Notes under the pieces: model-generated | What the model saw: the letters and a program-made list of their open reading frames with translations, nothing else | What the model was told of the DNA's origin: nothing | The model's database searches: none | Assembly: GCF_000011085.1 (NCBI RefSeq) | Contig: NC_006395.1 | Coordinates: 310,001 to 374,000 of the forward strand | Direction of reading: 5' to 3' | DNA length: 64,000 nt | Origin: Haloarcula marismortui ATCC 43049 | GTDB taxonomy: Archaea; Halobacteriota; Halobacteria; Halobacteriales; Haloarculaceae | Program-made: the position numbers and the translations under genes | Shown here: positions 1 through 64,000 of the stretch, one piece after another | How the letters are laid out: every line of letters starts with the position of its first letter | How positions within the stretch are numbered: position 1 is the stretch's first letter

Positions 1-222
1 CAGAAGCCGTTCACGATTGCCCTGCAGGTCGAGTTCGCCGATGACCCGACGGCCGAGCCCGAACCGCTTCACCTTGGCTATCGGGCCGGCGTCGAGTGGT
101 TCCGAGAGTATTTCCGACGGCTCGAAGACTACGGCCTTGACCATGTTATAGTTGGGCTTCGTGCTGCGGAGCCAGCGGCGGCGATGACGACGTTCGCCAG
201 CGAAGTCATCGAGGAACTGTGA
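1..222 (+). CDS. LLM-class flavin-dependent oxidoreductase, C-terminal fragment
   Basis: Only the last 73 codons are in the window; the reading frame is open from base 1 to a TGA. The end of the protein (GLDHVIVGLRAAEP, then FASEVIEEL) resembles the C-terminal helix and strand of luciferase-like monooxygenases, where a 'G(L/V)DHV' strand is followed by an EV-rich helix. These enzymes use reduced flavin (FMN or F420) on varied substrates. The substrate cannot be told from this fragment. A methyltransferase follows on the opposite strand, so this gene ends a unit that lies upstream of the window. Confidence 0.6.
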   Translation, partial: QKPFTIALQVEFADDPTAEPEPLHLGYRAGVEWFREYFRRLEDYGLDHVIVGLRAAEPAAAMTTFASEVIEEL

Positions 223-264
223 CTCCAGCCGTCGATGGCCGTCTATGTTGATCTCGCGGCGCGG

Positions 265-867
265 TCACTCTGAGATATCTGGATACGACTGTCGACCGCC
301 CTGTGTCTTTCTGGCGACCAATTGAGCGGTGGCGGCGGTCGTCCCGTCCGTCGTCGTGGTTCGCTCGTCGTAGTGTAGCACGGTCAGCCCGAGTCCCGCC
401 CTGAGCAGTTCGTTCGAGGCGAACCGGTATCGGTCTCCCGAGGGGCCGCCGTCCACGTCGTCGGTCGTCCGGAGGTGGTGCTGAATGAACAGACAGCCGC
501 CGTCGGCCAGCGCCTCAATGATATCGGGGAGGCGGTCGACGGGCCGATAGAAGCTAATCGTAATGACATCGTACGTCGACGCCGGGTACGCGAACGATTC
601 GAGATCTGCCTGTAGCCACTCGATATCGCCTTCGACGCCTGCCGCGCGTGCGTTTTCACGGGCAATCTGAAGCCCCGCACGCGACTGGTCGACCGCATCG
701 ACGCGGTACCCGGCCGCTGCGACCGGCAGTGCGTTGCGCCCGGTCCCAGTTGCGATGTCAAGCGCTCGACCCGGTGGAAAGGTCGGCAGGTATCGTTCTA
801 ACACTGGATGTGGGTCCGGACGTTGCGGGTACGTCCCCGTTCGGTATCGCTCGTCCCAGGTCGTCAT
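265..867 (-). CDS. Class I SAM-dependent methyltransferase (TehB/UbiE-like)
   Basis: A 200-residue protein beginning MTTWDERYRTG. The frame is open further upstream, but the extension is not protein-like, and this start gives the usual N-terminus in which a W-x-x-x-Y segment precedes motif I. Motif I is the glycine-rich ALDIATGTGRNAL (about residue 35), followed by an acidic residue in DAVDQS that would hold the SAM ribose. A later strand, YDVITISFYRP, is motif IV-like. Tellurite/thiopurine-type small-molecule methyltransferases share this shape. It is convergent with the upstream oxidoreductase and has no clear operon partner, so the substrate is unknown. Confidence 0.75.
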   Translation of the reverse strand: MTTWDERYRTGTYPQRPDPHPVLERYLPTFPPGRALDIATGTGRNALPVAAAGYRVDAVDQSRAGLQIARENARAAGVEGDIEWLQADLESFAYPASTYDVITISFYRPVDRLPDIIEALADGGCLFIQHHLRTTDDVDGGPSGDRYRFASNELLRAGLGLTVLHYDERTTTTDGTTAATAQLVARKTQGGRQSYPDISE

Positions 868-1001
868 GGCTCCGGTAACCACCCGCCAAGACATGAAGCC
901 TGTGGGCTGTGCCACAGCGCTTGCGTTGTGTTCCGTTTCCGGGCGCGACAATCTCAACTGACTTATCTGCACACCTGTGACCTATCCACAGGCTACCAGC
1001 T

Positions 1002-1847
1002 ATGGACAGTCAAACCGGTGTGACCAGACGGCGACTGCTTCTCGGTCTCGGAAGCGGACTCGGTCTGCTTGGGGGTGGCGGTGCCTACGTGTACTGGTCG
1101 CTGCAGGGCGACTCCGGCGAGTATACTGCGCCGAACTCACAGCCAGTCGTCACTACGCGCGGACTTCTCGACTCAGCCGAGGAACCGGCCGCTGAGACCG
1201 AGGGCGCGTGGTCGTTCGACGACGCGTCGGAGGTGTTCCTGTTCGTCCACGGATTCAGTACCGACGCTGAGACGGCGCGAGATAATGCCTACACAGCGCA
1301 GCTAGCGCTCGGAGAGTACACATCCGCACCGGTTGTCGCATACAGTTGGGATTCCGACGTCGAATGGGAGCAGGCCAAGGACAACGCAGTGGCGAACCGT
1401 ACTCTCCTCGCCCAGTGGCTAATGGAGTGGGCCGAAACCGACGGGCGACCCGTCCACGTGCTCGCCCATTCGCTTGGCGCGCGGGTGACCGGTGAGACAC
1501 TTCGCGTGCTTGCCGAGCAAGGGGCGACAGACGTGCTTGCTTCGGTGTCACTGCTCGGCGGCGCTATTCCCTACGATAGCGTGGTGCAAGGTGGCCGTTA
1601 CGGCGACGCTATCGAGGCTGTTGACGCTCCGGTGTCGAACTTCTACAGCCAGAACGACAAGGTCCTCTCGTGGGTGTACCGGGCGTCGGACCGGACACAC
1701 GCCGTCGGCCACGCTGGAACGCGTGACGCTGGGCCGCTTCCCGACGGCTACCAAGACGTGAATGTCACTGACCTCGTTGCCGACCACTACTCGTACTTCG
1801 AACCGGGTGAGGGCTGTCTGGCGCGTGTCGTTGCTGAAATCGAGTGA
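1002..1847 (+). CDS. Tat-exported alpha/beta hydrolase (DUF900/lipase-like)
   Basis: A 281-residue protein with a twin-arginine signal (TRRRLLLG followed by a glycine/leucine-rich core), so it is predicted to act outside the membrane, probably anchored by the uncleaved segment. The hydrolase fold shows FLFVHGFS (oxyanion strand, about residue 78) and the nucleophile elbow AHSLGAR (about residue 150). A late His in the HAVGHAG or VADHYSYF segment could complete the triad. The family comprises esterases and lipases with unknown natural substrates. The gene stands alone, divergent from the methyltransferase. Confidence 0.75.
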   Translation: MDSQTGVTRRRLLLGLGSGLGLLGGGGAYVYWSLQGDSGEYTAPNSQPVVTTRGLLDSAEEPAAETEGAWSFDDASEVFLFVHGFSTDAETARDNAYTAQLALGEYTSAPVVAYSWDSDVEWEQAKDNAVANRTLLAQWLMEWAETDGRPVHVLAHSLGARVTGETLRVLAEQGATDVLASVSLLGGAIPYDSVVQGGRYGDAIEAVDAPVSNFYSQNDKVLSWVYRASDRTHAVGHAGTRDAGPLPDGYQDVNVTDLVADHYSYFEPGEGCLARVVAEIE

Positions 1848-1954
1848 TGTGGCTCTGCCTTCACTGCTGCTAATAGAACTATATACGGCGGAAGTGTTAT
1901 CTCAACTATGGGAACTGCTGTCAGACCAACGGCTGCTACGCGCCGGAGTGGAAC

Positions 1955-2200
1955 ATGAGCCTCTTTACTGCTGTTGTCGTTTTCGTGGTGGGGCTGCTCT
2001 CAGGCATCGTTGTCCGGTGGGTCGCTGGACTTGCTGCCGTTCTTGCGCTCGTTCTGGTGCTGTTGGGTGTCACCACGCCGGATATCGGTCTGGTAAACTT
2101 CGTGGTCGAACAGTACTACCAGGGTAACGAACTACTGTTTCTCGCCGGACTGCTGTTCGGGCTGGACGCCGAACACACCAGAGATGCCGTCGAGGGGTGA
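1955..2200 (+). CDS. Small hydrophobic membrane protein, unknown
   Basis: An 81-residue protein with two strongly hydrophobic segments near the N-terminus (about residues 4-20 and 23-41) and a third, shorter one near residue 62 (LLFLAGLLFG). It ends in an acidic tail. I recognise no family. The hydrophobic run with a charged C-terminus argues for a real small membrane protein rather than chance. It lies about 100 nt after the hydrolase gene and may be cotranscribed. Confidence 0.55.
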   Translation: MSLFTAVVVFVVGLLSGIVVRWVAGLAAVLALVLVLLGVTTPDIGLVNFVVEQYYQGNELLFLAGLLFGLDAEHTRDAVEG

Positions 2201-2314
2201 CTTACAATCATCGAACTCGCTGAGCCTGTTGGACTGGCGTTTCGGGGGAAGTGTCCACCAATGACGAGCGTTTGAGTGCGCTGTCACAGCGTTGCTGTTC
2301 GAAATAAACCGTGG

Positions 2315-2953
2315 TTACGCTTCAGGACAGAAAATATACGAATGGCGGATATCGCTGTCATACGTGAGTGACCCCGCGGGCGTTCTGAGTAGCGTTGCAA
2401 CTGAGTAGAGGTCGCCGGCCGCTCCCGCTGTATTGAACAGCAGGGCGAGGAAGGCTGCGAACGCGAGAAGCGGGAGTGGAACGAACAACACGGGGAGAAG
2501 CAACGCGTCGAGTACAACGAGCGGCGCGATGCCGACGATAATATTGTGAGTCCGCTCCTGAAACTGATGAAACGCTGCCACATAAAACGCGCCGAGCTGT
2601 GGGGCCACGCCGTAGGAAACATCGTAGTCGAACCATCGATAGGCGAGCCCGTGAACTAGTTCATGGAGCACAGTAGCTGCGACAATCGTGCCGATGCATG
2701 TGACCGCGACCAGCCCAGACGCGAGCGTGAACGTGATGCCTGTGGCGGTTTCGTCGACCGAAAAAACGGCGTCGAGCGCGGTTCCCTGGGCGTACCAGAG
2801 TATGCCGCCGAACACCACCGCAGCGACCGGTACCAGCACACTCACGAGACCGAGTATCACCAGCGGCGGGTATCGAAGCGGCCGGGGTGACTGATAGCCC
2901 GCCGGCGTTGCAGGGCGCAACGTGTCGGCGGGAGTGTAATCGCTTGTCGGCAT
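2315..2953 (-). CDS. DUF3267 family membrane zincin-like protein
   Basis: A 212-residue multi-spanning protein. The diagnostic element is HELVHG (about residue 90), an HExxH motif in a hydrophobic setting, followed by YRWFDYDVSYGV and a second conserved stretch around AFHQF; this is the layout of DUF3267 putative site-2-like zinc peptidases. Four to five membrane segments flank it. Whether it cuts substrates in the membrane is unproven for the family. It is convergent with the small membrane protein and divergent from the phosphatase gene. Confidence 0.75.
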   Translation of the reverse strand: MPTSDYTPADTLRPATPAGYQSPRPLRYPPLVILGLVSVLVPVAAVVFGGILWYAQGTALDAVFSVDETATGITFTLASGLVAVTCIGTIVAATVLHELVHGLAYRWFDYDVSYGVAPQLGAFYVAAFHQFQERTHNIIVGIAPLVVLDALLLPVLFVPLPLLAFAAFLALLFNTAGAAGDLYSVATLLRTPAGSLTYDSDIRHSYIFCPEA

Positions 2954-3145
2954 ACCCGTGATTCAGCCGGAGGACTGAAAAATCAGGATGTCACTTCCGC
3001 CCGGTTGTAACTGAGAAGCAACCAGTCACTGCCGGTTGGTTCGACAGCAGGTGGCGAGCATATATTCGCTCTCATACAGCTATATAGAACTCATATAAAG
3101 CACCTATACCAGATTCACCGATGTTTCACAAACGACCTTACATAG

Positions 3146-3856
3146 ATGGCTTCACCACCGACGTTTCATCCGGACCTCGGCGCACCACACCAGCGAATCC
3201 GCGGTCACAGATGGGAAGAAATCTACGTTGTCGGCGACGTCCACGGATGTCGTCCGACCCTCGAACGCCTCCTGAGCCGGTTAGACCCCACCCCGGACGA
3301 ACTCGTGGTCTTCGTTGGTGACCTCGTCCGAAAAGGTCCGGACAGCGATGGTGTCGTCGACATGGTCCGGCATACGCCGAACTTCCTCACCGTCCGTGGC
3401 AACAACGAGCAGAAACTCATCGACGGCCGCAAATCGATTCCGTCGTTGACCGACGACGACCTCTCGTGGATGGCGTCGCTCCCGGTGGCAATCTCGTGGG
3501 ACGATTCGCTGGTCGTCCACGGTGGCGTCGACCACCGCAAGTCAATCGCGGAGCACGAACTGACTGAACTGCTGAACATGCGCTCACTTGTTCCGGACGG
3601 AAGCTACGACCGCCCGTACTGGTTCGAAACACGCCGTGCTGACCCTCGCATCTTCTTCGGTCACACGGTGCTTTCCGAGCCATTCGAGACACCTACTGCG
3701 GTTGGTCTAGACACCGGGTGCGTTTACGGCGGGCAGTTGACGGCGTACCAGTGCTCGACGCAGGAGTTCGTCACGGTGGACCCGGAGACGACCCACGAAG
3801 CCCGGTCGTCCGATAGCATCGTCGACCCGGAGCGTGCCCCGCCGACATCAACGTAA
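3146..3856 (+). CDS. Calcineurin-like metallophosphoesterase (PPP/ApaH-like)
   Basis: A 236-residue protein carrying all the di-metal motifs in order: GDVHG, GDLVRKGPDS, GNNE and HGG. This is the PPP phosphatase/diadenosine tetraphosphatase signature. Soluble, with no signal. Its stop lies only 4 nt before the start of polyphosphate kinase, so the two are almost surely one transcript. That pairing suggests a substrate in polyphosphate or dinucleoside polyphosphate metabolism; this is inference. A protein phosphatase role remains possible. Confidence 0.8.
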   Translation: MASPPTFHPDLGAPHQRIRGHRWEEIYVVGDVHGCRPTLERLLSRLDPTPDELVVFVGDLVRKGPDSDGVVDMVRHTPNFLTVRGNNEQKLIDGRKSIPSLTDDDLSWMASLPVAISWDDSLVVHGGVDHRKSIAEHELTELLNMRSLVPDGSYDRPYWFETRRADPRIFFGHTVLSEPFETPTAVGLDTGCVYGGQLTAYQCSTQEFVTVDPETTHEARSSDSIVDPERAPPTST

Positions 3857-3860
3857 CCCG

Positions 3861-6317
3861 ATGGACCACGATTCAGAACCCGCCATCCCCGCGTACGAGC
3901 CAGCGGATGTCGACCTGACCGACTCGTCGCTGTATCTCAACCGTGAATTGAGTGCGCTCGCGTTCCAGCGGCGCGTGCTCCACGAGGCGCTGGACGAACG
4001 GAATCCGCTGTTGGAACGGGTCCGGTTCCTCGCTATCGTCACTCGCAATCTCGACGAATTCACGATGAAACGCATCGGCGGCCTCAAACAGCAGATAGAA
4101 GCCGACGTGACCGAGACGGCCCCAGACGGTCGAACGCCCGAGGAGCAGTTGGCGGCGGTCCACGGGACCCTGCGGCCGATGCTAGCGACGCAGGCCCGCT
4201 GTTACCGCGACGCGATTCGTCCCGCGCTTGCTGCGGAAGGTATCGAGATTCTCGACTACGACGACGCTGCTGCCGCGGAACAGTCTGAACTGCGAACCTA
4301 CTTTGAGGAGTCTGTGTTGCCGACCCTGACACCGCTTTCGTTCGACCCGGCACATCCGTTCCCGTTTATTTCTAATCGGTCGCTCTCGCTCGCTGTTCTC
4401 ACCCGGCATCCGAACGCCGAGGACCCGACGTTCACCCGAATCAAGATTCCGCCGAACAGGCCGCGGTTGGTCCAACTCGGGGACGATACTCGATACGTAC
4501 TGCTTGAGGAGGTCATCCGTGCGAACCTTGATCTACTGTTACCGAACGTCGAAATCGTCGACACGGCCCTGTTCCGACTGACCCGCAACGCGGAGGTCCG
4601 ACGTAATCAGGAGATTGCCGAGGACCTCATTGACATGGTCGAAGACGTCCTCGAACAGCGGCGATTCGCGTCGGTAGTCAGAATGGAACTCTCTCCCGAC
4701 GCCGACTCCCGTATTCGCTCGACGCTCGCGACACAGCTCGGTCTCGACGAGCGCGAGATATACGACCTCCCGGGTCCGCTGGATTACCGGGATTTCGCGG
4801 AGTTGACCGACCTTGACCGACCGGACCTCTCGCTGGACGAGTGGACGCCACAGCCACACCCCCGTCTCAACGGTCACCGACAGCAGTCGTTCGGGAGGCC
4901 GGATACGACGGACCCGAGTGTCTTCCGGCGCATTCAGGACGGAGACATCTTGCTGCATCACCCGTACCACGACTTCACGGACACCGTCCAGCGGTTTCTC
5001 TCAGCAGCAGCCGAAGACCCGGACGTTCTGGCGGTGAAAGCGGCTATCTACCGGACTGCAAGCGACTCACAGATTATCCAGTCGCTGATAACAGCCGCGG
5101 AAAACGGGAAACAGGTGGCGGTGATGGTCGAACTGAAGGCCCGCTTCGACGAGCAGAACAATCTCGAATGGGTTCGGAAACTGGAGGAAAACGGTATCCA
5201 CGTCGCCTACGGAACGGTGGGGCTGAAGACCCATACGAAGACGGCGCTAGTCGTTCGGGAGGAAGACGACGGCGTCGAACTGTACTCCCACATCGGCACG
5301 GGGAACTATCACTCCGAGACGGCGAAGGGATACGTCGACCTCGGACTGTTGACCGCCGACCGTGACATCGGCCGCGACCTGACCAAGGTGTTCAATTTCT
5401 TCACCGGGCCGTCGCTGGACGAGGAGTTCCGCGAACTCCTCATCGCACCGGTGACCATGCGCAAGGAGTTCACCCGGTGCATCCGTCGGGAAGCACAGCA
5501 CGCACAGGCCGGTCGGCCTGCCCGCATTGTCGCAAAAATCAACGGACTCGAAGACCCCGGTATCGTCGCCGAACTGTACCGCGCATCGATGGCAGGCGTC
5601 GACATCGACCTCATCGTCCGCGATATCTGTCGCCTCCGACCCGGACTGGAAGACATCAGCGAAAACATCTCGGTGTACTCGCTCGTCGGCCGCTTTCTAG
5701 AGCATTCCCGTATCTTCTACTTCGAGAACGGCGCACGGGGCGACCCCGCTACCGAAGACGACTGGGGCGACCCCGAGTACTACATCGGTAGCGCCGACTG
5801 GATGACTCGCAACCTCGATTACCGGGTCGAAGCAGTCACACCCGTGACAAGCCCCAAAATCCAGCGCCAACTCCGTTTCACCCTCGACCTCCTCCTCTCG
5901 GACAACCGCAAGCTCTGGGAGATGGACAGCGACGGCGAGTACCACCAGCGGTATCCGGACGACGGCGAGCGCGTGATCAGCGCACAGGACATCCTGATGC
6001 GAGAAGCGCTAAAAGCCGGTCGCTCTGAGAACCTCATTACAGGTATCCCCGGTGACTATCCGATAGCCGGTGATCTCTGTATCGCAGGCGAGAGCACCCG
6101 GCAGGCGGCGGCAGATACCGCTGAGGGTAACCCAACTGAAGTCACAGATGGTGGGGAGACCGACGAGGTACTTTCGACGTACGGCGACCGGTGGTACGTC
6201 CCGGACAGCGTCGTGTACAACTACGCTGTTCGAACACCCGATGGAGAGCGGCGCTACCTCAAAACCAAAGCTGGCGTCACTGATCTCCTCGAACGACTGT
6301 ATAGCGATACGGAATAG
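3861..6317 (+). CDS. ppk1: Polyphosphate kinase 1
   Basis: An 818-residue enzyme that reversibly transfers ATP gamma-phosphate to polyphosphate. Start at MDHDSEPA, because an upstream in-frame ATG lies inside the phosphatase gene. The N-terminal domain has LNRELSALAFQRRVL and RNLDEFTMKR. The phospholipase-D-like core has the autophosphorylated His in GLKTHTK (His458) and the second catalytic His in FLEHSRIF (His615). Bacterial enzymes run about 690 residues. The excess is mainly an acidic C-terminal extension that ends in a small domain (GDRWYVPDS...RYLKTKAGV). Cotranscribed with the preceding phosphatase. Confidence 0.93.
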   Translation: MDHDSEPAIPAYEPADVDLTDSSLYLNRELSALAFQRRVLHEALDERNPLLERVRFLAIVTRNLDEFTMKRIGGLKQQIEADVTETAPDGRTPEEQLAAVHGTLRPMLATQARCYRDAIRPALAAEGIEILDYDDAAAAEQSELRTYFEESVLPTLTPLSFDPAHPFPFISNRSLSLAVLTRHPNAEDPTFTRIKIPPNRPRLVQLGDDTRYVLLEEVIRANLDLLLPNVEIVDTALFRLTRNAEVRRNQEIAEDLIDMVEDVLEQRRFASVVRMELSPDADSRIRSTLATQLGLDEREIYDLPGPLDYRDFAELTDLDRPDLSLDEWTPQPHPRLNGHRQQSFGRPDTTDPSVFRRIQDGDILLHHPYHDFTDTVQRFLSAAAEDPDVLAVKAAIYRTASDSQIIQSLITAAENGKQVAVMVELKARFDEQNNLEWVRKLEENGIHVAYGTVGLKTHTKTALVVREEDDGVELYSHIGTGNYHSETAKGYVDLGLLTADRDIGRDLTKVFNFFTGPSLDEEFRELLIAPVTMRKEFTRCIRREAQHAQAGRPARIVAKINGLEDPGIVAELYRASMAGVDIDLIVRDICRLRPGLEDISENISVYSLVGRFLEHSRIFYFENGARGDPATEDDWGDPEYYIGSADWMTRNLDYRVEAVTPVTSPKIQRQLRFTLDLLLSDNRKLWEMDSDGEYHQRYPDDGERVISAQDILMREALKAGRSENLITGIPGDYPIAGDLCIAGESTRQAAADTAEGNPTEVTDGGETDEVLSTYGDRWYVPDSVVYNYAVRTPDGERRYLKTKAGVTDLLERLYSDTE

Positions 6318-6458
6318 CTATTCGGCTATACTATTTCTCAGTTTCTTTTCGGCTCAGTAACTGCGTTGCCCCATCAATATGGGACCGCTTCACACAAAAT
6401 GTGTTTTAATCCTTCACGAGGCCTATGAGCATGGCCTATCGAGTGTCCCGATGTAACT

Positions 6459-7130
6459 ATGGACTTACAGGAATTCGTCCGCTCCAACGCCCCCGCAGAC
6501 GGTGGCGATGGGTTCCAGAAAGAGAACAACAGGCTACTTGACATCCCACTCGATGGGACTGTGATGGTCAAAGCCGGGTCGATGGTCGCGTACACCGGCG
6601 AGGTCACGTTCACTGGCAAATCCTCGGTGGAAGGCGGTATCACGGGCTTCGTCAAGGAGGCCGTGAGCGGCGAAGGGACGCCAGTCATGGAGGCCGAAGG
6701 GAGCGGCCACCTCTACGTGGCCGAGAACGGCAAGAAGGTACAGGTGCTGGCCCTCGATGACGGAGAATCGATATCGGTCAACGGCACTGACGTGCTCGCG
6801 TTCGAATCAACTATCGACTACGAAATCAACACTGTCGGCAGTCTCTCTGGCATGGCTGCCGGCGGCCTGACGAACGTCTACCTCACCGGCCCCGGCGAAG
6901 TCGCGCTGACGACACACGGCGACCCGCTGGTGATGACGCCGCCGGTGTTCACCGACCCGGACGCGACCGTTGCGTGGAGTTCGAACCTCTCGCCGTCTAT
7001 CGAGATGAACAAGACCTTCGAAATCGGCCAGACCTCTGGGGAATCGATCCAGATGGAGTTTACCGGTGACGAGGGCTTTGTCGTCATCCAGCAAAACGAG
7101 GAAGGGTCTGTCACGCAGAGCCAGAGCTAA
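6459..7130 (+). CDS. AIM24/TIGR00266 family protein
   Basis: A 223-residue beta-rich protein. The N-terminal third (LLDIPLDGTVMVKAGSM, GEVTFTGK) and the centre (GSGHLYVAENG, FESTIDYEI) match the AIM24 family, named after a yeast mitochondrial protein; the archaeal members have no established biochemical role. No signal or membrane segment is visible. It follows polyphosphate kinase by 141 nt with its own AT-rich upstream region, including a short ACACA/TGTGT inverted repeat at 6392-6404. Confidence 0.8.
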   Translation: MDLQEFVRSNAPADGGDGFQKENNRLLDIPLDGTVMVKAGSMVAYTGEVTFTGKSSVEGGITGFVKEAVSGEGTPVMEAEGSGHLYVAENGKKVQVLALDDGESISVNGTDVLAFESTIDYEINTVGSLSGMAAGGLTNVYLTGPGEVALTTHGDPLVMTPPVFTDPDATVAWSSNLSPSIEMNKTFEIGQTSGESIQMEFTGDEGFVVIQQNEEGSVTQSQS

Positions 7131-7141
7131 TCGCCGCCGAG

Positions 7142-7810
7142 TTACCGCGTCGAAGACACCGAGCGCTTGCGGAGCCGTCCCCGAACGAACGGACGGATTG
7201 GCGTTATGCCCAGATTGAGTCGCTCGATTTCGACGACATCGAATGACTGGTCAGCGACGAGCCGTGTCCCCGTCTGTCGGGTCAGATGGCACCCGCCGGC
7301 GAGTCGTTTCCAGAGCGGTGCGAGCGCCGACTGTAGCCGGGCGCGCCAGCCGTCGTCGATGACGTGCTCGAAGAAACGCAGTTCGCCGCCGGGTTTGAGG
7401 ACGCGGGTGATTTCACTCATCGCGGATTCAATGTCCGGAATCGTGCAGAACACCATCGACGTGATGACGACGTCGAAGGTGTCCTCGTAGTACGGGAGGG
7501 CTTCGGCCGGTGACGACTCGATATGAATCGGCGTGGCCTGCGTGTTCGCCTGCTCCGCTGCCTGCCGCCGCATATGCGGGTCCGGCTCGATAGCGTGAAA
7601 CTCGGTCGAGGCGGTCGCAACGCTCTCAAAATACGGAAACATCGCGCCGGTTCCAGCGCCGAGATCCAGCACCGTTCCATCCAGATTCGCTACCAGATAC
7701 TCACGATGTGGTCGCAAGAGCGTCCGCTCGATGAGCGCCGTCGCCGGGTCATATATCGCCGCAAATAACGGTGCTGAAGGTTCCTGACTGGGGTTCGGTT
7801 CAGGGGACAC
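7142..7810 (-). CDS. Class I SAM-dependent methyltransferase (UbiE/PMT-like)
   Basis: A 222-residue protein with motif I VLDLGAGTGAMFPYF (about residue 47), an acidic post-I residue in HAIEPDP, motif II/III in FDVVITSMVFCTI, and LKPGGELRFFEHV. This is the layout of Methyltransf_11 enzymes that act on quinones or phospholipids. The C-terminus is basic (RGRLRKR). Convergent with the AIM24 gene with only 11 nt between stops. Substrate unknown. Confidence 0.78.
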   Translation of the reverse strand: MSPEPNPSQEPSAPLFAAIYDPATALIERTLLRPHREYLVANLDGTVLDLGAGTGAMFPYFESVATASTEFHAIEPDPHMRRQAAEQANTQATPIHIESSPAEALPYYEDTFDVVITSMVFCTIPDIESAMSEITRVLKPGGELRFFEHVIDDGWRARLQSALAPLWKRLAGGCHLTRQTGTRLVADQSFDVVEIERLNLGITPIRPFVRGRLRKRSVSSTR

Positions 7811-7886
7811 GCCAGTAGTACCGATGGCTCCCCTGAAAGCATTGGGTCATCTGAAGGGTGTCACACGCGCTCGTCACTCATTGCTG

Positions 7887-9356
7887 TCAGTCCCCGTCTG
7901 CCGACATCTCGATGCCTGCCTCGTCAATGTCGACTTTGGTTTCGGTGAGGTCGCTGTCTCGCCACGTCCCACGTCGATACCAGCCGTACGCGATAATCGC
8001 TCCCGCGACATTCGAGACGGCGAACGATATCCAGATTCCGGTTTCGCCGAACGGCACAGCGGCGAACCACGCAATCGGGAAGCGGATAACGCCGAGCATC
8101 AACACCGATATCGCTGCGGCGGTGAGCGTCTTTCCGGCACCACGGAAGCTCCCGGTGTAGGCCCGCATGATGCCGATGAATCCGAAGGAAAGCGCGACGT
8201 AGCGGAGGAACTGCGTCGTGATTTCGACGACTTCGGGGTCCGTCGTGAACAGGTCGGCTATCGGTGCGGCGGTGAACCAGACGAGCACGCCAGCCAGGGA
8301 GAGCACGCCGAACAGGACCGTCGCTGCAAGGCCAGCTGCCTTCGCTGCCCGGTCCGGCCTGTCGGCCCCCATGTTCTGGCCAGTCATCGTCTCAACGCCA
8401 CGCGCAACTGCGATGGCCGGCAGGAAGACGACCGAGAACACGCGCGTTCCGATGCCGTAGGCGGCGACGACCGTATCTGGGAACATTGCAACGATGACCA
8501 GCAGCAGGTTCATCGACAGCGCACGGCCCGTCCCTTCGATGGAGGCAGGCAGGCCGATGCGAACGAGACGGCGGAGATACGACAGGTCTGGGGCCATATC
8601 GCGGAGGTGAATCTGGACGCCGCGGTTCCCTCGGAACATAATTGCCAGCCCGACGACCAGCGCCAGCGCCCGCGAAAAGACGGTCGCGATGGCAGCCCCT
8701 TCGATGCCGAGTTCGGGGAACGAGATGGTCCCGACGAGCGGTGCGTTCTCGACGACCGTCCAGCCGAAGATCAGGAACGGGTCGATGATGATGTTGAGGA
8801 CGACCGAGCCGAACATGACGAGCATCGGCGTTATCGTGTCACCGTAGCCCCGCATCAGCGCGACGAAGACGAAGAAGCCGAACATGAACAGCAGGCCGAG
8901 CGAGATGACCTCCATGTAACTGGTCGCCATGGGGAGAACGTCTTCGGACGCGCCCATCAGGCTGAGGAACGTATCGACGCCGAGATAGCCCACGATGCCG
9001 AGACCAAACGAGACGATGACGGCGAACGTTACCGTCTGGGACGCAGCGTACTCGGCTTCGCGCTCCTCGCCTGCGCCGGTAAACTGTGCGACGAGGACGC
9101 TACCGGCGACGGATATCCCCATCCCGAGCGAGATGAGGAGGAACACCATCGGGAACGCGAAGCTGATTGCAGCCAGCGCGTCCGTGCTGTACTGGCCGAG
9201 CCAGAACGTGTCCGCGAGGTTGTACGCGGTCTGGAAGAGATTCGTGATGACGATCGGCATCGAGAGGAAAAACAGCGGCTTCCCGATGCCACCCGACGTG
9301 AGGTCGAATTCCTCGGGGCCTTTGAACAGCGAACGAACGCGACTTCGAATCCCCAT
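7887..9356 (-). CDS. MATE family multidrug/sodium antiporter
   Basis: A 489-residue protein with about twelve membrane segments in two pseudo-symmetric halves, beginning LFFLSMPIVITNLFQTAYNLADTF, the typical first-helix sequence of DinF/NorM-type MATE exporters. The family expels cationic drugs or metabolites in exchange for Na+ or H+. The start codon shares one base with the stop of the upstream TetR gene (TGATG), so translation of regulator and pump is coupled. This implies drug-responsive control by the regulator. Confidence 0.9.
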   Translation of the reverse strand: MGIRSRVRSLFKGPEEFDLTSGGIGKPLFFLSMPIVITNLFQTAYNLADTFWLGQYSTDALAAISFAFPMVFLLISLGMGISVAGSVLVAQFTGAGEEREAEYAASQTVTFAVIVSFGLGIVGYLGVDTFLSLMGASEDVLPMATSYMEVISLGLLFMFGFFVFVALMRGYGDTITPMLVMFGSVVLNIIIDPFLIFGWTVVENAPLVGTISFPELGIEGAAIATVFSRALALVVGLAIMFRGNRGVQIHLRDMAPDLSYLRRLVRIGLPASIEGTGRALSMNLLLVIVAMFPDTVVAAYGIGTRVFSVVFLPAIAVARGVETMTGQNMGADRPDRAAKAAGLAATVLFGVLSLAGVLVWFTAAPIADLFTTDPEVVEITTQFLRYVALSFGFIGIMRAYTGSFRGAGKTLTAAAISVLMLGVIRFPIAWFAAVPFGETGIWISFAVSNVAGAIIAYGWYRRGTWRDSDLTETKVDIDEAGIEMSADGD

Positions 9357-9955
9357 CAGCGGGTCGCCTCCGCTGGCGTGTCCGTCAGGAGATGGGTCTC
9401 AGCGTATCGCGTAATCGTCTCGTTGAATCGGTCTATCGAACGGTCTGTGGCGACGTGTCGGGTATGGGCACCTGTAATCGCCGTCACGAGAAACTCCGCT
9501 GCGACGGCCGGCTCGACCCTGCTATCGAACTCCCCGGTTTCGACGCCGGCCGCGATGATTTCCCGCAGCCGGTCGAAGAGCACGGCATCGAACCTGGGCA
9601 GCTGTGTCCGGAAGGCGTCGTTGTACGGGGCCTGTGCCTTTATTTCGAGTATCGCCGTTCTGAACTCCTGACCGGGCGTCTGTCGCTCATCAGTGAGAAC
9701 GGTGTCCAACAGCGAATCGAGTTCTTCCCGCGGTGTACTCCCGTCGACGCCCGTTATTTTTGCAGTGTATCGTTCGTACAAGAAGTCCAGAAACTCGGCA
9801 AAGAGGTTCTCTTTGCTGTCGTAGTAGTAGTGAATAGACGCTTTGCTCCGGTCCGCCTCGGCAGCGATGTCTTTGACCGTGAGTGCGGCGTACCCGTGCT
9901 GGCAGAGGGCGCGGTACGTCGCCGCAAGAATTTCGGTAGCTGTATCGTCATCCAT
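9356..9955 (-). CDS. TetR/AcrR family transcriptional regulator
   Basis: A 199-residue regulator. The chosen start (MDDDTATEIL) gives the normal N-terminus; the frame extends further upstream into the operator region. The HTH spans about residues 8-50 with recognition helix SKASIHYYYDSKENL. The C-terminal ligand-binding domain is all-helical. It is the first gene of a two-gene unit with the MATE pump. It is a paralogue of the divergent regulator at 10134, sharing HYYYD and the QAPY motif in the ligand domain. Confidence 0.88.
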   Translation of the reverse strand: MDDDTATEILAATYRALCQHGYAALTVKDIAAEADRSKASIHYYYDSKENLFAEFLDFLYERYTAKITGVDGSTPREELDSLLDTVLTDERQTPGQEFRTAILEIKAQAPYNDAFRTQLPRFDAVLFDRLREIIAAGVETGEFDSRVEPAVAAEFLVTAITGAHTRHVATDRSIDRFNETITRYAETHLLTDTPAEATR

Positions 9956-9974
9956 AACGGCTGTGACAAAACTT

Positions 9975-9988
9975 ACTAACTGGTTAGT
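9975..9988. promoter_or_regulatory. Palindromic TetR operator candidate
   Basis: ACTAAC and GTTAGT form perfect inverted arms around a TG centre, 20 nt upstream of the first TetR start. TetR dimers bind such short palindromes. The position, between two divergent TetR genes, suggests autoregulation. Confidence 0.6.
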
Positions 9989-10054
9989 CAAAAACGCTTT
10001 GAACCCCACAAACTAAATTATAAACGATACATAGGCCGAATCAAGCACCGAAAG

Positions 10055-10066
10055 ACTAACTAACCA
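10055..10066. promoter_or_regulatory. Second operator-like site (ACTAACTAACCA)
   Basis: The ACTAAC half-site of the palindrome at 9975 recurs here, followed directly by TAACC. It sits about 70 nt before the start of the second TetR gene. It may be a degenerate operator for that gene. Confidence 0.4.
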
Positions 10067-10133
10067 ATAATCTGACTGAGCAATAGTATCGGGGTCACAA
10101 CCGTTATCCAACCATGGTCGAAACCGTTACGCA

Positions 10134-10724
10134 ATGGCTGGACCATCGGACCGCACCTTCTCGGACCAGACCGAGGAGATAATGCAGGCGACCTACCGGG
10201 CGTTGCGCGAGCACGGGTACGCTGACCTCACGATACAACGGATCGCGGACGAGTACGGCAAATCGACGGCTGCAGTGCACTACTACTACGACACGAAAGA
10301 CGACCTTCTTGCGGCCTTTCTCGATTATTTGCTGGAGCGGTTCGTCGATTCGATTCACGATGTCGAGACAACGGACCCTGAAGCACGGCTGAACCTCCTG
10401 CTCGACGAACTGCTTGTCAAACCGCAGGAAAACCCCGACCTCTCGGTCGCTCTGCTAGAGATGCGGAGTCAAGCCCCGTACAAGGAGGCGTTCAGCGACC
10501 GGTTCCGACAGAATGACGAGTACGTCCGGTATATGCTCAAGGCAGTCATCAACCACGGGATCGACGAGGGCGTATTTACTGACGTCGACGCGGAGCACGT
10601 TACCCGTTCGCTGCTGACGATCATCGACGGTGCCCGGACTCGAGCCGTGATGCTAGACGACACTGAGGAACTCGAAACGGCCCGACAGACGGCAAGTGAG
10701 TACGCCGACGCGATGTTACAGTAG
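10134..10724 (+). CDS. TetR/AcrR family transcriptional regulator
   Basis: A 196-residue regulator with HTH at about residues 12-58 (IMQATYRALREHGYADLTI, then KSTAAVHYYYDTKDD). The effector domain carries LLEMRSQAPYKEAF, closely matching the corresponding segment of the divergent regulator at 9356-9955. The two are likely a duplicated pair that may cross-bind the ACTAAC sites between them. No transporter follows on this strand, so its targets probably include the MATE unit. Confidence 0.88.
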   Translation: MAGPSDRTFSDQTEEIMQATYRALREHGYADLTIQRIADEYGKSTAAVHYYYDTKDDLLAAFLDYLLERFVDSIHDVETTDPEARLNLLLDELLVKPQENPDLSVALLEMRSQAPYKEAFSDRFRQNDEYVRYMLKAVINHGIDEGVFTDVDAEHVTRSLLTIIDGARTRAVMLDDTEELETARQTASEYADAMLQ

Positions 10725-10809
10725 TAGCCCACCGGCCAGCCGCCCTGTAGCTGTCCCACAGCGTCCCGACTGTTGTTAGCTGGAACCCTCGGTCACACCG
10801 CGAATAATC

Positions 10810-11016
10810 TCACGACCAGAGGGCAATCAGCGCGATAACGACTGGAACACCTGTGAGTACAACAATAACGAACTTCCCGAATACCATCCACATCCCGGCA
10901 ATATGGATACCGGCAATTAAGAGATTGAACAGGAACAGTACCATATCACCTGCGCCGCTGTTCTGGAGGGGAGCAGCTAGCACTGCGAGCGAGACTATCT
11001 CAGTGTCTAGCTGCAT
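10810..11016 (-). CDS. Small membrane protein, unknown
   Basis: A 68-residue protein with two membrane segments (VLFLFNLLIAGIHIAGMWMV and FVIVVLTGVPVVIALIALW). No family recognised. Hydrophobic composition and a clean start support it being real, but nothing shows its role. Convergent with the TetR gene upstream. Confidence 0.5.
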   Translation of the reverse strand: MQLDTEIVSLAVLAAPLQNSGAGDMVLFLFNLLIAGIHIAGMWMVFGKFVIVVLTGVPVVIALIALWS

Positions 11017-11117
11017 ACTCTCAAAAAACGACGACGTATCGTCACGACGGTACCGAACTCTGCTGCTGCAAACGCACAGCTACCCGTTTCGGCCCGTTTG
11101 AACAGCCGACGGGTTGC

Positions 11118-11396
11118 CTACGAGTCCACAGCATCGCCGCCTGCAACACTCTGTTCTGCAGGCGGCTGAATGGTCAGGTGGTCCCGCATCGATTCGATGA
11201 GGGACGCCGGCAATCGAATATCGCCGTCGGAATCCCGTTCAACGCCAAATATCTCTTGAATGTCGCTGTTGATGACAATCGTCTGGAGTTCTCCCGTAGT
11301 TGTATTGATCGTAATGTTTTGTAGTGTGCCGACTTCGCGGCCATCGGTACTCACGACCCGGACGTTGGAGAGCTGGTTTGCGAGGACCGTTCGCAT
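11118..11396 (-). CDS. PRC-barrel domain protein
   Basis: A 92-residue protein starting MRTVLANQL, the typical beginning of haloarchaeal PRC-barrel proteins; an ATG three codons upstream is an alternative. VRVVSTDGREVGTLQNI and GELQTIVI are the two strand pairs of the PRC barrel, found in photosynthetic reaction centre H subunits and RimM. The archaeal stand-alone forms may help assemble RNA or division complexes. An AT-rich promoter (TTTTATGATAA on the minus strand) lies just upstream. Confidence 0.75.
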   Translation of the reverse strand: MRTVLANQLSNVRVVSTDGREVGTLQNITINTTTGELQTIVINSDIQEIFGVERDSDGDIRLPASLIESMRDHLTIQPPAEQSVAGGDAVDS

Positions 11397-11745
11397 ACTA
11401 GTCAATCATACCGAAATTATCATAAAATTACTGCATTTCTCACAACTCTCTGCGCCCTCTCCCCTCTTACTGCAAGATCATTGCCTACGTGGATGCCACG
11501 AATACTGTCGCCACTGAACCATCGTCACAGATATTACCGTTTATATCGCAGCGAATTCGCCGCCTCACCGATCAGATCAGCATTACCGAATTCAACGCGG
11601 TTTTAACCTATCGCTGGTGCTTTTTCAGTCCCGGTGTAACCGCTACCCGTATGCCAGCGAATGGCCCTCCACTTGCGATGCGGTACTGTTGGCAGCATCG
11701 CTCTCAAACGCACGCACAGTCGCCCGCACCACGGGAGGTGGTTCT
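11397..11745. other. Intergenic region, 349 nt, divergent promoters
   Basis: Lies between the PRC-barrel gene and the surface protein. It holds an AT-rich stretch next to the PRC start and a GGTTTTAACC element near 11600, but no gene I can support. Frames that continue upstream of the surface-protein GTG start have no protein-like composition. Confidence 0.5.
11734..11740 (+). promoter_or_regulatory. Shine-Dalgarno site GGAGGTG
   Basis: Full complement to the archaeal anti-SD core, 5 nt before a GTG start. It fixes the start of the surface-protein gene and is unusual here, because most starts in the window appear leaderless. Confidence 0.7.
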
Positions 11746-13104
11746 GTGAGCGTCCGGTCGGTGGCGCTAGCCGCGGTGCTTATCGCCGCGGCAGCGACGG
11801 GTCCGGGGCTTGCTGCCGCGGAGCAGCAGGCCACGGTCTCAGAGGATAGCTTCCCGCTGCACGCTGACGAACAACAGGTGGTCACTGGGGAGACCACACT
11901 GGAACCCGGGACAGAGATGACGGTCAGAATCAAGTCAGCCAACGCGTCGAACCCGTTCCTTTCTCAAAGGCAGGTCAGAGTGCAACCCAATGGGACGTTC
12001 GTCGCCCAGTTCGATATGTCGCACATGCCAGCGAACATATCCTACGAACTGTCCGCTCATGTCGACGGCGACACGCTGTTTGAACGTACTGAGACCATCG
12101 CCCCGTGTGACGGCGACTGTACTGATACGGTACCGGAGACAGCGACCCCGAAGCAGACTGACGACGGCGAAAACACTGTCACGGTCTCCCAGGGCGACAC
12201 CGCCGAAATACCGGTCTCTATGACTGACGGAGGGACCAAAACGCTCTCTGTTGGAAGCGAGGCGACCAACTACCGGATCAACGCGACCGTCAGTGACGAC
12301 GACAGCGACGGCGAGGTGCTGGTCCTCTTTGACACTGCGGTCGCCGGCACTGAGGGGGCGACGCTTCGCGTGGCAGACGATGGTGACTCGCTGACCGTGA
12401 CCGAGTCGGAGCCGGACCTCCCGTCGACCCTTGACCCCGCCGCGTACCCGTACCGCGTGTTCGATGGGCAGTCGACTGACGGGACACCGACTGTCGGCCG
12501 GCTTATCATCGAAGCTAATGGGACAGCAAACGAGCAGTTCGAGGTCGAAGAATCGGCCGACTTCGGGCTGGAAGAACCAGTCGTCAAAGGGCGGCAAGGA
12601 GAGACTGCTCGAATCCATGTCGTCCTTGCGACCGCTGACGCGGCCACCATCTCTATCGGGAGCCCGGAAATCAACTACGAGATCAATGCGACCGTCCGTG
12701 ACGGGAACGGCGATGCCCGTGTCGCTCTCCTGTTTGACACCACGGCGGCCGGCCACGACGAACCGACCCTCGAAACCGCTGCGGATGCCGATGCCGTGGC
12801 GGTTGAATCCGGCTCGGAGGTCGCCCTCGATTCGCAACTTGACGCGGGCACCTACGACTTGTCGCTGTACCGTGGGACTGAGATGGATGGCCGGCCCGAC
12901 ACGGTCGGCACGTTGCTCATCACAGATGGGAACACCACATCTACAGACGCGTCTTCCGACGGCGTCGATTCAGTTACCGGCGAAACATCGGCTCCACAGC
13001 AGTCACAGGCTGGTGACTTGGGGATCAGTGCTGGTGCTCTCGCTGTCGGCGGCATCCTCGCTATCGTTGGCGTGGGGATCTGCCTTCGGTCCGTCATGAA
13101 CTGA
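11746..13104 (+). CDS. Surface protein with two DUF7827/BGTF-like repeats
   Basis: A 452-residue exported protein. The start is a GTG preceded five bases earlier by GGAGGTG (11734-11740), complementary to the 16S 3' end; it yields a Sec signal peptide (VALAAVLIAAAATGPGLAAA). Two repeats follow, at about residues 145-265 and 270-385, sharing the pattern Y-x-I-N-A-T-V...VALLFDT / VLVLFDT. A Ser/Thr/Asp-rich linker leads to a C-terminal membrane helix near residue 425. The family sits in the haloarchaeal S-layer or cell envelope. N-glycosylation sequons (N-x-T/S) are frequent. Confidence 0.75.
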   Translation: MSVRSVALAAVLIAAAATGPGLAAAEQQATVSEDSFPLHADEQQVVTGETTLEPGTEMTVRIKSANASNPFLSQRQVRVQPNGTFVAQFDMSHMPANISYELSAHVDGDTLFERTETIAPCDGDCTDTVPETATPKQTDDGENTVTVSQGDTAEIPVSMTDGGTKTLSVGSEATNYRINATVSDDDSDGEVLVLFDTAVAGTEGATLRVADDGDSLTVTESEPDLPSTLDPAAYPYRVFDGQSTDGTPTVGRLIIEANGTANEQFEVEESADFGLEEPVVKGRQGETARIHVVLATADAATISIGSPEINYEINATVRDGNGDARVALLFDTTAAGHDEPTLETAADADAVAVESGSEVALDSQLDAGTYDLSLYRGTEMDGRPDTVGTLLITDGNTTSTDASSDGVDSVTGETSAPQQSQAGDLGISAGALAVGGILAIVGVGICLRSVMN

Positions 13105-13124
13105 TCCCAAGACAGTCGTCTCGA

Positions 13125-13135
13125 AACACGGTTTT
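13125..13135 (+). terminator. T-rich stretch after the surface-protein gene
   Basis: A TTTTT run about 25 nt after the stop codon. Archaeal termination commonly uses T-runs; no stem is obvious. Confidence 0.3.
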
Positions 13136-13298
13136 TGAACCCATCTCGAAAGTTTCTAAAGTGGCATCCACTGTCAGAGGCCTGCTCTCACTGGTGTACC
13201 CACGACCGCGGCCTCGGGGCTAGATCGGTGAGCCGTGCGTTTTTGCCCGGAAACCGGTCACGGTTGAACTGTCGTTTTTTGTACTGTCTCGCGGACAG

Positions 13299-13910
13299 TC
13301 ACTCGCCAGTCAGTAGCGCAGCGAGACCGAGAACGGTGAGGCAGAGACAAAAAAACAGCACGCCCGGCTCGACGACTTCGAAAACGAACCACGCGAGTGT
13401 GCTGGTGCCACTGACGGGCCCGGTCTGTGGACTCGCAGGAGCTAAGACCCCGGCTCCGGCGGTTGCGTCTGCCAGTCGCTTTGCACCCCACTGAACGAAG
13501 AGACTCGCAAACCCAATCAGCCCGACCCCAGTAACAACATCGGTCATCGACTGTTGGATACGCGGCGCCAGGTCGCGGTCGCCGACCAGCACAATCGGGT
13601 CGCTGGCGGGACCGTACACGGTCATCTCGTTACCTTTCGAGGAGTACACCGTTTCGACCGGTTCGATGAGTTCCGCATCCTTGAGATTCGAGATGTGGTA
13701 GTGGACGTTCTGGACCGACGTGTCACACCGGTCCGCTATCTCGGATGGCGTTCCAGGCTCGTCGTACAGCGTGCGGAACAGCGACCGGCTGGTGTCCGAC
13801 GCGAGCGCGTCGAACACGTCGTCGGTTTCGTTCTCTGCAACACCGAGTACCCGCGGTGATTCGTCTGCTGTCCCGGTCCGCTCCTGTATCGTTTCGATCG
13901 GGCTCGACAT
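13299..13910 (-). CDS. ArsR-like winged-helix regulator with C-terminal membrane domain
   Basis: A 203-residue protein. Residues about 30-95 form a winged helix: FDALASDTSRSLFRTLYDEP, then TPSEIADRCDTSVQNVHYHI as the HTH, and a wing with KGNEMTVYGP. Residues about 120-200 hold two or three membrane segments, so this is a DNA-binding protein tethered to the membrane. It follows the subtilase gene on the same strand after 64 nt. A TTAAAAC/GTTTTAA palindrome lies in that gap and recurs at 15708. Confidence 0.8.
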   Translation of the reverse strand: MSSPIETIQERTGTADESPRVLGVAENETDDVFDALASDTSRSLFRTLYDEPGTPSEIADRCDTSVQNVHYHISNLKDAELIEPVETVYSSKGNEMTVYGPASDPIVLVGDRDLAPRIQQSMTDVVTGVGLIGFASLFVQWGAKRLADATAGAGVLAPASPQTGPVSGTSTLAWFVFEVVEPGVLFFCLCLTVLGLAALLTGE

Positions 13911-13962
13911 GGCGTCACTGTCGGATATATGATACGGGACTCCTCAAAGGTCTGTGGCTGGC

Positions 13963-13978
13963 TTAAAACGAGTTTTAA
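13963..13978. promoter_or_regulatory. Palindrome TTAAAACGAGTTTTAA
   Basis: Seven-base inverted arms around GA, overlapping the subtilase stop codon and lying about 53 nt upstream of the winged-helix regulator start. Fourteen of sixteen bases match the element at 15708-15723. Candidate binding site for the neighbouring regulator. Confidence 0.5.
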
Positions 13979-15276
13979 CCATCAGTACGGTTCTGTGCTG
14001 CCCGGGCCGCGCGGACCGGTTCGACCGCCCCGTGACCGGTCGCGTTGTCGAGTCCCGGCCGTCCCACGTCCCTCGCAGTCTGTTCCAGCAGGTGCTCGGT
14101 TTCGTGGGGGGACAGCGACTCGTTTGCGTCCAGCAGCAGGGCCGCGGTGCCACCGACGTAGGGGACTGCGGCCGAAGACCCGACGAAGCCGTCAGGTGCG
14201 GCGGCGGCGAACTGCCTGTCCGGAGCCACGATGTCGACGCCGACCCGGTTATCGGCTGTCGGCCCACGCGAACTGAACGGTTCGAGCTGGTCGACACGGC
14301 TGTTGTACGCCCCGACAGTAATCACTTTACGGGCCGTCCCCGGAGCGACGATGCTGTTTCGAGCCGCCGTGTGCTGGAGGTCGTGCGTCGGAGACACGAG
14401 CCGTAACCGTGCGCCAGTCGGCGACGCTGGCCCGCGAATCACGAGATAGTAGTCGCCTGGTTTGACGTCGGCAACGATACGCTCGTTTGGCACGTCGTCG
14501 CCGCGGTAGGGCTGTGAGCGAGCGACGAGGCGGGAGTCGGTTCCATTTGTCCAGTGCAGTTCGACTGTGTACTGCTCGTCTGCGTATGCTCGTTCCCATG
14601 AGAGCCAGACCGTGATTTCGGTCCCACCTCTGATGTAATTCTGCCTGCTCCCGTTGGTAAACGCGACTGTCCGATTCTGGACGGTATCAGTGGTGTACTG
14701 CCCTGACCAGTGGGATTGTGCGAGATTACCAGCTGGGGCGATGAACACTGACCCACGCTCTGTCGCCTGTGTTGCGCTGCGGGCGACTGGCCCGGTTCCA
14801 TCGCCTGGCTGCCCGTAGAAGGAAACGGGTGCGACGATCACGTCGATATCCTCTCGGACCAGCCAGTCGACTGCCTGTTGATAACTGTCGATGCTGTCAA
14901 CCCGGGCGAGATACAGGTCAGCATCCGGTGCGGTCCGTGACACCACGGCGGCCGTTGCAGTCCCGTGAGCCTCGTGGGTATTGTGCACGGAACCAATCCC
15001 GAAGCTCCGTGTTTTGACGACTTGGCCGGCAATCGTTTTCGATTCCGTGTCGAATCCGGTCGGATCGACAATGCCGACCGTGACGTTCGAACCTGTGACT
15101 CCGGCCGCGTGGAGCCGTGCGAATCGGCCAGCTGCTCCGTCTGACACCGATACTGACGCGTCATCGGCCCTGTCCGGGCGGGAATCTGTCGGACCTGCCA
15201 CCGCGAGCGTCGCGATGCTTCCAGTGAGTGACGCGATCGCGATGACGGCTAGCAGCAATACAGTCCGATCACGCAC
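13975..15276 (-). CDS. Subtilisin-like serine peptidase (S8 family), exported
   Basis: A 433-residue protein with an N-terminal hydrophobic signal (VLLLAVIAIASLTGSIATLAVA). Catalytic motifs are in the S8 order: Asp in VGIVDPTGFD, His in HEAHGTATAAVV, the oxyanion Asn in APAGNL, and Ser in GFVGSSAAVPYVGG. The usual GTSMAAP is replaced by GSSAAVP and DTG by DPTG. The serine and general layout are kept, so activity is plausible but the subtype is divergent. A beta-rich insertion precedes the Ser motif (about residues 215-290). No C-terminal anchor. Confidence 0.82.
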   Translation of the reverse strand: MRDRTVLLLAVIAIASLTGSIATLAVAGPTDSRPDRADDASVSVSDGAAGRFARLHAAGVTGSNVTVGIVDPTGFDTESKTIAGQVVKTRSFGIGSVHNTHEAHGTATAAVVSRTAPDADLYLARVDSIDSYQQAVDWLVREDIDVIVAPVSFYGQPGDGTGPVARSATQATERGSVFIAPAGNLAQSHWSGQYTTDTVQNRTVAFTNGSRQNYIRGGTEITVWLSWERAYADEQYTVELHWTNGTDSRLVARSQPYRGDDVPNERIVADVKPGDYYLVIRGPASPTGARLRLVSPTHDLQHTAARNSIVAPGTARKVITVGAYNSRVDQLEPFSSRGPTADNRVGVDIVAPDRQFAAAAPDGFVGSSAAVPYVGGTAALLLDANESLSPHETEHLLEQTARDVGRPGLDNATGHGAVEPVRAARAAQNRTDG

Positions 15277-15837
15277 CCCTGACCACCTGCCGCGATAATA
15301 CCGCCGGTCCGGGGGGCGCGGGTCTTGCAGTGAACACTGGTTGGGTACCGAGCACCGTACCGAGATGCTTGGCTACTCGGTGAGACACATTGCAGAGCAT
15401 GTCGGCTGTGAAAACCGATACACGCACATCGACATAACAACAGCATAGCCGGCGGACACGTCGTTTCATCGTTACTTTCGGTCTGTGTGGTGTGGGACCC
15501 AACTGTAGTGCCAACGCACTGTGAATTGAGCGGCCGACAACGGGGAAGGCGGGCTGTACCCGTTGTCGTGTGGATATCCGGGCTGGGATGGAGTCCGGTT
15601 CGTGGAAACCGGCGGCACACGGGGAGGGCGCTGGCAGCCGGGACCTGTTACAGGCGGTCACCGGCATTTGACTCGTTGGACGGGAGCATAGTAAAGCTAC
15701 CAGAGACTAAAAACTAGTTTTAAACGTCAGGTCGCGTGGTTGGCCACAACCCACATATTGGGCACTCGTCGTCAACAGAGTTGCACCGGAGTGTGAGATG
15801 GAAGATAATTTTGGGTCGGCCATCGGATTCCGACTGG
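15277..15837. other. Intergenic region, 561 nt, between subtilase and CPBP genes
   Basis: Divergent promoter region of two envelope proteases. It contains the palindrome at 15708 and a short open stretch (about 15302-15445) encoding an HTH-like segment that ends abruptly, possibly a transposase or regulator relic. No supportable gene. Confidence 0.4.
15708..15723. promoter_or_regulatory. Palindrome TAAAAACTAGTTTTAA
   Basis: Contains the perfect 12-mer AAAACTAGTTTT and matches 14 of 16 bases of the element at 13963-13978. Upstream of the CPBP protease gene. Candidate operator of the winged-helix membrane regulator. Confidence 0.5.
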
Positions 15838-16794
15838 ATGTTGCGCCCTGACATTGGCCTGCCGAGATTCAGCGGCGGGCCGCTGGTTCCCGTTGCAACG
15901 TACCTCCTGGTGATTGTGGTCCTCTCCGGACTGATGACCATCTCCCCCGGCGCATCCCCGCCACCCGTCCTGGGAATGATCTGGGGTGTCTTCCTCGTTG
16001 CACTCACGGCTGGTGCGCTCAGAATCGAGACCGTCTCACTGCGCTCGCTACTCCCGCCTGTTCGCACACTGGTTCCCGTGATTGAGGTGGTCACCGCGTT
16101 CTGGGGACTGTACAACCTTGTTGCGGTCGCCCTCGCTATGGGTGGCATCTCTGGGTTCGAAGTCTCGCTGTCGAGAACCGCTGCCCACCCGCTGTTGTAT
16201 CTCGCGGCACTTTTCAGTTCGCTGCTGTTCACTGCCATCCCGGAAGAACTTCTCTTCCGTACGTACCTGCAACAGAAAGTCACGAGGCTGGCCGGTGGGA
16301 CAACTCGGCGGGCGGTGCTGTCTGGCATCGCTCTCGTTGCGGTCCTGTTCGCCCTCTTTCACCTGCCGCGGTGGTTTCTCGCTTCAGGGCACGGCGTTAG
16401 CTCCGCACTTGCGGCCAGACTCTTCGGATTGACGCTTATGGGGCTTGCTTACGGGAGCGTCTATGCGCTGACTGGCAACCTCTGGCTCGTCGCCCTGTTC
16501 CATGCATCAATGAATCATCCGCCGGTCATCGTATCGGTGAGCATCCCGTCCGAGCTACATCTGGTGGTCAGTGTGCTCGAATACACTGTCATGGTTTCGC
16601 TGGTCTACCTGACTGTCCGTCTGTCACGACGGCTCACCCCTTACCGGGTCACGGCGGGAGATATCTGCCTCGACCGAGAAGTAGGACGTGTCGGGGGTTC
16701 CGGGCTTGCTGCGTACGTTCTTCCCGTCTGCAGGTGCGGAGCAGCCCCAGACTGCTCTGCCAGTAGCTGTCTCTGGGTTGTTCATTATAGTTAA
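15838..16794 (+). CDS. CPBP family intramembrane glutamic protease
   Basis: A 318-residue protein with seven or eight membrane segments. The Rce1/CAAX-type motifs are present: EELLFRTYL (EExxxR), FALFHLP (FxxxH) and HASMNHP. I take MLRPDIGLPRF as the start because a TATA-like AAGATAATTTT lies about 30 nt upstream. The frame is open to an ATG at 15736, which would add 34 less typical residues. Family members cleave prenylated or other membrane proteins, or protect against bacteriocins. The C-terminal tail after residue 285 is Cys-rich and unlike the family. Confidence 0.82.
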   Translation: MLRPDIGLPRFSGGPLVPVATYLLVIVVLSGLMTISPGASPPPVLGMIWGVFLVALTAGALRIETVSLRSLLPPVRTLVPVIEVVTAFWGLYNLVAVALAMGGISGFEVSLSRTAAHPLLYLAALFSSLLFTAIPEELLFRTYLQQKVTRLAGGTTRRAVLSGIALVAVLFALFHLPRWFLASGHGVSSALAARLFGLTLMGLAYGSVYALTGNLWLVALFHASMNHPPVIVSVSIPSELHLVVSVLEYTVMVSLVYLTVRLSRRLTPYRVTAGDICLDREVGRVGGSGLAAYVLPVCRCGAAPDCSASSCLWVVHYS

Positions 16795-16843
16795 TTAGTT
16801 ATAAGTGACAGCTATTCTATGTGGTATATGGTTGTGTTAGACA

Positions 16844-18007
16844 ATGTCAATGAACGCTGTTGTGTATAAGGGACCGAAAGAAGTGGCTGTCGAAGAAGTC
16901 GATGAACCAGAAATAGAGCACCCGAACGACGTACTTATCGACATCACGACGTCGTGCATCTGTGGGTCCGACCTCCATATGTACGAGGGGCGGACGGCAG
17001 CGGAACCCGGTATCGTGTTTGGACACGAGAACATGGGCATCGTCACCGAAGTCGGGGAGGCCGTCTCCTCGTTGGAGGAAGGCGACCGCGTCGTTGCGCC
17101 GTTCAACGTTGCCTGTGGCTTCTGTGAGAACTGCGAGGCTGGATACACCGGCTTCTGTACGAACGTCAATCCTGGCTTCGCCGGCGGAGCCTACGGGTAC
17201 GTCGCCATGGGGCCATACAAGGGCGGGCAGGCCGAGAAGCTCCGTATTCCCTACGCAGACTTCAACGCGCTCAAACTCCCGGATGGGGATGAGCACGAGG
17301 ACGCCTTTTCGCTGCTGGCGGACATCTTCCCGACAGGCTGGCACGGGACAGAACTCGCAAACCTCGAACCGGGCGACTCCGTCGCCATCTACGGGGCCGG
17401 TCCGGTCGGGCTGATGGCCGCTTACAGCGCGAAAATCAAGGGCGCAGCGGAGATTTACTCCGTAGACCGCGTTCCGAGCCGGCTCGAACTCGCGGAAGAA
17501 CACTGCGACGCGACGCCAATCAACTTCGAGGACGGCAATCCGGTCGAGCAGATCAAAGCGCAACACGGCGGTGGCGTCGACAAGGGCGTAGACGCTGTTG
17601 GCTATCAGGCCATCGACCCGGATAAGGAAGCTGACGACGCGTACGACCCGGCGCGAGAGAACCCGGCCGTCGTCATCAACAACCTCATCCGAACGGTGAA
17701 ACCGACCGGCGAACTGGGGATTCCAGGGCTCTACGTTCCAGAGGACCCGGGCGCGCCGGACGACATGGCCGCGCAGGGCCGCCTCGGTATCGACTTCGGA
17801 CTGCTCTTCGAGAAGGGGCAGGCGCTCGGGACTGGCCAGTGTAACGTCAAGTCCTACAACCGGGAACTACGTGACCTGATTGTCGAGGGTCGCGCCGACC
17901 CTAGCTGGGTCGTCTCTCACCGGGTCGGGCTTGAAGAGGCTCCCGAGATGTACGAGGCCTTCGACAACAGAGAAGAAGGTGTCACCAAGGTCCTGCTGGA
18001 GCCCTGA
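16844..18007 (+). CDS. Zinc alcohol dehydrogenase, glutathione-independent formaldehyde dehydrogenase-like
   Basis: A 387-residue medium-chain dehydrogenase. The catalytic zinc site shows Cys in SCICGSDLHMYEG and HEN in GHENMG. The structural zinc lobe is CGFCENCEAGYTGFC. The Rossmann motif is YGAGPVGLMAAYSA, with an acidic residue in YSVDR preferring NAD. The long insertion (about residues 255-310, DPDKEADDAYDPAREN) and the LLADIFPTGWHGTE segment match FdhA/formaldehyde dismutase-type enzymes that oxidise formaldehyde without glutathione. With formate dehydrogenase nearby, it could feed formate oxidation. Confidence 0.83.
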   Translation: MSMNAVVYKGPKEVAVEEVDEPEIEHPNDVLIDITTSCICGSDLHMYEGRTAAEPGIVFGHENMGIVTEVGEAVSSLEEGDRVVAPFNVACGFCENCEAGYTGFCTNVNPGFAGGAYGYVAMGPYKGGQAEKLRIPYADFNALKLPDGDEHEDAFSLLADIFPTGWHGTELANLEPGDSVAIYGAGPVGLMAAYSAKIKGAAEIYSVDRVPSRLELAEEHCDATPINFEDGNPVEQIKAQHGGGVDKGVDAVGYQAIDPDKEADDAYDPARENPAVVINNLIRTVKPTGELGIPGLYVPEDPGAPDDMAAQGRLGIDFGLLFEKGQALGTGQCNVKSYNRELRDLIVEGRADPSWVVSHRVGLEEAPEMYEAFDNREEGVTKVLLEP

Positions 18008-18070
18008 CACCAGAACACCAGCCCATTTTTCGGCGATAGCTATACATCCTGCTACCCGGTATGGACAGCT

Positions 18071-18232
18071 ATGTGTCAGTACTGTAGCTACCGGTTCCAC
18101 GACGGCTGGACGCAGCTACTGTCCTATGATGATGTCTATCAGGCCGCGATGGGCGGCGACTCCGAGTCCACCTACGGGTTCCACGAGTCGTGGGACGAAC
18201 TTCGCGAGGAAGTGGGCTACGGCGCAACCTGA
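18071..18232 (+). CDS. Small CxxC protein, unknown
   Basis: A 53-residue frame opening MCQYCSYRFHDGW and rich in acidic and aromatic residues, with GC-biased third positions. It lies 63 nt after the formaldehyde dehydrogenase gene on the same strand and ends one base before the convergent GTPase stop. A single CxxC could bind metal in a dimer. The convergent neighbour is a COG0523 metallochaperone-like GTPase, so a metal link is conceivable. Confidence 0.5.
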   Translation: MCQYCSYRFHDGWTQLLSYDDVYQAAMGGDSESTYGFHESWDELREEVGYGAT

Positions 18233-18233
18233 C

Positions 18234-19352
18234 TCACCCTTCCCGCGGGAACGGGTCACTGGCAAACGTCTCCGTTCGCTCTTTGTCCGTAGCCAGACAG
18301 TCGTCAAGTTCACCGATGAGTGCATCCCCGTCCATCTCCTGCCCGATGAAGACGAGCCGCGTGGACGGGTCGTCGTTGCCCCACTCGCCGATGGGTCCCG
18401 CCTGAACAGACGGGCCGGCCTGACTCACGCCCAGCACCGTCTCGGGCCTGCTGGCGACCCACGCAAACCCCTTCGCGCGGACGATAGCACCGTCCCAGTC
18501 GTCGAGCCAGTCATTGAACCGAACAGGGTGAAACGGCGTGTCTCGCCGATAGATGAGCGACTCGACGCCGTGTGCCGCTGCAGCCGACATCTCGTCGTCG
18601 TGTTCGTGGTTGGCATGGTCTTCTGCCCCGGCTAACGCCTGTTTCCAGCCCTGTCGTCGCTTGGCGTCCTCAAAATCAAAGCGTCCAGTCCCGAGTACGT
18701 CGCTAGGGTCGACTTCGCTGTACGTGGTTCGATGGATGGCTGCTCGAGGTTGGAGCGCCTTAACCGCGGCTTCTACGGCGTCCAGCGCGTCCGCGGGGAC
18801 CATGTCACATTTGTTCAGGAGGAGTACGTCGCAGAACTCTATCTGGTCGATCAGGACCTCGGTGAGCGGGCGTTCGGGGCCGGGGGCGGCCTCCGGAAGC
18901 GATTCCTCGGGGTCGAACGCCTTCCAGAATCCGTAGGCGTCGACAACTGAAACCGTTGTATCTAGATGCAGTCCGTCGGGCGGGTCGCCCCCGTCCGGGC
19001 CGACTGTCAGCGTTCTGGCGATGGGAATCGGTTCGCTGATACCGGAGGCTTCGACGATGAGATAGTCAAACGTCCGCTCCTCGGCAAGTCGCGTCACCTC
19101 GGTGACGAGGTCGTCCTGCAGTCGGCAACAGATACACCCGTTCGAGAGGTCCACGACGCCCTCTTCTCCCGACTCTGCCTCGTCCGCGAGAAGCTCGGCG
19201 TCAACATTTATTTCCCCCATATCGTTGACGACGACGGCGATTCGCCTGCCTCCGGGCTCGCTTAACAACCTGTTTACCAGTGTTGTCTTCCCCGCGCCGA
19301 GTGGCCCGCTGATGACCGTCATTGGAACCGAGTCCGAGCTATCGGTAGCCAT
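18234..19352 (-). CDS. COG0523 (CobW/ZNG1) family GTPase
   Basis: A 372-residue G3E GTPase that loads metals into target enzymes in characterised members. Walker A is GPLGAGKTT (about residue 16). The family-defining CxCC metal motif is NGCICC (about residue 72), and NKCD gives guanine specificity. A His/Asp/Glu stretch (DHANHEHDDE, about residue 240) is a typical extra metal-binding loop before the C-terminal CobW_C domain. The start MATDSSDS is preferred over an ATG five codons upstream. Metal (Zn or Co) and client are unknown. Confidence 0.88.
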   Translation of the reverse strand: MATDSSDSVPMTVISGPLGAGKTTLVNRLLSEPGGRRIAVVVNDMGEINVDAELLADEAESGEEGVVDLSNGCICCRLQDDLVTEVTRLAEERTFDYLIVEASGISEPIPIARTLTVGPDGGDPPDGLHLDTTVSVVDAYGFWKAFDPEESLPEAAPGPERPLTEVLIDQIEFCDVLLLNKCDMVPADALDAVEAAVKALQPRAAIHRTTYSEVDPSDVLGTGRFDFEDAKRRQGWKQALAGAEDHANHEHDDEMSAAAAHGVESLIYRRDTPFHPVRFNDWLDDWDGAIVRAKGFAWVASRPETVLGVSQAGPSVQAGPIGEWGNDDPSTRLVFIGQEMDGDALIGELDDCLATDKERTETFASDPFPREG

Positions 19353-19452
19353 GCTATCACAACACACGTGTCAACACGTTTTAAAGCCGTGTCCGGGTGC
19401 CAACTGGAGACGCAAGCCAGCACTTTGACTGTCACACCCGCTGAGCGAATGG

Positions 19453-19460
19453 CTTTATTT
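19453..19460 (+). promoter_or_regulatory. TATA box CTTTATTT
   Basis: Centred about 27 nt before the ATG of the creatininase-like gene, the spacing of a leaderless haloarchaeal promoter. Confidence 0.5.
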
Positions 19461-19482
19461 CGCCCCGACCAGAGATGCGACC

Positions 19483-20214
19483 ATGGAACTGGAGACGGAG
19501 GCGTGGACTGATATGACCGAGGTCGAGACGGACCTTGCGCTGCTCCCCGTCGGAAGTACGGAACAACACGGGCCACACGCGCCGCTCGGAACGGATACAC
19601 TCGACGCCGAAGTGGTCGCCGAACACGGTGCTGAGCGCCACGACGACCCCGTCGTCGTCGCACCGGCAGTCCCCGTCGGCGTCGCCGAGGAGCATCGGGC
19701 CTTTTCAGGGACGCTGTGGACCTCCGAATCGACGTTTCGGTCCTACGTCCGCGACATCGTCCGGAGCCTCGCCAGCCACGGCTGGGACCACGTGGTGCTG
19801 GTCAACGGCCACGGCGGCAACATCGACGCGTTGCGGGAAGTCGCGGGCACGATAACCCGCCACGACGAGGCCTTTGCTGTCCCGTTCACCTGGTTCAACG
19901 CGGTCGGAGACCACAGTGCCGATATGGGCCACGGTGGGCCGCTGGAAACCTCGCTGCTCCAGCATACGAACCCAGAGACAGTCCACGAGGACCGGCTTGA
20001 TGAGGCCGCAGACGGTGGCAGCGACGGCTGGGGAGAGTGGCAGAGCGGCGTCAACCTCGCGTTCGATTCCGACGAATTTACCCAGAACGGCGTCGTCGGC
20101 GACCCGCGCGAGGGGAGCGCCGAACGTGGGGAGATGCTACTGGACCTGGCAACCGAGTCGCTCGTCGCCCTCCTCGATGAAATCGCGGATCGGCCGGTCG
20201 GACCGCGTGAGTAA
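19483..20214 (+). CDS. Creatininase-family amidohydrolase, probable ArfB-type
   Basis: A 243-residue protein with the creatininase metal ligands: GSTEQHGPH (Glu and His), GTDTLDA (Asp), NGHGGN (His) and GHGGPLETS (Glu). Archaeal family members include ArfB, which deformylates a pyrimidine intermediate of riboflavin and F420 synthesis. The compact length and PVGVAEEHRAFSGTLW segment fit that group, but the assignment is inferred. It has its own promoter and stands alone between convergent neighbours. Confidence 0.75.
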   Translation: MELETEAWTDMTEVETDLALLPVGSTEQHGPHAPLGTDTLDAEVVAEHGAERHDDPVVVAPAVPVGVAEEHRAFSGTLWTSESTFRSYVRDIVRSLASHGWDHVVLVNGHGGNIDALREVAGTITRHDEAFAVPFTWFNAVGDHSADMGHGGPLETSLLQHTNPETVHEDRLDEAADGGSDGWGEWQSGVNLAFDSDEFTQNGVVGDPREGSAERGEMLLDLATESLVALLDEIADRPVGPRE

Positions 20215-20456
20215 GCGGTGAAGAAAAACACAGATAGCTGCTATTGAAACCACGCTAGTTGGTTCCTTCTCAACATAGTTCACACCTACTCTCTTAGTAA
20301 GAAAAATTCGCTTGTGTAAATGCGGGATAAATAATTATCAACGCTAACGGGCAGTGGTAAATAGTCCGCAAATATGTCTGTATATTCGGTGATTGTCTGA
20401 GGCGGTCACGATACCATTCACGATCCCGCATACTGATCAAAAGCGGATGTGCCGAC

Positions 20457-23400
20457 TCAGTCGTCGCCTGTCCCTCGCTTCCGGATCTGTTTTCCGCCGG
20501 CGTCCGGCGTCCGTAGCACCGTCTCGTCCGTCTCCGGGCCCAGCACTTCCACGCGAACACTCGACACTTTGTACTCAGGAATGCCGGCGGTCGGGTCGAA
20601 CGTCTCGCCGGTGAGTTTGTTGACCGCACCAGCCGCGAAGTGCATCGGGATGAACAGCGTCCCCGGGCCGACGCGGTCGGTGACCTGTGCCTTGACGACG
20701 ATATCGCCCCGCCGGGACTCGACGCGGACGTACTCGCCGTCGGCGATGCCGAGCTTCTCGGCCGTCTCGGGATGTACTTCGACGAAGCTCTCGCCGACGT
20801 GGCTCATCAGCCCCTCGACACGGCGGGTAATCTGTCCTGTGTGCCAGTGATACAGCACGCGCCCGGAGGTAAGCGTCAGCGGGAACTCCTCGTCGGGAAT
20901 CTCGCCGGGGTGTCCGCCGTCGGCAGGAACGAAGCGGGCCTTCCCGTCCTCGAAGTTGAAGTTCCCCTCGTCGTAGTCATAGAGGTACGGCGTGCCATCG
21001 TGGTCCTCGTCCCAGCAAGGCCACTGCAGGCCATGTTCTTCGCCGGATTCGAGCCGGTCGTACGTGACGCCGCCGTAGATGGGCGCGAGCGAGTTGATTT
21101 CGTCCATGACCTCCCGCGGGTGGTCGTAGTCCCAGTCGTAGCCCAGCCGACGGGCCAGCGCTTGCGTGATTTCCCAGTCCTGACGGGCCTTGCCCGGCGG
21201 CTCAGACGTGGGTCGAACCCGCTGGATGCGTCGCTCCGTATTGGTGAACGTGCCGTGTTTCTCCGGCGACGTGGCCGCAGGGAGCACCACGTCGGCGTAC
21301 TCCGCCGTTTCGGTCATGAAGATGTCCTGCACGACGAGGAACTCTAGGTCTTCCAGGGCCTCGGCGGCGTGCTGGATGTCGGGTTCTGAGAGCGCCGGGT
21401 TCTCGCCGACGACGTACATCCCGCGGAGGTTCCCCGCGTGAGCCTCGGCGAGCATCTCTGGTACTTTGAGTCCGGGCTCCTTGGGCGGGCGCTCGCCCCA
21501 CGCGTCGGCGAACTTCTCGCCGACCTCGTCGTCGGCTGGGTTCTGATAGCCCGGCAAGCTCCCCGGAAGCGTCCCCATGTCGCCACCGCCGCCCTGCACG
21601 TTGTTCTGGCCGCGGAACGGCGAGAGGCCGGCTCCCGGCTTGCCGACCTGCCCGAGGACGAGCGCGAGGTCGGCCATCGCGATGAGGTTTTCCGTGCCGT
21701 GGCTCTGCTGGGTCATCCCCATCGCCCAGCCAAAGACGACCGTGTCGGCCTCGGCGAGCGTCTCGGCAGCCGAGGCGAGTTCTTCAGGCGATACGCCTGC
21801 CAGTTCCTTGACTTTCTCGGGCGTGAACGCCTGAACCTTCTCCCTGACCTCCTCGAAGTTCTTCGTGTTGCGCTCGATGAACGCCTCGTCGTGGAGGTCG
21901 TGCTCGATGATGTACCGAATCAGGCCGTTGAGCCAAGCCACGTCGTAGCCGGGGTTGGTCCGGGTGTACTGGTCGGCGTGTTCGGCGATACCGACTTTCC
22001 GCGGGTCGAACACGACGAGGTCGGCCCCGTCTCGGACGTTCTGCTTGATTCGCGTGGCGAGCACCGGATGGGACTCCGTCGTGTTGGAGCCGCTGATGAG
22101 GTAGGCGTCGGCCTCGCCGATGTCCTCGTTGATACGGTTGGTCATCGCGCCGTAGCCAAGCGTTTGCTGGAGTGCCGCCACCGTTGAGGAGTGACACAGC
22201 CGCGCGCAGTTGTCGATGTTCTTCGTGCCAAGCACCTGCCGGGCGAACTTCTGGACGAGGTATGCCTCCTCGTTACTGCCCTTCGAAGAGGCGAGACAGC
22301 CAAGCGAGTCGATGCCGTGGGCGTCCTGAATCTCGGTGAAGCGCTCGGCGACATACTCAAGCGCCTCGTCCCAGGTCGTCGGTTCGAGTTCGCCGTCGTC
22401 GTTGCGGATGAGCGGTTCGGTGACCCGTTGCTCGCTGTTGGCGAACTCGTGGCCGAACTTCCCTTTTACGCAAGTCGAAAAGTTGTTCGCGGGCGCGTCG
22501 TCGGGGTCGTCGACCGGAACGACGCCGAGCGAGTCCCCGTCTTTGCCCCACATCTCGAACCGGCAGCCGACGGCACAGAACCCGCAGGTCGTCTCCTCTT
22601 TGTCGATTTTCGAGAGCCGGTAGTCGCTGACTATGTCGGCGATGTCGAACAGCCGGCCCTCGGGCATCGTGTTCGCCGCGATGCTCTCGGCGGTGTGTTC
22701 GCCGGCGAGAAACGCCTTCTTGCCGTAGTCCTTGGCGATGTCGCCGGCCCGGCGTTTTGCTTGCGAGGCGAATTTGGCGAGACCTTGCTTGCTCTTCGCC
22801 GCTCTCGGGTCGCCGGGCTCGAACCCGCGGTTGGGAGCGGTAGTATCATCGATGGTCTCAGCGTCCTCGTGTTCGATGACCTTCCCGATCGAGTTCCGCT
22901 GTGTAAAGCCCGGCAGCGGGAGCGTCGCCGCGCCGTCGATACCCTTCTCGGTCAGCGAGCCGGTGGGGCAGACGGTAGCGCAGTGGCCACAGGAGACACA
23001 TTCGGAGTCGTGCATCGTCTCGGCGTCGGACTGGAAACCGATGCGAGTGTCCTCGCCGTGACCTTCGATACGGAGGACGCCTTCGACCTGCACGTCGTTG
23101 CAGGCATCGACACACCGGTTACAGAGGATACACTTATTCCGGTCGATTTGGATGAACGAGGAGGTGTCGTCGATGGGTTCGTACTGGTCGCGCTCGTCGA
23201 AAACGCCGTAGCGGGGGTGGTCGACACCCTCGCTGATGGCGGCGTCCTGCAGTTCACAGCGGCCGTTGCCGTTGCAGGTGGTACACCGGAGGTTGTGGTT
23301 TGAGAGGACGAGGTCGAGGTTGACGCTGCGGGCTTCCTCGGCGTCGGGCGTGTCCGTTGACACAGACAGCCCGTCTTCGGCGGGGAACGAACACGACGGG

Positions 23401-23768
23401 ACGAGACCGTGTTCCTCGGTCTCGACCATGCAGGTGCGACACTCGCTGCGCGGGCCGACCTCGTCGCTGCAGTCCCCGTCGCGGTCGTAGTAACACAGGG
23501 CCGGAACATCGGCGTCGTCTTCGACGCCCTCCGCACCGGGGTCGACACTGACGATATCGTCGTCGAGGTCCTGCAGAGCGTCGATGATGGTCGACCCCGG
23601 GGCGACCGTGACCCGCTCGCCGTCGACGGTAAGCGTCGTCGGGTCGTCTGTGTCGGTTCCCACGTCGGGGTCGTTGGCGGTGCCGGTCTCGAACTCGTGA
23701 GTGACTGGCGTCTCAGGCTGTGGGTCGTGTAGGTCCGGAACTCGTGGAATCGATTTGTCTGTGCTCAT
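20457..23768 (-). CDS. fdhA: Formate dehydrogenase alpha subunit (molybdopterin, NuoG-like N-terminus)
   Basis: A 1103-residue enzyme. Residues about 45-140 form a [2Fe-2S] domain (Cys near 92, 100/110/113, 126). A His-Cys3 cluster (NHNLRCTTCNGNGRC) follows near 158-171. Two [4Fe-4S] ferredoxin motifs lie near 213-223 and 257-267. After a variable, Lys/Ala-rich stretch (about 305-390), the molybdopterin core begins with a [4Fe-4S] site (CGFCAVGC...C433). The active-site residue is Cys525 in ARLCHSST, replacing selenocysteine. The C-terminal dinucleotide domain contains SGRVLYHWHTGQ. The family oxidises formate to CO2. It overlaps the upstream NuoF-like gene by ATGA. Confidence 0.92.
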   Translation of the reverse strand: MSTDKSIPRVPDLHDPQPETPVTHEFETGTANDPDVGTDTDDPTTLTVDGERVTVAPGSTIIDALQDLDDDIVSVDPGAEGVEDDADVPALCYYDRDGDCSDEVGPRSECRTCMVETEEHGLVPSCSFPAEDGLSVSTDTPDAEEARSVNLDLVLSNHNLRCTTCNGNGRCELQDAAISEGVDHPRYGVFDERDQYEPIDDTSSFIQIDRNKCILCNRCVDACNDVQVEGVLRIEGHGEDTRIGFQSDAETMHDSECVSCGHCATVCPTGSLTEKGIDGAATLPLPGFTQRNSIGKVIEHEDAETIDDTTAPNRGFEPGDPRAAKSKQGLAKFASQAKRRAGDIAKDYGKKAFLAGEHTAESIAANTMPEGRLFDIADIVSDYRLSKIDKEETTCGFCAVGCRFEMWGKDGDSLGVVPVDDPDDAPANNFSTCVKGKFGHEFANSEQRVTEPLIRNDDGELEPTTWDEALEYVAERFTEIQDAHGIDSLGCLASSKGSNEEAYLVQKFARQVLGTKNIDNCARLCHSSTVAALQQTLGYGAMTNRINEDIGEADAYLISGSNTTESHPVLATRIKQNVRDGADLVVFDPRKVGIAEHADQYTRTNPGYDVAWLNGLIRYIIEHDLHDEAFIERNTKNFEEVREKVQAFTPEKVKELAGVSPEELASAAETLAEADTVVFGWAMGMTQQSHGTENLIAMADLALVLGQVGKPGAGLSPFRGQNNVQGGGGDMGTLPGSLPGYQNPADDEVGEKFADAWGERPPKEPGLKVPEMLAEAHAGNLRGMYVVGENPALSEPDIQHAAEALEDLEFLVVQDIFMTETAEYADVVLPAATSPEKHGTFTNTERRIQRVRPTSEPPGKARQDWEITQALARRLGYDWDYDHPREVMDEINSLAPIYGGVTYDRLESGEEHGLQWPCWDEDHDGTPYLYDYDEGNFNFEDGKARFVPADGGHPGEIPDEEFPLTLTSGRVLYHWHTGQITRRVEGLMSHVGESFVEVHPETAEKLGIADGEYVRVESRRGDIVVKAQVTDRVGPGTLFIPMHFAAGAVNKLTGETFDPTAGIPEYKVSSVRVEVLGPETDETVLRTPDAGGKQIRKRGTGDD

Positions 23769-25288
23769 AGCTTCTCCGTACAGGTGCCGCTGGGACAGTG
23801 TCCGTCAGTGTGAGCGCGGAACTCGGGCTCGAACTCGTCGATAGCTGTGGTCACTGGCCGCGGCGCGTGCGCGCCGGTCTGACAGTTACTCGACTGGCGC
23901 ATCACCCGGGACAATTCGCGTATCTTGTCGTTCTCGAACGAGCCGTCGTATATGTCGCGCAGCAGTTCAGCGAGCTGCTTCGTTCCCTCACGGCCGGGCA
24001 CACACCGGCCGCTGTTCTCCATCGATGCGAACCGCGCCCGCTTCCCAACCGTTTCAACGGTACATCGACCGGTGTCGAACAGTTCGACGACCCCATTGGT
24101 TCCGAGCCCGGCAGCCCGGAGCGACTGTGCGGTCGGTGCCATATCAAGACTGCGCGTGACACCGCCGAGGACGCCGCCAACACAGGCCATTTTGAACGAC
24201 CCGTCCATCTCGACCGCCTTGCGAACCGCTGCGAGGCTTGCGCTCGACCTGAGTTCGACTGTCGCCGAGTCCGCAACGTCGCCGGCGACCGCTACGATTC
24301 GCGTCCCGGGGTCTGCCGCGTCAGCGTCGACGCTACCGGGGTCGGCGACGGCCTGCTGGACTTGCGCAAACGTCCGCGGTGTGTGGACGACTGTTGGGCG
24401 GCCGTACAGGCCCCGTTTGGCCGGTGATGGCGGCTGGAGCCGCGGCTCGATGCGGTCGGCCCCTTCCAGTGCTTCGAGCGCCGCCGTGGGCTCGCCGGCG
24501 CGGAATTCGTCCGGGCCGGCTACCAACTGTGGAACGACAGGGAGGGTGTCGGCGGCTGCGTCGATTGCCTCGCGGAGGTCTGCTTGCACGTCCGTCTGCG
24601 ACTCGTTTACATAGACGACAGCGTCGCCAGCGTCCACGTACTCGGCGACCGCCGCAATCCCGTCGAGGACTGCCATCGGTGCGCCGGACAGCAGAGTGTC
24701 GTCGCCCGTCGGGAGGTCGCTGGCGTCGTTGGCGTTACAGACGACCACTGGGTCACCGTCGGTTTCGCTGGCTGTTTCCCATGTATCGGCGACCGGTTCG
24801 TCAGCGGCGGCGTCCCCGCGACCGCGGCCCAGCAGCCCGGCTCCCGCTGCAACGTCGGCGGTCCGTTGGGTCGAGACGAACGACCAGTCGGCCGGCGAAA
24901 GCGGGGCGACCCAGCCACAGGGGCCCAGTACGTTGCGGCGGCCGACTGAGAGCGGGCCACGCTCCGGGGCGGGGAGCGACGCCGTTTCGGGGTCGTGCTC
25001 GACGACAGCGTCCGCATCGGCTGTCGGTACTGTCCCCGCTTCCAGTTCGTCGATGAGGTCACGGACGGTCGCCGGTGACGGGTCGCTGTAGAAGGCTGTC
25101 CGTTCGCTACGTGTAACCATCACTAGCGGTGTGGCTGCTGTGATGCCCGTCGGTCCCGTCCTGACGACCGGTGTCGAGTCCGCCGTCGTCCGCGCCGCGG
25201 AGAGGACCCGGTCCCCGTTCTGTGACCGGCCGTCCGTCGACACCCGGACGGCGGTCGAATGAGCGAGGGCCGTGGTTTCCCGTGTCAT
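23765..25288 (-). CDS. Divergent NuoF-like partner subunit of formate dehydrogenase
   Basis: A 507-residue protein translated just before fdhA and overlapping it by ATGA. Weak NuoF/HoxF features occur in order: VVVCNANDASDL (cf. VCNADE, FMN domain), PAKRGLYGRPTVVHTPRTF (cf. GLxGxPTxVNNVETL), an SLBB-like GTRIVAVAGDV, and ENSGRCVPGREGTKQL (cf. ESCGxCxPCRxGT). Only one of the three clustered Cys of that last motif remains; another lies in SSNCQTG and two in the C-terminal HCPSGTC. The glycine-rich flavin loop is also altered (LGRGRGDAAAD). It likely docks to FdhA, but NAD reduction is uncertain. Start taken at MTRETTAL. Confidence 0.7.
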   Translation of the reverse strand: MTRETTALAHSTAVRVSTDGRSQNGDRVLSAARTTADSTPVVRTGPTGITAATPLVMVTRSERTAFYSDPSPATVRDLIDELEAGTVPTADADAVVEHDPETASLPAPERGPLSVGRRNVLGPCGWVAPLSPADWSFVSTQRTADVAAGAGLLGRGRGDAAADEPVADTWETASETDGDPVVVCNANDASDLPTGDDTLLSGAPMAVLDGIAAVAEYVDAGDAVVYVNESQTDVQADLREAIDAAADTLPVVPQLVAGPDEFRAGEPTAALEALEGADRIEPRLQPPSPAKRGLYGRPTVVHTPRTFAQVQQAVADPGSVDADAADPGTRIVAVAGDVADSATVELRSSASLAAVRKAVEMDGSFKMACVGGVLGGVTRSLDMAPTAQSLRAAGLGTNGVVELFDTGRCTVETVGKRARFASMENSGRCVPGREGTKQLAELLRDIYDGSFENDKIRELSRVMRQSSNCQTGAHAPRPVTTAIDEFEPEFRAHTDGHCPSGTCTEKL

Positions 25289-25466
25289 ACTCTGTGCCTC
25301 GTGTTGAACGATTAAAAACCCCAGCCGAGCGGTCCCGGGACCACTGGTTGCAGTGGCGTCATCGACCCACACAACATATCACTTGCTTACACAATAATGG
25401 GACAGCGCTGGCCGAGTCGTTCCGCTGAAACAATGAGGCAGCGGGACGTTACCCCCAATCGAAATC

Positions 25467-25736
25467 ATGAACCCACGGTTCGAGGAAGTCAAGACGGAGG
25501 CGTCAGCCGCGATAACCGAGGCCGACCTGCGCTCGGTGTACACCGGCATTATCCACGAGGACGGCCGCCACGAGTACTATTTCGGTAACGACACCGAGGA
25601 GGCGGCCGAACTCCGCGAGGCAGCGGCCATACAGCTCGGAATGTTACTTCGCGTCCTCGCGGACCGCTCGGACAGTAGCGTCGACGAACTGACGACGCTC
25701 GCCGCAGAGCGAGCAGAACAGATGGAGTTGCGATAA
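25467..25736 (+). CDS. Small conserved acidic protein, unknown
   Basis: An 89-residue soluble, mostly helical protein (MNPRFEEVKTEA...). I recognise no named family, but composition is typical for a haloarchaeal cytosolic protein. It is divergent from the formate dehydrogenase pair across 178 nt, so it may share regulation, and ends 22 nt from the convergent RidA stop. Confidence 0.65.
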   Translation: MNPRFEEVKTEASAAITEADLRSVYTGIIHEDGRHEYYFGNDTEEAAELREAAAIQLGMLLRVLADRSDSSVDELTTLAAERAEQMELR

Positions 25737-25757
25737 GATACGGAACGGCCGCGCTCG

Positions 25758-26138
25758 CTACTCGGTGGTCGCGATAGCTTCGATTTCGACCGCTGCACCT
25801 TTCGGGACCGCACCAACGCCGACGGCGCTCCGCGCCGGTGGCTCCGATTCGAAAAACTCGCTGTAGGCCTCGTTGAACGAGTCGAAGTCGTCGATGTCGT
25901 CGAGATAGACGGTTGTCTTGAGTACGTCGTCCAGCGAGAGGTCTTCTGACTCCAGAATCGCCGCGACATTGTGAAGACACTGCCGCGTCTGGTCGGCGAC
26001 TGGCTCGTCGTCGAGGAGTTCGCCGTCTGTCGTTAGCGGGAGCTGTCCGGCGGTGATGAGGAGGTCGCCGTTCGACGTTGCCTGACTGTACGCGCCGACC
26101 GCGGCCGGTGCTTCGTCGGTACTGACTACGCGCTTCAT
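25758..26138 (-). CDS. ridA: RidA family enamine/imine deaminase
   Basis: A 126-residue YjgF/YER057c/UK114-fold protein. AVGAYSQAT, the Arg in PPARSAVGV and the closing VEIEAIA are the core active-site and trimer motifs. RidA hydrolyses reactive enamines and imines released by PLP enzymes such as threonine dehydratase. The start MKRVVSTDEAPA matches family N-termini; the upstream extension does not. The second RidA of the window (38275) lies inside a catabolic operon, so this copy is probably the housekeeping one. Confidence 0.9.
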   Translation of the reverse strand: MKRVVSTDEAPAAVGAYSQATSNGDLLITAGQLPLTTDGELLDDEPVADQTRQCLHNVAAILESEDLSLDDVLKTTVYLDDIDDFDSFNEAYSEFFESEPPARSAVGVGAVPKGAAVEIEAIATTE

Positions 26139-26228
26139 ATCCGGCCGTACCTGCCCCCATCTCATAAACCCCTGCTGTGACGGGGGACACTCACACAACG
26201 TTCTCGAAAGCCAACCAGTTGTGTCCAG

Positions 26229-26639
26229 TCACTGATTGATGACGACAATCGCTATCAGCGCCAGACCGATGCCGGCGGCTTTCGTCAACGTCATGGACTC
26301 CCCGAACGCGATAACGCCGATGACTGCGGCAGTGATGAAGTACATCCCGCCGATGGTGGACACGATCGACGTGGGCCCCACAGTCACGCCGACGAACGTC
26401 GAGACCACGCCGACGGCCGCCGCGACGCCCGCCGCGCCGGCAAACATCATCCCCCGGTTCGTGACGACGAACGATGCGTCTGAGACAACGACGTATATCC
26501 CGGTGACGACCGTTGCAGCGGCGTAGGACACGAACGCCGCGGTCTCCGGGTCCATTGTACTTGACGCGACGTTGCCAAACGCTATCCAGAACCCCCAGGC
26601 TATCATCGTTCCCAGTCCGAACAGGACGGCGGCGTTCAT
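26229..26639 (-). CDS. EamA-domain membrane protein (half-size DMT)
   Basis: A 136-residue protein with four or five membrane segments, opening MNAAVLFGLGTMIAWGFWIA and ending GIGLALIAIVVINQ, typical of one EamA repeat. Full DMT exporters have two repeats (about 300 residues), so this one must dimerise or act as a small SMR-like transporter. Start chosen to place the first helix at the N-terminus. Transcribed toward ridA with 90 nt between. Confidence 0.75.
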   Translation of the reverse strand: MNAAVLFGLGTMIAWGFWIAFGNVASSTMDPETAAFVSYAAATVVTGIYVVVSDASFVVTNRGMMFAGAAGVAAAVGVVSTFVGVTVGPTSIVSTIGGMYFITAAVIGVIAFGESMTLTKAAGIGLALIAIVVINQ

Positions 26640-26780
26640 CTGTCCGCCCTCCAGATGAGTCGGCTCCAACTCTCTCTAAGCGTCCTTGGCGAACGGCGAC
26701 ACCCATGCTCGTGCAATCGACGCATTGATTTGGTCGTATGTGGCCCGCTGACTTGAGTTCGGTGCCCGCTCGCCGCGTGT

Positions 26781-26790
26781 TTTTTATATT
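26781..26790 (+). promoter_or_regulatory. TATA box TTTTTATATT
   Basis: Centred about 27 nt upstream of 26812, supporting the second of two nearby ATGs as the start of the channel gene. Confidence 0.5.
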
Positions 26791-26811
26791 GACTCCGACA
26801 AAAGTATGCTA

Positions 26812-28059
26812 ATGGCTAACGTCCCAGAAGACTCGTCGGACCGGACGCTGGAGGACGTGTTCTATCCGGCTGACAGAGTCCCGTTCGTCGAGTGGGACGA
26901 GCTATCCGGCGCAAAACCGACGGTCGTCCTGACCGGGACGGTCGCGCTGCTGGCGTTCGTGACCGGCCTTTCGAATCTGAGTCAGGCGTCGCTTGCACTT
27001 AATGGCCCGCTGACCGCCGTCGTCGACCTTCCGCTACCGTTCGTCAGGTTCGGTGGGGTGTTGTTCGCGTTCGTCCTCGGCATCGTGACGGTCGGGCTCC
27101 AGCGGCGCAAACAACTCGCGTGGCGCGTGGCGGCCGTCGTGCTTCTCGGTCTGGTAGTACTGCCGCTTACCACGTTTCAGCCAACTGATATCCCGTTGTT
27201 GTTGCTGACGCTGGTCACGTACCCGCTGCTGGTCCGCAACCGTCACCGGTTCGACCAGTCTCTTGACCTCTCGCCGATTCAGATCGCATCGCTGTCGGCG
27301 ATTTTTGGCGTCGTTCTTTACGGGACCGTGGGTGCCTACGGACTGCGAGGCCAGTTCCTTGAACTCGACAGTTGGGGCGACGCCGTGTACTACGTCGTCG
27401 TCACAATCGCGACGGTTGGTTACGGCGATATCACACCTGTGACAGCGGAAGCACGGTGGTTCTCGCTCTCAATCATCCTGTTCGGAACCGGCGCGTTCAC
27501 CGTCGCCGTAGGCGCGCTCATTGGCCCCGCTATCGAATCCAGAATGGCGACAGCGTTCGGAGTCATGACAGCATCAGAACTCACACTCCTCGAGGACCAC
27601 GTCGTGGTTCTTGGGTACGGAGACGTTACGGCATCGCTGCTTGAGGAACTGGGCGACGAGACGGAGGTTGTGGTTGTTACCCCCGATGAGGAGACGGTCG
27701 CGTCGCTGCAGGGCGAGGGCGTGAATCTGCTCACCGGTGATCCCACCGATGAGGATGTCCTCAGGGACGCACGCGTCGGGACCGCAAGCGGTGTTGTGGT
27801 GGGGAGTAACGACGATGCCCGCGACGTGCTTGCGGTCATCGCGACGAAGAACGTCAATCCTGACATCCGCACAGTCGCAGCGGCGACTGCCGAGAAACAC
27901 GTCGAGAAGTTCCGCGCGGTCGGGGCGGACGAAGTTATCAACCCCCGTTCTATCGGCGGACGGCTTCTGGGAAAGTCGGTGTTGGGCCGTAAGTCGAGCG
28001 AACCACTACTGGACGGAATCGTTGCGGATGACGGGGAGAGCGGAGACACCACAGAGTAA
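26812..28059 (+). CDS. Potassium channel with RCK/TrkA-N domain
   Basis: A 415-residue membrane protein. The N-terminal half has four to six hydrophobic segments. The pore loop carries the K+ selectivity filter TVGYGD (about residue 202), followed by the inner helix. From about residue 260 a Rossmann RCK domain begins (HVVVLGYGDVTASLLEEL) with an acidic ribose-binding strand, a gating domain that senses NAD(H) or Ca2+ in relatives. High internal K+ is the osmotic strategy of haloarchaea. It is followed after 89 nt by the BCCT transporter, also osmolyte-related. Confidence 0.85.
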   Translation: MANVPEDSSDRTLEDVFYPADRVPFVEWDELSGAKPTVVLTGTVALLAFVTGLSNLSQASLALNGPLTAVVDLPLPFVRFGGVLFAFVLGIVTVGLQRRKQLAWRVAAVVLLGLVVLPLTTFQPTDIPLLLLTLVTYPLLVRNRHRFDQSLDLSPIQIASLSAIFGVVLYGTVGAYGLRGQFLELDSWGDAVYYVVVTIATVGYGDITPVTAEARWFSLSIILFGTGAFTVAVGALIGPAIESRMATAFGVMTASELTLLEDHVVVLGYGDVTASLLEELGDETEVVVVTPDEETVASLQGEGVNLLTGDPTDEDVLRDARVGTASGVVVGSNDDARDVLAVIATKNVNPDIRTVAAATAEKHVEKFRAVGADEVINPRSIGGRLLGKSVLGRKSSEPLLDGIVADDGESGDTTE

Positions 28060-28117
28060 CGATCCCGATGCTCGCCAGCGACGGTGTCGACCGGCTTGCA
28101 TCGCGCTGTGGGATAGT

Positions 28118-28125
28118 AATATATG
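28118..28125 (+). promoter_or_regulatory. TATA box TAATATAT
   Basis: About 28 nt before the ATG of the BCCT gene; supports a leaderless start at 28149. Confidence 0.5.
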
Positions 28126-28128
28126 TAT

Positions 28129-28145
28129 TCGATACTGAATATCGA
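28129..28145. promoter_or_regulatory. Inverted repeat TCGATA-N5-TATCGA
   Basis: Lies between the TATA box and the BCCT start codon, where a bound repressor would block transcription. Six-base arms; could be chance. Confidence 0.35.
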
Positions 28146-28148
28146 CGC

Positions 28149-30005
28149 ATGGCCACCTCGGACGCCAGTGGCATTTCGGAGATCGTCGGCCGGCTACTGG
28201 TGCCACTGTGTGCCGCATCCGGGGCGCTCGTGCTCGCGGGGTTCTTCTTTCCGACGCTTGTCGGCGAAGCCGTGACTGGTCCGGCGTGGCTGACTATTGC
28301 GCTCGTGTTTTTCAGTTCGGGACTCTGTTACATCGCGCTCCTTCCCTACTCCGAAGACGCCACTGCGCCGGCCGCGGCCGATGTCCTGCTCCGCGTCCGG
28401 CGGACAAAGGTCAGACGGGCCATCAAAGAGTTCCTCACACAGCACGAGCCAGCCATCCTCGCGTTCCCGGTGCTCGTGTTCGCCGCGTTCTTCGGGCTCC
28501 AGATCGCATTCCCTGCCCGGACGACGGGTGCCGTCGACGCCGCTGCTGCCACAGTCCTTCGCGACGGCGGCCCGCTGTTTCTCGCCGCGGTCTTCCTCTC
28601 GGTCTGTTACTGTCTGTTTCTGTTGCTTGGGCCCTGGGGCGAAATCAAACTCGGCGGTCCGGACACGGAGCCAAGCTACACGTATCCGACATACTTTACG
28701 CTCGTTTTCACCGCCGGCATCGCGGCCGGACTGGTGTTCTGGGGCCCCACTGAGGCCCTGTTTCACTACGACCAGCCACCGCCGTACATCGGGGCGGCAG
28801 CCGGGTCGCCGGGCGCCGTCAACGGCGCGCTTGTGTACACCCTCTTTCACTGGGGCGTCTCGGCCTGGAGCGCCTACGCTGTCATCGGCGTCCCGATAGC
28901 GTACTTCGCGTTCACGCGGGGCGCTCCGCTCCGGGTCTCGACAGTGCTGGCCCCCTTGCTCGGTGTCGATGAGCTCGATTCGGCCTGGGCCACACTGGTC
29001 GATACGCTGGCCGTTTTTGCCACTATCGGGGGCATCGCCACCTCGGTCGCACTCGTGAGCGAGCAGTTCCTCGCCGGGATCAATTACCAGTGGGACGTGG
29101 CAGCCGGTGAGGTCGGGCCGGTCCTGTTCGTCGGCGGCTTGACCCTGATATTTGTTGTCTCCAGCGCGACTGGGATCCACCGTGGCATCCGTCGCATCGC
29201 CGGCCTCAATATCGTCTTGTTTGGCCTGTTCGCGCTTCTCATCGCCGCCGTCGGTCCACGGTTGTTCATTCTCCAGCGAGGAACGCAGGCACTCGGGACC
29301 TACGTGGTGGAGTTCGTTCCGTTGAGTCTTCACACGGGCGGGCAGTGGGTCGCGGCGTGGACCGTCTGGAACTGGTCGTGGTGGTTTTCGTGGGCACCCT
29401 TCGCAGGGCTGTTCATCGCCGCACTCTCCCGCGGTCGCCGGGTCAGAACTGTCGTGTTCACGAGTGTCGTTGCGACCTCGGCGGCGACGATGGTCTGGTT
29501 CCTACTGCTCGGTGGTACGTCGCTGTTCATCCAGCAGACGGGGCAGGCCGATATTCTCGCCGCGATCGCACAACGTGGCGGTTCGGAGGCGGTCGCCGGC
29601 TTCCCGCTGTTCGCGTCATTACCGCTTGGACAGCTTCTGATGTTCCTGTTTCTCGCGCTCATCATCGTGTTCATGGCCACGTCGGCGGACACCTCGACGC
29701 TCGTCGTCTCTGTTCTGGCAACGCGACGGGGGATGGCACCGTCGGCGACGCATATCGTCTTCTGGGGTATTTTTCAGGGTTCAGTCGCTGTTTCGGTGTT
29801 GCTTCTCGGTGGTGCTGAGACGCTTCAGGCCCTGGCCGTCCTGACTGGCGGCCCGTTCGCCGTAATATCACTTGTGGCGGTCGGCGGGCTGACCGTGACT
29901 TGGTACCGGGACGAGCAGGGCCACACCTCCCTCTTCCGACGCGCCGTCAGGAAACTGCCGGACATTCAGACACACCACGACGTCGACCCACCTGAAAAGA
30001 AATAG
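28149..30005 (+). CDS. BCCT family transporter (betaine/choline/carnitine type)
   Basis: A 618-residue transporter with twelve or more membrane segments. The family signature is clear in WNWSWWFSWAPFAGLFIA, and GLVFWGPTEALFHY matches the conserved helix-3/4 region. Members take up glycine betaine, choline, carnitine or DMSP with Na+ or H+. The N-terminus has an extra pair of helices and an Arg/Lys segment (RVRRTKVRRA, about residue 80). Start MATSDASG is supported by the TATA spacing. Substrate unproven; a DmdA-like demethylase at 62287 makes a methylated osmolyte attractive. Confidence 0.88.
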   Translation: MATSDASGISEIVGRLLVPLCAASGALVLAGFFFPTLVGEAVTGPAWLTIALVFFSSGLCYIALLPYSEDATAPAAADVLLRVRRTKVRRAIKEFLTQHEPAILAFPVLVFAAFFGLQIAFPARTTGAVDAAAATVLRDGGPLFLAAVFLSVCYCLFLLLGPWGEIKLGGPDTEPSYTYPTYFTLVFTAGIAAGLVFWGPTEALFHYDQPPPYIGAAAGSPGAVNGALVYTLFHWGVSAWSAYAVIGVPIAYFAFTRGAPLRVSTVLAPLLGVDELDSAWATLVDTLAVFATIGGIATSVALVSEQFLAGINYQWDVAAGEVGPVLFVGGLTLIFVVSSATGIHRGIRRIAGLNIVLFGLFALLIAAVGPRLFILQRGTQALGTYVVEFVPLSLHTGGQWVAAWTVWNWSWWFSWAPFAGLFIAALSRGRRVRTVVFTSVVATSAATMVWFLLLGGTSLFIQQTGQADILAAIAQRGGSEAVAGFPLFASLPLGQLLMFLFLALIIVFMATSADTSTLVVSVLATRRGMAPSATHIVFWGIFQGSVAVSVLLLGGAETLQALAVLTGGPFAVISLVAVGGLTVTWYRDEQGHTSLFRRAVRKLPDIQTHHDVDPPEKK

Positions 30006-30025
30006 ACGGCGCGGGTGCTGTGATT

Positions 30026-30598
30026 TTAGGCCTTGGCGATTCCGGTACAGAAGTTCTCGACGATCTGTTTCCCGGCGTCAGTGAGGATGCTCTCCGGATG
30101 GAACTGGACGCCGATGTGCGGTTTTTCGGCGTGCTGGACGCCCATCACGATGCCCTGCTCGTCGTTCGTGTGGGCCGTTTCCGAAAGCGTGTCTGGGAGT
30201 TCCGATGCCTTGACGGCCAACGAGTGATACCGCCCGACCTCAAACGGGTCGTCGACGCCGTCGTATAGTCTCGTTCCATCGTGGCGGACCTCCGAGGGCT
30301 TCCCGTGGACCACGCTCGGCGCGTGGCCGACAGGAGTCCCGTGGGCCGCACAGAGCGCCTGGTGGCCCAGACAGACGCCAAGCGCCGGGTACTCTGTCTC
30401 GGCGAACACGTCGATGGACACGCCGGCCTCTGCGGGCGTCCCGGGCCCCGGCGAAACGACGATGCCGTCCGGGTCGAGTTCATGGATGCCCTCAACATCG
30501 ATAGCGTCGTTCCGGCGGACCGTGACATCGTCGAACTCGCCGACGTACTGGACCAGATTGTAGGCGAAGGAATCGTAGTTGTCGATAATGAGTATCAT
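30026..30598 (-). CDS. Glutamine amidotransferase subunit (aminodeoxychorismate or anthranilate synthase component II)
   Basis: A 190-residue class-I amidotransferase. The catalytic Cys is in GVCLGHQA, and His/Glu in GVQFHPESI; the start [18 protein letters not shown] is canonical. It supplies ammonia to the chorismate-binding partner encoded just upstream, with which it overlaps by ATGA. TrpG and PabA cannot be separated by this sequence; the partner and folate-related neighbour lean toward PabA. Confidence 0.88.
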
Positions 30599-32106
30599 CG
30601 CATCCCCTCCATCGGTTCGGTCTCGGATTCGACGGCGAACGACCCCTGTTCGCCGAGCGCCTCGTCGACGGCAGTAACGAGCGCCCGGGCCTTGTCCAGT
30701 GTCTCCCTGTACTCCGCCTCTGGAACGGAATCATGTACGATGCCGCTCCCGACGCGGAGGCGGTACTCGTCGTCGTAGTGAACCAGCGTCCTGATCGTGA
30801 TGTTCAGCGTCGCACGGTCGTCGAAACCGAACATCCCGATACTGCCGGTGTAGGGCCCCCGTCGGGTCCGCTCCACCTCGTCGATAATCTCCATCGTCCG
30901 CGGCTTCGGCGCGCCGGTGATGGTCCCACCAGGGAACACGGCTGCGACCGCGTCGGCGATGCTCACCGCGTCGCGTAATTCCCCTTCGATGAGGGAAACG
31001 AGGTGCATCACCTCGGAATACCGGTCGACGCGGCGGTACTCGGCGACGTCGACGGACCCATACTCGCTGACCTTGCCGAGGTCATTGCGTTCGAGGTCGA
31101 CCAGCATGGCGTGTTCAGCCCGCTCCTTCTCGTCGCTACAGAGGTCTACCTCAAGGTCCTCGTCTTCGGACGGCGTCGCGCCTCGCGGCCGCGTTCCGGC
31201 AATCGGCTCCGTGAGCAACTGGTCGCCATCGACGTCCAGCAACAGCTCCGGGCTGGCGCTGACAAGGTCGACGCCGGGGAACTCAAGCAGGGCTGAGTAC
31301 GGAGCCGGATTCACCCGACGGACAGCGTCGAAGGTGTCGACTGGGTGGACGGCCGCCGGGGCGGTCAGCCGGTGTGAGACGTTTGTCTGGAACGTGTCGC
31401 CGTCCCTGACGTACTGTTTTATTTGCCGGACGCGGTCGGCGAACGCTGCTTCGCCGCACTCGCTCTCGAACGTGGCCTGACTCGCAGCGGTTGGCTGGGA
31501 CTGGACGTGTTTCTCGCCGTGGATGGCGTCCTGTGCTAGCTCTCGGGCCATCGTCCGGCCACGCTCGAATGCCGATTCAGGCGACCCGTCGACGGTGGGA
31601 CAAGCCGTTACATGTATCTCGACGTTGCCGTCGTGTGGCTCCTCCCACGCGGCGATGCAGTCGAACACGCCAAACTGAAGCCGTGGGAGGCCATCCGAAA
31701 CGGTCGTCTCTGGGATGTCTTCCAGTTCCCGTGCTACGTCGTAGGAAAGCCACCCGAACGCGCCACACGGGTATGGAACCGTACAGTCGCCCCGTTCTAG
31801 GTGTTCGCGGTCAAGTAGGTCGTCGATAGCTTCGAGACTCGGACTTCCGCCATCCTGTGCGGGTGTCGCTCCTGCGGACACCTCGACGCGCTCGATTGGC
31901 TCGATGCCGAAGTACCCCCAGCCCGACTGCCCACCGGTCGTTTCGAGATAGAAGCCGTCTGTGTTCTCGTCGCGGGCGCGGCGATACGCTTCGAACGGGT
32001 CGGCAACGGTGACGCGCGCCTCAACCGGCACACGGGTGCCGTCCGCTGCTGCCCTCGCAGTTTCGATGAACGATTCTTTGTCGGTGCTGAATCGAATCTC
32101 AGTCAT
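30595..32106 (-). CDS. Chorismate-binding synthase component I (PabB or TrpE)
   Basis: A 503-residue enzyme. The C-terminal chorismate domain has [31 protein letters not shown], and [18 protein letters not shown] with [11 protein letters not shown]. The GGTITGAPK form and the lack of a clear LLES Trp-feedback motif near the N-terminus (FYLETTGG instead) resemble PabB more than TrpE. The product would be aminodeoxychorismate for folate, or anthranilate for Trp. FolD is the divergent neighbour. No pabC or other trp gene is adjacent. Start at [11 protein letters not shown]. Confidence 0.82.
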
Positions 32107-32421
32107 AGTGCAGTTGCTCCTAAGCGAGAGGCCCTGCCTCCCGGTGTGGTTGTGTAGACCAAGCATGGGTCAGGACAAAAACCTTCGGTACTCCCTCCTA
32201 CTGCCCGAAATACTGCCGAACTGTCGACTGACTACGGCTAAACACTGGACGAATAGCCGATATCATTTCAAAGGCTGGACTATTCCGCATCACTCACTAT
32301 TCCGACGGGGCTTGAGGAAAACATCGAACGCTTGGCCAACCCCAGCAGTTGACCGTGCAGCAGTCTGCTCACTCTGGACATCTAACTGGGGACTTCGGGG
32401 CCGACAGCAAACCTAGCAACA
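32107..32421. other. Divergent promoter region, 315 nt
   Basis: Separates the chorismate synthase pair from folD. AT-rich pockets may hold TATA elements for both. I see no gene and no strong palindrome. Confidence 0.4.
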
Positions 32422-33315
32422 ATGACTACAGTAATCGATGGGAACGAAATCGGCGACCAGATCACGGAGGGCGTCGCGGCGTGTACGGACACGCTCGTCA
32501 GCGAGGGTGTCACACCGGGGCTGGCGACTGTGCTGATGAGCGACGACGGCGCGAGTGAAACGTACGTCTCGATGAAACAGCGGGCCTGTAATGAAATCGG
32601 CATTGAGGGGTTTCATCATCAAATCAGTGCAGACGAGTCGGCCGAGGCGCTGTTCTCGACCATCGACGAACTGAACGCGGACCCGGCGGTCCACGGAATC
32701 CTCGTTCAGATGCCGGTCCCCGACCACGTGCCAAAGCGCGACGTACTGGAGCGCATTGACCCGATGAAAGACGTCGACGGGTTCCATCCCGAAAACGTCG
32801 GCCGACTCGTCGCGGGGAACGCGCGATACAAGCCCTGCACCCCCCATGGAATACAGAAAATGCTGGCCGAAACTGGTGTTGTGACGGAGGGGAAAGACGT
32901 TGTCGTCGTGGGTCGCTCGGACATCGTCGGCAAACCGATGGCAAACTTGCTCATCCAGTACGGGCCGGGCGGGAACGCGACAACGACCGTCTGCCACTCC
33001 CGAACTGATGACCTTGCGGACAAGACTCGCAACGCGGACATCGTGATTGCCGCCGCCGGGGTTCCGGAGATGATAGACGGGTCGATGCTCTCGGCGGGTA
33101 CGACAGTTATTGATGTGGGCATCAACCGGGTTGATGCTGACACGGAGAAGGGGTACGAACTCGTCGGGGACGTGGACTTCGAGAGCGCTAAAGAGAAAGC
33201 GGACGCCATCACCCCGGTTCCCGGCGGTGTTGGACCACTCACCATCGCGATGCTGCTGTATAACACTGTGAAAGCGGCCAGCCTCCAGTCCGGCGTCGAT
33301 ATTAGGCTTCCGTAG
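32422..33315 (+). CDS. folD: Bifunctional methylenetetrahydrofolate dehydrogenase/cyclohydrolase
   Basis: A 297-residue enzyme interconverting 5,10-methylene-, methenyl- and 10-formyl-tetrahydrofolate. The catalytic Lys lies in YVSMKQRA (about residue 56), folate-loop residues in VHGILVQMPVP, the NADP-binding segment in VVVVGRSDIVGKPMA, and the C-terminal signature in PVPGGVGPLTIAMLL. Length is standard. Folate-linked one-carbon genes recur in this window (dihydrofolate reductase, DmdA-like protein). Confidence 0.95.
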   Translation: MTTVIDGNEIGDQITEGVAACTDTLVSEGVTPGLATVLMSDDGASETYVSMKQRACNEIGIEGFHHQISADESAEALFSTIDELNADPAVHGILVQMPVPDHVPKRDVLERIDPMKDVDGFHPENVGRLVAGNARYKPCTPHGIQKMLAETGVVTEGKDVVVVGRSDIVGKPMANLLIQYGPGGNATTTVCHSRTDDLADKTRNADIVIAAAGVPEMIDGSMLSAGTTVIDVGINRVDADTEKGYELVGDVDFESAKEKADAITPVPGGVGPLTIAMLLYNTVKAASLQSGVDIRLP

Positions 33316-33346
33316 GGCCCGTTCGCAGGACTACCCGCGTGGACTG

Positions 33347-33547
33347 TTATATCGTTTCGACCGCACCACACTCCGGGCATGTAATCAGGAGTTCACCTGC
33401 TGGGTCCTGTTCTCCCTCTATGACGTTGTGACCGCTGGCACACTGTTCGTGCATATACACCTCGTGGCTGTCGTGCTCACGCAGCCAGATGTGGCCTTCT
33501 TCCGGTGCTGAAACGATGCCGTGACAGAAGTAACACTCGCCGTTCAT
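33347..33547 (-). CDS. Small zinc-ribbon-like protein, unknown
   Basis: A 66-residue protein with CYFCHG near the N-terminus, His and Cys residues in the middle (YMHEQCASGH), and CPECGAVETI at the C-terminus. Two CxxC knuckles suggest one zinc ribbon. Start taken at MNGECYFC; an ATG nine codons upstream is possible. Such mini-proteins are numerous in haloarchaea and mostly uncharacterised. Convergent with folD. Confidence 0.65.
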   Translation of the reverse strand: MNGECYFCHGIVSAPEEGHIWLREHDSHEVYMHEQCASGHNVIEGEQDPAGELLITCPECGAVETI

Positions 33548-33698
33548 ACAGAATCGATGACAAGCCAGTATCAAATAGCTACCTCTCAGTGTGGGATGCT
33601 GCTCGTTTTCAATTCTACAGCGTCAGCGAGAACACAACATATAGCGGAAAAGACAACTATTGTTTCAAAACTAAGATGCTTCAGCCCAACAATCCGAT

Positions 33699-34562
33699 AT
33701 GGACTACTGTTATACGGGCGACACACACGAGAAACTCTTCGCGGCGTACCGGGCCGATGAAGAGCCGTTCCCGACCCAGACGCAGATGGAGTTCCCGCGG
33801 CGGGAACACCGAAGACCGGAAATCGACATCCTCAAACGACTGTTCTTCCCGACCTGTTGGAACGCTGCTGAACTGGTCCGGGACGAGCTCGCCGTTCTGG
33901 ACCGTCTCGACACCCTGGGCGGCCTCTTCTTTGCCGGTATTAGACCCTACTCCGGGTCGGACCCGGCTGAAACAGTTGACGCCGTCATCGATCAGCTCCC
34001 GGCGGTTCGCACACGACTCAAAAAGGACGTGGAGGCCGCGTTCAAAGGTGATCCGGCGGCAAAGACGTATATGGAGATAATCCGGTCCTATCCGGGGTTC
34101 ATGGCAATACTCGTACAACGGGTCGCACACACCCTCTACGAGGCCGGAGCCTCCGAGTACGCTCGCGAACTCACCGAATACGCCAAGACTGAGACCGGCA
34201 TCGACATCCACCCCGGCGCTGAAATCGGCGACCACTTTTTTATCGACCACGGGACTGGCGTCGTCATCGGCGAAACCACAACTGTCGGGGAGTGGGTCCG
34301 CCTCTATCAGGACGTGACGCTTGGCGCGCTCCACTTCGAGGCCGACGAGAGCGACGAACACAGATTAAAGAAGGGCTACAAACGACACCCGGATATCGGC
34401 GACCACGTCGTCATCGGCGCGGGCACGAAAGTTCTGGGTGCCATCAGCGTTGGTGACCACGTCAGCATTGGGGCGAACTCCTGGGTCACCGACGACATTC
34501 CGGACGATACGAAAGTGTACGTCACAGACCACCCGACACAGGAACGAAAACGAACCAACTAA
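33699..34562 (+). CDS. cysE: Serine O-acetyltransferase
   Basis: A 287-residue enzyme that acetylates serine for cysteine synthesis. The N-terminal helical domain leads to YPGFMAILVQRVAH. The left-handed beta-helix shows hexapeptide repeats: GIDIHPGAEIGDHFFIDHGTGVVIGETTTVG, VVIGAGTKVLGAISVG. DHGTGVVIGE holds the catalytic Asp/His region. The C-terminus is short. The overall length resembles EpsC/SrpH-type enzymes more than short CysE. No cysteine synthase gene is adjacent. Confidence 0.88.
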   Translation: MDYCYTGDTHEKLFAAYRADEEPFPTQTQMEFPRREHRRPEIDILKRLFFPTCWNAAELVRDELAVLDRLDTLGGLFFAGIRPYSGSDPAETVDAVIDQLPAVRTRLKKDVEAAFKGDPAAKTYMEIIRSYPGFMAILVQRVAHTLYEAGASEYARELTEYAKTETGIDIHPGAEIGDHFFIDHGTGVVIGETTTVGEWVRLYQDVTLGALHFEADESDEHRLKKGYKRHPDIGDHVVIGAGTKVLGAISVGDHVSIGANSWVTDDIPDDTKVYVTDHPTQERKRTN

Positions 34563-34766
34563 AATCGGGACCGATATCGCCCGGTTTCTGAGACTGCAAA
34601 GATACCACGAATTGGCTGGACGAACGCTTCTGACTGGTGTACCCGGCCCGAGGACCTCTCATACTGTTGTTGTCTGTCCAGTCGCGAGAAGTACTCCTCT
34701 TCTAATAGATTAGAATAACAACTGTACCAGCATTAGGGGCTGTTGGAATCGCTCCCGCCGTTCGCT

Positions 34767-36071
34767 TTAGTCGTCACCGGGAACGAACTCAGCGACTCCG
34801 CTCAGGTTTCGTGACCAGACGCCCTCACCACGGTCGAGTCCGTCGTTCCACTTCCCCACAACGGTCGAAACTGCGAGGTCGCCAGTGACGTTGTTCATAG
34901 TTGCAATCCGCCCAAGAATAGGGTCGACCCCGGCGACGAATCCAACGACCTCCAGCGGAAGGCCGACCTGTGTGAGAATCACAGTGAGCATGACGATCCC
35001 CGCTCCCGGAACGCCAGCGGTTCCGATGCTGATGAGGACGGCCACAATTAAGACGAAAATTTGCTCAGTAAGCACTAGTGGCTGTCCGACGACGTTTGCG
35101 GCAAACATCACGGTGACCGCCTGTCGGATGGCAGCACCATCCATGTTCGCCGTGGCACCGACCGGGAGCGTGAACGAATACACTCGCTCAGCGATCTGCA
35201 GGTCTTCGTCCGCATTGCGCATCGTAACAGGGAGCGTTCCGCTCGACGACCGAGTCGCGAACGCAGTCACCATCGCGTCCTTCGCTCCGCTGAGGAACGC
35301 AATCGGCGACACGTCGGCAATCACGCTCATCAAAAGAACGAGATAGGTGAAGCCGATGTGAATGCCGATTGCAATAGTGACTGCCAACACGAGCTCGCCC
35401 AGCGAGGAGAACAGGCCGATGCCTTCAGTGCCGATACCGGACGCCATCAACGCGAACACACCGAGCACACCGAATTCGAGGACGCCACGGACGATGACAA
35501 ACATCGCCTCAGCACCCACTTCGAAGGCCTCGAACACTGAATCGACACTCTCTGCGAGCGCGTCTTGCCGGGCGCGGACGTATGTCAGCGCGATTCCGAA
35601 GACGATGACGAAGAAAACCGTCGCCAGCAGATTCCCCTCTGCGAGGGCCGCGACGGGATTGTTCGGCACGATACCGAGAACGACATCAAGCAACGACGGC
35701 GGCGCTTTCGATTGCGCTTCACCGCCGCCGAATTCGAGCCCACGACCCGGCTGAAGCACGTTTGCAACCGCGAGACCAATGATTCCTGCGAGGGTCGTCG
35801 TCAGGGCGTAGAGACCGACTGTCGCACCGCCGATTTTTCCAAGTTTTGCGGGTGAGAGCTGTCGAATCCCGGTCAGCAGTGTGAAGACGATAATCGGGAT
35901 GACCAGCATATTGAGCAGTCGGAGGAAGAGGTCGCCTACTGGTCTGACGACAGCCATCTGCTCCCCGAACACGATACCGGCACCTGCTCCCAGTACGAAG
36001 GCGACAAAGATGCGCCAGATGAGCGGGATAGATCGATACCGGCTCCATAGCGTGCGAATGGGTTGTATCAT
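34767..36071 (-). CDS. Dicarboxylate/amino acid:cation symporter (DAACS)
   Basis: A 434-residue transporter of the GltP/DctA fold with eight membrane helices and two re-entrant loops. The serine-rich HP1 loop appears as ATRSSSGTLPVT, and the NMDGT-type motif of helix 7 as TANMDGAA, where Ala replaces the usual Thr. HP2 is GTAGVPGAGIVML. Substrates are glutamate, aspartate or C4-dicarboxylates with Na+ or H+. Monocistronic. Confidence 0.9.
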   Translation of the reverse strand: MIQPIRTLWSRYRSIPLIWRIFVAFVLGAGAGIVFGEQMAVVRPVGDLFLRLLNMLVIPIIVFTLLTGIRQLSPAKLGKIGGATVGLYALTTTLAGIIGLAVANVLQPGRGLEFGGGEAQSKAPPSLLDVVLGIVPNNPVAALAEGNLLATVFFVIVFGIALTYVRARQDALAESVDSVFEAFEVGAEAMFVIVRGVLEFGVLGVFALMASGIGTEGIGLFSSLGELVLAVTIAIGIHIGFTYLVLLMSVIADVSPIAFLSGAKDAMVTAFATRSSSGTLPVTMRNADEDLQIAERVYSFTLPVGATANMDGAAIRQAVTVMFAANVVGQPLVLTEQIFVLIVAVLISIGTAGVPGAGIVMLTVILTQVGLPLEVVGFVAGVDPILGRIATMNNVTGDLAVSTVVGKWNDGLDRGEGVWSRNLSGVAEFVPGDD

Positions 36072-36374
36072 ATTACACAGCAACGGGTAGTCTTATAAAA
36101 ACCCGTTAGCCCCGCCAGTATGTGCAAGCGGCTATGATGCGGTTTTCTCTTACAAGGTTCCGTTTTCAGACGGGTCTGTCGCCAAATGGCAAGTGCTACA
36201 GCCGTTCATCTGAAAAGGATAGCAAAATAGCGGTTGGAATTCGCTTGTTTTCAGAAGCGCGACGCCGTTGGCACTCCTGCCTGACGGTCATTCTTACCGT
36301 TTCTCGCTTCGCTGTCGAGTTTCCCGTATCTAGAGAGTGGTCCAGTCAGTGACGGCCTGCTCACCCGGTTGTGG
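36072..36374. other. Intergenic region, 303 nt
   Basis: Upstream of the symporter gene and downstream of the EamA exporter. Short open frames here lack protein-like composition. I see no RNA or repeat beyond a weak CAGAC/GTCTG inverted pair. Confidence 0.35.
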
Positions 36375-37307
36375 TCAGTCGGCCGGTGGACTGGTTTTCG
36401 GTTCGACGACCCGACGAAGCTCCGCTCGCAGCGCCGTCCACTTCGCCGCGATGAATCCCAGCAGGATACATCCGAACCCACCGACGGTGGCGAGCGTGAC
36501 CTGCTGACCGAGCACGAGCCAGCCGGCGAGCGCGGCGAACAGGGGGATGACGTACTCGATGAAACTCATCTCGATAGGGCCCAGCTGGTCAAGTAACCGG
36601 AAGTACAGCAGGAAACCGCCGATACCGGCGACGACAGCCAAATACAACAGCGCCGCAAGCGCGGACGGCGTCCACGATGCGTCCGCAAACGACTGTCCGG
36701 GAAGTACGAGTACGGTGAGATGGAGGACAGCGGCTCCGATAGCCATCAACCACGCCTGTGTGGCCAGAAACGACATCGACGGACTGGTGTCGTGCGTGAC
36801 GACGGCCGGGATGGCGAACGCCAGTGCTGCTGCGAACACGAGCGCGATTCCGATAGTACTGCTGAGGAGATTCGCTGGGTCAGGGTCAGCAATGACGACA
36901 ACGCCGGCGAAGCCGAGTACCACGCCGACCCCAGTATTCGCGGTGAACGTGTCATCGCTCGACGCGAGCTTCGTCAGCGCGGGCGTTACGACGGGAACGA
37001 GACCGAGCAGTACGGCGGCGACGGCCCCGGTGACGTACTGTTGCCCGGTGAACAGGAATACGTGATGCACCCCGATCATAAGCGAACCCCCAGCGAGGAC
37101 GTACACGTAGTCGTCGCGGGTCTGTGGCCGCTCTAGCGCGCCTGTGACAGCCAGCGCGGCAAACAGGAGAACGGAGGCGATGTCGAAGCGGACGGCAGCG
37201 AACGGTACTGGCGGCAGGTCGGCAAGGCCGACATCTGTCGCCATGAATGCAGTACCCCAGATTGCAGCCAGGAGGAGAAAGCAACCGGTCGTTCGATAGC
37301 GACTCAT
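36375..37307 (-). CDS. EamA/DMT family transporter
   Basis: A 310-residue exporter with ten membrane helices in two EamA repeats: CFLLLAAIWGTAFMATDVGL opens the first, and FIEYVIPLFAALAGWLVLGQ is the typical end of the second. Family members export amino acids or metabolites. Full length, unlike the half-size form at 26229. Monocistronic; substrate unknown. Confidence 0.87.
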   Translation of the reverse strand: MSRYRTTGCFLLLAAIWGTAFMATDVGLADLPPVPFAAVRFDIASVLLFAALAVTGALERPQTRDDYVYVLAGGSLMIGVHHVFLFTGQQYVTGAVAAVLLGLVPVVTPALTKLASSDDTFTANTGVGVVLGFAGVVVIADPDPANLLSSTIGIALVFAAALAFAIPAVVTHDTSPSMSFLATQAWLMAIGAAVLHLTVLVLPGQSFADASWTPSALAALLYLAVVAGIGGFLLYFRLLDQLGPIEMSFIEYVIPLFAALAGWLVLGQQVTLATVGGFGCILLGFIAAKWTALRAELRRVVEPKTSPPAD

Positions 37308-37634
37308 TCAGTTGCCGGTCACCACCCGACGGTAAAAGAGCCGTCGAAGCCTGTTGCAAATTGCTAGATGTTGCCACTGCGCCAGCGACCACTGACGCGG
37401 TGCCGATGACCGGGCGGCATCTGTCCGGGGAATACACGGTTGGGACCAGTGTAGTAGTGAGTAACGTCGACAGCGGTCCAGTTCTCACACCGAAAGCTAA
37501 GCCTGCTTCAGAACCGGCATTTGGATGTAATATGAACTATATGGGTAAGTATATTGCATATTTGAGAACATATATTGCAGAAATAATAAGAAAACACCCT
37601 ATCTGGATATAAGTCTATACCGGCGAATAGCGGG
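37308..37634. other. Intergenic region, 327 nt, AT-rich at its 3' end
   Basis: Upstream of the EamA gene and downstream of the HAD gene, the last gene of the long operon. Bases 37530-37620 are strikingly AT-rich for this genome. This may hold the operon's terminator and the EamA promoter. No gene supported. Confidence 0.4.
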
Positions 37635-38273
37635 CTATGCCGTTGGAATGCAGTTCTGTACCTCTGCTATATCCGCACTTTCAATGATTGTGTCCGCTGC
37701 GTCGATTGCTGTTTCGGGAACGCGTTCATCGGGGTCAAATAACACCGCGGTATCTGCCTCGATGAACGCCTCCGTATCAGTGTGTGAATCGCCGATATAG
37801 GTGATTGAGACGGGATTCTGTTTGCTTCGAATCTTTCTCAGTAGCTCTCCTTTCTCATTGGGACCGACACCGATATCGATAGCCGAAACCCGTCTATCCT
37901 CGAACTGAAGCCAGTTTCCACGAACAAACGCCGGTTCGTACGGCTCGAATCGCGCTGCAAGGTTCGCAACGCCGGCACTGAGGATGCCGAATCGGATATC
38001 CGTTTGCTGGAGGTGGGCGAGGAGGTCGACAGCACCTGCTTTCGGCTTGAGGGCCCGGGTCGCACGAGTGATATCTGATCTGGTGATATCGTTCGCACGC
38101 CACATGTCGACCGCTCCCTGACACCACTCTGTAAACGTAATTTCTCCGGCCTCGAACCGGTTCATTAGCGTCTCGGCTTCCGGTGTTGTTCCGTAGAGGG
38201 TGTGCAACAGCTCGAACCCGCCGCGCTGTCGAGTGAGCGTCCCGTCGAGGTCGAACACTACAAGATGCGACAT
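37635..38273 (-). CDS. HAD-superfamily phosphatase (PSP-like)
   Basis: A 212-residue HAD hydrolase: motif I VVFDLDGTLT, motif II ILSAG, a Lys in GPNEKGELL, and motif III/IV YIGDSHTDTEAF. The small C1 cap fits phosphoserine phosphatase-like enzymes acting on small phosphorylated compounds. Last gene of a ten-gene operon. Its start lies one base after the RidA stop, so coupling is tight. It probably dephosphorylates an intermediate or by-product of the pathway. Confidence 0.83.
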   Translation of the reverse strand: MSHLVVFDLDGTLTRQRGGFELLHTLYGTTPEAETLMNRFEAGEITFTEWCQGAVDMWRANDITRSDITRATRALKPKAGAVDLLAHLQQTDIRFGILSAGVANLAARFEPYEPAFVRGNWLQFEDRRVSAIDIGVGPNEKGELLRKIRSKQNPVSITYIGDSHTDTEAFIEADTAVLFDPDERVPETAIDAADTIIESADIAEVQNCIPTA

Positions 38274-38274
38274 A

Positions 38275-38649
38275 CTACCGTTCTGCAACAACCTCTATCT
38301 CAACGTCGATATCGACTGGCAATTTAACGACTTCCACAGCACTGCGTGCAGGATAGGGTGGTGACATGAGCTCACCGTACACCTCGTTCACCTCGTCGTA
38401 GTATCGCATATCCTTCACGAACACCGTCGCCTTCACCACATCGTCGAGCGAAGCGCCACCGGCCTGCAACACGGCCGCGACGTTCCGGAGTGTACGCCGG
38501 GTCTGTTCACCGGGCGTGCCCTGGATTACCTCGCCGGTATCCGGGTCGACTGGCCCCTGCCCGGAAACGTACATACGGTCACCGCTAGCGATTCCCTGTG
38601 AGAACGGGCCGATACTATCAGGTGCGTCGTCTGTTGTTAGTTCTTCCAT
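38275..38649 (-). CDS. RidA family protein, operon-encoded
   Basis: A 124-residue YjgF-fold protein with GPFSQGI, GQGPVDPDTGE, the Arg in PPYPARSAVEVV, and the C-terminal VDIDVEIEVVA. It keeps the Arg that binds the substrate carboxylate, so imine/enamine deamination is plausible. Positioned 6 nt after the SDR stop and 1 nt before the HAD start. A dedicated RidA implies a nitrogen-bearing unsaturated intermediate in this pathway (inference). Confidence 0.87.
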   Translation of the reverse strand: MEELTTDDAPDSIGPFSQGIASGDRMYVSGQGPVDPDTGEVIQGTPGEQTRRTLRNVAAVLQAGGASLDDVVKATVFVKDMRYYDEVNEVYGELMSPPYPARSAVEVVKLPVDIDVEIEVVAER

Positions 38650-38655
38650 GGCTGT

Positions 38656-39498
38656 TTAATTGGGTGTCGGCTTTTCGTCCGCATCGTAGACCTCGTTGAT
38701 GAACGATGTTGGCAGGCTCGTCGTCAATCCGCCGTCAAGCACCAGATTCTCACCGGTCAAGAAACTCGACATTTCGGAGGCAAGGAACAGGGTCGTATCA
38801 GCGACTTCTCGCGGTGTGCCGAACCGCCCGAGCGGATACTGGTCGAGCCAGCGCTCCCGGGCGCTCGTTTCACCGGTCCGTTCCTCCGTGTTTTCCATCT
38901 CCGCCCGCCTGTTCGCTGTTTCGATGGTCGCCGCCGAAATAACGTTCGAGCGGACCCCGTGTTGCCCGTAGTGGGCGGCGATGTTTCGGGAGAGCGCCAG
39001 GAGCCCGCTTTTCGCCTCGGAGTAGCCGGAGAGACCGATACCGAACAGGCCGTTGACTGATCCCATATGGATTATCGACCCGCCGCCAGCGGCGACCATC
39101 GCTGGCAGTACCTCTTTGCTCAGGAGGAACTGGCTTTTCAGGTTCAGGTCGACCATCGATTCGAAGGTCTCCTCGTCACACCGGTGCAACAGATTGGCGG
39201 ATTCGTCTGCGCCACCAGCGTTGTTCACAAGCACGCGGATGTCCCCGAACTCTTGGATGGTCGTGTCGACAAGGTCCCGTACCGCCTCCCGGTCTGTAAC
39301 GTCACATTCGACCGGAACAACGCGGCCATCGTGTGTCTGGGTCAGTTCCGTCGCAACCGCTTCCACGTCCTCGTAGGTGCGCGAACAGACGACGACATCG
39401 CCACCAGCTTCGGCGAACCGGGCCGCGATCTCGCGCCCGATACCCCGTGATGCGCCAGTCACAATGGCTGGCCGGTCCGCTAGTGATAGCTCTACCAT
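38656..39498 (-). CDS. Short-chain dehydrogenase/reductase
   Basis: A 280-residue classical SDR: TGASRGIG coenzyme motif (about residue 14), CSRTYED suggesting NADP(H), NNAGG, and the catalytic triad Ser in MGSVNG, Tyr/Lys in YSEAKSG. The C-terminal DGGLTTSLP is typical of gluconate/3-oxoacyl-type SDRs. The frame is open about 109 codons upstream but not protein-like; MVELSLADRP is the family start. Within the operon, it probably oxidises a hydroxyl of the imported compound. Confidence 0.88.
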   Translation of the reverse strand: MVELSLADRPAIVTGASRGIGREIAARFAEAGGDVVVCSRTYEDVEAVATELTQTHDGRVVPVECDVTDREAVRDLVDTTIQEFGDIRVLVNNAGGADESANLLHRCDEETFESMVDLNLKSQFLLSKEVLPAMVAAGGGSIIHMGSVNGLFGIGLSGYSEAKSGLLALSRNIAAHYGQHGVRSNVISAATIETANRRAEMENTEERTGETSARERWLDQYPLGRFGTPREVADTTLFLASEMSSFLTGENLVLDGGLTTSLPTSFINEVYDADEKPTPN

Positions 39499-39547
39499 GA
39501 CACTGACACCCACGTAAGCTGCCCTCTTGAAAGTTGCTCTTGGCCGT

Positions 39548-40717
39548 TCATGTGATTCGATACTCCTCGATGGCAGCCATGTCGATAGAAACTCCGAGAC
39601 CAGGACCGTCCGGGGCCGGGAGGCAGCCGTTGCTGACCTCGAACGGCCGCTCGATGATGTCTGCCTCCCAGCCGTAGTACGTCGAATCTGGGGGCAAGGA
39701 AAAGCCCGGGATGCCGGTGAACGCGTGGAGGATCGCCGCCGTTCGAATCCCCAGGTCGAACGCACAGTGGTGGGTAAAGGGAACCCCGGCGTCTTCAAGG
39801 ATGGCGGCCTGCTGTCGAATTCCACTGATGCCGCCGGCTGGGGTCAGGTCGATAACGCCGACATCCATCGCGCCAGCTTCGACAAGCGATTGCAGATTAT
39901 GCGAGATATACGTGTCCTCGTTCGGCGCGATCGGCTGGCGGAGTCGTTGTCGGAGCCTGGCTAGCGATCTGTGTGCATCGACGCGAATCGGCTGTTCCAT
40001 ATACTGCAGGTAGATACCCGCATCTTCGAGCATCGCGCCGACCCGAACCGCCTGGTCGAGCGTCCAGCCCTGATTCGGGTCGAGTCGAAATTCGAGCTGT
40101 CCGTCGACCTCATCGTGCATCGCTCTGATTCGCTCGACATCCTGTCGCCAGTCCCGTCCTGCCTTTGTTTTGAGGACAGTGAAGCCCGCTTCGTGCGCTT
40201 CTCGGGCTTTGACACGAGACTCCTCGGGCGAGAGGATGCCGAGACAGAAGGCAACAGGGACCTCAATAGGAGCAGTACTGTCGCCATCAACGCTTTGCCG
40301 GTGTTGTTGTGTCCCCTGTGTCGGTGCTGTCCATCCGCCGAGCAGCTCGTACACTGGTCTATCGAGGGCTTTCCCGACGATGTCCCAGCAGGCCGTTTCG
40401 ACGGCGGCAAAGAACATATCGACGTTGGTGTACTCGACGAACACCTGCCGGCGGAGTCGCTCGATTTCGAACGGCGACTGGCCCTCAATCATCGGCCCAA
40501 CTCCGTCTTCGATAATCGACTCGGTGGCTTCCGGTGACAGGAAGACACGCATCTCGCCCCAGCCGCTAAGGCCCTCATCTGTGTCGACACGGACGAGGAC
40601 GCGTTCCATCGAACGTAACTTTCCGTGGTTGGTCACGTACGGCCCGATTCCGAGGTGTTCATCCAAGTCGGCCAACGGTACATCTACAGTTACCGCTGAC
40701 ACGCCAGTTATCTCCAT
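39548..40717 (-). CDS. Enolase-superfamily enzyme (mandelate racemase/muconate lactonizing type)
   Basis: A 389-residue protein. The N-terminal capping domain is followed by a (beta/alpha)7beta barrel with KxK (LKTKAG, about 183-185), metal ligands Asp in RLDPNQGW, Glu in YMEQP and Glu/Asp in PNEDTY. VIDLTPAGG and FTHHCAFD supply an MR-type Asp/His pair. Family members dehydrate acid sugars or epimerise/racemise carboxylates by abstracting an alpha proton. The substrate here is unknown; the ABC sugar importer suggests a sugar acid or related polyol acid. The start MEITGVSAVTV fits the family. Confidence 0.85.
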   Translation of the reverse strand: MEITGVSAVTVDVPLADLDEHLGIGPYVTNHGKLRSMERVLVRVDTDEGLSGWGEMRVFLSPEATESIIEDGVGPMIEGQSPFEIERLRRQVFVEYTNVDMFFAAVETACWDIVGKALDRPVYELLGGWTAPTQGTQQHRQSVDGDSTAPIEVPVAFCLGILSPEESRVKAREAHEAGFTVLKTKAGRDWRQDVERIRAMHDEVDGQLEFRLDPNQGWTLDQAVRVGAMLEDAGIYLQYMEQPIRVDAHRSLARLRQRLRQPIAPNEDTYISHNLQSLVEAGAMDVGVIDLTPAGGISGIRQQAAILEDAGVPFTHHCAFDLGIRTAAILHAFTGIPGFSLPPDSTYYGWEADIIERPFEVSNGCLPAPDGPGLGVSIDMAAIEEYRIT

Positions 40718-40764
40718 GCCATTCTGTCGTCCGGGAACCGATATCAAAGTACCGCTTCCCCCTC

Positions 40765-41913
40765 TCAGCTCACTGTCTCGATGGCGGTTTCGACCCACTC
40801 CAGTGACTGCTCTGGAAGCAGTCCGTAGTTATAGAAGGATAGCCGCGGCACTCCTTTCGAGTCAAGAGTCTCCACGATATCGACCACGGTCGCCTCGTCG
40901 TCGATGGCCGGATGGCCCGGCAGGAGACCAATGTGGAGTGGCACGTCATCAATCACCGTCTCAACGGCGTTGTACGCACCTATGACTGCGTCACTTGACG
41001 ACTCGTAGGCCGGCAGACAGTAGTAATCGACGTGGTTCGAGAGCGCTTGTAGGTCGGCCCCGACGACCCACTCGCGGCCGGGCTCCGGTGCGCCGACGTA
41101 GTAGCCAAGCGATGTCGTTCCAGCGGCGTCAGCCAGCGTGGCGTACAGTGATGCCAGCGTCCGTTCGCGGACATCGACGTACGCGGCGACGGTGCTGTGG
41201 TCCGCGAGCCACTCCTCCGGTGGGTGCTCGTGTGACACGTCGCCGGCGACGATATCGTCTATCGTATCGGCGACAGTCGAACGTACCCGCTCAGCATCGA
41301 CACCCGCGGCCTTTGCGTTCTTGCGACAGTGTGGACAGAAACACAACCCGAGCAAGAATTCTCCGAGGACTCCCAACCGTGCGTGAATCTTCTGGTGGTG
41401 CCAGCCAAAGCCCGTCCCGTAGAAGTAATCGAACGTTTCCAGTTCGATACGAGCGAACTCATCGCGGGACGACAAATCCGAAACCAGTGCCGAGAGATAC
41501 GTCTGGACCGCGGGCTGGGAGGGACACAGGCCGAAGACCAGGTCGTCACCGTGTGCAGATTCCAGTGTGTACTCTGGATTGGCCATCCCGAGCCGAGAGT
41601 TGTGACAGCCCACTGTCCACGAATTGAGTGTCAGGTCAGACAAACCGGTCGCGGCGTCTGCGACCCAGTCGCCGTTCATTCCCTCGTACGGAACCGGTTC
41701 GAGGTCCCCGTACTCCGGACCAGGCTCGAAATACGAACTCGCGCGGGCAAACAGCGTCCGTCGCTCCGGACTGTGCGGCGTGAACGCCTGCACAGTGTGA
41801 TAGTTCGTCGCGAGGTTCAGCTCGTCGATGCCGATGTCACGCAGTCGCCGTTCCACCTCGGACGGCCCTTCGTCCAGAAGGTCCCACGGGTACGCCCACA
41901 TCGCGAATTCCAT
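40765..41913 (-). CDS. Uncharacterised TIM-barrel-like protein, operon-encoded
   Basis: A 382-residue soluble protein I cannot assign. It opens FAMWAYPWDLLDEG; regularly spaced strands (DELNLATNYH, RIELETFDYFY, TSLGYYVGAP, DYYCLPAYES, VPLHIGLLPG, PRLSFYNYGLL) suggest a (beta/alpha)8 barrel like glycoside-hydrolase-like proteins. A cysteine cluster, LGLCFCPHCRKNAK (about residue 191), could bind metal. Acidic residues in ELETFDYFYG could be catalytic. Between the permease and the enolase-superfamily gene with gaps under 50 nt, so it is likely a pathway enzyme, possibly a hydrolase or isomerase. Confidence 0.7.
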   Translation of the reverse strand: MEFAMWAYPWDLLDEGPSEVERRLRDIGIDELNLATNYHTVQAFTPHSPERRTLFARASSYFEPGPEYGDLEPVPYEGMNGDWVADAATGLSDLTLNSWTVGCHNSRLGMANPEYTLESAHGDDLVFGLCPSQPAVQTYLSALVSDLSSRDEFARIELETFDYFYGTGFGWHHQKIHARLGVLGEFLLGLCFCPHCRKNAKAAGVDAERVRSTVADTIDDIVAGDVSHEHPPEEWLADHSTVAAYVDVRERTLASLYATLADAAGTTSLGYYVGAPEPGREWVVGADLQALSNHVDYYCLPAYESSSDAVIGAYNAVETVIDDVPLHIGLLPGHPAIDDEATVVDIVETLDSKGVPRLSFYNYGLLPEQSLEWVETAIETVS

Positions 41914-41953
41914 ACGCGACCAACTATCGCGGCGATAATAAAAGTAGAGGCAG

Positions 41954-42799
41954 CTACTCCTTGACCGCGCCAGCCGTCATCCCAGCGACGATATACTCCT
42001 CTAGGAAGGCGAACAAAATCAGGAGTGGGATAATACCAATCACAGACACAGTGAGCATCATCCGCCAGTCGGTCTGCAGCGCGCCGACCATCGAGAAGAC
42101 CCCGCGAGGGATGTTGTACTTCGCACTGTCAGTGAGGAAGGTAAGCACGAACAGCAGCCGATTCCACGCGTAGAGGAACGTGTAGGTGACACTGGCGACC
42201 AGCGCCGGCTTCGTGAGCGGGAGCACGATCTTCGTGAGGATCTGCAGTTGGCTCGCGCCGTCGATACGCGCTGACTCTTCGAGCGCGACGGGGATCGTCT
42301 TGAAATACCCGTACAGCATCCAGACGTTGAACGGCAGCGTGAACGCTGCCGCCGGGACGATCACAGCCAGATAGGTGTTGAACAGTCCCATCTGGGAGAT
42401 AACATCGAAGAGGCCGACGATCAACACAACCGGCGCGAACATCTGGACGACCAGCACGGAGAGGAGAAAGGTTCGCTTCCCCACGAAGTCGTTCCGGGCA
42501 CACGAGTACGCGGCCGGTATCGCCAGCAGAAGCGTCAACACGACCGTCCCCACCGAGATGATGAAGCTATTGCCGACCCAGAGCAACACGTCGGTCTGTG
42601 TCCAGACCTGCAGGTAGGCCTGGAGGCTGGGGTCGCTGGGGACCAGAGTCGCCGGTGCAGCGAAGATCTCCGACTCCGGCTTGAGCGTACTCGAGAACAT
42701 CGCGTAGAACGGCAACATCATGATCCCGAGTAGTCCGATCAGCACGCCGTAGAGCCGGACTTTGCGGAGACTGCTCCGGTCGTGGCCTGCCATCGTCAT
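41954..42799 (-). CDS. Carbohydrate ABC transporter permease (MalG type)
   Basis: A 281-residue CUT1 permease with six membrane segments. The ATPase-contacting EAA loop is EESARIDGASQLQILTKI, followed by PLTKPAL. The C-terminus (YIVAGMTAGAVKE) is a hallmark of MalG-type subunits. It overlaps the MalF-type gene by ATGA. An alternative ATG two codons in is possible. Confidence 0.92.
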   Translation of the reverse strand: MTMAGHDRSSLRKVRLYGVLIGLLGIMMLPFYAMFSSTLKPESEIFAAPATLVPSDPSLQAYLQVWTQTDVLLWVGNSFIISVGTVVLTLLLAIPAAYSCARNDFVGKRTFLLSVLVVQMFAPVVLIVGLFDVISQMGLFNTYLAVIVPAAAFTLPFNVWMLYGYFKTIPVALEESARIDGASQLQILTKIVLPLTKPALVASVTYTFLYAWNRLLFVLTFLTDSAKYNIPRGVFSMVGALQTDWRMMLTVSVIGIIPLLILFAFLEEYIVAGMTAGAVKE

Positions 42800-43734
42800 A
42801 GCTCGTCACCGCCGCGCGTGTAGATGCGCAGGTAGATGATTGCGAAGCCGAACAGGAACAGGAACCCGATGACACTGTAGGCGGCTCCGCGCCCGAGGTT
42901 CCCGTTCTGGAGCCCCACCTGATAGATGTGAATGACGAGCGTTGCCGTCGAACTGATCGGTCCGCCGCCGGTCATTGTCCAGATGACGTCGAAGCTGACG
43001 AACGTCCAGATCGTCGACAGCAGCGTGGCGATCAGGACGACGCTTTTGAGCTGTGGGAGCGTGATGTACCGAAACTGGTGCCACTTCTCGGCACCGTCGA
43101 TGGCGGCTGCCTCGTACAGTTCCTGTGGTATCGATTGCAACCCTGCAAGGAAGATAATCGCCATGAACGGCGTTCCGATCCAGATATCAGCCACGACGAC
43201 GCCGAGCCACGCCAGACTCGGGTTTCCGAGGATACCGATACCCTGTTCGATGATGCCGAGTTTTAGCAAGATCGCGTTGAGGTAGCCGAACTGCGGGTGC
43301 TCTATCCACCGGAACACCACAGCGGAGATCGCGTAGGGAATCCCCCACGGGATGAGAAACGCCGTGCGGAAGAACTTCCGACCGCGGATATCTCCCTTGA
43401 GGTGAACGGCGATGAGCAGTCCCAGCAGTGTCTTGCCCGCGACACCGGCGACGACCCAGCGACCGGTCTGCCAGAGCAGTCGGTAGAAGATGTCGCTGTT
43501 GAATATTTCGACGTAATGCTGCAGCCCCACGAACGTCTCGATGTTGGAGTCGGCGGGTGACTGGTACAGCGATAGCCGAAACGTCTCGATGATCGGGTAC
43601 CCGACAACGGCCAGCAGGAACACCGCTGCGGGAGCAATGAGGAGGTACGCTCGGCTATTGCGCTGGACGTACGCCAGCCCTCGTTCGAGACGTGAGTCAT
43701 CGGACGTTTCGGTGTATTCCTCTGCCAGACTCAT
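42796..43734 (-). CDS. Carbohydrate ABC transporter permease (MalF type)
   Basis: A 312-residue CUT1 permease with six membrane segments. The EAA loop reads YEAAAIDGAEKWHQFRYI, followed by TLPQLKSV. Begins 9 nt after the binding-protein stop and overlaps the MalG-type gene. With the MalG and MalK partners it forms a complete importer for sugars or sugar derivatives. Confidence 0.92.
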   Translation of the reverse strand: MSLAEEYTETSDDSRLERGLAYVQRNSRAYLLIAPAAVFLLAVVGYPIIETFRLSLYQSPADSNIETFVGLQHYVEIFNSDIFYRLLWQTGRWVVAGVAGKTLLGLLIAVHLKGDIRGRKFFRTAFLIPWGIPYAISAVVFRWIEHPQFGYLNAILLKLGIIEQGIGILGNPSLAWLGVVVADIWIGTPFMAIIFLAGLQSIPQELYEAAAIDGAEKWHQFRYITLPQLKSVVLIATLLSTIWTFVSFDVIWTMTGGGPISSTATLVIHIYQVGLQNGNLGRGAAYSVIGFLFLFGFAIIYLRIYTRGGDEL

Positions 43735-43743
43735 CCCTGTCTG

Positions 43744-45102
43744 TCACTCCATGGCATCTTTGAGATCACTCTGTGCATCGTTGAGCGCTTTCTGCGGTGA
43801 CTTCCGGTCCGCCAGTGCTTCCTGAATGGCTTGGACCATCCGGTCGTTGAACTCGCTGAAGTTACCGAGCTTCGGTCGGGCGCGGGCGTACTGCCCCGCC
43901 TCGACGAACGGTCCCCAGTTCTTCGACTCCGAGAAGTACGAGCGCTCCCCGACGGCTTCGACGACGGGGAGGAACCCTTTTTGCTTCGAGTACTGGAACC
44001 GTCGCTCCTCGTCGAAGTAGAACCGAATCAGGTCCCGGGCGAGGTCCTTGTGTTCACTCTGACTCAGGATGGCGAGCGTGTCGATAGTGAAGAGGCTGTA
44101 CCGACCTTCAGGGCCACGCGGTACCTGCACGATACCGTAATCGAAGTCGACATCACCGTTTTCCTTCGCGGCGGTGATGTTGAGTCCCGTGTACACGTGC
44201 CCGATGACCATCCCGAGGTCACCGTTCTCGAACAGCTGTCGGATGTCCTGCCGAGTTGAGGAGAGTGGCGATGACTGCGTGACATTGTGTTCGAGATGAA
44301 GGTCGGTGTACAACGAGAGGGCATCAACAGCGCCACTGGAGTTCACGACTGGCATTCCTTCGTCGTTGACGAGGTCTGCGCCGTGTGACCAGTGGTAGTG
44401 GTAGTACTGCGACCCGGTTTCGATTGCGTCGGCCCCTGCAAGGCCCAGTGCTGGGACGCTCGCATCACTGTCACGGATCTGCGTTGCGGCATCCAGCATA
44501 TCTTGCCACGAATCGAGCGACGGGTCTTCCGGGTCGAGCCCCGCCGTCTCGAAGACATCTTTGTTGTAGTAGAGGCACTTGTTCGAGGCGGCCCACGGCA
44601 CGCCGTAGTGGGAGCCGTTGTACATCGTTCCCTCGGCCACGCCGTCGTAGAACTGCTCGCCGAACCCCCCGTCCATCATGTCATCAAGCGGTTCGAGTGC
44701 GTCTTTGCCCACCAGCTGGGGGATCCAGCGTGCCGGCCACCGACTGACGTCGGGCGCTTCGCCGCCGTCGACACGGTTGTTCACGGTTTGCCGTGCGTTG
44801 TCCCACGTAACGCTGGTGAACTCTACGTCGACGCCGTGTTCGTCCTCGAAGGCCGCGTTGTTCTCCTCGAAGAACTGCTTGATGTTGTCCCCGACGCCCA
44901 TCGTGAGGAACTGCACGCTCTGCGTACTGCCGTCGCTGCCGCCACCGCCGCTCTCACTGTCGCCGTCACCCCCGTCACTGCCGCTCCCACCGTCGCCGCT
45001 GCACCCGGCGATGGCGATGGCGCCGCCTGCGCCAAGCGCCTGGAGAAGCCGTCGGCGGTCGATACTATCCTCGACAGACCTGTCGTTGTTATCGGGCTGC
45101 AT
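43744..45102 (-). CDS. Extracellular solute-binding lipoprotein of the CUT1 importer
   Basis: A 452-residue family-1 binding protein. A twin-arginine stretch (DRRRLLQALG) is followed by the lipobox IAIAGCSG, then a Gly/Ser/Asp-rich linker. It is therefore exported folded and lipid-anchored. Body motifs (EDEHGVDVEF, FYDGVAEGTMYNGSHYGVPW, YYNKDVFETAGLDPEDP) match sugar-binding proteins. ATG start chosen; a GTG four codons upstream is possible. Located between creatininase and permease genes. Confidence 0.9.
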   Translation of the reverse strand: MQPDNNDRSVEDSIDRRRLLQALGAGGAIAIAGCSGDGGSGSDGGDGDSESGGGGSDGSTQSVQFLTMGVGDNIKQFFEENNAAFEDEHGVDVEFTSVTWDNARQTVNNRVDGGEAPDVSRWPARWIPQLVGKDALEPLDDMMDGGFGEQFYDGVAEGTMYNGSHYGVPWAASNKCLYYNKDVFETAGLDPEDPSLDSWQDMLDAATQIRDSDASVPALGLAGADAIETGSQYYHYHWSHGADLVNDEGMPVVNSSGAVDALSLYTDLHLEHNVTQSSPLSSTRQDIRQLFENGDLGMVIGHVYTGLNITAAKENGDVDFDYGIVQVPRGPEGRYSLFTIDTLAILSQSEHKDLARDLIRFYFDEERRFQYSKQKGFLPVVEAVGERSYFSESKNWGPFVEAGQYARARPKLGNFSEFNDRMVQAIQEALADRKSPQKALNDAQSDLKDAME

Positions 45103-45157
45103 CGTTAATGTCACCTATTTCCATGTACATAATTCTTTGTGTTGTGTCGCTCATTGG

Positions 45158-45958
45158 TCAGGCATTGTTCTCGTGAATCGCAACCATGAGGGCCGCGAGT
45201 TCGTCGCCGATGACCGAGCGGATTCGTTCGCCTGTCTCCGCGCTCGCCTGCTTCGGCGTCCCGATAGCTCCGGATGAGGAATACTCGTCGAACGAGCGGT
45301 AGACAGAGACGTTGCCCCCGTCAAGCAAGTCTTGCCCGCCCCAGCCGTAGTGTTCGTCCATCGGTTCACCGTCGCGGACCGCCGGGTCACCCACGAGGTC
45401 TGGTCGGAGCGCAAGCATGAGGGACGTCTCGAACTCACCGCCGTGAGCCATCCCCCCTGTCTCGGTGGTCCGGAGCTCCTCGATTCTATCCGACGCCAGA
45501 TGGAAGTACGTCGTCCCGAGTACTTCCGCATCAGTGTCGACGCCCACAGTACTCACGACGGCGTCGATGAGTGAACTGTTCCCGCCGTGGCCGTTGACGA
45601 ACAGCATCGCGTCGAATCCGTTCTGGATGCCAGCGTGTGCGATATCCTCAAGTGTCGCTCGCAAGTGCGCGAACTCGAGTGAGAGGGTCCCACCGAACGA
45701 CAGATGGTGTGGCGAGAACCCACTCCAGACCGGCGGTGTCACGACGACAGGAACGCCATCTAGGCGCTCGATAGCAGTGTCGACCATCGCCTCGACGAGG
45801 AGTGTGTCGGTGACGACCGGGAGGTGGTTCCCGTGCTGTTCGACGCTTCCGACGGGAATAACGAGAACTGAGCCCGGCTGTTCGCCAACATTTCGGATCT
45901 GACCCGCAGTCATCCCAGCCCACTCGCTCTCTTTCCGACCGATAGTATCGTACAACAT
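45158..45958 (-). CDS. Creatininase-family amidohydrolase, operon-encoded
   Basis: A 266-residue protein with GSVEQHGNHLPVVTDT (Glu, His, Asp ligands), NGHGGNSS (His) and AHGGEFETS (Glu). Creatininase opens the cyclic amide of creatinine; relatives cut other cyclic or formyl amides. It starts 1 nt after the MalK-type ATPase stop, so it belongs to the operon. It is longer than, and differs from, the ArfB-like copy at 19483. It likely hydrolyses an amide bond of the imported compound. Confidence 0.85.
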   Translation of the reverse strand: MLYDTIGRKESEWAGMTAGQIRNVGEQPGSVLVIPVGSVEQHGNHLPVVTDTLLVEAMVDTAIERLDGVPVVVTPPVWSGFSPHHLSFGGTLSLEFAHLRATLEDIAHAGIQNGFDAMLFVNGHGGNSSLIDAVVSTVGVDTDAEVLGTTYFHLASDRIEELRTTETGGMAHGGEFETSLMLALRPDLVGDPAVRDGEPMDEHYGWGGQDLLDGGNVSVYRSFDEYSSSGAIGTPKQASAETGERIRSVIGDELAALMVAIHENNA

Positions 45959-45959
45959 A

Positions 45960-47057
45960 TTACACCGACTCTGTCCGCTGCAACTGATTCAGTTCCACAC
46001 GCTCGCCATCTGGACCGAACAGATGCATATCCTCTGTATGAAACCCGAGCGCGATTTTGTCGCCCCGTTCTGGGCGGTATTCGCTACTGACCCGGGCAAC
46101 GACTTCTTTCGACCCGCCTGCAGTCTCCAGATAGAGGAAGTTGTCAGACCCCATTGGTTCTACGACATCGACAACTGTATTGATGTACTCGCCGGCGTCC
46201 TCGGCGACGAAATCTTCCGGGCGGACGCCCAGCGTGTACTCCCCGTCCGGAATGTCGACGTTGAGCGTAAACTCAATATTTGACGAGTGGAACGTCGCGT
46301 GCCCGCCGCTATTGGTTACACTCGCTTCGAAGAAGTTCATCGATGGTGACCCGATGAACCCCGCGACAAATTTGTTGTTGGGCTCATCGTAGCAGCGTTC
46401 CGGTGGCGCGACCTGCTGGAGTTCACCCTGATTGAGAATCACGATCCGGTCGGCCATCGTCATCGCTTCCGTCTGATCGTGCGTGACGTAAATCGTCGTC
46501 ACGTCCAACTCTTCTTGGATCCGCTGGATCTCCGTGCGCATCTGTGTCCGAAGCTTCGCGTCGAGATTCGACAGCGGTTCGTCCATCAGAAACACGTCCG
46601 GGTCGCGGACAATAGCCCGCCCAAGTGCGACACGCTGTTGCTGGCCACCCGAGAGTTGCTTCGGCAGGTCGTCCATGAGGTCCGCAATCTCCAGCAGTTC
46701 GGCGGCCTCAGTCACGCGCTGTTCGATTTGATCATCGTACTCGCCTGACAGTCGGAGCCCGAAGGACATGTTATCGCGCACGGTCATATGCGGGTACAGT
46801 GCGTAGCTCTGGAACACCATCGCAATGTTCCGGTCCTGTGGACGAACGTCGTTGACTACGCTCCCCCCGATAGCAATCTCACCGTCGGTGACTGTTTCGA
46901 GCCCAGCAATCATCCGAAGTGTGGTCGATTTCCCACATCCGGATGGGCCGACAACGACGACAAACTCACCGTCCTCGACGGCCAGAGAAAGGTCCTCAAC
47001 TGCAAGGACATCGTCGTCGTATACCTTGCTGACGTTTGATAGTGTAACTTCGCTCAT
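45960..47057 (-). CDS. ABC transporter ATP-binding protein (MalK/UgpC type)
   Basis: A 365-residue ATPase: Walker A GPSGCGKST, signature LSGGQQQRVALGRA, Walker B VFLMDEPLSNLD, and switch His in YVTHDQTEA. A C-terminal TOBE/MalK regulatory domain follows from about residue 240 (GVRPEDF). It begins the ten-gene operon; MSEVTLSNVSKVY is the canonical start, and the upstream open frame is the promoter region. Divergent from an IclR regulator across 528 nt. Confidence 0.93.
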   Translation of the reverse strand: MSEVTLSNVSKVYDDDVLAVEDLSLAVEDGEFVVVVGPSGCGKSTTLRMIAGLETVTDGEIAIGGSVVNDVRPQDRNIAMVFQSYALYPHMTVRDNMSFGLRLSGEYDDQIEQRVTEAAELLEIADLMDDLPKQLSGGQQQRVALGRAIVRDPDVFLMDEPLSNLDAKLRTQMRTEIQRIQEELDVTTIYVTHDQTEAMTMADRIVILNQGELQQVAPPERCYDEPNNKFVAGFIGSPSMNFFEASVTNSGGHATFHSSNIEFTLNVDIPDGEYTLGVRPEDFVAEDAGEYINTVVDVVEPMGSDNFLYLETAGGSKEVVARVSSEYRPERGDKIALGFHTEDMHLFGPDGERVELNQLQRTESV

Positions 47058-47302
47058 ACCGAGTAGAAGAAGCATCGCAATCATCATTAATAAATGTTGG
47101 TAGTGGTGGCAGAGTCAGGCAGACCAATCACATCGAAACCCGCGGGCCGCCTGTGGAGCACCGTCGGATATAACTGCGTAGCCGGCAGTTCTGCACCGAG
47201 GCCAAACGTTACACCCGCAAGTATGACCTATAGTATGCTGCAGAATACGGAGCAGAGACCGACTAAAGCGTAGAAAACAGGATACCAGAGCGTTTCCAAA
47301 CC

Positions 47303-47321
47303 CTTTCAATGAGATTGAAAG
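47303..47321. promoter_or_regulatory. Palindrome with CTTTCAAT / ATTGAAAG arms
   Basis: Eight-base perfect arms around a 3-nt spacer (GAG). It resembles the site at 47516 in arm sequence and spacer length. Candidate IclR operator for the ten-gene operon. Confidence 0.6.
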
Positions 47322-47515
47322 TCACGTGGGACGCTCGTACGGAATACACGAATGTCACAAAACGACGCCAGAGTGTCTGTAACTACTGAATCAGGTGTTG
47401 AAGCCTCCAGCCCACATGTTCATGTGGTTTGTTGCCACCCCCCGAGAGTAAGGAGAGTGCAGAAAATAACACTCGTACTCTTGTTAGAATATCGTCTCTA
47501 ACGGGACACCGACAG

Positions 47516-47536
47516 TTTCCAATATGATTGGAAACA
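47516..47536. promoter_or_regulatory. Palindrome with GTTTCCAAT / ATTGGAAAC arms
   Basis: Nine-base perfect arms around a 3-nt spacer (ATG), 49 nt upstream of the IclR start. Candidate autoregulatory operator. Confidence 0.6.
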
Positions 47537-47585
47537 TTTTGTCTCTCGACGGAATCTATTTTACCCTGCAAGAAAAAGCGCATCC

Positions 47586-48368
47586 ATGCCCTCACAGAAC
47601 AACAAAACGATCAGCGCGGTCGAGACAACGCTGGACATTCTCGCTGCCCTCGGAAAAGTTGAACCAGTCGGTCTTTCCGAGCTTGCGTCTCATCTTGATA
47701 TCCCCACAAGTACTGTCTTTATCCACCTCAACACACTTGTCCAGCGGGACTACGTTGTCAAGGATGCCGGGCAGTATCGTCGATCGTTCCGCTTTCTTGA
47801 GCTCGGTGGCAGCGTTCGGCAAAGACTGGACATCGGCCGACTGCTTCGCAATAAGGTTGAAGAACTCAGCAGAGAAACTGGCGAGATTGCTGGTGCCGGC
47901 ATCGAGGAGAACGGCCAGCGGGTCATTCTCTACAGGAGCTCAGGCGGAAAGGCTGCAGGCGACGAAATTCCCATTGGGAATCACACAGAGATGCACTGGA
48001 CATCGCTGGGCAAAGTAATTCTGGCGCACCTTCCGGTGGAAAAACGAAACGAAATCGTTGCCGACCATGGGCTTCCGAAAGGGACTGATAACACGTTGTC
48101 ATCCCGGTCTGCTCTCGAAGCGGCGCTTGAACGAATTCGCGACCAGGGCTATGCGATAGACGACGAGGAGCATCTCAGAGGTGTTCGAGGTGTCGCTGTT
48201 CCGATATTCAACGACGAACAGGAAGTCATGGTGTCTCTTGGTATTACTGGGCCCAGAGATCGATTCACCTCCAGATACATGGCAAATCTGCTTGAGATAC
48301 TTCGATATACGAAAAACGAAATCGAAGTTCGAAGTCAGTACTACGAATACAGTACGATAGACGGATAG
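47586..48368 (+). CDS. IclR family transcriptional regulator
   Basis: A 260-residue regulator: winged HTH at about residues 8-70 (LSELASHLDIPTSTVFIHLNTL) and a GAF-like effector domain (GVAVPIF, WTSLGKVILAHLP). IclR proteins bind catabolic promoters as dimers and respond to the pathway's substrate. Divergent from the ABC/creatininase operon, which it presumably controls, with candidate operators between. Confidence 0.9.
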   Translation: MPSQNNKTISAVETTLDILAALGKVEPVGLSELASHLDIPTSTVFIHLNTLVQRDYVVKDAGQYRRSFRFLELGGSVRQRLDIGRLLRNKVEELSRETGEIAGAGIEENGQRVILYRSSGGKAAGDEIPIGNHTEMHWTSLGKVILAHLPVEKRNEIVADHGLPKGTDNTLSSRSALEAALERIRDQGYAIDDEEHLRGVRGVAVPIFNDEQEVMVSLGITGPRDRFTSRYMANLLEILRYTKNEIEVRSQYYEYSTIDG

Positions 48369-48797
48369 ACAAGAATATGATAGTGAAACGCTCAACACCA
48401 CAAACAAAATAGAAACGTAGCGTCAGTCTAGGACGGCTTTTGTCTCCGAACTTCACCGTGTAGGTATTGGCTCCTGTCGGTTCAACCCCTATATCCTATG
48501 TTTCGATTCGACTGTTTCATATGATCGAACTAGAAAAACCGTGGGAAAGCCATCTGAGTCTCTTCTTCATTTTGATTGTACGACTAAGTCTCGGGTCACC
48601 TCCTACATCATATAACGCCTGTACTTCTGTTATTCTTTTTGCGTGATAATCAGACCGTGCCGACATTGTTTCGCTCAATCGAACTAGCCTCGCAAATAGT
48701 GTCACACACTCACACAAAAAATAATAGCGAATGACACTTCATGATTCTGGTTTTGTTCTACCGAACTACTAAATCCCATCAGACACACAGCCGACAT
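48369..48797. other. AT-rich intergenic region, 429 nt
   Basis: Between two IclR genes on the same strand. Composition is notably AT-rich; it likely holds the promoter of the second regulator. I see no gene, strong repeat or RNA. Confidence 0.4.
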
Positions 48798-49580
48798 ATG
48801 TCTGTGAATACCACGGAACTATCGATCGAGATTATTGATATCGTCTCCGACCGTGACGGTGCACGGCTTCGGGATATCGTTGAAGAGGTAGACGTGGCCA
48901 AGAGTACTGCACATAAGCACCTCACCACGCTCCGCGACAGCGGCTTTCTGGTCAAACGCGGCGAAATCTATCAGGTCGGGTTGCGGTTCTTGAATTACGG
49001 TGAACAGGCACGAAGCCGATGGCCCGGCTATCCGCATATCGAGGAAGCAATCGCAGCCCTCACCGAACGGACAGAGGAAGAGTGTGACTTCGTGGCTCCG
49101 GACCGTGGCAGGGTTATCACAATCGCCGAATCGTACCACAAGTGGGCAAAGTTCGAGGGGACGACCACTGACGGACCATCGAAGGAGTACCGGGCCAGAA
49201 CGGGGTCATATTATCACATGCACGCGACCGCGTCTGGGCTGGCAGTGTTGTCCACCTATTCCAAGTCCCGGGTCGAAGACGTTATCGAGCGGTGGGGGCT
49301 CCCTGCACGGACTGACCACACGATCACGTCGCGGGAAGAGTTGCACGCCGAACTGGAGCAGATTCGAGAACGCGGCTACGCTGTCGACGATCAGGGGTAC
49401 ACTGACGGGATGCGAAGCATTGGGAAAGCCGTTCACGGGCCGGAGGGGGACGTGATTGGCGCGCTCAGTGTCTCGGGCCCGACCTATCGGGTCGATGGGA
49501 TGGTTCTCGAACAGGAAGTTCCGAATGCACTCAGGGATGTCGTTGACGAACTTGAAGAGCGTCTCCGAACGACGAACTAA
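48798..49580 (+). CDS. IclR family transcriptional regulator
   Basis: A 260-residue regulator. HTH RLRDIVEEVDVAKSTAHKHLTTL lies near residue 20, and the effector domain contains HATASGLAVLSTY and GRVITIAES. Start MSVNTTELS aligns with family N-termini; the open frame upstream is not conserved-looking. Divergent in sequence from the IclR at 47586. It precedes the PotABCD-type importer, so it probably senses that importer's substrate. Confidence 0.88.
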   Translation: MSVNTTELSIEIIDIVSDRDGARLRDIVEEVDVAKSTAHKHLTTLRDSGFLVKRGEIYQVGLRFLNYGEQARSRWPGYPHIEEAIAALTERTEEECDFVAPDRGRVITIAESYHKWAKFEGTTTDGPSKEYRARTGSYYHMHATASGLAVLSTYSKSRVEDVIERWGLPARTDHTITSREELHAELEQIRERGYAVDDQGYTDGMRSIGKAVHGPEGDVIGALSVSGPTYRVDGMVLEQEVPNALRDVVDELEERLRTTN

Positions 49581-49734
49581 TCTTGGCGGCGCGTTTCGTA
49601 ACAACACCCTGTTTTCTAGCCACCGACTACTAGTCCGTCTCTGGCTGGAACATCCCACTTCATTTCTTCCCAAGCGATGCTTTCTGCTGGAATCGCGGAC
49701 TGTGGTTGCATCAGAGTGGGGTATCGAAGGTAGT

Positions 49735-49744
49735 TTTTTATAAT
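49735..49744 (+). promoter_or_regulatory. TATA box TTTTTATAAT
   Basis: Centred about 30 nt before the ATG at 49770. The identical ten bases precede the alcohol dehydrogenase start at the same spacing (54044-54053). Confidence 0.55.
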
Positions 49745-49769
49745 ATGCGTGGAATATGTGCGTATAGCA

Positions 49770-50963
49770 ATGTGTGGCAATAACGAGCATACCGAGAGCG
49801 AACCGATCCGACAGTCTGGGACCAGCCGTCGACGGTTCTTGACCGCCGCCGGAGCTGGAACCGCCGGTGTGTTTGCTGGATGCGCTTCGTTGGCCAGCGA
49901 TGACGGCGACGGTGGGACCGGTGGTGAAAGTGGCGGTGCCAGCACGGGCGACAGTAGTAGTGGCCAGGATTTCAGCGGTGAGACACTGCGCGTAATGGTC
50001 TGGAGCGGGAACTACGCTGACCGCTTCGAAGAAACGATAAAACCGATGTACGAAGAGCGGACTGGTGGTCGATTACAGGTCAACCGCGGCTGGAACGAGA
50101 TCCTGGCAAAAATCAGATCAGCACCGGAGGATCAGCCACCGTTTGATGTCACCATCACGGAGGGGTATTTTTACCTCCTTGGTCGCAACGATGACCTGTT
50201 CTTGCCGGTACGAGAGGAGAACGTGCCGAATCTGGATGGCGTCATTGACTATTACACTGATTTCCGAACCACGGAGTTCGGGGTCCCCGTCGACGGTGCG
50301 CCGACGACGCTCATCTATCGAAACGATATAGATTTCGAACCGACCACCTGGGCCGACCTTGCCGCCCCAGAAGCCGCCAACGGGAATGGAATCGGTATCG
50401 ACAAAGGGTTCTGGTGGTTCCCACAGCATGACGCTGCTGTCGCGATGGATGCGAAGGAGCTTGCTGGGGAAGTGTACGATGAGGACCTCTCGATGGACGT
50501 GTTTGACTATATGGAGGAGCAGTGGAACATCCAGGGCTGGGCTTCTTCCGGGGAAGACATCTGGCAACTGTTCGAGAACGGCATTATCGACCACGCGCAG
50601 TGGTACTACGAACAGACCGCGTACGATATTGACGACTATCCTAACCTGAGCCACACCGCACCGGATAGAAACAGCGGTTTCGTCAACCACTGGTGTCCGG
50701 TCCGTGGCACTGACAAACGGCGGATGGCGGAGGATTTCTTGAATTTCCTGCTGGACGCCGAGACCCAGACACGGTGGTCGGAAAACAGTCCGACGCTGTT
50801 TACGAATACGGACATGGAATACGCGACTGAAAAACTCAACGAGGACCTCCCCAACAACAGTGACGAAGCAGCGCTCGTCGCCTGGCCGGAGTTCGATTAC
50901 ATCAACTCGAACTTTGACAGCTTCAACCAGCGGATCTCGGAGATGGAGGCGAGTTCGAACTAG
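49770..50963 (+). CDS. Spermidine/putrescine-type ABC substrate-binding lipoprotein
   Basis: A 397-residue PotD-like protein. Twin-arginine SRRRFLTAAGAG and lipobox VFAGCAS are followed by a Gly/Ser/Asp linker. The body (LRVMVWSGNYADRFEE, YFYLLGRNDDLFLPV, TTLIYRND) matches periplasmic binding proteins of polyamine/thiamine-type importers. Start MCGNNEHTE is supported by TATA spacing; a GTG seven codons upstream is possible. First gene of an importer operon; the substrate need not be a polyamine. Confidence 0.88.
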   Translation: MCGNNEHTESEPIRQSGTSRRRFLTAAGAGTAGVFAGCASLASDDGDGGTGGESGGASTGDSSSGQDFSGETLRVMVWSGNYADRFEETIKPMYEERTGGRLQVNRGWNEILAKIRSAPEDQPPFDVTITEGYFYLLGRNDDLFLPVREENVPNLDGVIDYYTDFRTTEFGVPVDGAPTTLIYRNDIDFEPTTWADLAAPEAANGNGIGIDKGFWWFPQHDAAVAMDAKELAGEVYDEDLSMDVFDYMEEQWNIQGWASSGEDIWQLFENGIIDHAQWYYEQTAYDIDDYPNLSHTAPDRNSGFVNHWCPVRGTDKRRMAEDFLNFLLDAETQTRWSENSPTLFTNTDMEYATEKLNEDLPNNSDEAALVAWPEFDYINSNFDSFNQRISEMEASSN

Positions 50964-51027
50964 CGATGTCGGGACCGATGTTTACAAGGGACCAGTGTCT
51001 CAGTGGCCAACACGAATTGCATAACTC

Positions 51028-52164
51028 ATGTCGGAGATAGAACTACAGAACCTCTCGAAATCGTTCGGGGAGCTCGATGCGGTGACAGATGTCTCCCTAT
51101 CCGTTCGGGACGGGGAACTGTTGTGCTTACTCGGTCCCAGTGGCTGTGGCAAGTCGACGACGATGCGAATGATCAGTGGGCTGGAGACACCGTCGTCCGG
51201 GACAGTCTACATCGGAGATGCGGACGTGACCGACGAACCGGCCTACGACAGGGACACCTCGATGGTGTTCCAGAACTGGGCGCTGTTCCCTTACAAGACC
51301 GTACTTGAGAACGTTGCGTTCGGTCTCAAGATGCGTGGCATGGGAAAACAGCAGCGGCGTGACCGCGCCAGCGAGATGCTGGACCGCGTTCACATGGATG
51401 GGTATGAAAGTCACAGTCCGACCGACCTCTCGGGTGGCCAGAAACAGCGTGTCGCGCTGGCACGGTCGCTGGCAGTGGACCCTGACGTGCTACTGCTTGA
51501 TGAACCCCTCTCGAACTTGGATAAGCGACTGCGTGAGGAGATGGAGATCGAGCTGAAAGATATTCGCGAAGAGTTTCAGAAAACGTTCGTTCACGTCACA
51601 CACAATCAGGACGAAGCGTTCACCCTTGCTGATCGTATCGGCATAATGAACGATGGGCGACTGGTGCAGGTCGGAGAGCCGAATGAAGTGTATCGGGACC
51701 CGAAAAACAAGTTTGTCGAGGAATTCCTGGGTGATACAAACTTCGTCAGTGGTACTGTAAGCGACAGTGACGGCCAGTACAGCTATCTGGTGACGGAGTT
51801 CGACTCGGAGATCCGTGTACCGGTGACTTCGAAAATCCAGCCCGAAGCGTCCCTTACTGTCTCGCTCCGTCCCGAGTTCATGCAAATAGCTCCTCTCACC
51901 GATGAATCAACCCGGGCATCTCACCAGACCCGTGCCGACGGTAACGGCGGTGGTGGTGGTGTTTCCGGGACCGTAGAGAGTACTATTTATCGCGGCTCCA
52001 GCATCCGCCATGTCGTCGACATCGGCGGGGAGCAACTGTTCGTCGAACAGAGCGTTACTGACCAATCAGCAATTGATGAAGGAGATACGGTTGAGCTCAG
52101 CTGGGATATCGATGACATACTGCTGTTCCGTCCCGACGGCACGAGGGTGAGGGACCGACAATGA
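51028..52164 (+). CDS. ABC transporter ATP-binding protein (PotA type)
   Basis: A 378-residue ATPase: Walker A GPSGCGKSTTM, signature DLSGGQKQRVALARS, Walker B VLLLDEPLSNLD, switch His in HVTHNQDEA. The TOBE domain from about residue 235 contains a Gly-rich insertion (GNGGGGGVSG). Overlaps the next gene by ATGA. Follows the binding protein by 64 nt. Confidence 0.92.
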   Translation: MSEIELQNLSKSFGELDAVTDVSLSVRDGELLCLLGPSGCGKSTTMRMISGLETPSSGTVYIGDADVTDEPAYDRDTSMVFQNWALFPYKTVLENVAFGLKMRGMGKQQRRDRASEMLDRVHMDGYESHSPTDLSGGQKQRVALARSLAVDPDVLLLDEPLSNLDKRLREEMEIELKDIREEFQKTFVHVTHNQDEAFTLADRIGIMNDGRLVQVGEPNEVYRDPKNKFVEEFLGDTNFVSGTVSDSDGQYSYLVTEFDSEIRVPVTSKIQPEASLTVSLRPEFMQIAPLTDESTRASHQTRADGNGGGGGVSGTVESTIYRGSSIRHVVDIGGEQLFVEQSVTDQSAIDEGDTVELSWDIDDILLFRPDGTRVRDRQ

Positions 52165-52376
52165 GTGTCGACTCCAGAACGACTGTGTTAGACCGCCTCT
52201 GGTCGCTATTTGAGGGACAGTCTGGCTCTCGCCGCTCGTTGTTGCTGATGAGCCCACTGATCCTGTTCGAGTTGCTGGTGTTCGTGGTTCCGTTTCTGTT
52301 GCTGGTTCGCATCAGTTTCAGCGAACAGTCACAGGGCCTCCCGTATGCCGAGGGGACGTTCACCATCGCATCGTAA
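52161..52376 (+). CDS. ABC permease (PotB type), N-terminal fragment before in-frame stop
   Basis: The first 71 codons of the permease: a cytosolic N-terminus and the first membrane helix (LILFELLVFVVPFLLLV) followed by a periplasmic stretch FAEGTFTIAS-like ending. It stops at TAA, and the same frame continues with no shift into the remaining permease. Alone it cannot form a channel. It could be an expressed half, or the product of a recent nonsense mutation (for example TAC to TAA). Confidence 0.75.
   Translation: MSVDSRTTVLDRLWSLFEGQSGSRRSLLLMSPLILFELLVFVVPFLLLVRISFSEQSQGLPYAEGTFTIAS
52374..52376 (+). pseudogene. In-frame TAA splitting the PotB-type permease gene
   Basis: The codon follows TCG and is directly followed by GTG. 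The frame is the same on both sides (52161 to 53081), so a single substitution explains the break. TAAGTG would also allow immediate re-initiation, so the gene may be split rather than dead. Confidence 0.75.
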
Positions 52377-53081
52377 GTGCAGGTCCTCCAGTCTGAGTTG
52401 CTCCAGGGAATCATCGTGTATTCGTTCAAGCTCGGCATCATCGCGACGCTACTCACAGTCGTCCTCGCGGTTTTCTATGCATATGCCACCTGGCGCGCGA
52501 ACGGGGTGCGGAAATCGGCCCTGTTATTTTCGGTTGTGCTGCCGCTGTTGACGACACTCGTAATCAAGACGTACGTGTGGGTTCCGTTGCTGGCTCCGAA
52601 CGGGACGGCCAACAGCCTCTTGCTCGCAGTCGGCCTCATTCAGGCACCCCTGCAGATAGTCCCGAACACGCTTGGCGTCGTCATCGGACAAGTGTATATC
52701 GTCTTCCCGTATGCGATGCTGGCAATTTACAGCGTCCTGACAACCGTTGAATGGGAGCTTGTCGAGGCGGCCAGGGACCTCGGAGCCAGCCGAATCCGGT
52801 CTTTCTTTGCGGTCGTTCTGCCAGAGATTATGCCAGGAATCACCGTCGCGACTGTTATCTCCTTTGCCTGGAGCGTCGGCGCGTATTCCGCACCGGCGCT
52901 GCTCGGTGCAGGGAGCGATCGCCCGTTCGCACTCGAAGTGCAGGAGCAGATGCTAGTCAATTTCAACTGGCCGATAGCCACTGCCCTCTCGACGGTAATG
53001 CTCGTCCTGATGTTCGTGAGCATTCTTGTCATCTACACTGTCCTCGGCCGCTTTGGAGGTGACGTGACCAATGCAACGTAG
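52377..53081 (+). CDS. ABC permease (PotB type), main part with five helices
   Basis: A 234-residue segment starting at the GTG right after the TAA. It holds the remaining membrane helices and the EAA loop (EAARDLGASRIRSFFAVVLPE) that docks the ATPase. A normal PotB protein would be the two parts joined, about 306 residues. The next gene starts inside its last 11 nt, so the operon otherwise looks intact. Works only if re-initiation, readthrough or assembly of the two parts occurs. Confidence 0.82.
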   Translation: MQVLQSELLQGIIVYSFKLGIIATLLTVVLAVFYAYATWRANGVRKSALLFSVVLPLLTTLVIKTYVWVPLLAPNGTANSLLLAVGLIQAPLQIVPNTLGVVIGQVYIVFPYAMLAIYSVLTTVEWELVEAARDLGASRIRSFFAVVLPEIMPGITVATVISFAWSVGAYSAPALLGAGSDRPFALEVQEQMLVNFNWPIATALSTVMLVLMFVSILVIYTVLGRFGGDVTNAT

Positions 53082-53880
53082 TCTCGAATGGCTTGGAACG
53101 GCAGCGTTTCGCATCGGTTATATAGCGATATTCGTTGTCATGCTGTTACCGCTGGGTATTGTTATTGCAACGTCCTTCTCCGCGTCGGGGAACTTGCAGT
53201 TCCCGCCGCAAGCGCTCTCCCTGCGATGGTACAGCGCGTTCTTTGCCGATGTGGTGTGGCTACGAGCGTTCGATAATAGTCTCGTCGTCGGTGTCGGAAC
53301 GACGGTCGTCGCTACGTTTATGGGCATCACGGCTGCGTTCGGTCTTGAAGCACACAGAGGCCGGTTCGGTGATATCCTGACGCCCATCGTCATCCTACCA
53401 TTGCTCATTCCGCCGGTCATCCTTGGGGTGACGCTGCTCGTGTATTTCAGCAGGCTTGGGTTTCGGTCGTCGTATCTCAGCATCATCTTGGCCCACAGTC
53501 TCTGGGCCACACCGCTCGTGTTCTTCGTGATGCAGTCCGTCTTCCAGCGGTTCGACTGGCAACTGCGCGACGCTGGGATGGACCTCGGGGCGAATCCGAT
53601 CCGTGTGTTCATCCACGTCATCCTGCCGAACGTCAAAAGCGGGATACTTGTGTCTGCGCTGCTGGCGTTCATTATCAGCCTGCAGGAGTTCGTGATGGCG
53701 CTGTTCCTGTCGAACTATCAGACGCAGACGATTCCCGTGCTGGCCTGGAATTCCCTGCGCCAGTCGCTTACGCCCATCGTCAGTGTCGTCTCGACGTTTC
53801 TCATCCTCATCTCCGTTGTCGGGCTCCTCGCCGCCGCTCTCGCCACAAATATCGAATTCGTGGCGAAACGGTTGTCCTGA
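53071..53880 (+). CDS. ABC permease (PotC type)
   Basis: A 269-residue permease with six membrane segments. EAA loop: DAGMDLGANPIRVFIHVILP. Starts within the preceding permease gene (11-nt overlap). Its stop codon lies in a 14-nt perfect palindrome. Completes the PotABCD-type importer. Confidence 0.9.
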   Translation: MQRSLEWLGTAAFRIGYIAIFVVMLLPLGIVIATSFSASGNLQFPPQALSLRWYSAFFADVVWLRAFDNSLVVGVGTTVVATFMGITAAFGLEAHRGRFGDILTPIVILPLLIPPVILGVTLLVYFSRLGFRSSYLSIILAHSLWATPLVFFVMQSVFQRFDWQLRDAGMDLGANPIRVFIHVILPNVKSGILVSALLAFIISLQEFVMALFLSNYQTQTIPVLAWNSLRQSLTPIVSVVSTFLILISVVGLLAAALATNIEFVAKRLS

Positions 53881-53889
53881 AATTTCAGG
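53876..53889. repeat. Perfect palindrome CCTGAAATTTCAGG over a stop codon
   Basis: Fourteen self-complementary bases that include the TGA of the PotC-type gene. It could form a short hairpin in the RNA or a protein-binding site before the dehydrogenase promoter. Confidence 0.4.
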
Positions 53890-54043
53890 GGGCCGTTTCG
53901 ATTGTAAAATCGCCGGACTAACAGACGAAGCTGAATTTCTGAGATTACTATATTTTTGGTACAAGACTAAATGACGAGGACACTATCAAGCAATTCTCAA
54001 AAAATTATATAATATCCCATCTGAAGAGCAGAGCGGGAAAATA

Positions 54044-54053
54044 TTTTTATAAT
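54044..54053 (+). promoter_or_regulatory. TATA box TTTTTATAAT
   Basis: Centred about 27 nt before the alcohol dehydrogenase ATG at 54076; identical to the element at 49735. Confidence 0.55.
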
Positions 54054-54075
54054 GTGGTACCGTCACACAATACGT

Positions 54076-55140
54076 ATGCGAGCAGCTGTGTTAGAGGAGT
54101 ACGAGGAGCCGCTAGCTATCAGAGACGTCGAACGCCCGGACCCGGACCCGGATGGCGTCGTCGCTAAGGTCGATGCCTGCGGTGTCTGCCGGAGCGACTG
54201 GCACGGATGGGTCGGCAACTGGGACTGGTTTGATTACAAGCCACCGCGGGGCCATATTCTCGGCCACGAACCGTCGGGGACGGTCGTCGAAGTCGGCGAG
54301 AATGTTGACACAGTCAAAGAAGGGGATACGGTCGCCATCCCGTTCAATTTTGCCTGTGGCCACTGTCACGAGTGCCGTGTTGGCTATGAAAACCTCTGTG
54401 AGAACCATCTGGGGCTCGGCTTCCAGCCCGGAGCGCCGGGGGCCTTTGCCGAAGAAGTCCCGATTCCAAACGCCGACATCAACGCTGTGAAGCTCCCTGA
54501 TGGTGTGGACCCCGTCGAGGTCGCTGGCATGGGGTGCCGCTTCATGACGTCGTACCGTGGAATGGCCCATCAGGCCGACGTGAGTCGCGGTGAGTACGTC
54601 GTCGTTCAGGGGCTCGGTGGTATCGGACTGTCAGCGGTCCACATCGCGGACGCACTGGGTGGAAACGTCATCGGTGTCGACCTGATGGACGAAAAACTCG
54701 AAATGGCTGAAGAGCTGGGTGCCATCGACACCGTCAACGCAGCTGAAGAGGACGATGTCGTACAGGCGGTCCGAGATATCACGGACGGCGGCGCGCACGT
54801 CTCTCTAGACGCACTGGGGATTGAGGAGACCTGCCAGAACGCTATCGAATCGCTCAGAACGCGCGGGCGACACGTCCAGATCGGCCTAACGACGAAAGAA
54901 CAGCGAGGGTACAACTCGCTGCCCACGGATACGATCGTAATGAACGAGATTCAGGTGCAGGGCTCTAGCGGCCTCCCGCCGTCGAAGTACGGTGAGATGT
55001 TCCGGATGGTAGAGAACGGCAAGCTCGACCCCGGTGCCGTCATAACCGACAAAATCGGTCTGGAGGGCGTTAGCGACGAACTGGCTGCCATGACCGACTA
55101 CGAGACAATCGGGATTCCCGTTGTCAACGAGTTCGCCTGA
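54076..55140 (+). CDS. Zinc-dependent alcohol dehydrogenase
   Basis: A 354-residue medium-chain dehydrogenase. Catalytic zinc ligands: Cys in CGVCRSDWHGW and His-Glu in GHEPSG. Structural zinc lobe: CGHCHECRVGYENLC. NAD(P) site: VVQGLGGIGLSAVHIA with Asp in GVDLMD, suggesting NAD. TATA spacing supports MRAAVLEEYE over an upstream ATG. The aldehyde dehydrogenase begins 3 nt after the stop, so the pair converts an alcohol to an acid. Confidence 0.9.
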   Translation: MRAAVLEEYEEPLAIRDVERPDPDPDGVVAKVDACGVCRSDWHGWVGNWDWFDYKPPRGHILGHEPSGTVVEVGENVDTVKEGDTVAIPFNFACGHCHECRVGYENLCENHLGLGFQPGAPGAFAEEVPIPNADINAVKLPDGVDPVEVAGMGCRFMTSYRGMAHQADVSRGEYVVVQGLGGIGLSAVHIADALGGNVIGVDLMDEKLEMAEELGAIDTVNAAEEDDVVQAVRDITDGGAHVSLDALGIEETCQNAIESLRTRGRHVQIGLTTKEQRGYNSLPTDTIVMNEIQVQGSSGLPPSKYGEMFRMVENGKLDPGAVITDKIGLEGVSDELAAMTDYETIGIPVVNEFA

Positions 55141-55143
55141 GCT

Positions 55144-56655
55144 ATGCCTGACAGCGAGACGCGAACCGCTATGCGGGAGCGACATCTGCAGGCCCACGAG
55201 GACGCGCTAGCGGACATCGTTATCGAGCCGTGGATAGGTGGGACCTCAGTCTCAGGTTCAGAGCCGATTCCGACACGCGACCCGGTCATCGATGAACCGA
55301 TAACGGCAGTCCCGGTCTGTGATGACGAGTTGGTCAACCAAGCTGTGCAAGTCGCCTGGGACGGCTTTGAAACGTGGAGTGACCGAACACCCACGGACCG
55401 ATCACAGCGCCTTAGCGAGTGGGTTGACGTTCTGGAGGAGCACCTCGACGAGCTAGCCCTGTTAGAGTGTCTCGATACTGGCAAGCCACTGTCTGAAGCG
55501 CGCGGCGAAGTTGAAGGCGCGCTCAGGACACTCGAGTACTATGCGGCAGTTGCCAGGACACAACAGGGAAGTCAGATACCGGCACAGGGGGACCTCCATA
55601 TGTACACGAGAATGGAGCCATACGGGGTTGTCGGACAGATCACCCCCTGGAACTTCCCTGCGTGGGCGGCCGCATGGAAGTTCGGGCCTGCCCTGGCTGC
55701 CGGCAACTGTTCTGTGCTGAAGCCATCCGCGTACACCCCATTGACAACGGTCAGGATGGCACAGCTCTCAGATGGGATCTTCCCCGACGGCGTGATCAAT
55801 GTTGTCACCGGTGGTGGGTCGACGACTGGGGCCACACTAACTGAACACGAAGATGTCCGGAAGCTCTCGTTTACTGGGAGTGGCAGCGTCGGCCAGGAAG
55901 TCATGCAGACTGCCGCCGCCCGTATCGCTCCCGTGACGCTCGAACTGGGCGGGAAGTCGCCGCTTCTCGTCTTTCCCGATGCAGACATGCAAACAGCTGT
56001 CGACGCTGCCGCAGCAGGCGTCTACTACAGTACCGGTGAGATCTGTGATGCACTGTCCAGAGCAATTGTCCACGAAGACGTCCACGACGAGTTCGTCGAC
56101 CGACTGGTGGCCCGGGCTGAATCGTACACGCTCGGTGACCCGCTTGATGATGAGACGACGCTGGGGCCGTTGACCAACGAGGACCAGTTTGAGACTGTGT
56201 CGGACTATGTCACCATCGGCCGAAACGAGGGTGCTACGCTCGCCACTGGTGGCACTGCACCGGATGACCGCGCCCTCGCTGACGGTCATTACGTTGAACC
56301 GGCTGTGTTCACAGATGTCGAGCCCGATATGCGAATCGCGCGCGAAGAAATCTTTGGCCCCGTCCAGACTGTCCAGTCATTCGAGACGTATGATGAGGCC
56401 ATCGCGCTGGCGAACGACACGGAGTTTGGCCTTGCTGGAGGGGTCGCGACAGAATCGACTGATATCGCCCACCAAGCTGCCGCAGACATAGATGCAGGCG
56501 TCGTCTACATCAATGCATACGGACCGATCCGACCCGAAGGTCCGTACGGCGGGTTCAAAGAGTCGGGAATCGGCCACGACCTCGGCAGGGCGGCGGTAGA
56601 GCAGTACCAGCAACCCAAAACGGTGTACGTCAACCTCGACAGCCCTGAAATCTGA
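55144..56655 (+). CDS. Aldehyde dehydrogenase (NAD(P)+), betaine-aldehyde type
   Basis: A 503-residue ALDH. The general base Glu lies in LELGGKSP, the catalytic Cys in STGEICDALSR, and the oxyanion Asn in TPWNFPAW; the C-terminal GPYGGFKESGIGHDLG is typical. Family members oxidise betaine-, amino- or aliphatic aldehydes. The GEICDALSR form departs slightly from the usual GQxCxAxSR. Paired with the dehydrogenase 3 nt upstream. With a polyamine-type importer, an aminoaldehyde substrate is plausible. Confidence 0.9.
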   Translation: MPDSETRTAMRERHLQAHEDALADIVIEPWIGGTSVSGSEPIPTRDPVIDEPITAVPVCDDELVNQAVQVAWDGFETWSDRTPTDRSQRLSEWVDVLEEHLDELALLECLDTGKPLSEARGEVEGALRTLEYYAAVARTQQGSQIPAQGDLHMYTRMEPYGVVGQITPWNFPAWAAAWKFGPALAAGNCSVLKPSAYTPLTTVRMAQLSDGIFPDGVINVVTGGGSTTGATLTEHEDVRKLSFTGSGSVGQEVMQTAAARIAPVTLELGGKSPLLVFPDADMQTAVDAAAAGVYYSTGEICDALSRAIVHEDVHDEFVDRLVARAESYTLGDPLDDETTLGPLTNEDQFETVSDYVTIGRNEGATLATGGTAPDDRALADGHYVEPAVFTDVEPDMRIAREEIFGPVQTVQSFETYDEAIALANDTEFGLAGGVATESTDIAHQAAADIDAGVVYINAYGPIRPEGPYGGFKESGIGHDLGRAAVEQYQQPKTVYVNLDSPEI

Positions 56656-57251
56656 AGTGAAAGAATCACGAAAACCGGCGCTAGCACCCCTCCAACGGTA
56701 TCTTGCACGTTATTTTGGCACCCGCCTTCACGCGTGGAGCAGGCGGGTTCTGGTTGACTTGTTTGATGAAATACACCGAATTGTGTAATAGCTCTTGCGA
56801 GTATAGGCGTATCTGCCATAGCTACGTTGAATATACACCAAACAAATTCCGAATACGAGCTTGCTGGTAGCGTAATCCGAAAAATAGAAGCAAACTTGGT
56901 AAATATTGGCTCCTATTTCTATGGAAATCTCTAAACCTGCCGAAAAGCCCAGATATCTGTTCTGTTCCTGTTTATATATGTGTCATGCCACGGATTCCGC
57001 GTTCATACTACGGCGAACTCGGCAACGATTCTGTTGTAGCATCCGCTTCAGGTCATAGGGTTTCAATACGCCCTGTTATCTCAGTGGTACATAGTGAGTC
57101 TTCGTCGCCACTGCTCCCGCCAACGCAACTCTTTCCATGTTGTTCGGGAACCGCTCGCGAAAGGATCGCCTTTTGAACTGACTGCGCTTCGTACTTCTAG
57201 TTTCGACACCAGCCACCCCACTGCAGTGACAGGACGCCCTCGCCCGACAGA
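56656..57251. other. Intergenic region, 596 nt, with an inverted repeat
   Basis: Between the ALDH and MFS genes. Holds a strong hairpin (56720-56748) and, farther on, AT-rich stretches (56820-56980). No supportable gene. Confidence 0.4.
56720..56748. repeat. Hairpin with ACCCGCCT / AGGCGGGT arms
   Basis: Eight-base perfect arms enclosing a 13-nt loop that itself contains CACGCGTG. It could be a terminator of the dehydrogenase pair, or the relic end of an IS200/IS605-type element, whose ends carry such hairpins. Confidence 0.45.
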
Positions 57252-58490
57252 ATGACACCACAGGCTACTGATTCCGATATTTCCGAGACCACTGCTGAAT
57301 CACCTGTCCGAACAGCCAATTCGACGTGGTGGCTCGTAGCGGGTACAAGCCTCATCTCGATGGGACTGGCTGCCTACGAGATCGTTCCTGCAAGCGTTAC
57401 ACCGCTTATTCGGGAATCACTGCAGGTCGGGCCGACAGCCGCCGGTCTCGTCGTTGGGGTCATGTTCGGGACCGCTGTCGTCGTCAGCCTCCCTGTCGGT
57501 GCTGTGCTGGACCGGACCGATTCAAGAATCGCGATGGCCCTTGCGGTGGGCATATTGGTCATCGCCGGGGTGTGGGGATGGCGAGCCGGCCGGCGTGGCC
57601 AGTACGAGTCAATCCTTGCATCTCGTGCACTGGGGGGAGCCGCGTATGTCGTCGTCTGGAACGCCGGTATCGATATGGTAAGCCGGGCCGTCGATGGCTC
57701 TCACCGCGCGACAGCAGTGGGCATCTTCACTGCGAGCGGCCCGGTCGGCTTTGCACTCGGACAGGGAACGGGGCCGCTCATTGCCCACCGGTTCGGCTGG
57801 CCGGCTGTCTTTCTGGCCTTCATTGTCCCCGCAATCGTGGGGCTGGCCGTCTTCTGGCCAGCGAGCCACGGGCACGGTGGGAGCCGCGGCGATGCCCCGT
57901 CCCTGCGAGAATTCGGGGCCGTGCTCCGGAGCCCGAGCGTCTGGCTTGTCGGTGTCCTCGGCTTCCTGGGTTACGCGCTGTACCTGTTCGTGAATAGCTG
58001 GGGCTCGTCGTACCTCACACAGGGTTTGGGCTTCTCTCTGGCCGTGAGCGGGCTCGTCGTTGCTGTATTCCCCGCTGTTGGGGTGGTATCTCGAATCAGC
58101 GGCGGACTCATTTCGGACCGGGTCTTTGATGGCAGACGGCGACCGGTCGTGCTGTGGTCGTTCGGTCTCGCCGCTCCGCTTCTCCTCGGGTTTACGCAGT
58201 TTCGCTCGCTGGCACTACTTGTTGCTGTCCTCCTGCTGATCGGGTTTGCGGTCCAACTGACGCTTGGCCTCTCGTTTACGTACGTCCGCGAACTCGTCGA
58301 CCCGCGCGTCGCTGCAACGGCAGTCGCATTCCAGACTAGTATCGGCCTCGCGGGGGCGTTTGTTGCACCGATTGTCGGCGGCGCCGTGGTGAACAGAGCT
58401 GGATTCGAACCGGCGTTTTTACTGGCCGGCGCGGTCGCTATCGCTGGTATCGTTGTTGCATGGCAGGCCCCGGAGCCTGGACGCCAGTAG
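57252..58490 (+). CDS. MFS transporter
   Basis: A 412-residue twelve-helix major facilitator protein. The loop 2-3 motif appears as AVLDRTDSRIAM (cf. G-x-x-x-D-R-x-x-R), and the loop 8-9 repeat as GGLISDRVFDGRRRP. Two six-helix halves are clear. Organic acids, nitrate or drugs are possible cargos. It lies 103 nt upstream of the nitrilase gene and may import its substrate or export its product. Confidence 0.88.
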   Translation: MTPQATDSDISETTAESPVRTANSTWWLVAGTSLISMGLAAYEIVPASVTPLIRESLQVGPTAAGLVVGVMFGTAVVVSLPVGAVLDRTDSRIAMALAVGILVIAGVWGWRAGRRGQYESILASRALGGAAYVVVWNAGIDMVSRAVDGSHRATAVGIFTASGPVGFALGQGTGPLIAHRFGWPAVFLAFIVPAIVGLAVFWPASHGHGGSRGDAPSLREFGAVLRSPSVWLVGVLGFLGYALYLFVNSWGSSYLTQGLGFSLAVSGLVVAVFPAVGVVSRISGGLISDRVFDGRRRPVVLWSFGLAAPLLLGFTQFRSLALLVAVLLLIGFAVQLTLGLSFTYVRELVDPRVAATAVAFQTSIGLAGAFVAPIVGGAVVNRAGFEPAFLLAGAVAIAGIVVAWQAPEPGRQ

Positions 58491-58592
58491 GATAAGACGC
58501 GCTCAACCCCGTTTCTCACGACACAGTTCTACGACCGCATCCCGGAGAGATCGGCTCAACTGATTTGCCGGTAGCCTGTGTATTGCAAACGA

Positions 58593-59693
58593 ATGCCAGC
58601 CAAATCATTCACACTTGCGGCCGCGCAGGTAGAGCCCGTCTACCACGACAAGGAGGGAACGCTGGACAAGACATGCCGGTATATCGAGCAGGCGGGTCGG
58701 GACGGTGCAGACATTGTCGTCTTTCCGGAGACGTACTTCCCGGGGTACCCATACTGGCGGGGCAGTGTTTCTATCTCCAGATGGACTGATCTGATGGTGG
58801 ACCTCCAGAAGAACAGTCTCCACGTTGACGACGAGGCTATCGAAATACTCGGCGAGGCAGTCGCGGAAGCCGACCTCACGCTTGTGCTGGGGACGAACGA
58901 AATTAGCGATCGGCAGGGGAGCGAGACGCTCTACAATTCGCTGTTTTACTTCGACAATACCGGGGAGCTGATGGGCCGTCACCGGAAGCTAATGCCAACC
59001 CACGAGGAGCGTGCCATCTGGGGCCGTGGCGACCCGTCGAGTCTGGCCACCTACGAAACGGATGTCGGCCGACTCGGCGGGCTCATCTGCTATGAGAACC
59101 ACATGACGCTCTCGAAGGCGGCGCTGACTACAATGGGTGAGGAGATACACGCTGCTGTCTGGCCCGGTTTCTGGGAACAGCACGGTCATCCCGGAGACAA
59201 AACCCGAGCGGAGACGAGCGAAGCTGTAGACTCCTGTGATGTCTATCCCGCGATGCGTGAGTACGCCTTCGAAACCCAGTCGTTCGTCGCTGCGTGCTCG
59301 GCGTACATGAGCGAGGCTGTGCCGGACGGATTTTCGGAGGACGAACTCGGATTCAACGTCGCCGCGGGCGGGAGTATGCTGGTCAACCCGGCGGGGATTG
59401 TCAAAGCCGGTCCACTGATTGGCGAGGAAGGGCTCCTGACTGCCGAGTTCAGGGACGACGAACGCCGGGCGACAAAGGCGTACTTCGATGCGATGGGTCA
59501 TTACACCCGATGGGACGCCGTCAATCTGTCCATCAGCGACGAGACGCTAGCGCCGTCACAGCCTCAAGAAGCCAGCAAGCATGCCGTGGCCGGAAACGGC
59601 TCGCTCTCAGCAGCACGGGCACAGGCGATAGCCGACGAGTACGATGTTCCTGTCGAGGCTGTCGAAGCAGTCGTCGACGAATTAGTCGGCTAA
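58593..59693 (+). CDS. Nitrilase (carbon-nitrogen hydrolase family)
   Basis: A 366-residue enzyme with the full triad: Glu46 in VFPETYFPG, Lys in HRKLMPTHEERAIW (about residue 133), Cys in GLICYENHM (about residue 164). HRKLMPT with ERxxWGxGD and LICYENHM are the form seen in true nitrilases (cf. ICWENY), which hydrolyse nitriles to acids plus ammonia, rather than in amidases. The C-terminal extension after residue 310 is longer than in amidases. ATG start chosen over a GTG five codons upstream. True nitrilases are uncommon in archaea. Confidence 0.85.
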   Translation: MPAKSFTLAAAQVEPVYHDKEGTLDKTCRYIEQAGRDGADIVVFPETYFPGYPYWRGSVSISRWTDLMVDLQKNSLHVDDEAIEILGEAVAEADLTLVLGTNEISDRQGSETLYNSLFYFDNTGELMGRHRKLMPTHEERAIWGRGDPSSLATYETDVGRLGGLICYENHMTLSKAALTTMGEEIHAAVWPGFWEQHGHPGDKTRAETSEAVDSCDVYPAMREYAFETQSFVAACSAYMSEAVPDGFSEDELGFNVAAGGSMLVNPAGIVKAGPLIGEEGLLTAEFRDDERRATKAYFDAMGHYTRWDAVNLSISDETLAPSQPQEASKHAVAGNGSLSAARAQAIADEYDVPVEAVEAVVDELVG

Positions 59694-59733
59694 TCGGCCG
59701 CAGCTAGTCCATTCTTGAACGGACTGCAAAACG

Positions 59734-59904
59734 ATGGTCGAAGTATTACTTGTTGTAACTGTCGGGAATCAACACGACACCGTGGAAATCGAAGAGGTCG
59801 GACACAACCGACTCAATACGACCGAAGTTCGGTGGGAGGGCGACGGCCGGCAGATAAAAATCGTTGTTCGAGAACTTGTTGTTCTCGGTAGCTCTCTTTT
59901 GTGA
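59734..59904 (+). CDS. Small protein, unknown
   Basis: A 56-residue frame after the nitrilase gene beginning MVEVLLVVTVGNQHD, with alternating hydrophobic/charged residues that could form beta strands. Codon use is less GC-rich than the neighbours. It may be a degraded fragment. Confidence 0.35.
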   Translation: MVEVLLVVTVGNQHDTVEIEEVGHNRLNTTEVRWEGDGRQIKIVVRELVVLGSSLL

Positions 59905-60318
59905 TTTACTCATTTCAATATTATATACTTGCTATAGCATTCTAAGCCCGTTGGTGGATAATTACGGGTATTTATTACAGGTAATTTTAATGATTGTTAG
60001 CATATATTACCCTCAGAACGCGTGCTTCTCGCCAAATATGCCGAACGAGTGACAGATGGCCCTTGGATTGTTTTAGGTTTGTTCCGACTCCAAAGCAGAT
60101 CCCAGATTTGTTTTCAGCGGTGAAAACAAACCCTTCCGAGCACTATGCAGGTCCTCGGATTACAACCAGTTTTATATTTTTGCCCTCGTGTGTGCATCTG
60201 TGTATGTAAACATTGACGTGGAGTCCCAGCATATACACGGCAACTCACCGATGATTGTGTTCAAGTGTCGAGCCAGTATTGATCTGTGACGACTCGATAG
60301 CAGTCCGCCTCCCACACA
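59905..60318. other. AT-rich intergenic region, 414 nt, with a long palindrome
   Basis: Promoter region of the HTH-10 regulator. Contains several TATA-like stretches near 59930-60010 and 60170, plus the palindrome at 60107. Confidence 0.4.
60107..60130. promoter_or_regulatory. Palindrome with TTTGTTTTCA / TGAAAACAAA arms
   Basis: Ten-base perfect arms around GCGG, about 190 nt before the HTH-10 regulator. Long enough to be unlikely by chance; a candidate operator or a terminator hairpin. Confidence 0.55.
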
Positions 60319-60972
60319 ATGTCAATAACGACGAAAATACATATCGAACACGAACGCCTCGCGCTGGTTCCAACCTTACAGAACCTCGAAGACATAGCCA
60401 TCCGTGTCATCACACAGGGGAATACTGATCCGGGGTCCACTGTGTTTCCGTTCCTCATCGAGTATCGCGACAGGGACCGACTCGAAGAGATGCTTGATGC
60501 CGATCCGACAGTCCAGAGCTACGAACTAGTCGACTGGACCGACCAGACCGGAATATATTACATCGAACACACCCCGAAAACGAAACTTATCAGCACTGTC
60601 GTTACCGATGTCAACGGATTTCTGGTCCATACAGAGACGAAGGGCAACGGGTGGCTCGTCCGACTCTTGCTCCCTGACCGCGAGGCGCTCAATACGATCT
60701 GGGAGTACGCAAACGAGAACGACATTTCTCTCGATATCATCGAAATATACGGAAACACGGACACCGGCGGTGAGTCGTCGTACGGGTTGACCGACGAACA
60801 GCTGACCGCGCTGATAACTGCATACGAACACGGCTATTTTGGAGAACCAAGGGATATCTCTCTGAACGAAGTCGCCGACGAAATTGGACTGTCCTCGACA
60901 GCAATGAGCGGTAGACTCCGTCGTGGGATGCGGAACCTCATTGCGGCAACGATAATTGACAGAGAGGAGTGA
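60319..60972 (+). CDS. HTH-10 (bacterio-opsin activator-like) transcriptional regulator
   Basis: A 217-residue protein of the haloarchaeal Bat/HTH-10 family. The N-terminal sensing half (about residues 1-150) resembles the BAT GAF/HTH-associated domain with strands like GWLVRLLLPDRE. The C-terminal HTH-10 is YGLTDEQLTALITAYEHGYF, then LNEVADEIGLSSTAMSGRLRRG. Such proteins activate or repress a few adjacent genes. The signal is unknown. Confidence 0.88.
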   Translation: MSITTKIHIEHERLALVPTLQNLEDIAIRVITQGNTDPGSTVFPFLIEYRDRDRLEEMLDADPTVQSYELVDWTDQTGIYYIEHTPKTKLISTVVTDVNGFLVHTETKGNGWLVRLLLPDREALNTIWEYANENDISLDIIEIYGNTDTGGESSYGLTDEQLTALITAYEHGYFGEPRDISLNEVADEIGLSSTAMSGRLRRGMRNLIAATIIDREE

Positions 60973-61145
60973 GTTCACGGAACCGGTGTCGGTGAGTGCT
61001 TGGAGGGCGCTCCGATTAGCGTGGCCATTTTAGTCCGCTCCCGTGATACCGAACCATGTTTGAGGCCAGATTCTATAGTATGTGTCCAAAGATGTCAAAA
61101 ATAGATGTACCGGGACGGATAGTAGACCCACCTAACTGCGAAGAC

Positions 61146-61421
61146 CTATTCGGATCGTCGGTTTGAATCTTTTTGACGGTAGACTGGCCGTAGTGCTGTC
61201 GCGTCTTTGTTATAGCCTAACCAGACGCTCAACGCCGTCGCAGCGAAGACAAGATACACCGGGAACAGAAGGACGAGTGTGTATCCAGCAAGGACCGGAG
61301 TCAGGACATCTAGCCAATACAGTGTCGCGATCCCGGCGAGTCCACCGACAGCACTCGCAACGATCCCCAGACGAAACGCCTGAGCGGCGGCAGGACCGGG
61401 CGACAGGTGAATCGTATCCAT
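61146..61421 (-). CDS. Small membrane protein, unknown
   Basis: A 91-residue protein with two membrane segments (about residues 18-36 and 40-65) and a basic tail (RPVYRQKDSNRR). The start MDTIHLSPGP was preferred over upstream ATGs because it places the first helix normally. Convergent with the HTH-10 regulator. Confidence 0.55.
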   Translation of the reverse strand: MDTIHLSPGPAAAQAFRLGIVASAVGGLAGIATLYWLDVLTPVLAGYTLVLLFPVYLVFAATALSVWLGYNKDATALRPVYRQKDSNRRSE

Positions 61422-61549
61422 ACAATACTTTATATGGCTGAACATCATAAGTCGCGCGCGAGACACGCTATCACGGTCCGGGGTGGCACTGCCGTTAGGA
61501 AGTCATGCTAGGATAGAACTATTACCAGCAGCCCAACATAGAAATGTGT

Positions 61550-62047
61550 ATGAAACTCTCGCTGATCGCCGCCGTCGCGGCAAACGGAGTGATCGGTGCT
61601 GGCGGCGACATTCCGTGGCAGTATCCCGAGGATCTGACACATTTCAAAGAGACAACTGTCGGTCATCCAGTCATTATGGGGCGGCGAACTTTCGAGAGTA
61701 TTCGTCGTGATCTTGATGGCCCGCTGCCGGAGCGACTGAACATTGTTTTGACCACGACGCCGCACCAACTTCCTGACAGCGTCACGGCCGTTACCTCGAC
61801 GACGGCGGCGGTGGCCGAAGCAGCCGATAGTGACGCATCTACGACGTATGTCATCGGCGGAGCGACGGTGTACGAGCAGTTTCTCCCACAGGCTGACGAG
61901 CTAATTCTGACCGAACTAGCAGCAGCTTTCGACGGCGATACTGTCTTTCCGACTGTCGACTGGTCGAACTGGACAGAGATGGAACGAACGACCCACAGCG
62001 AGTTCGCTATTGTGAGGTACACCCGAACCAGCAGTGACTCAGCATGA
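61550..62047 (+). CDS. folA: Dihydrofolate reductase
   Basis: A 165-residue DHFR that reduces dihydrofolate to tetrahydrofolate with [28 protein letters not shown] gives the substrate-site Trp; [11 protein letters not shown] holds the acidic residue; [10 protein letters not shown] and [14 protein letters not shown] are NADPH motifs. Two codons upstream another ATG exists. The DmdA-like, folate-dependent enzyme follows on the same strand. Confidence 0.95.
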
Positions 62048-62253
62048 CGCATTTCCGAACAGTCACAGCGGCTGCTCGGTCGTGTTCTGTGTCGGTCGGT
62101 TCGGGCTACTACAGCCATCGGTATCGCCTGAGTAATACAGCCACGCTCCCGGTAGAATATTCATGCTCACGGGCTGTTAGGCAACGGTTCCGAGCGTTTT
62201 GTGGCCCACAAAATCCACCCCGTATATAAACCCCAGAAGCAAGTAACAATATC

Positions 62254-62261
62254 TTTTATTA
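62254..62261 (+). promoter_or_regulatory. TATA box TTTTATTA
   Basis: About 30 nt before the ATG at 62287; fits a leaderless promoter. Confidence 0.5.
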
Positions 62262-62286
62262 GCATTTCACATGTTCTTTCAGAGGC

Positions 62287-63663
62287 ATGACCGGTAACGA
62301 GGAACATCCTAACTATCCCAGTGTCGACCAGTCAGACCGGACAGTACCACGGAACCTCCGCCAGACTGGTGACCCCAACATCGAGATGTTGGTGTCGACG
62401 CGCGTTCGAAAGTCCCCGTTCTTCCACAAGTCCTTCAACGAGGAGGGCGCCTGGCGGGCTACCGTCTACAACCGCCTCTATCACCCGCGCGGTCTCATCG
62501 AGCCCGAGGACGGAGGCGTGATGAAGGAGTACGACGCACTGACCAACACCGTCACCCTCTGGGACGTCGCCGTCGAGCGCCAGATTCGTGTCAAAGGGCC
62601 CGACGCTGAGGCGCTGACGAACTACGTGGTCACTCGCGACGTGACGGGCATGGACGCGATGGACGGGAAGTACGTCATCCTCTGTAACGAGGACGGCGGC
62701 GTCCTGAACGACCCAGTGTTGCTCCGGCCCAAGGAAGACGAGTTCTGGTTCTCTATCTCGGACTCGACACTGATGCAGTGGCTTCAGGGCGTCAACGTCG
62801 ACAACGACTTTGATGTCGAAATCGACGAGATTGATGTCGCGCCGATGCAGATTCAGGGCCCAAGGGCGCTCGACGTGATGGTCGATGTCGTCGGCGACAA
62901 GGTCAAAGACGTGCCCTACTACGGTCTGATGGAGGCCGAGATCGACGGTTGCGACGTACTGATCAGCCAGACTGGGTTCTCTGGCGAGAAGGGCTTCGAA
63001 GTCTACGTCAAAGACGCGATGGAAAACGCCGAGCGCGTCTGGGACCCTGTTATGGAGTCTGTCAAGGACCACGGCGGTCGTCAGATCGCACCCGGTCACC
63101 ACCGCCGGATTGCCGCCGGCATCATGTCCTGGGGTCAGGACCTCGACCATGAGACGTCACCGTTCCAGGTCAATCTCGGCTACCACGTCCCTGACGACAA
63201 AGAAGCCGACTACATCGGCAAAGAGGTTCTCGAAGAACAAAAAGAACAGATCGAGAACGGCAACTACCCGTTCGAGCACAAGCTCATCGGACTGAAGATC
63301 GCCGGCGAGCCAATCCGTGACTACGCCCCCGACTTCTGGCTCATCTCCGACCCGGACACGGGCGAGGAATGCGGCTACCTCACCTCTCCGTGGTGGAACC
63401 CGGACCTAGAGACCAACATCGGCATGGGCTTTGTCCCGGCTGAGAAGATTCAGGAAGTCACCGACACGCCGCTCAACGACGCGGTCTACGACGAGGAGCT
63501 GGACCTAGAGTTCCAGGTCCATCTCCCCGACGAGTACGCCGACGAACCCGGCGAACCGGTGTTCGCCACCGCCGCGAAGGTGCCGTTCAAGGAGTCTGTC
63601 AACCCGAGCGCTCGCGAGCAGGCGAAGCTCAACGCCAGGAAAGAGGCCGAAAGCGACGACTAA
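62287..63663 (+). CDS. DmdA/GcvT family folate-dependent demethylase
   Basis: A 458-residue protein of the aminomethyltransferase fold. STRVRKSPFF, ATVYNRLYHP and TLWDVAVERQIRVKGPDA resemble DMSP demethylase (DmdA), whose N-terminus reads similarly (TVYNHM, VWDVAVERQ), more than glycine cleavage T protein. IQGPRALDVM and SGEKGFEVYV are shared folate-domain motifs. It would transfer a methyl group from DMSP, or another methylated osmolyte or amine, to tetrahydrofolate. It is about 90 residues longer than DmdA, with an acidic C-terminal tail. No gcv partner genes adjacent. Confidence 0.8.
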   Translation: MTGNEEHPNYPSVDQSDRTVPRNLRQTGDPNIEMLVSTRVRKSPFFHKSFNEEGAWRATVYNRLYHPRGLIEPEDGGVMKEYDALTNTVTLWDVAVERQIRVKGPDAEALTNYVVTRDVTGMDAMDGKYVILCNEDGGVLNDPVLLRPKEDEFWFSISDSTLMQWLQGVNVDNDFDVEIDEIDVAPMQIQGPRALDVMVDVVGDKVKDVPYYGLMEAEIDGCDVLISQTGFSGEKGFEVYVKDAMENAERVWDPVMESVKDHGGRQIAPGHHRRIAAGIMSWGQDLDHETSPFQVNLGYHVPDDKEADYIGKEVLEEQKEQIENGNYPFEHKLIGLKIAGEPIRDYAPDFWLISDPDTGEECGYLTSPWWNPDLETNIGMGFVPAEKIQEVTDTPLNDAVYDEELDLEFQVHLPDEYADEPGEPVFATAAKVPFKESVNPSAREQAKLNARKEAESDD

Positions 63664-63685
63664 CCCCTCACTCCGCCTGTCCCTC

Positions 63686-63690
63686 TTTTT
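63686..63690 (+). terminator. T-run after the DmdA-like gene
   Basis: Five Ts preceded by CTC about 25 nt after the stop. Fits archaeal oligo-T termination. Confidence 0.3.
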
Positions 63691-63870
63691 ATTCGCACAC
63701 GTTGTTAGGAAACGCATCGTTCCTTTTCGTGAAATCCGGCGGCTCCGAAGTGGACTACCCCTCGGTTAGCAGCGGGGGCGGAGCATCACCAGTGCGCCCG
63801 ACCCAGTGTGAGGCCAATATTCCATCTCAACACAGATTCATAAGAGAATTGCTCATACATACCAATACAC

Positions 63871-64000
63871 GTGTCTGAACAGACCAGACGTGACCTTCTG
63901 AAACGACTTGGGGTCGGAAGCACAGCCGGTGTCGTGTCGCTGGCTGGCTGCGCCCAGCAGTCAGACGAAGGCGGCGGTGATGGCGGCAGTGACGGAGAGA
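63871..64000 (+). CDS. Tat lipoprotein, N-terminal fragment (probable ABC binding protein)
   Basis: GTG-started frame cut by the window end. It shows a twin-arginine signal (TRRDLLKRLGVGS) and lipobox SLAGCAQ, then a Gly/Asp/Ser-rich linker, exactly the pattern of haloarchaeal ABC substrate-binding lipoproteins. The family cannot be judged from 43 residues. Downstream of the demethylase, an osmolyte or amino acid binder is plausible. Confidence 0.65.
   Translation, partial: MSEQTRRDLLKRLGVGSTAGVVSLAGCAQQSDEGGGDGGSDGE

Follow-up and report, generated by a model that had tools for sequence, protein, structure and literature searches.

Haloarchaea have no peptidoglycan of their own. The C-terminal domain of PgaB, a bacterial polysaccharide-export enzyme, belongs to family GH153 and acts on poly-GlcNAc. 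The known members of GHL10, Cwp19 of Clostridioides difficile and DigH of E. coli, act on the glycan strands of peptidoglycan, as two reports describe (PMC6016235, PMC12288456), and the first of these shows Cwp19 to be a lytic transglycosylase. In Cwp19 the catalytic Glu of strand 7 is replaced by Gly328, which is conserved in GHL10, and Tyr297 ends strand 6, according to a further study (PMC5765458). With respect to oxidized chitin, the account of the ong cluster in Pseudoalteromonas describes the conversion of GlcNAc1A to KDG by a D-aminoacylase and a D-amino acid deaminase, and the loss of growth on GlcNAc1A upon deletion of the RidA gene (PMC9537276). A comparison of ten haloarchaeal genomes left the use of GlcNAc in haloarchaea open (PMC3102087), and a word search of the main text of a survey of archaeal peptidoglycan hydrolases returned neither NamZ, GHL10 nor "recycling" (PMC12352652).

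The window analysed here is a stretch of 64,000 nucleotides from Haloarcula marismortui ATCC 43049. A first-pass annotation had placed an unassigned protein at 40765-41913, between permease and enolase-superfamily genes of a catabolic operon. An open frame lies exactly there on the minus strand, with an ATG start and 382 residues plus stop, and its neighbours are a permease gene (41954-42799) and an enolase-superfamily gene (39548-40717), as described. The protein, called Q here, agrees at all of its 382 residues with WP_011222725.1 of H. marismortui plasmid pHMA411, annotated as a hypothetical protein, and is the only match in the whole genome of the window. On the plus strand the matching frame is interrupted by stops, and the other frames that overlap Q give no sign of being genes. 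Q is the sixth gene of a tight catabolic operon of ten head-to-tail genes, running from 47057 down to 37635 in the order ugpC, creatininase family, substrate-binding protein, two permeases, Q, enolase superfamily, SDR, RidA and HAD-IB. The intergenic gaps are -4 to 49 bases, with the gap between the creatininase and binding-protein genes at 55 bases if the annotated start of the binding protein is used. The features of the locus are as follows.

47586..48368, plus strand: IclR-type regulator, divergent, upstream of the operon (record annotation and profile match)
45960..47057, minus strand: ABC ATPase UgpC (NF008653 over cut-off)
45158..45958, minus strand: creatininase-family hydrolase (all NCBIfam models below cut-off)
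43744..45102, minus strand: sugar ABC substrate-binding protein (weak GanS/MalE-type matches below cut-off)
42796..43734, minus strand: sugar ABC permease 1 (matching record)
41954..42799, minus strand: carbohydrate ABC permease 2 (matching record)
40765..41913, minus strand: Q, barrel protein of 382 residues, probably cytosolic (WP_011222725.1 in the matching record)
41524..41526, minus strand: codon of Cys130, first Cys of the proposed zinc site (Cys in 84/84 rows; aligned to a conserved GH42 Cys)
41437..41439, minus strand: codon of Glu159 at the end of strand 4, proposed general acid/base (84/84 rows; hhalign match to the glycoside hydrolase acid off by one)
41326..41343, minus strand: codons of C191-F-C193-P-H-C196, the CFCxxC cluster (Cys in 84/84 rows; aligned to GH42 CxCxxC)
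39548..40717, minus strand: enolase-superfamily (MR/MLE) gene with K-x-K, Asp/Glu/Glu and His motifs (record annotation and motifs)
38656..39498, minus strand: SDR dehydrogenase (glucose 1-dehydrogenase subfamily model over cut-off)
38275..38649, minus strand: RidA-type enamine/imine deaminase (TIGR00004 over cut-off)
37635..38273, minus strand: HAD-IB phosphatase (TIGR01488 over cut-off)

Residues K183, K185, D213, E241, E267, D290 and H317 of the enolase-superfamily protein are kept in all 61 cluster rows. Directly upstream of the operon, at 48798-53880 of the window, is another ABC system, which has an IclR-type regulator of its own.

Q belongs to a family found in 67 of 391 haloarchaeal genomes and 28 of 86 genera, including 17 of the 24 genomes listed for the genus of the window. 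Bacterial relatives were surveyed in plasmid records, of which 150 carry the family, 112 of them from Rhizobium. No description of the family was found in the literature searched. After removal of duplicates, the alignment holds 84 distinct proteins, and 19 residues are invariant in all of them: W6, W10, G28, H39, P46, W99, H104, C130, P131, E159, H173, C191, F192, C193, C196, R249, G285, Y303 and Y361. The conservation of Q, with four Cys among these residues, is more than chance. Most rows begin five to nine residues before W6, directly at strand 1, with some longer frames whose start positions are unverified; given these starts and the lack of a cell-wall-binding part, Q is probably cytosolic. 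The order from ugpC to RidA is kept in 13 of the 17 loci L031-L047; of the other four, one is cut by the contig start, one is rearranged and two, from Haladaptatus, are different. In an actinobacterial locus (Nonomuraea, L171:5586-8368), the Q relative directly follows an MR/MLE gene, and genes for a DHDPS-family protein and sugar permeases are close by.

The first-pass annotation recognised no family for the protein, and profile searches bear this out. The best Pfam match, GHL10 (PF02638), scores 10.9 bits against a gathering score of 27.9, so that no Pfam model is over cut-off for Q, and neither NCBIfam nor a PDB sequence search with Q alone gives a match. A PDB search with 16 close rows gives weak, unrelated matches only. 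No clear match to a characterised family of unrelated function, which was to have spoken against the annotation, turned up. "Unassigned" therefore stands in the sense that Q has no named family, but remote kin do exist among the glycoside-cleaving barrels of GHL10 and GH42 type. For the profile tests with Pfam, the PDB and hhalign, 27 of the 84 rows were taken. Sub-threshold Pfam matches among these 27 members are to GHL10 (12), DUF4015 (8) and GHL6 (2); the 12 GHL10 matches were counted at E up to 1, with a best E of 0.0024, and two orthologues score 24.1 and 23.1 bits against GHL10 in a genome search. Pfam Glyco_hydro_42 matches neither Q (E up to 10) nor any of the 27 homologues (E up to 1). 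With the 27-row profile, hmmsearch of the PDB finds 4s1a (E 0.0012) and Cwp19 (E 0.0032), and hhalign aligns the same profile to GHL10 (seven rows, including E. coli DigH) at 95.4% and E 1.7e-8 and to GH42 (17 rows) at 65.9% and E 5.7e-5, against 0.1 to 14.2% for 11 control families, barrels included. Support is thus good for Q as a remote relative of the GHL10 and GH42-type barrels, and it is set apart as a separate family-level variant of that kind because the cut-offs of the GHL10 and GH42 models are not reached. A true GHL10 protein (locus L099, G047:C2:321610-322455; 122 bits) lies about 6 kb from a Q gene in a cluster with NamZ, NagZ and AnmK, and it is the only GHL10 over cut-off in the 145 haloarchaeal genomes searched.

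Sequence profiles are more telling than fold for the kinship of Q. The (beta/alpha)8 pattern guessed from the letters is borne out by an AlphaFold2 model from a 16-row alignment (mean pLDDT 77.2, pTM 0.80), which is an eight-stranded barrel with strands at residues 2-7, 31-34, 95-102, 155-158, 268-272, 297-302, 326-330 and 357-360. The stretch ELETFDYFYG, read as a strand in the first-pass annotation, is residues 157-166 and does hold the end of strand 4. Confidence in the model falls below a pLDDT of 50 at 40-48, 50-64, 71-74 and 162-176, near the active site. VIA-align ranks the GH42 beta-galactosidase 1kwg at the top (Z 20.4, rmsd 3.5, 286 aligned), with Cwp19 (5oq3; Z 20.0, rmsd 3.6, 274 aligned) and PgaB (4p7l; Z 19.4, rmsd 3.5, 286 aligned, 13% identity) tied with it within about 1 Z. 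Fold alone says little, since 962 of 999 chains score 8 or more. A Foldseek comparison of the model, as the annotation had suggested, gives query TM-scores of 0.49-0.56 for the first 11 rows, from GH42, Cwp19 and PgaB.

In the model, the strand ends carry E159 (strand 4), Y303 (strand 6) and G329 (strand 7), with Y361 after strand 8. Among the strand ends, only that of strand 4 bears an invariant acid, Glu159 (84/84 rows). The Glu nucleophile that GH42 carries at the end of strand 7 is absent from Q, where G329 occupies this place in 82 of 84 rows, with no conserved Glu. Glu159 is proposed as the general acid/base of Q, and this is the weak point of the active-site comparison, as in the hhalign alignment it precedes the acid position of GHL10 by one residue, and this alignment stops at residue 174, short of strands 6 and 7. 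The Cys cluster LCFCPHC is present at residues 190-196 and hints at a metal, for which the annotation had suggested an analysis, but a structural role is likelier than a catalytic one. When Q is aligned with 17 haloarchaeal GH42 proteins, C130 pairs with a Cys conserved in GH42, and C191-x-C193-x-x-C196 is in register with the GH42 CxCxxC. The aligned GH42 positions are presumably the zinc site of the Thermus A4 enzyme. Because the four Cys of Q match this conserved site, Cys130, Cys191, Cys193 and Cys196 probably form a structural zinc site, and a catalytic role for the cluster was set lower owing to the same match.

Q genes lie close to genes for amino-sugar salvage in part of the family. 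Among the 391 haloarchaeal genomes, NamZ occurs in 16 and AnmK in 15, and Q is carried by 15 of the 16 NamZ genomes (hypergeometric 1.1e-11) and by all 15 AnmK genomes (7.8e-13), in a calculation that ignores kinship between genomes. Of the 18 NamZ places, 15 are within 3 kb of Q and 16 within 15 kb, and all 15 AnmK places are within 13 kb. The lone exception to the linkage is genome G378 (C2:540451-543800), with two NamZ genes and no Q or AnmK match. The tree was built from 73 of the 84 rows, leaving out nine near-identical Haloarcula rows and L056 and L058, whose duplicates L077 and L073 are also absent. All 17 NamZ-labelled loci fall in one 28-row set (100/100), beside 11 rows not so linked, and the Q of the window lies outside this set. 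The tree program warns of long branches meeting, the rhizobial branch among them, so that the rhizobial position is unsure. Profile search of the window genome gives no NamZ and no AnmK match, and the amino-sugar link of the window therefore runs only via common neighbours and the sister clade.

The loci L055, L079, L082 and L084-L087 hold genes for AnmK, a beta-lactamase-fold serine hydrolase, Q, NamZ, NagZ and creatininase, most with IclR and several with GH18. MurQ is over cut-off in none of 17 genomes (the 16 NamZ genomes and the window genome). All 17 give partial matches, which score 19-37 bits (cut-off 302) and lie in frames of at least 543 residues; we take them to be the sugar-isomerase domain of GlmS-type proteins. 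The NagB family is absent from the 24 Q genomes searched. These clusters are apparently for archaeal amino-sugar salvage without MurQ over cut-off, and no account of such haloarchaeal clusters was found in the literature searched, which was covered in part. The existence of archaeal clusters with NamZ, NagZ and AnmK and without MurQ over cut-off suggests that sugars of bacterial cell walls serve as food for some archaea, through a route not yet described.

The neighbours of Q were also compared between 40 Q loci and 40 control stretches, using bit-score thresholds of our own. Creatininase genes are found in 17 versus 1, MR/MLE in 12 versus 0, SDR in 14 versus 0 and RidA in 7 versus 0, where the Q loci comprise only mid and distant matches (L059-L098), from related genomes and so not independent, and the controls are fixed places, two in each of 20 genomes. 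These four kinds of gene are common to the window side and the NamZ-linked sister clade. Linkage to HAD-IB beyond the window type is unsupported (1 versus 0 of 40 loci). Genes for KDPG aldolase and KDG kinase lie near the operon in all five Haloferax loci (L036-L039, L047), and in none of the 40 control stretches or the other 63 Q loci examined. In all four rhizobial-type loci, Q is adjoined by a D-serine-dehydratase-type PLP gene and an amidohydrolase gene; an aspartoacylase-type gene is present in 4/4 (in L049 about 10 kb off) and RidA in 2/4 (L051, L053). In Haloprofundus (L056/L077), Q, creatininase, MR/MLE, SDR and RidA genes stand amid sulfatase and ceramidase-like genes, perhaps a sulfated-sugar variant.

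The first-pass annotation called Q a likely new pathway enzyme, which we too infer from context. We tentatively propose, with somewhat less than even confidence, that Q works in the cytosol as a barrel enzyme cleaving glycosidic bonds, and that it opens an amino-sugar glycoside after import, as the first step of an oxidative route to 2-keto-3-deoxygluconate. The linkage is well supported, the substrate class moderately so and each reaction step weakly; the zinc, the catalytic residue, the substrate and every reaction step are what we infer. In short, a CUT1-type ABC importer would bring in a small glycoside, and Q would cut the glycosidic bond with Glu159 as single acid/base, while Cys130, 191, 193 and 196 would hold a structural zinc ion. 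Because the position of the GH42 beta-7 nucleophile is Gly329 in Q, a group of the substrate itself (2-acetamido or 6-hydroxyl), and not the enzyme, is proposed to trap the intermediate. The SDR might then oxidize C1, the creatininase-family enzyme might open the lactone or remove an acyl group, the enolase-superfamily enzyme might eliminate the C3 substituent to give an enamine, and RidA might hydrolyse the enamine, such that 2-keto-3-deoxygluconate would pass to kinase and aldolase. Peptidoglycan claims are confined to the sister clade because the window operon has no muramic-acid gene. A role as a lytic transglycosylase that supplies the window operon with 1,6-anhydro sugars was set lower, given that the window genome is without AnmK.

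Counting against Q as an amino-sugar glycosidase, NamZ and NagZ already cut those bonds in the sister-clade clusters, where a third glycosidase would be partly redundant. The same redundancy favours a somewhat unlikely alternative, that Q is a metal-dependent isomerase, epimerase, deacetylase or hydrolase without glycosidic cleavage, with a catalytic divalent ion bound by H39, H104, E159 and H173. All four are invariant (84/84 rows), are found immediately behind strands 2, 3 and 4 and in the loop that follows strand 4, and would indeed fit such a metal, and Foldseek also matches D-psicose and D-tagatose 3-epimerases (E 5.8e-6 and weaker). The query TM-scores of the epimerases, however, are 0.29-0.40, below those of the GH42, Cwp19 and PgaB rows, and the profile kinship is with GHL10 and GH42 and with no tested barrel outside the glycoside hydrolases. 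That Q instead removes the D-lactyl ether of muramic acid, or a similar ether, in place of MurQ would agree with the lack of MurQ over cut-off and with Q as a steady close neighbour of NamZ, but is quite improbable: 52 of the 67 Q genomes have no NamZ, the rhizobial and window operons show no muramic-acid genes, and the enolase-superfamily enzyme or another cluster gene could do the ether step. We know of no barrel etherase of the D-lactyl-ether type.

It is also unlikely, though a little less so than an etherase, that Q in clade A is a barrel glycosidase for other substrates, such as a glycoside from plants or algae or a sugar conjugate resembling an opine, with amino sugars confined to the sister clade. 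The contexts of clade A do vary, with fucosidase, GH38 and GH2 genes at L048 and an M20 peptidase and a dipeptide epimerase at L057, and the substrate-binding protein of the operon weakly resembles, below cut-off, binding proteins for galacto-oligosaccharides and maltose. Yet several clade A loci that are not of the window type also keep creatininase, MR/MLE or RidA, and the clade A Q of genome G270 lies 9.2 kb from NamZ, with OngC-like and GH3 genes near.

A bolder form of the proposed amino-sugar glycosidase, speculative and unlikely to hold in full, is a MurQ- and NagB-independent oxidative route for the amino sugars of bacterial cell walls and chitin in haloarchaea. Q would define this route and represent a new family of glycoside hydrolases that work with a single acid and without a nucleophile from the enzyme, and that carry a zinc clip of the GH42 type. 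The enolase-superfamily enzyme and RidA would turn 2-amino-aldonates, with loss of water, or of D-lactate from muramate, into 2-keto-3-deoxygluconate. Such a use of the two enzymes on 2-amino-aldonates was not found described for amino sugars in the accessible text of the literature examined. With the present analysis, an orphan family present in 67 of 391 haloarchaeal genomes and 150 plasmid records gains a testable function and a first fold.

Compared with the known systems, Q shares the barrel fold of GHL10, which is its best profile match (95.4%, with a Z of 20.0 for Cwp19), but it scores below the Pfam cut-off and is without a cell-wall-binding part. By strand position in the model, Q resembles Cwp19, with Tyr at the end of strand 6 and Gly at the end of strand 7, whereas the acid at strand 4 is Asp196 in Cwp19 and, in Q, E159, which the profile alignment places one residue early. 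The four-Cys site of Q lies outside the profile alignment with GHL10 except for C130, for which DigH has no Cys partner. GH42 (1kwg) is the top VIA-align match and has the C...CxCxxC in register in the 17 haloarchaeal proteins, but Q is without the conserved strand-7 Glu and without a Pfam GH42 match, and its 382 residues leave no room for the further domains of the GH42 frames compared (661-920 residues). The C-terminal domain of PgaB (Z 19.4, 13% identity) has an amino-sugar substrate that fits the context of Q. The available text on the ong cluster describes no Q-like protein (PMC9537276). Like that cluster, Q loci have recurring genes of RidA, D-aminoacylase, D-amino acid deaminase and KDG kinase type, and partial ong-type gene sets are found at L054, at L093 and in rhizobia. 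Homologues of OngB, OngC, OngD and KdgK do not occur together in the window operon, which of the four gene types named has RidA only, plus an enolase-superfamily gene. For the function of the Q clusters, the ong pathway is the best model.
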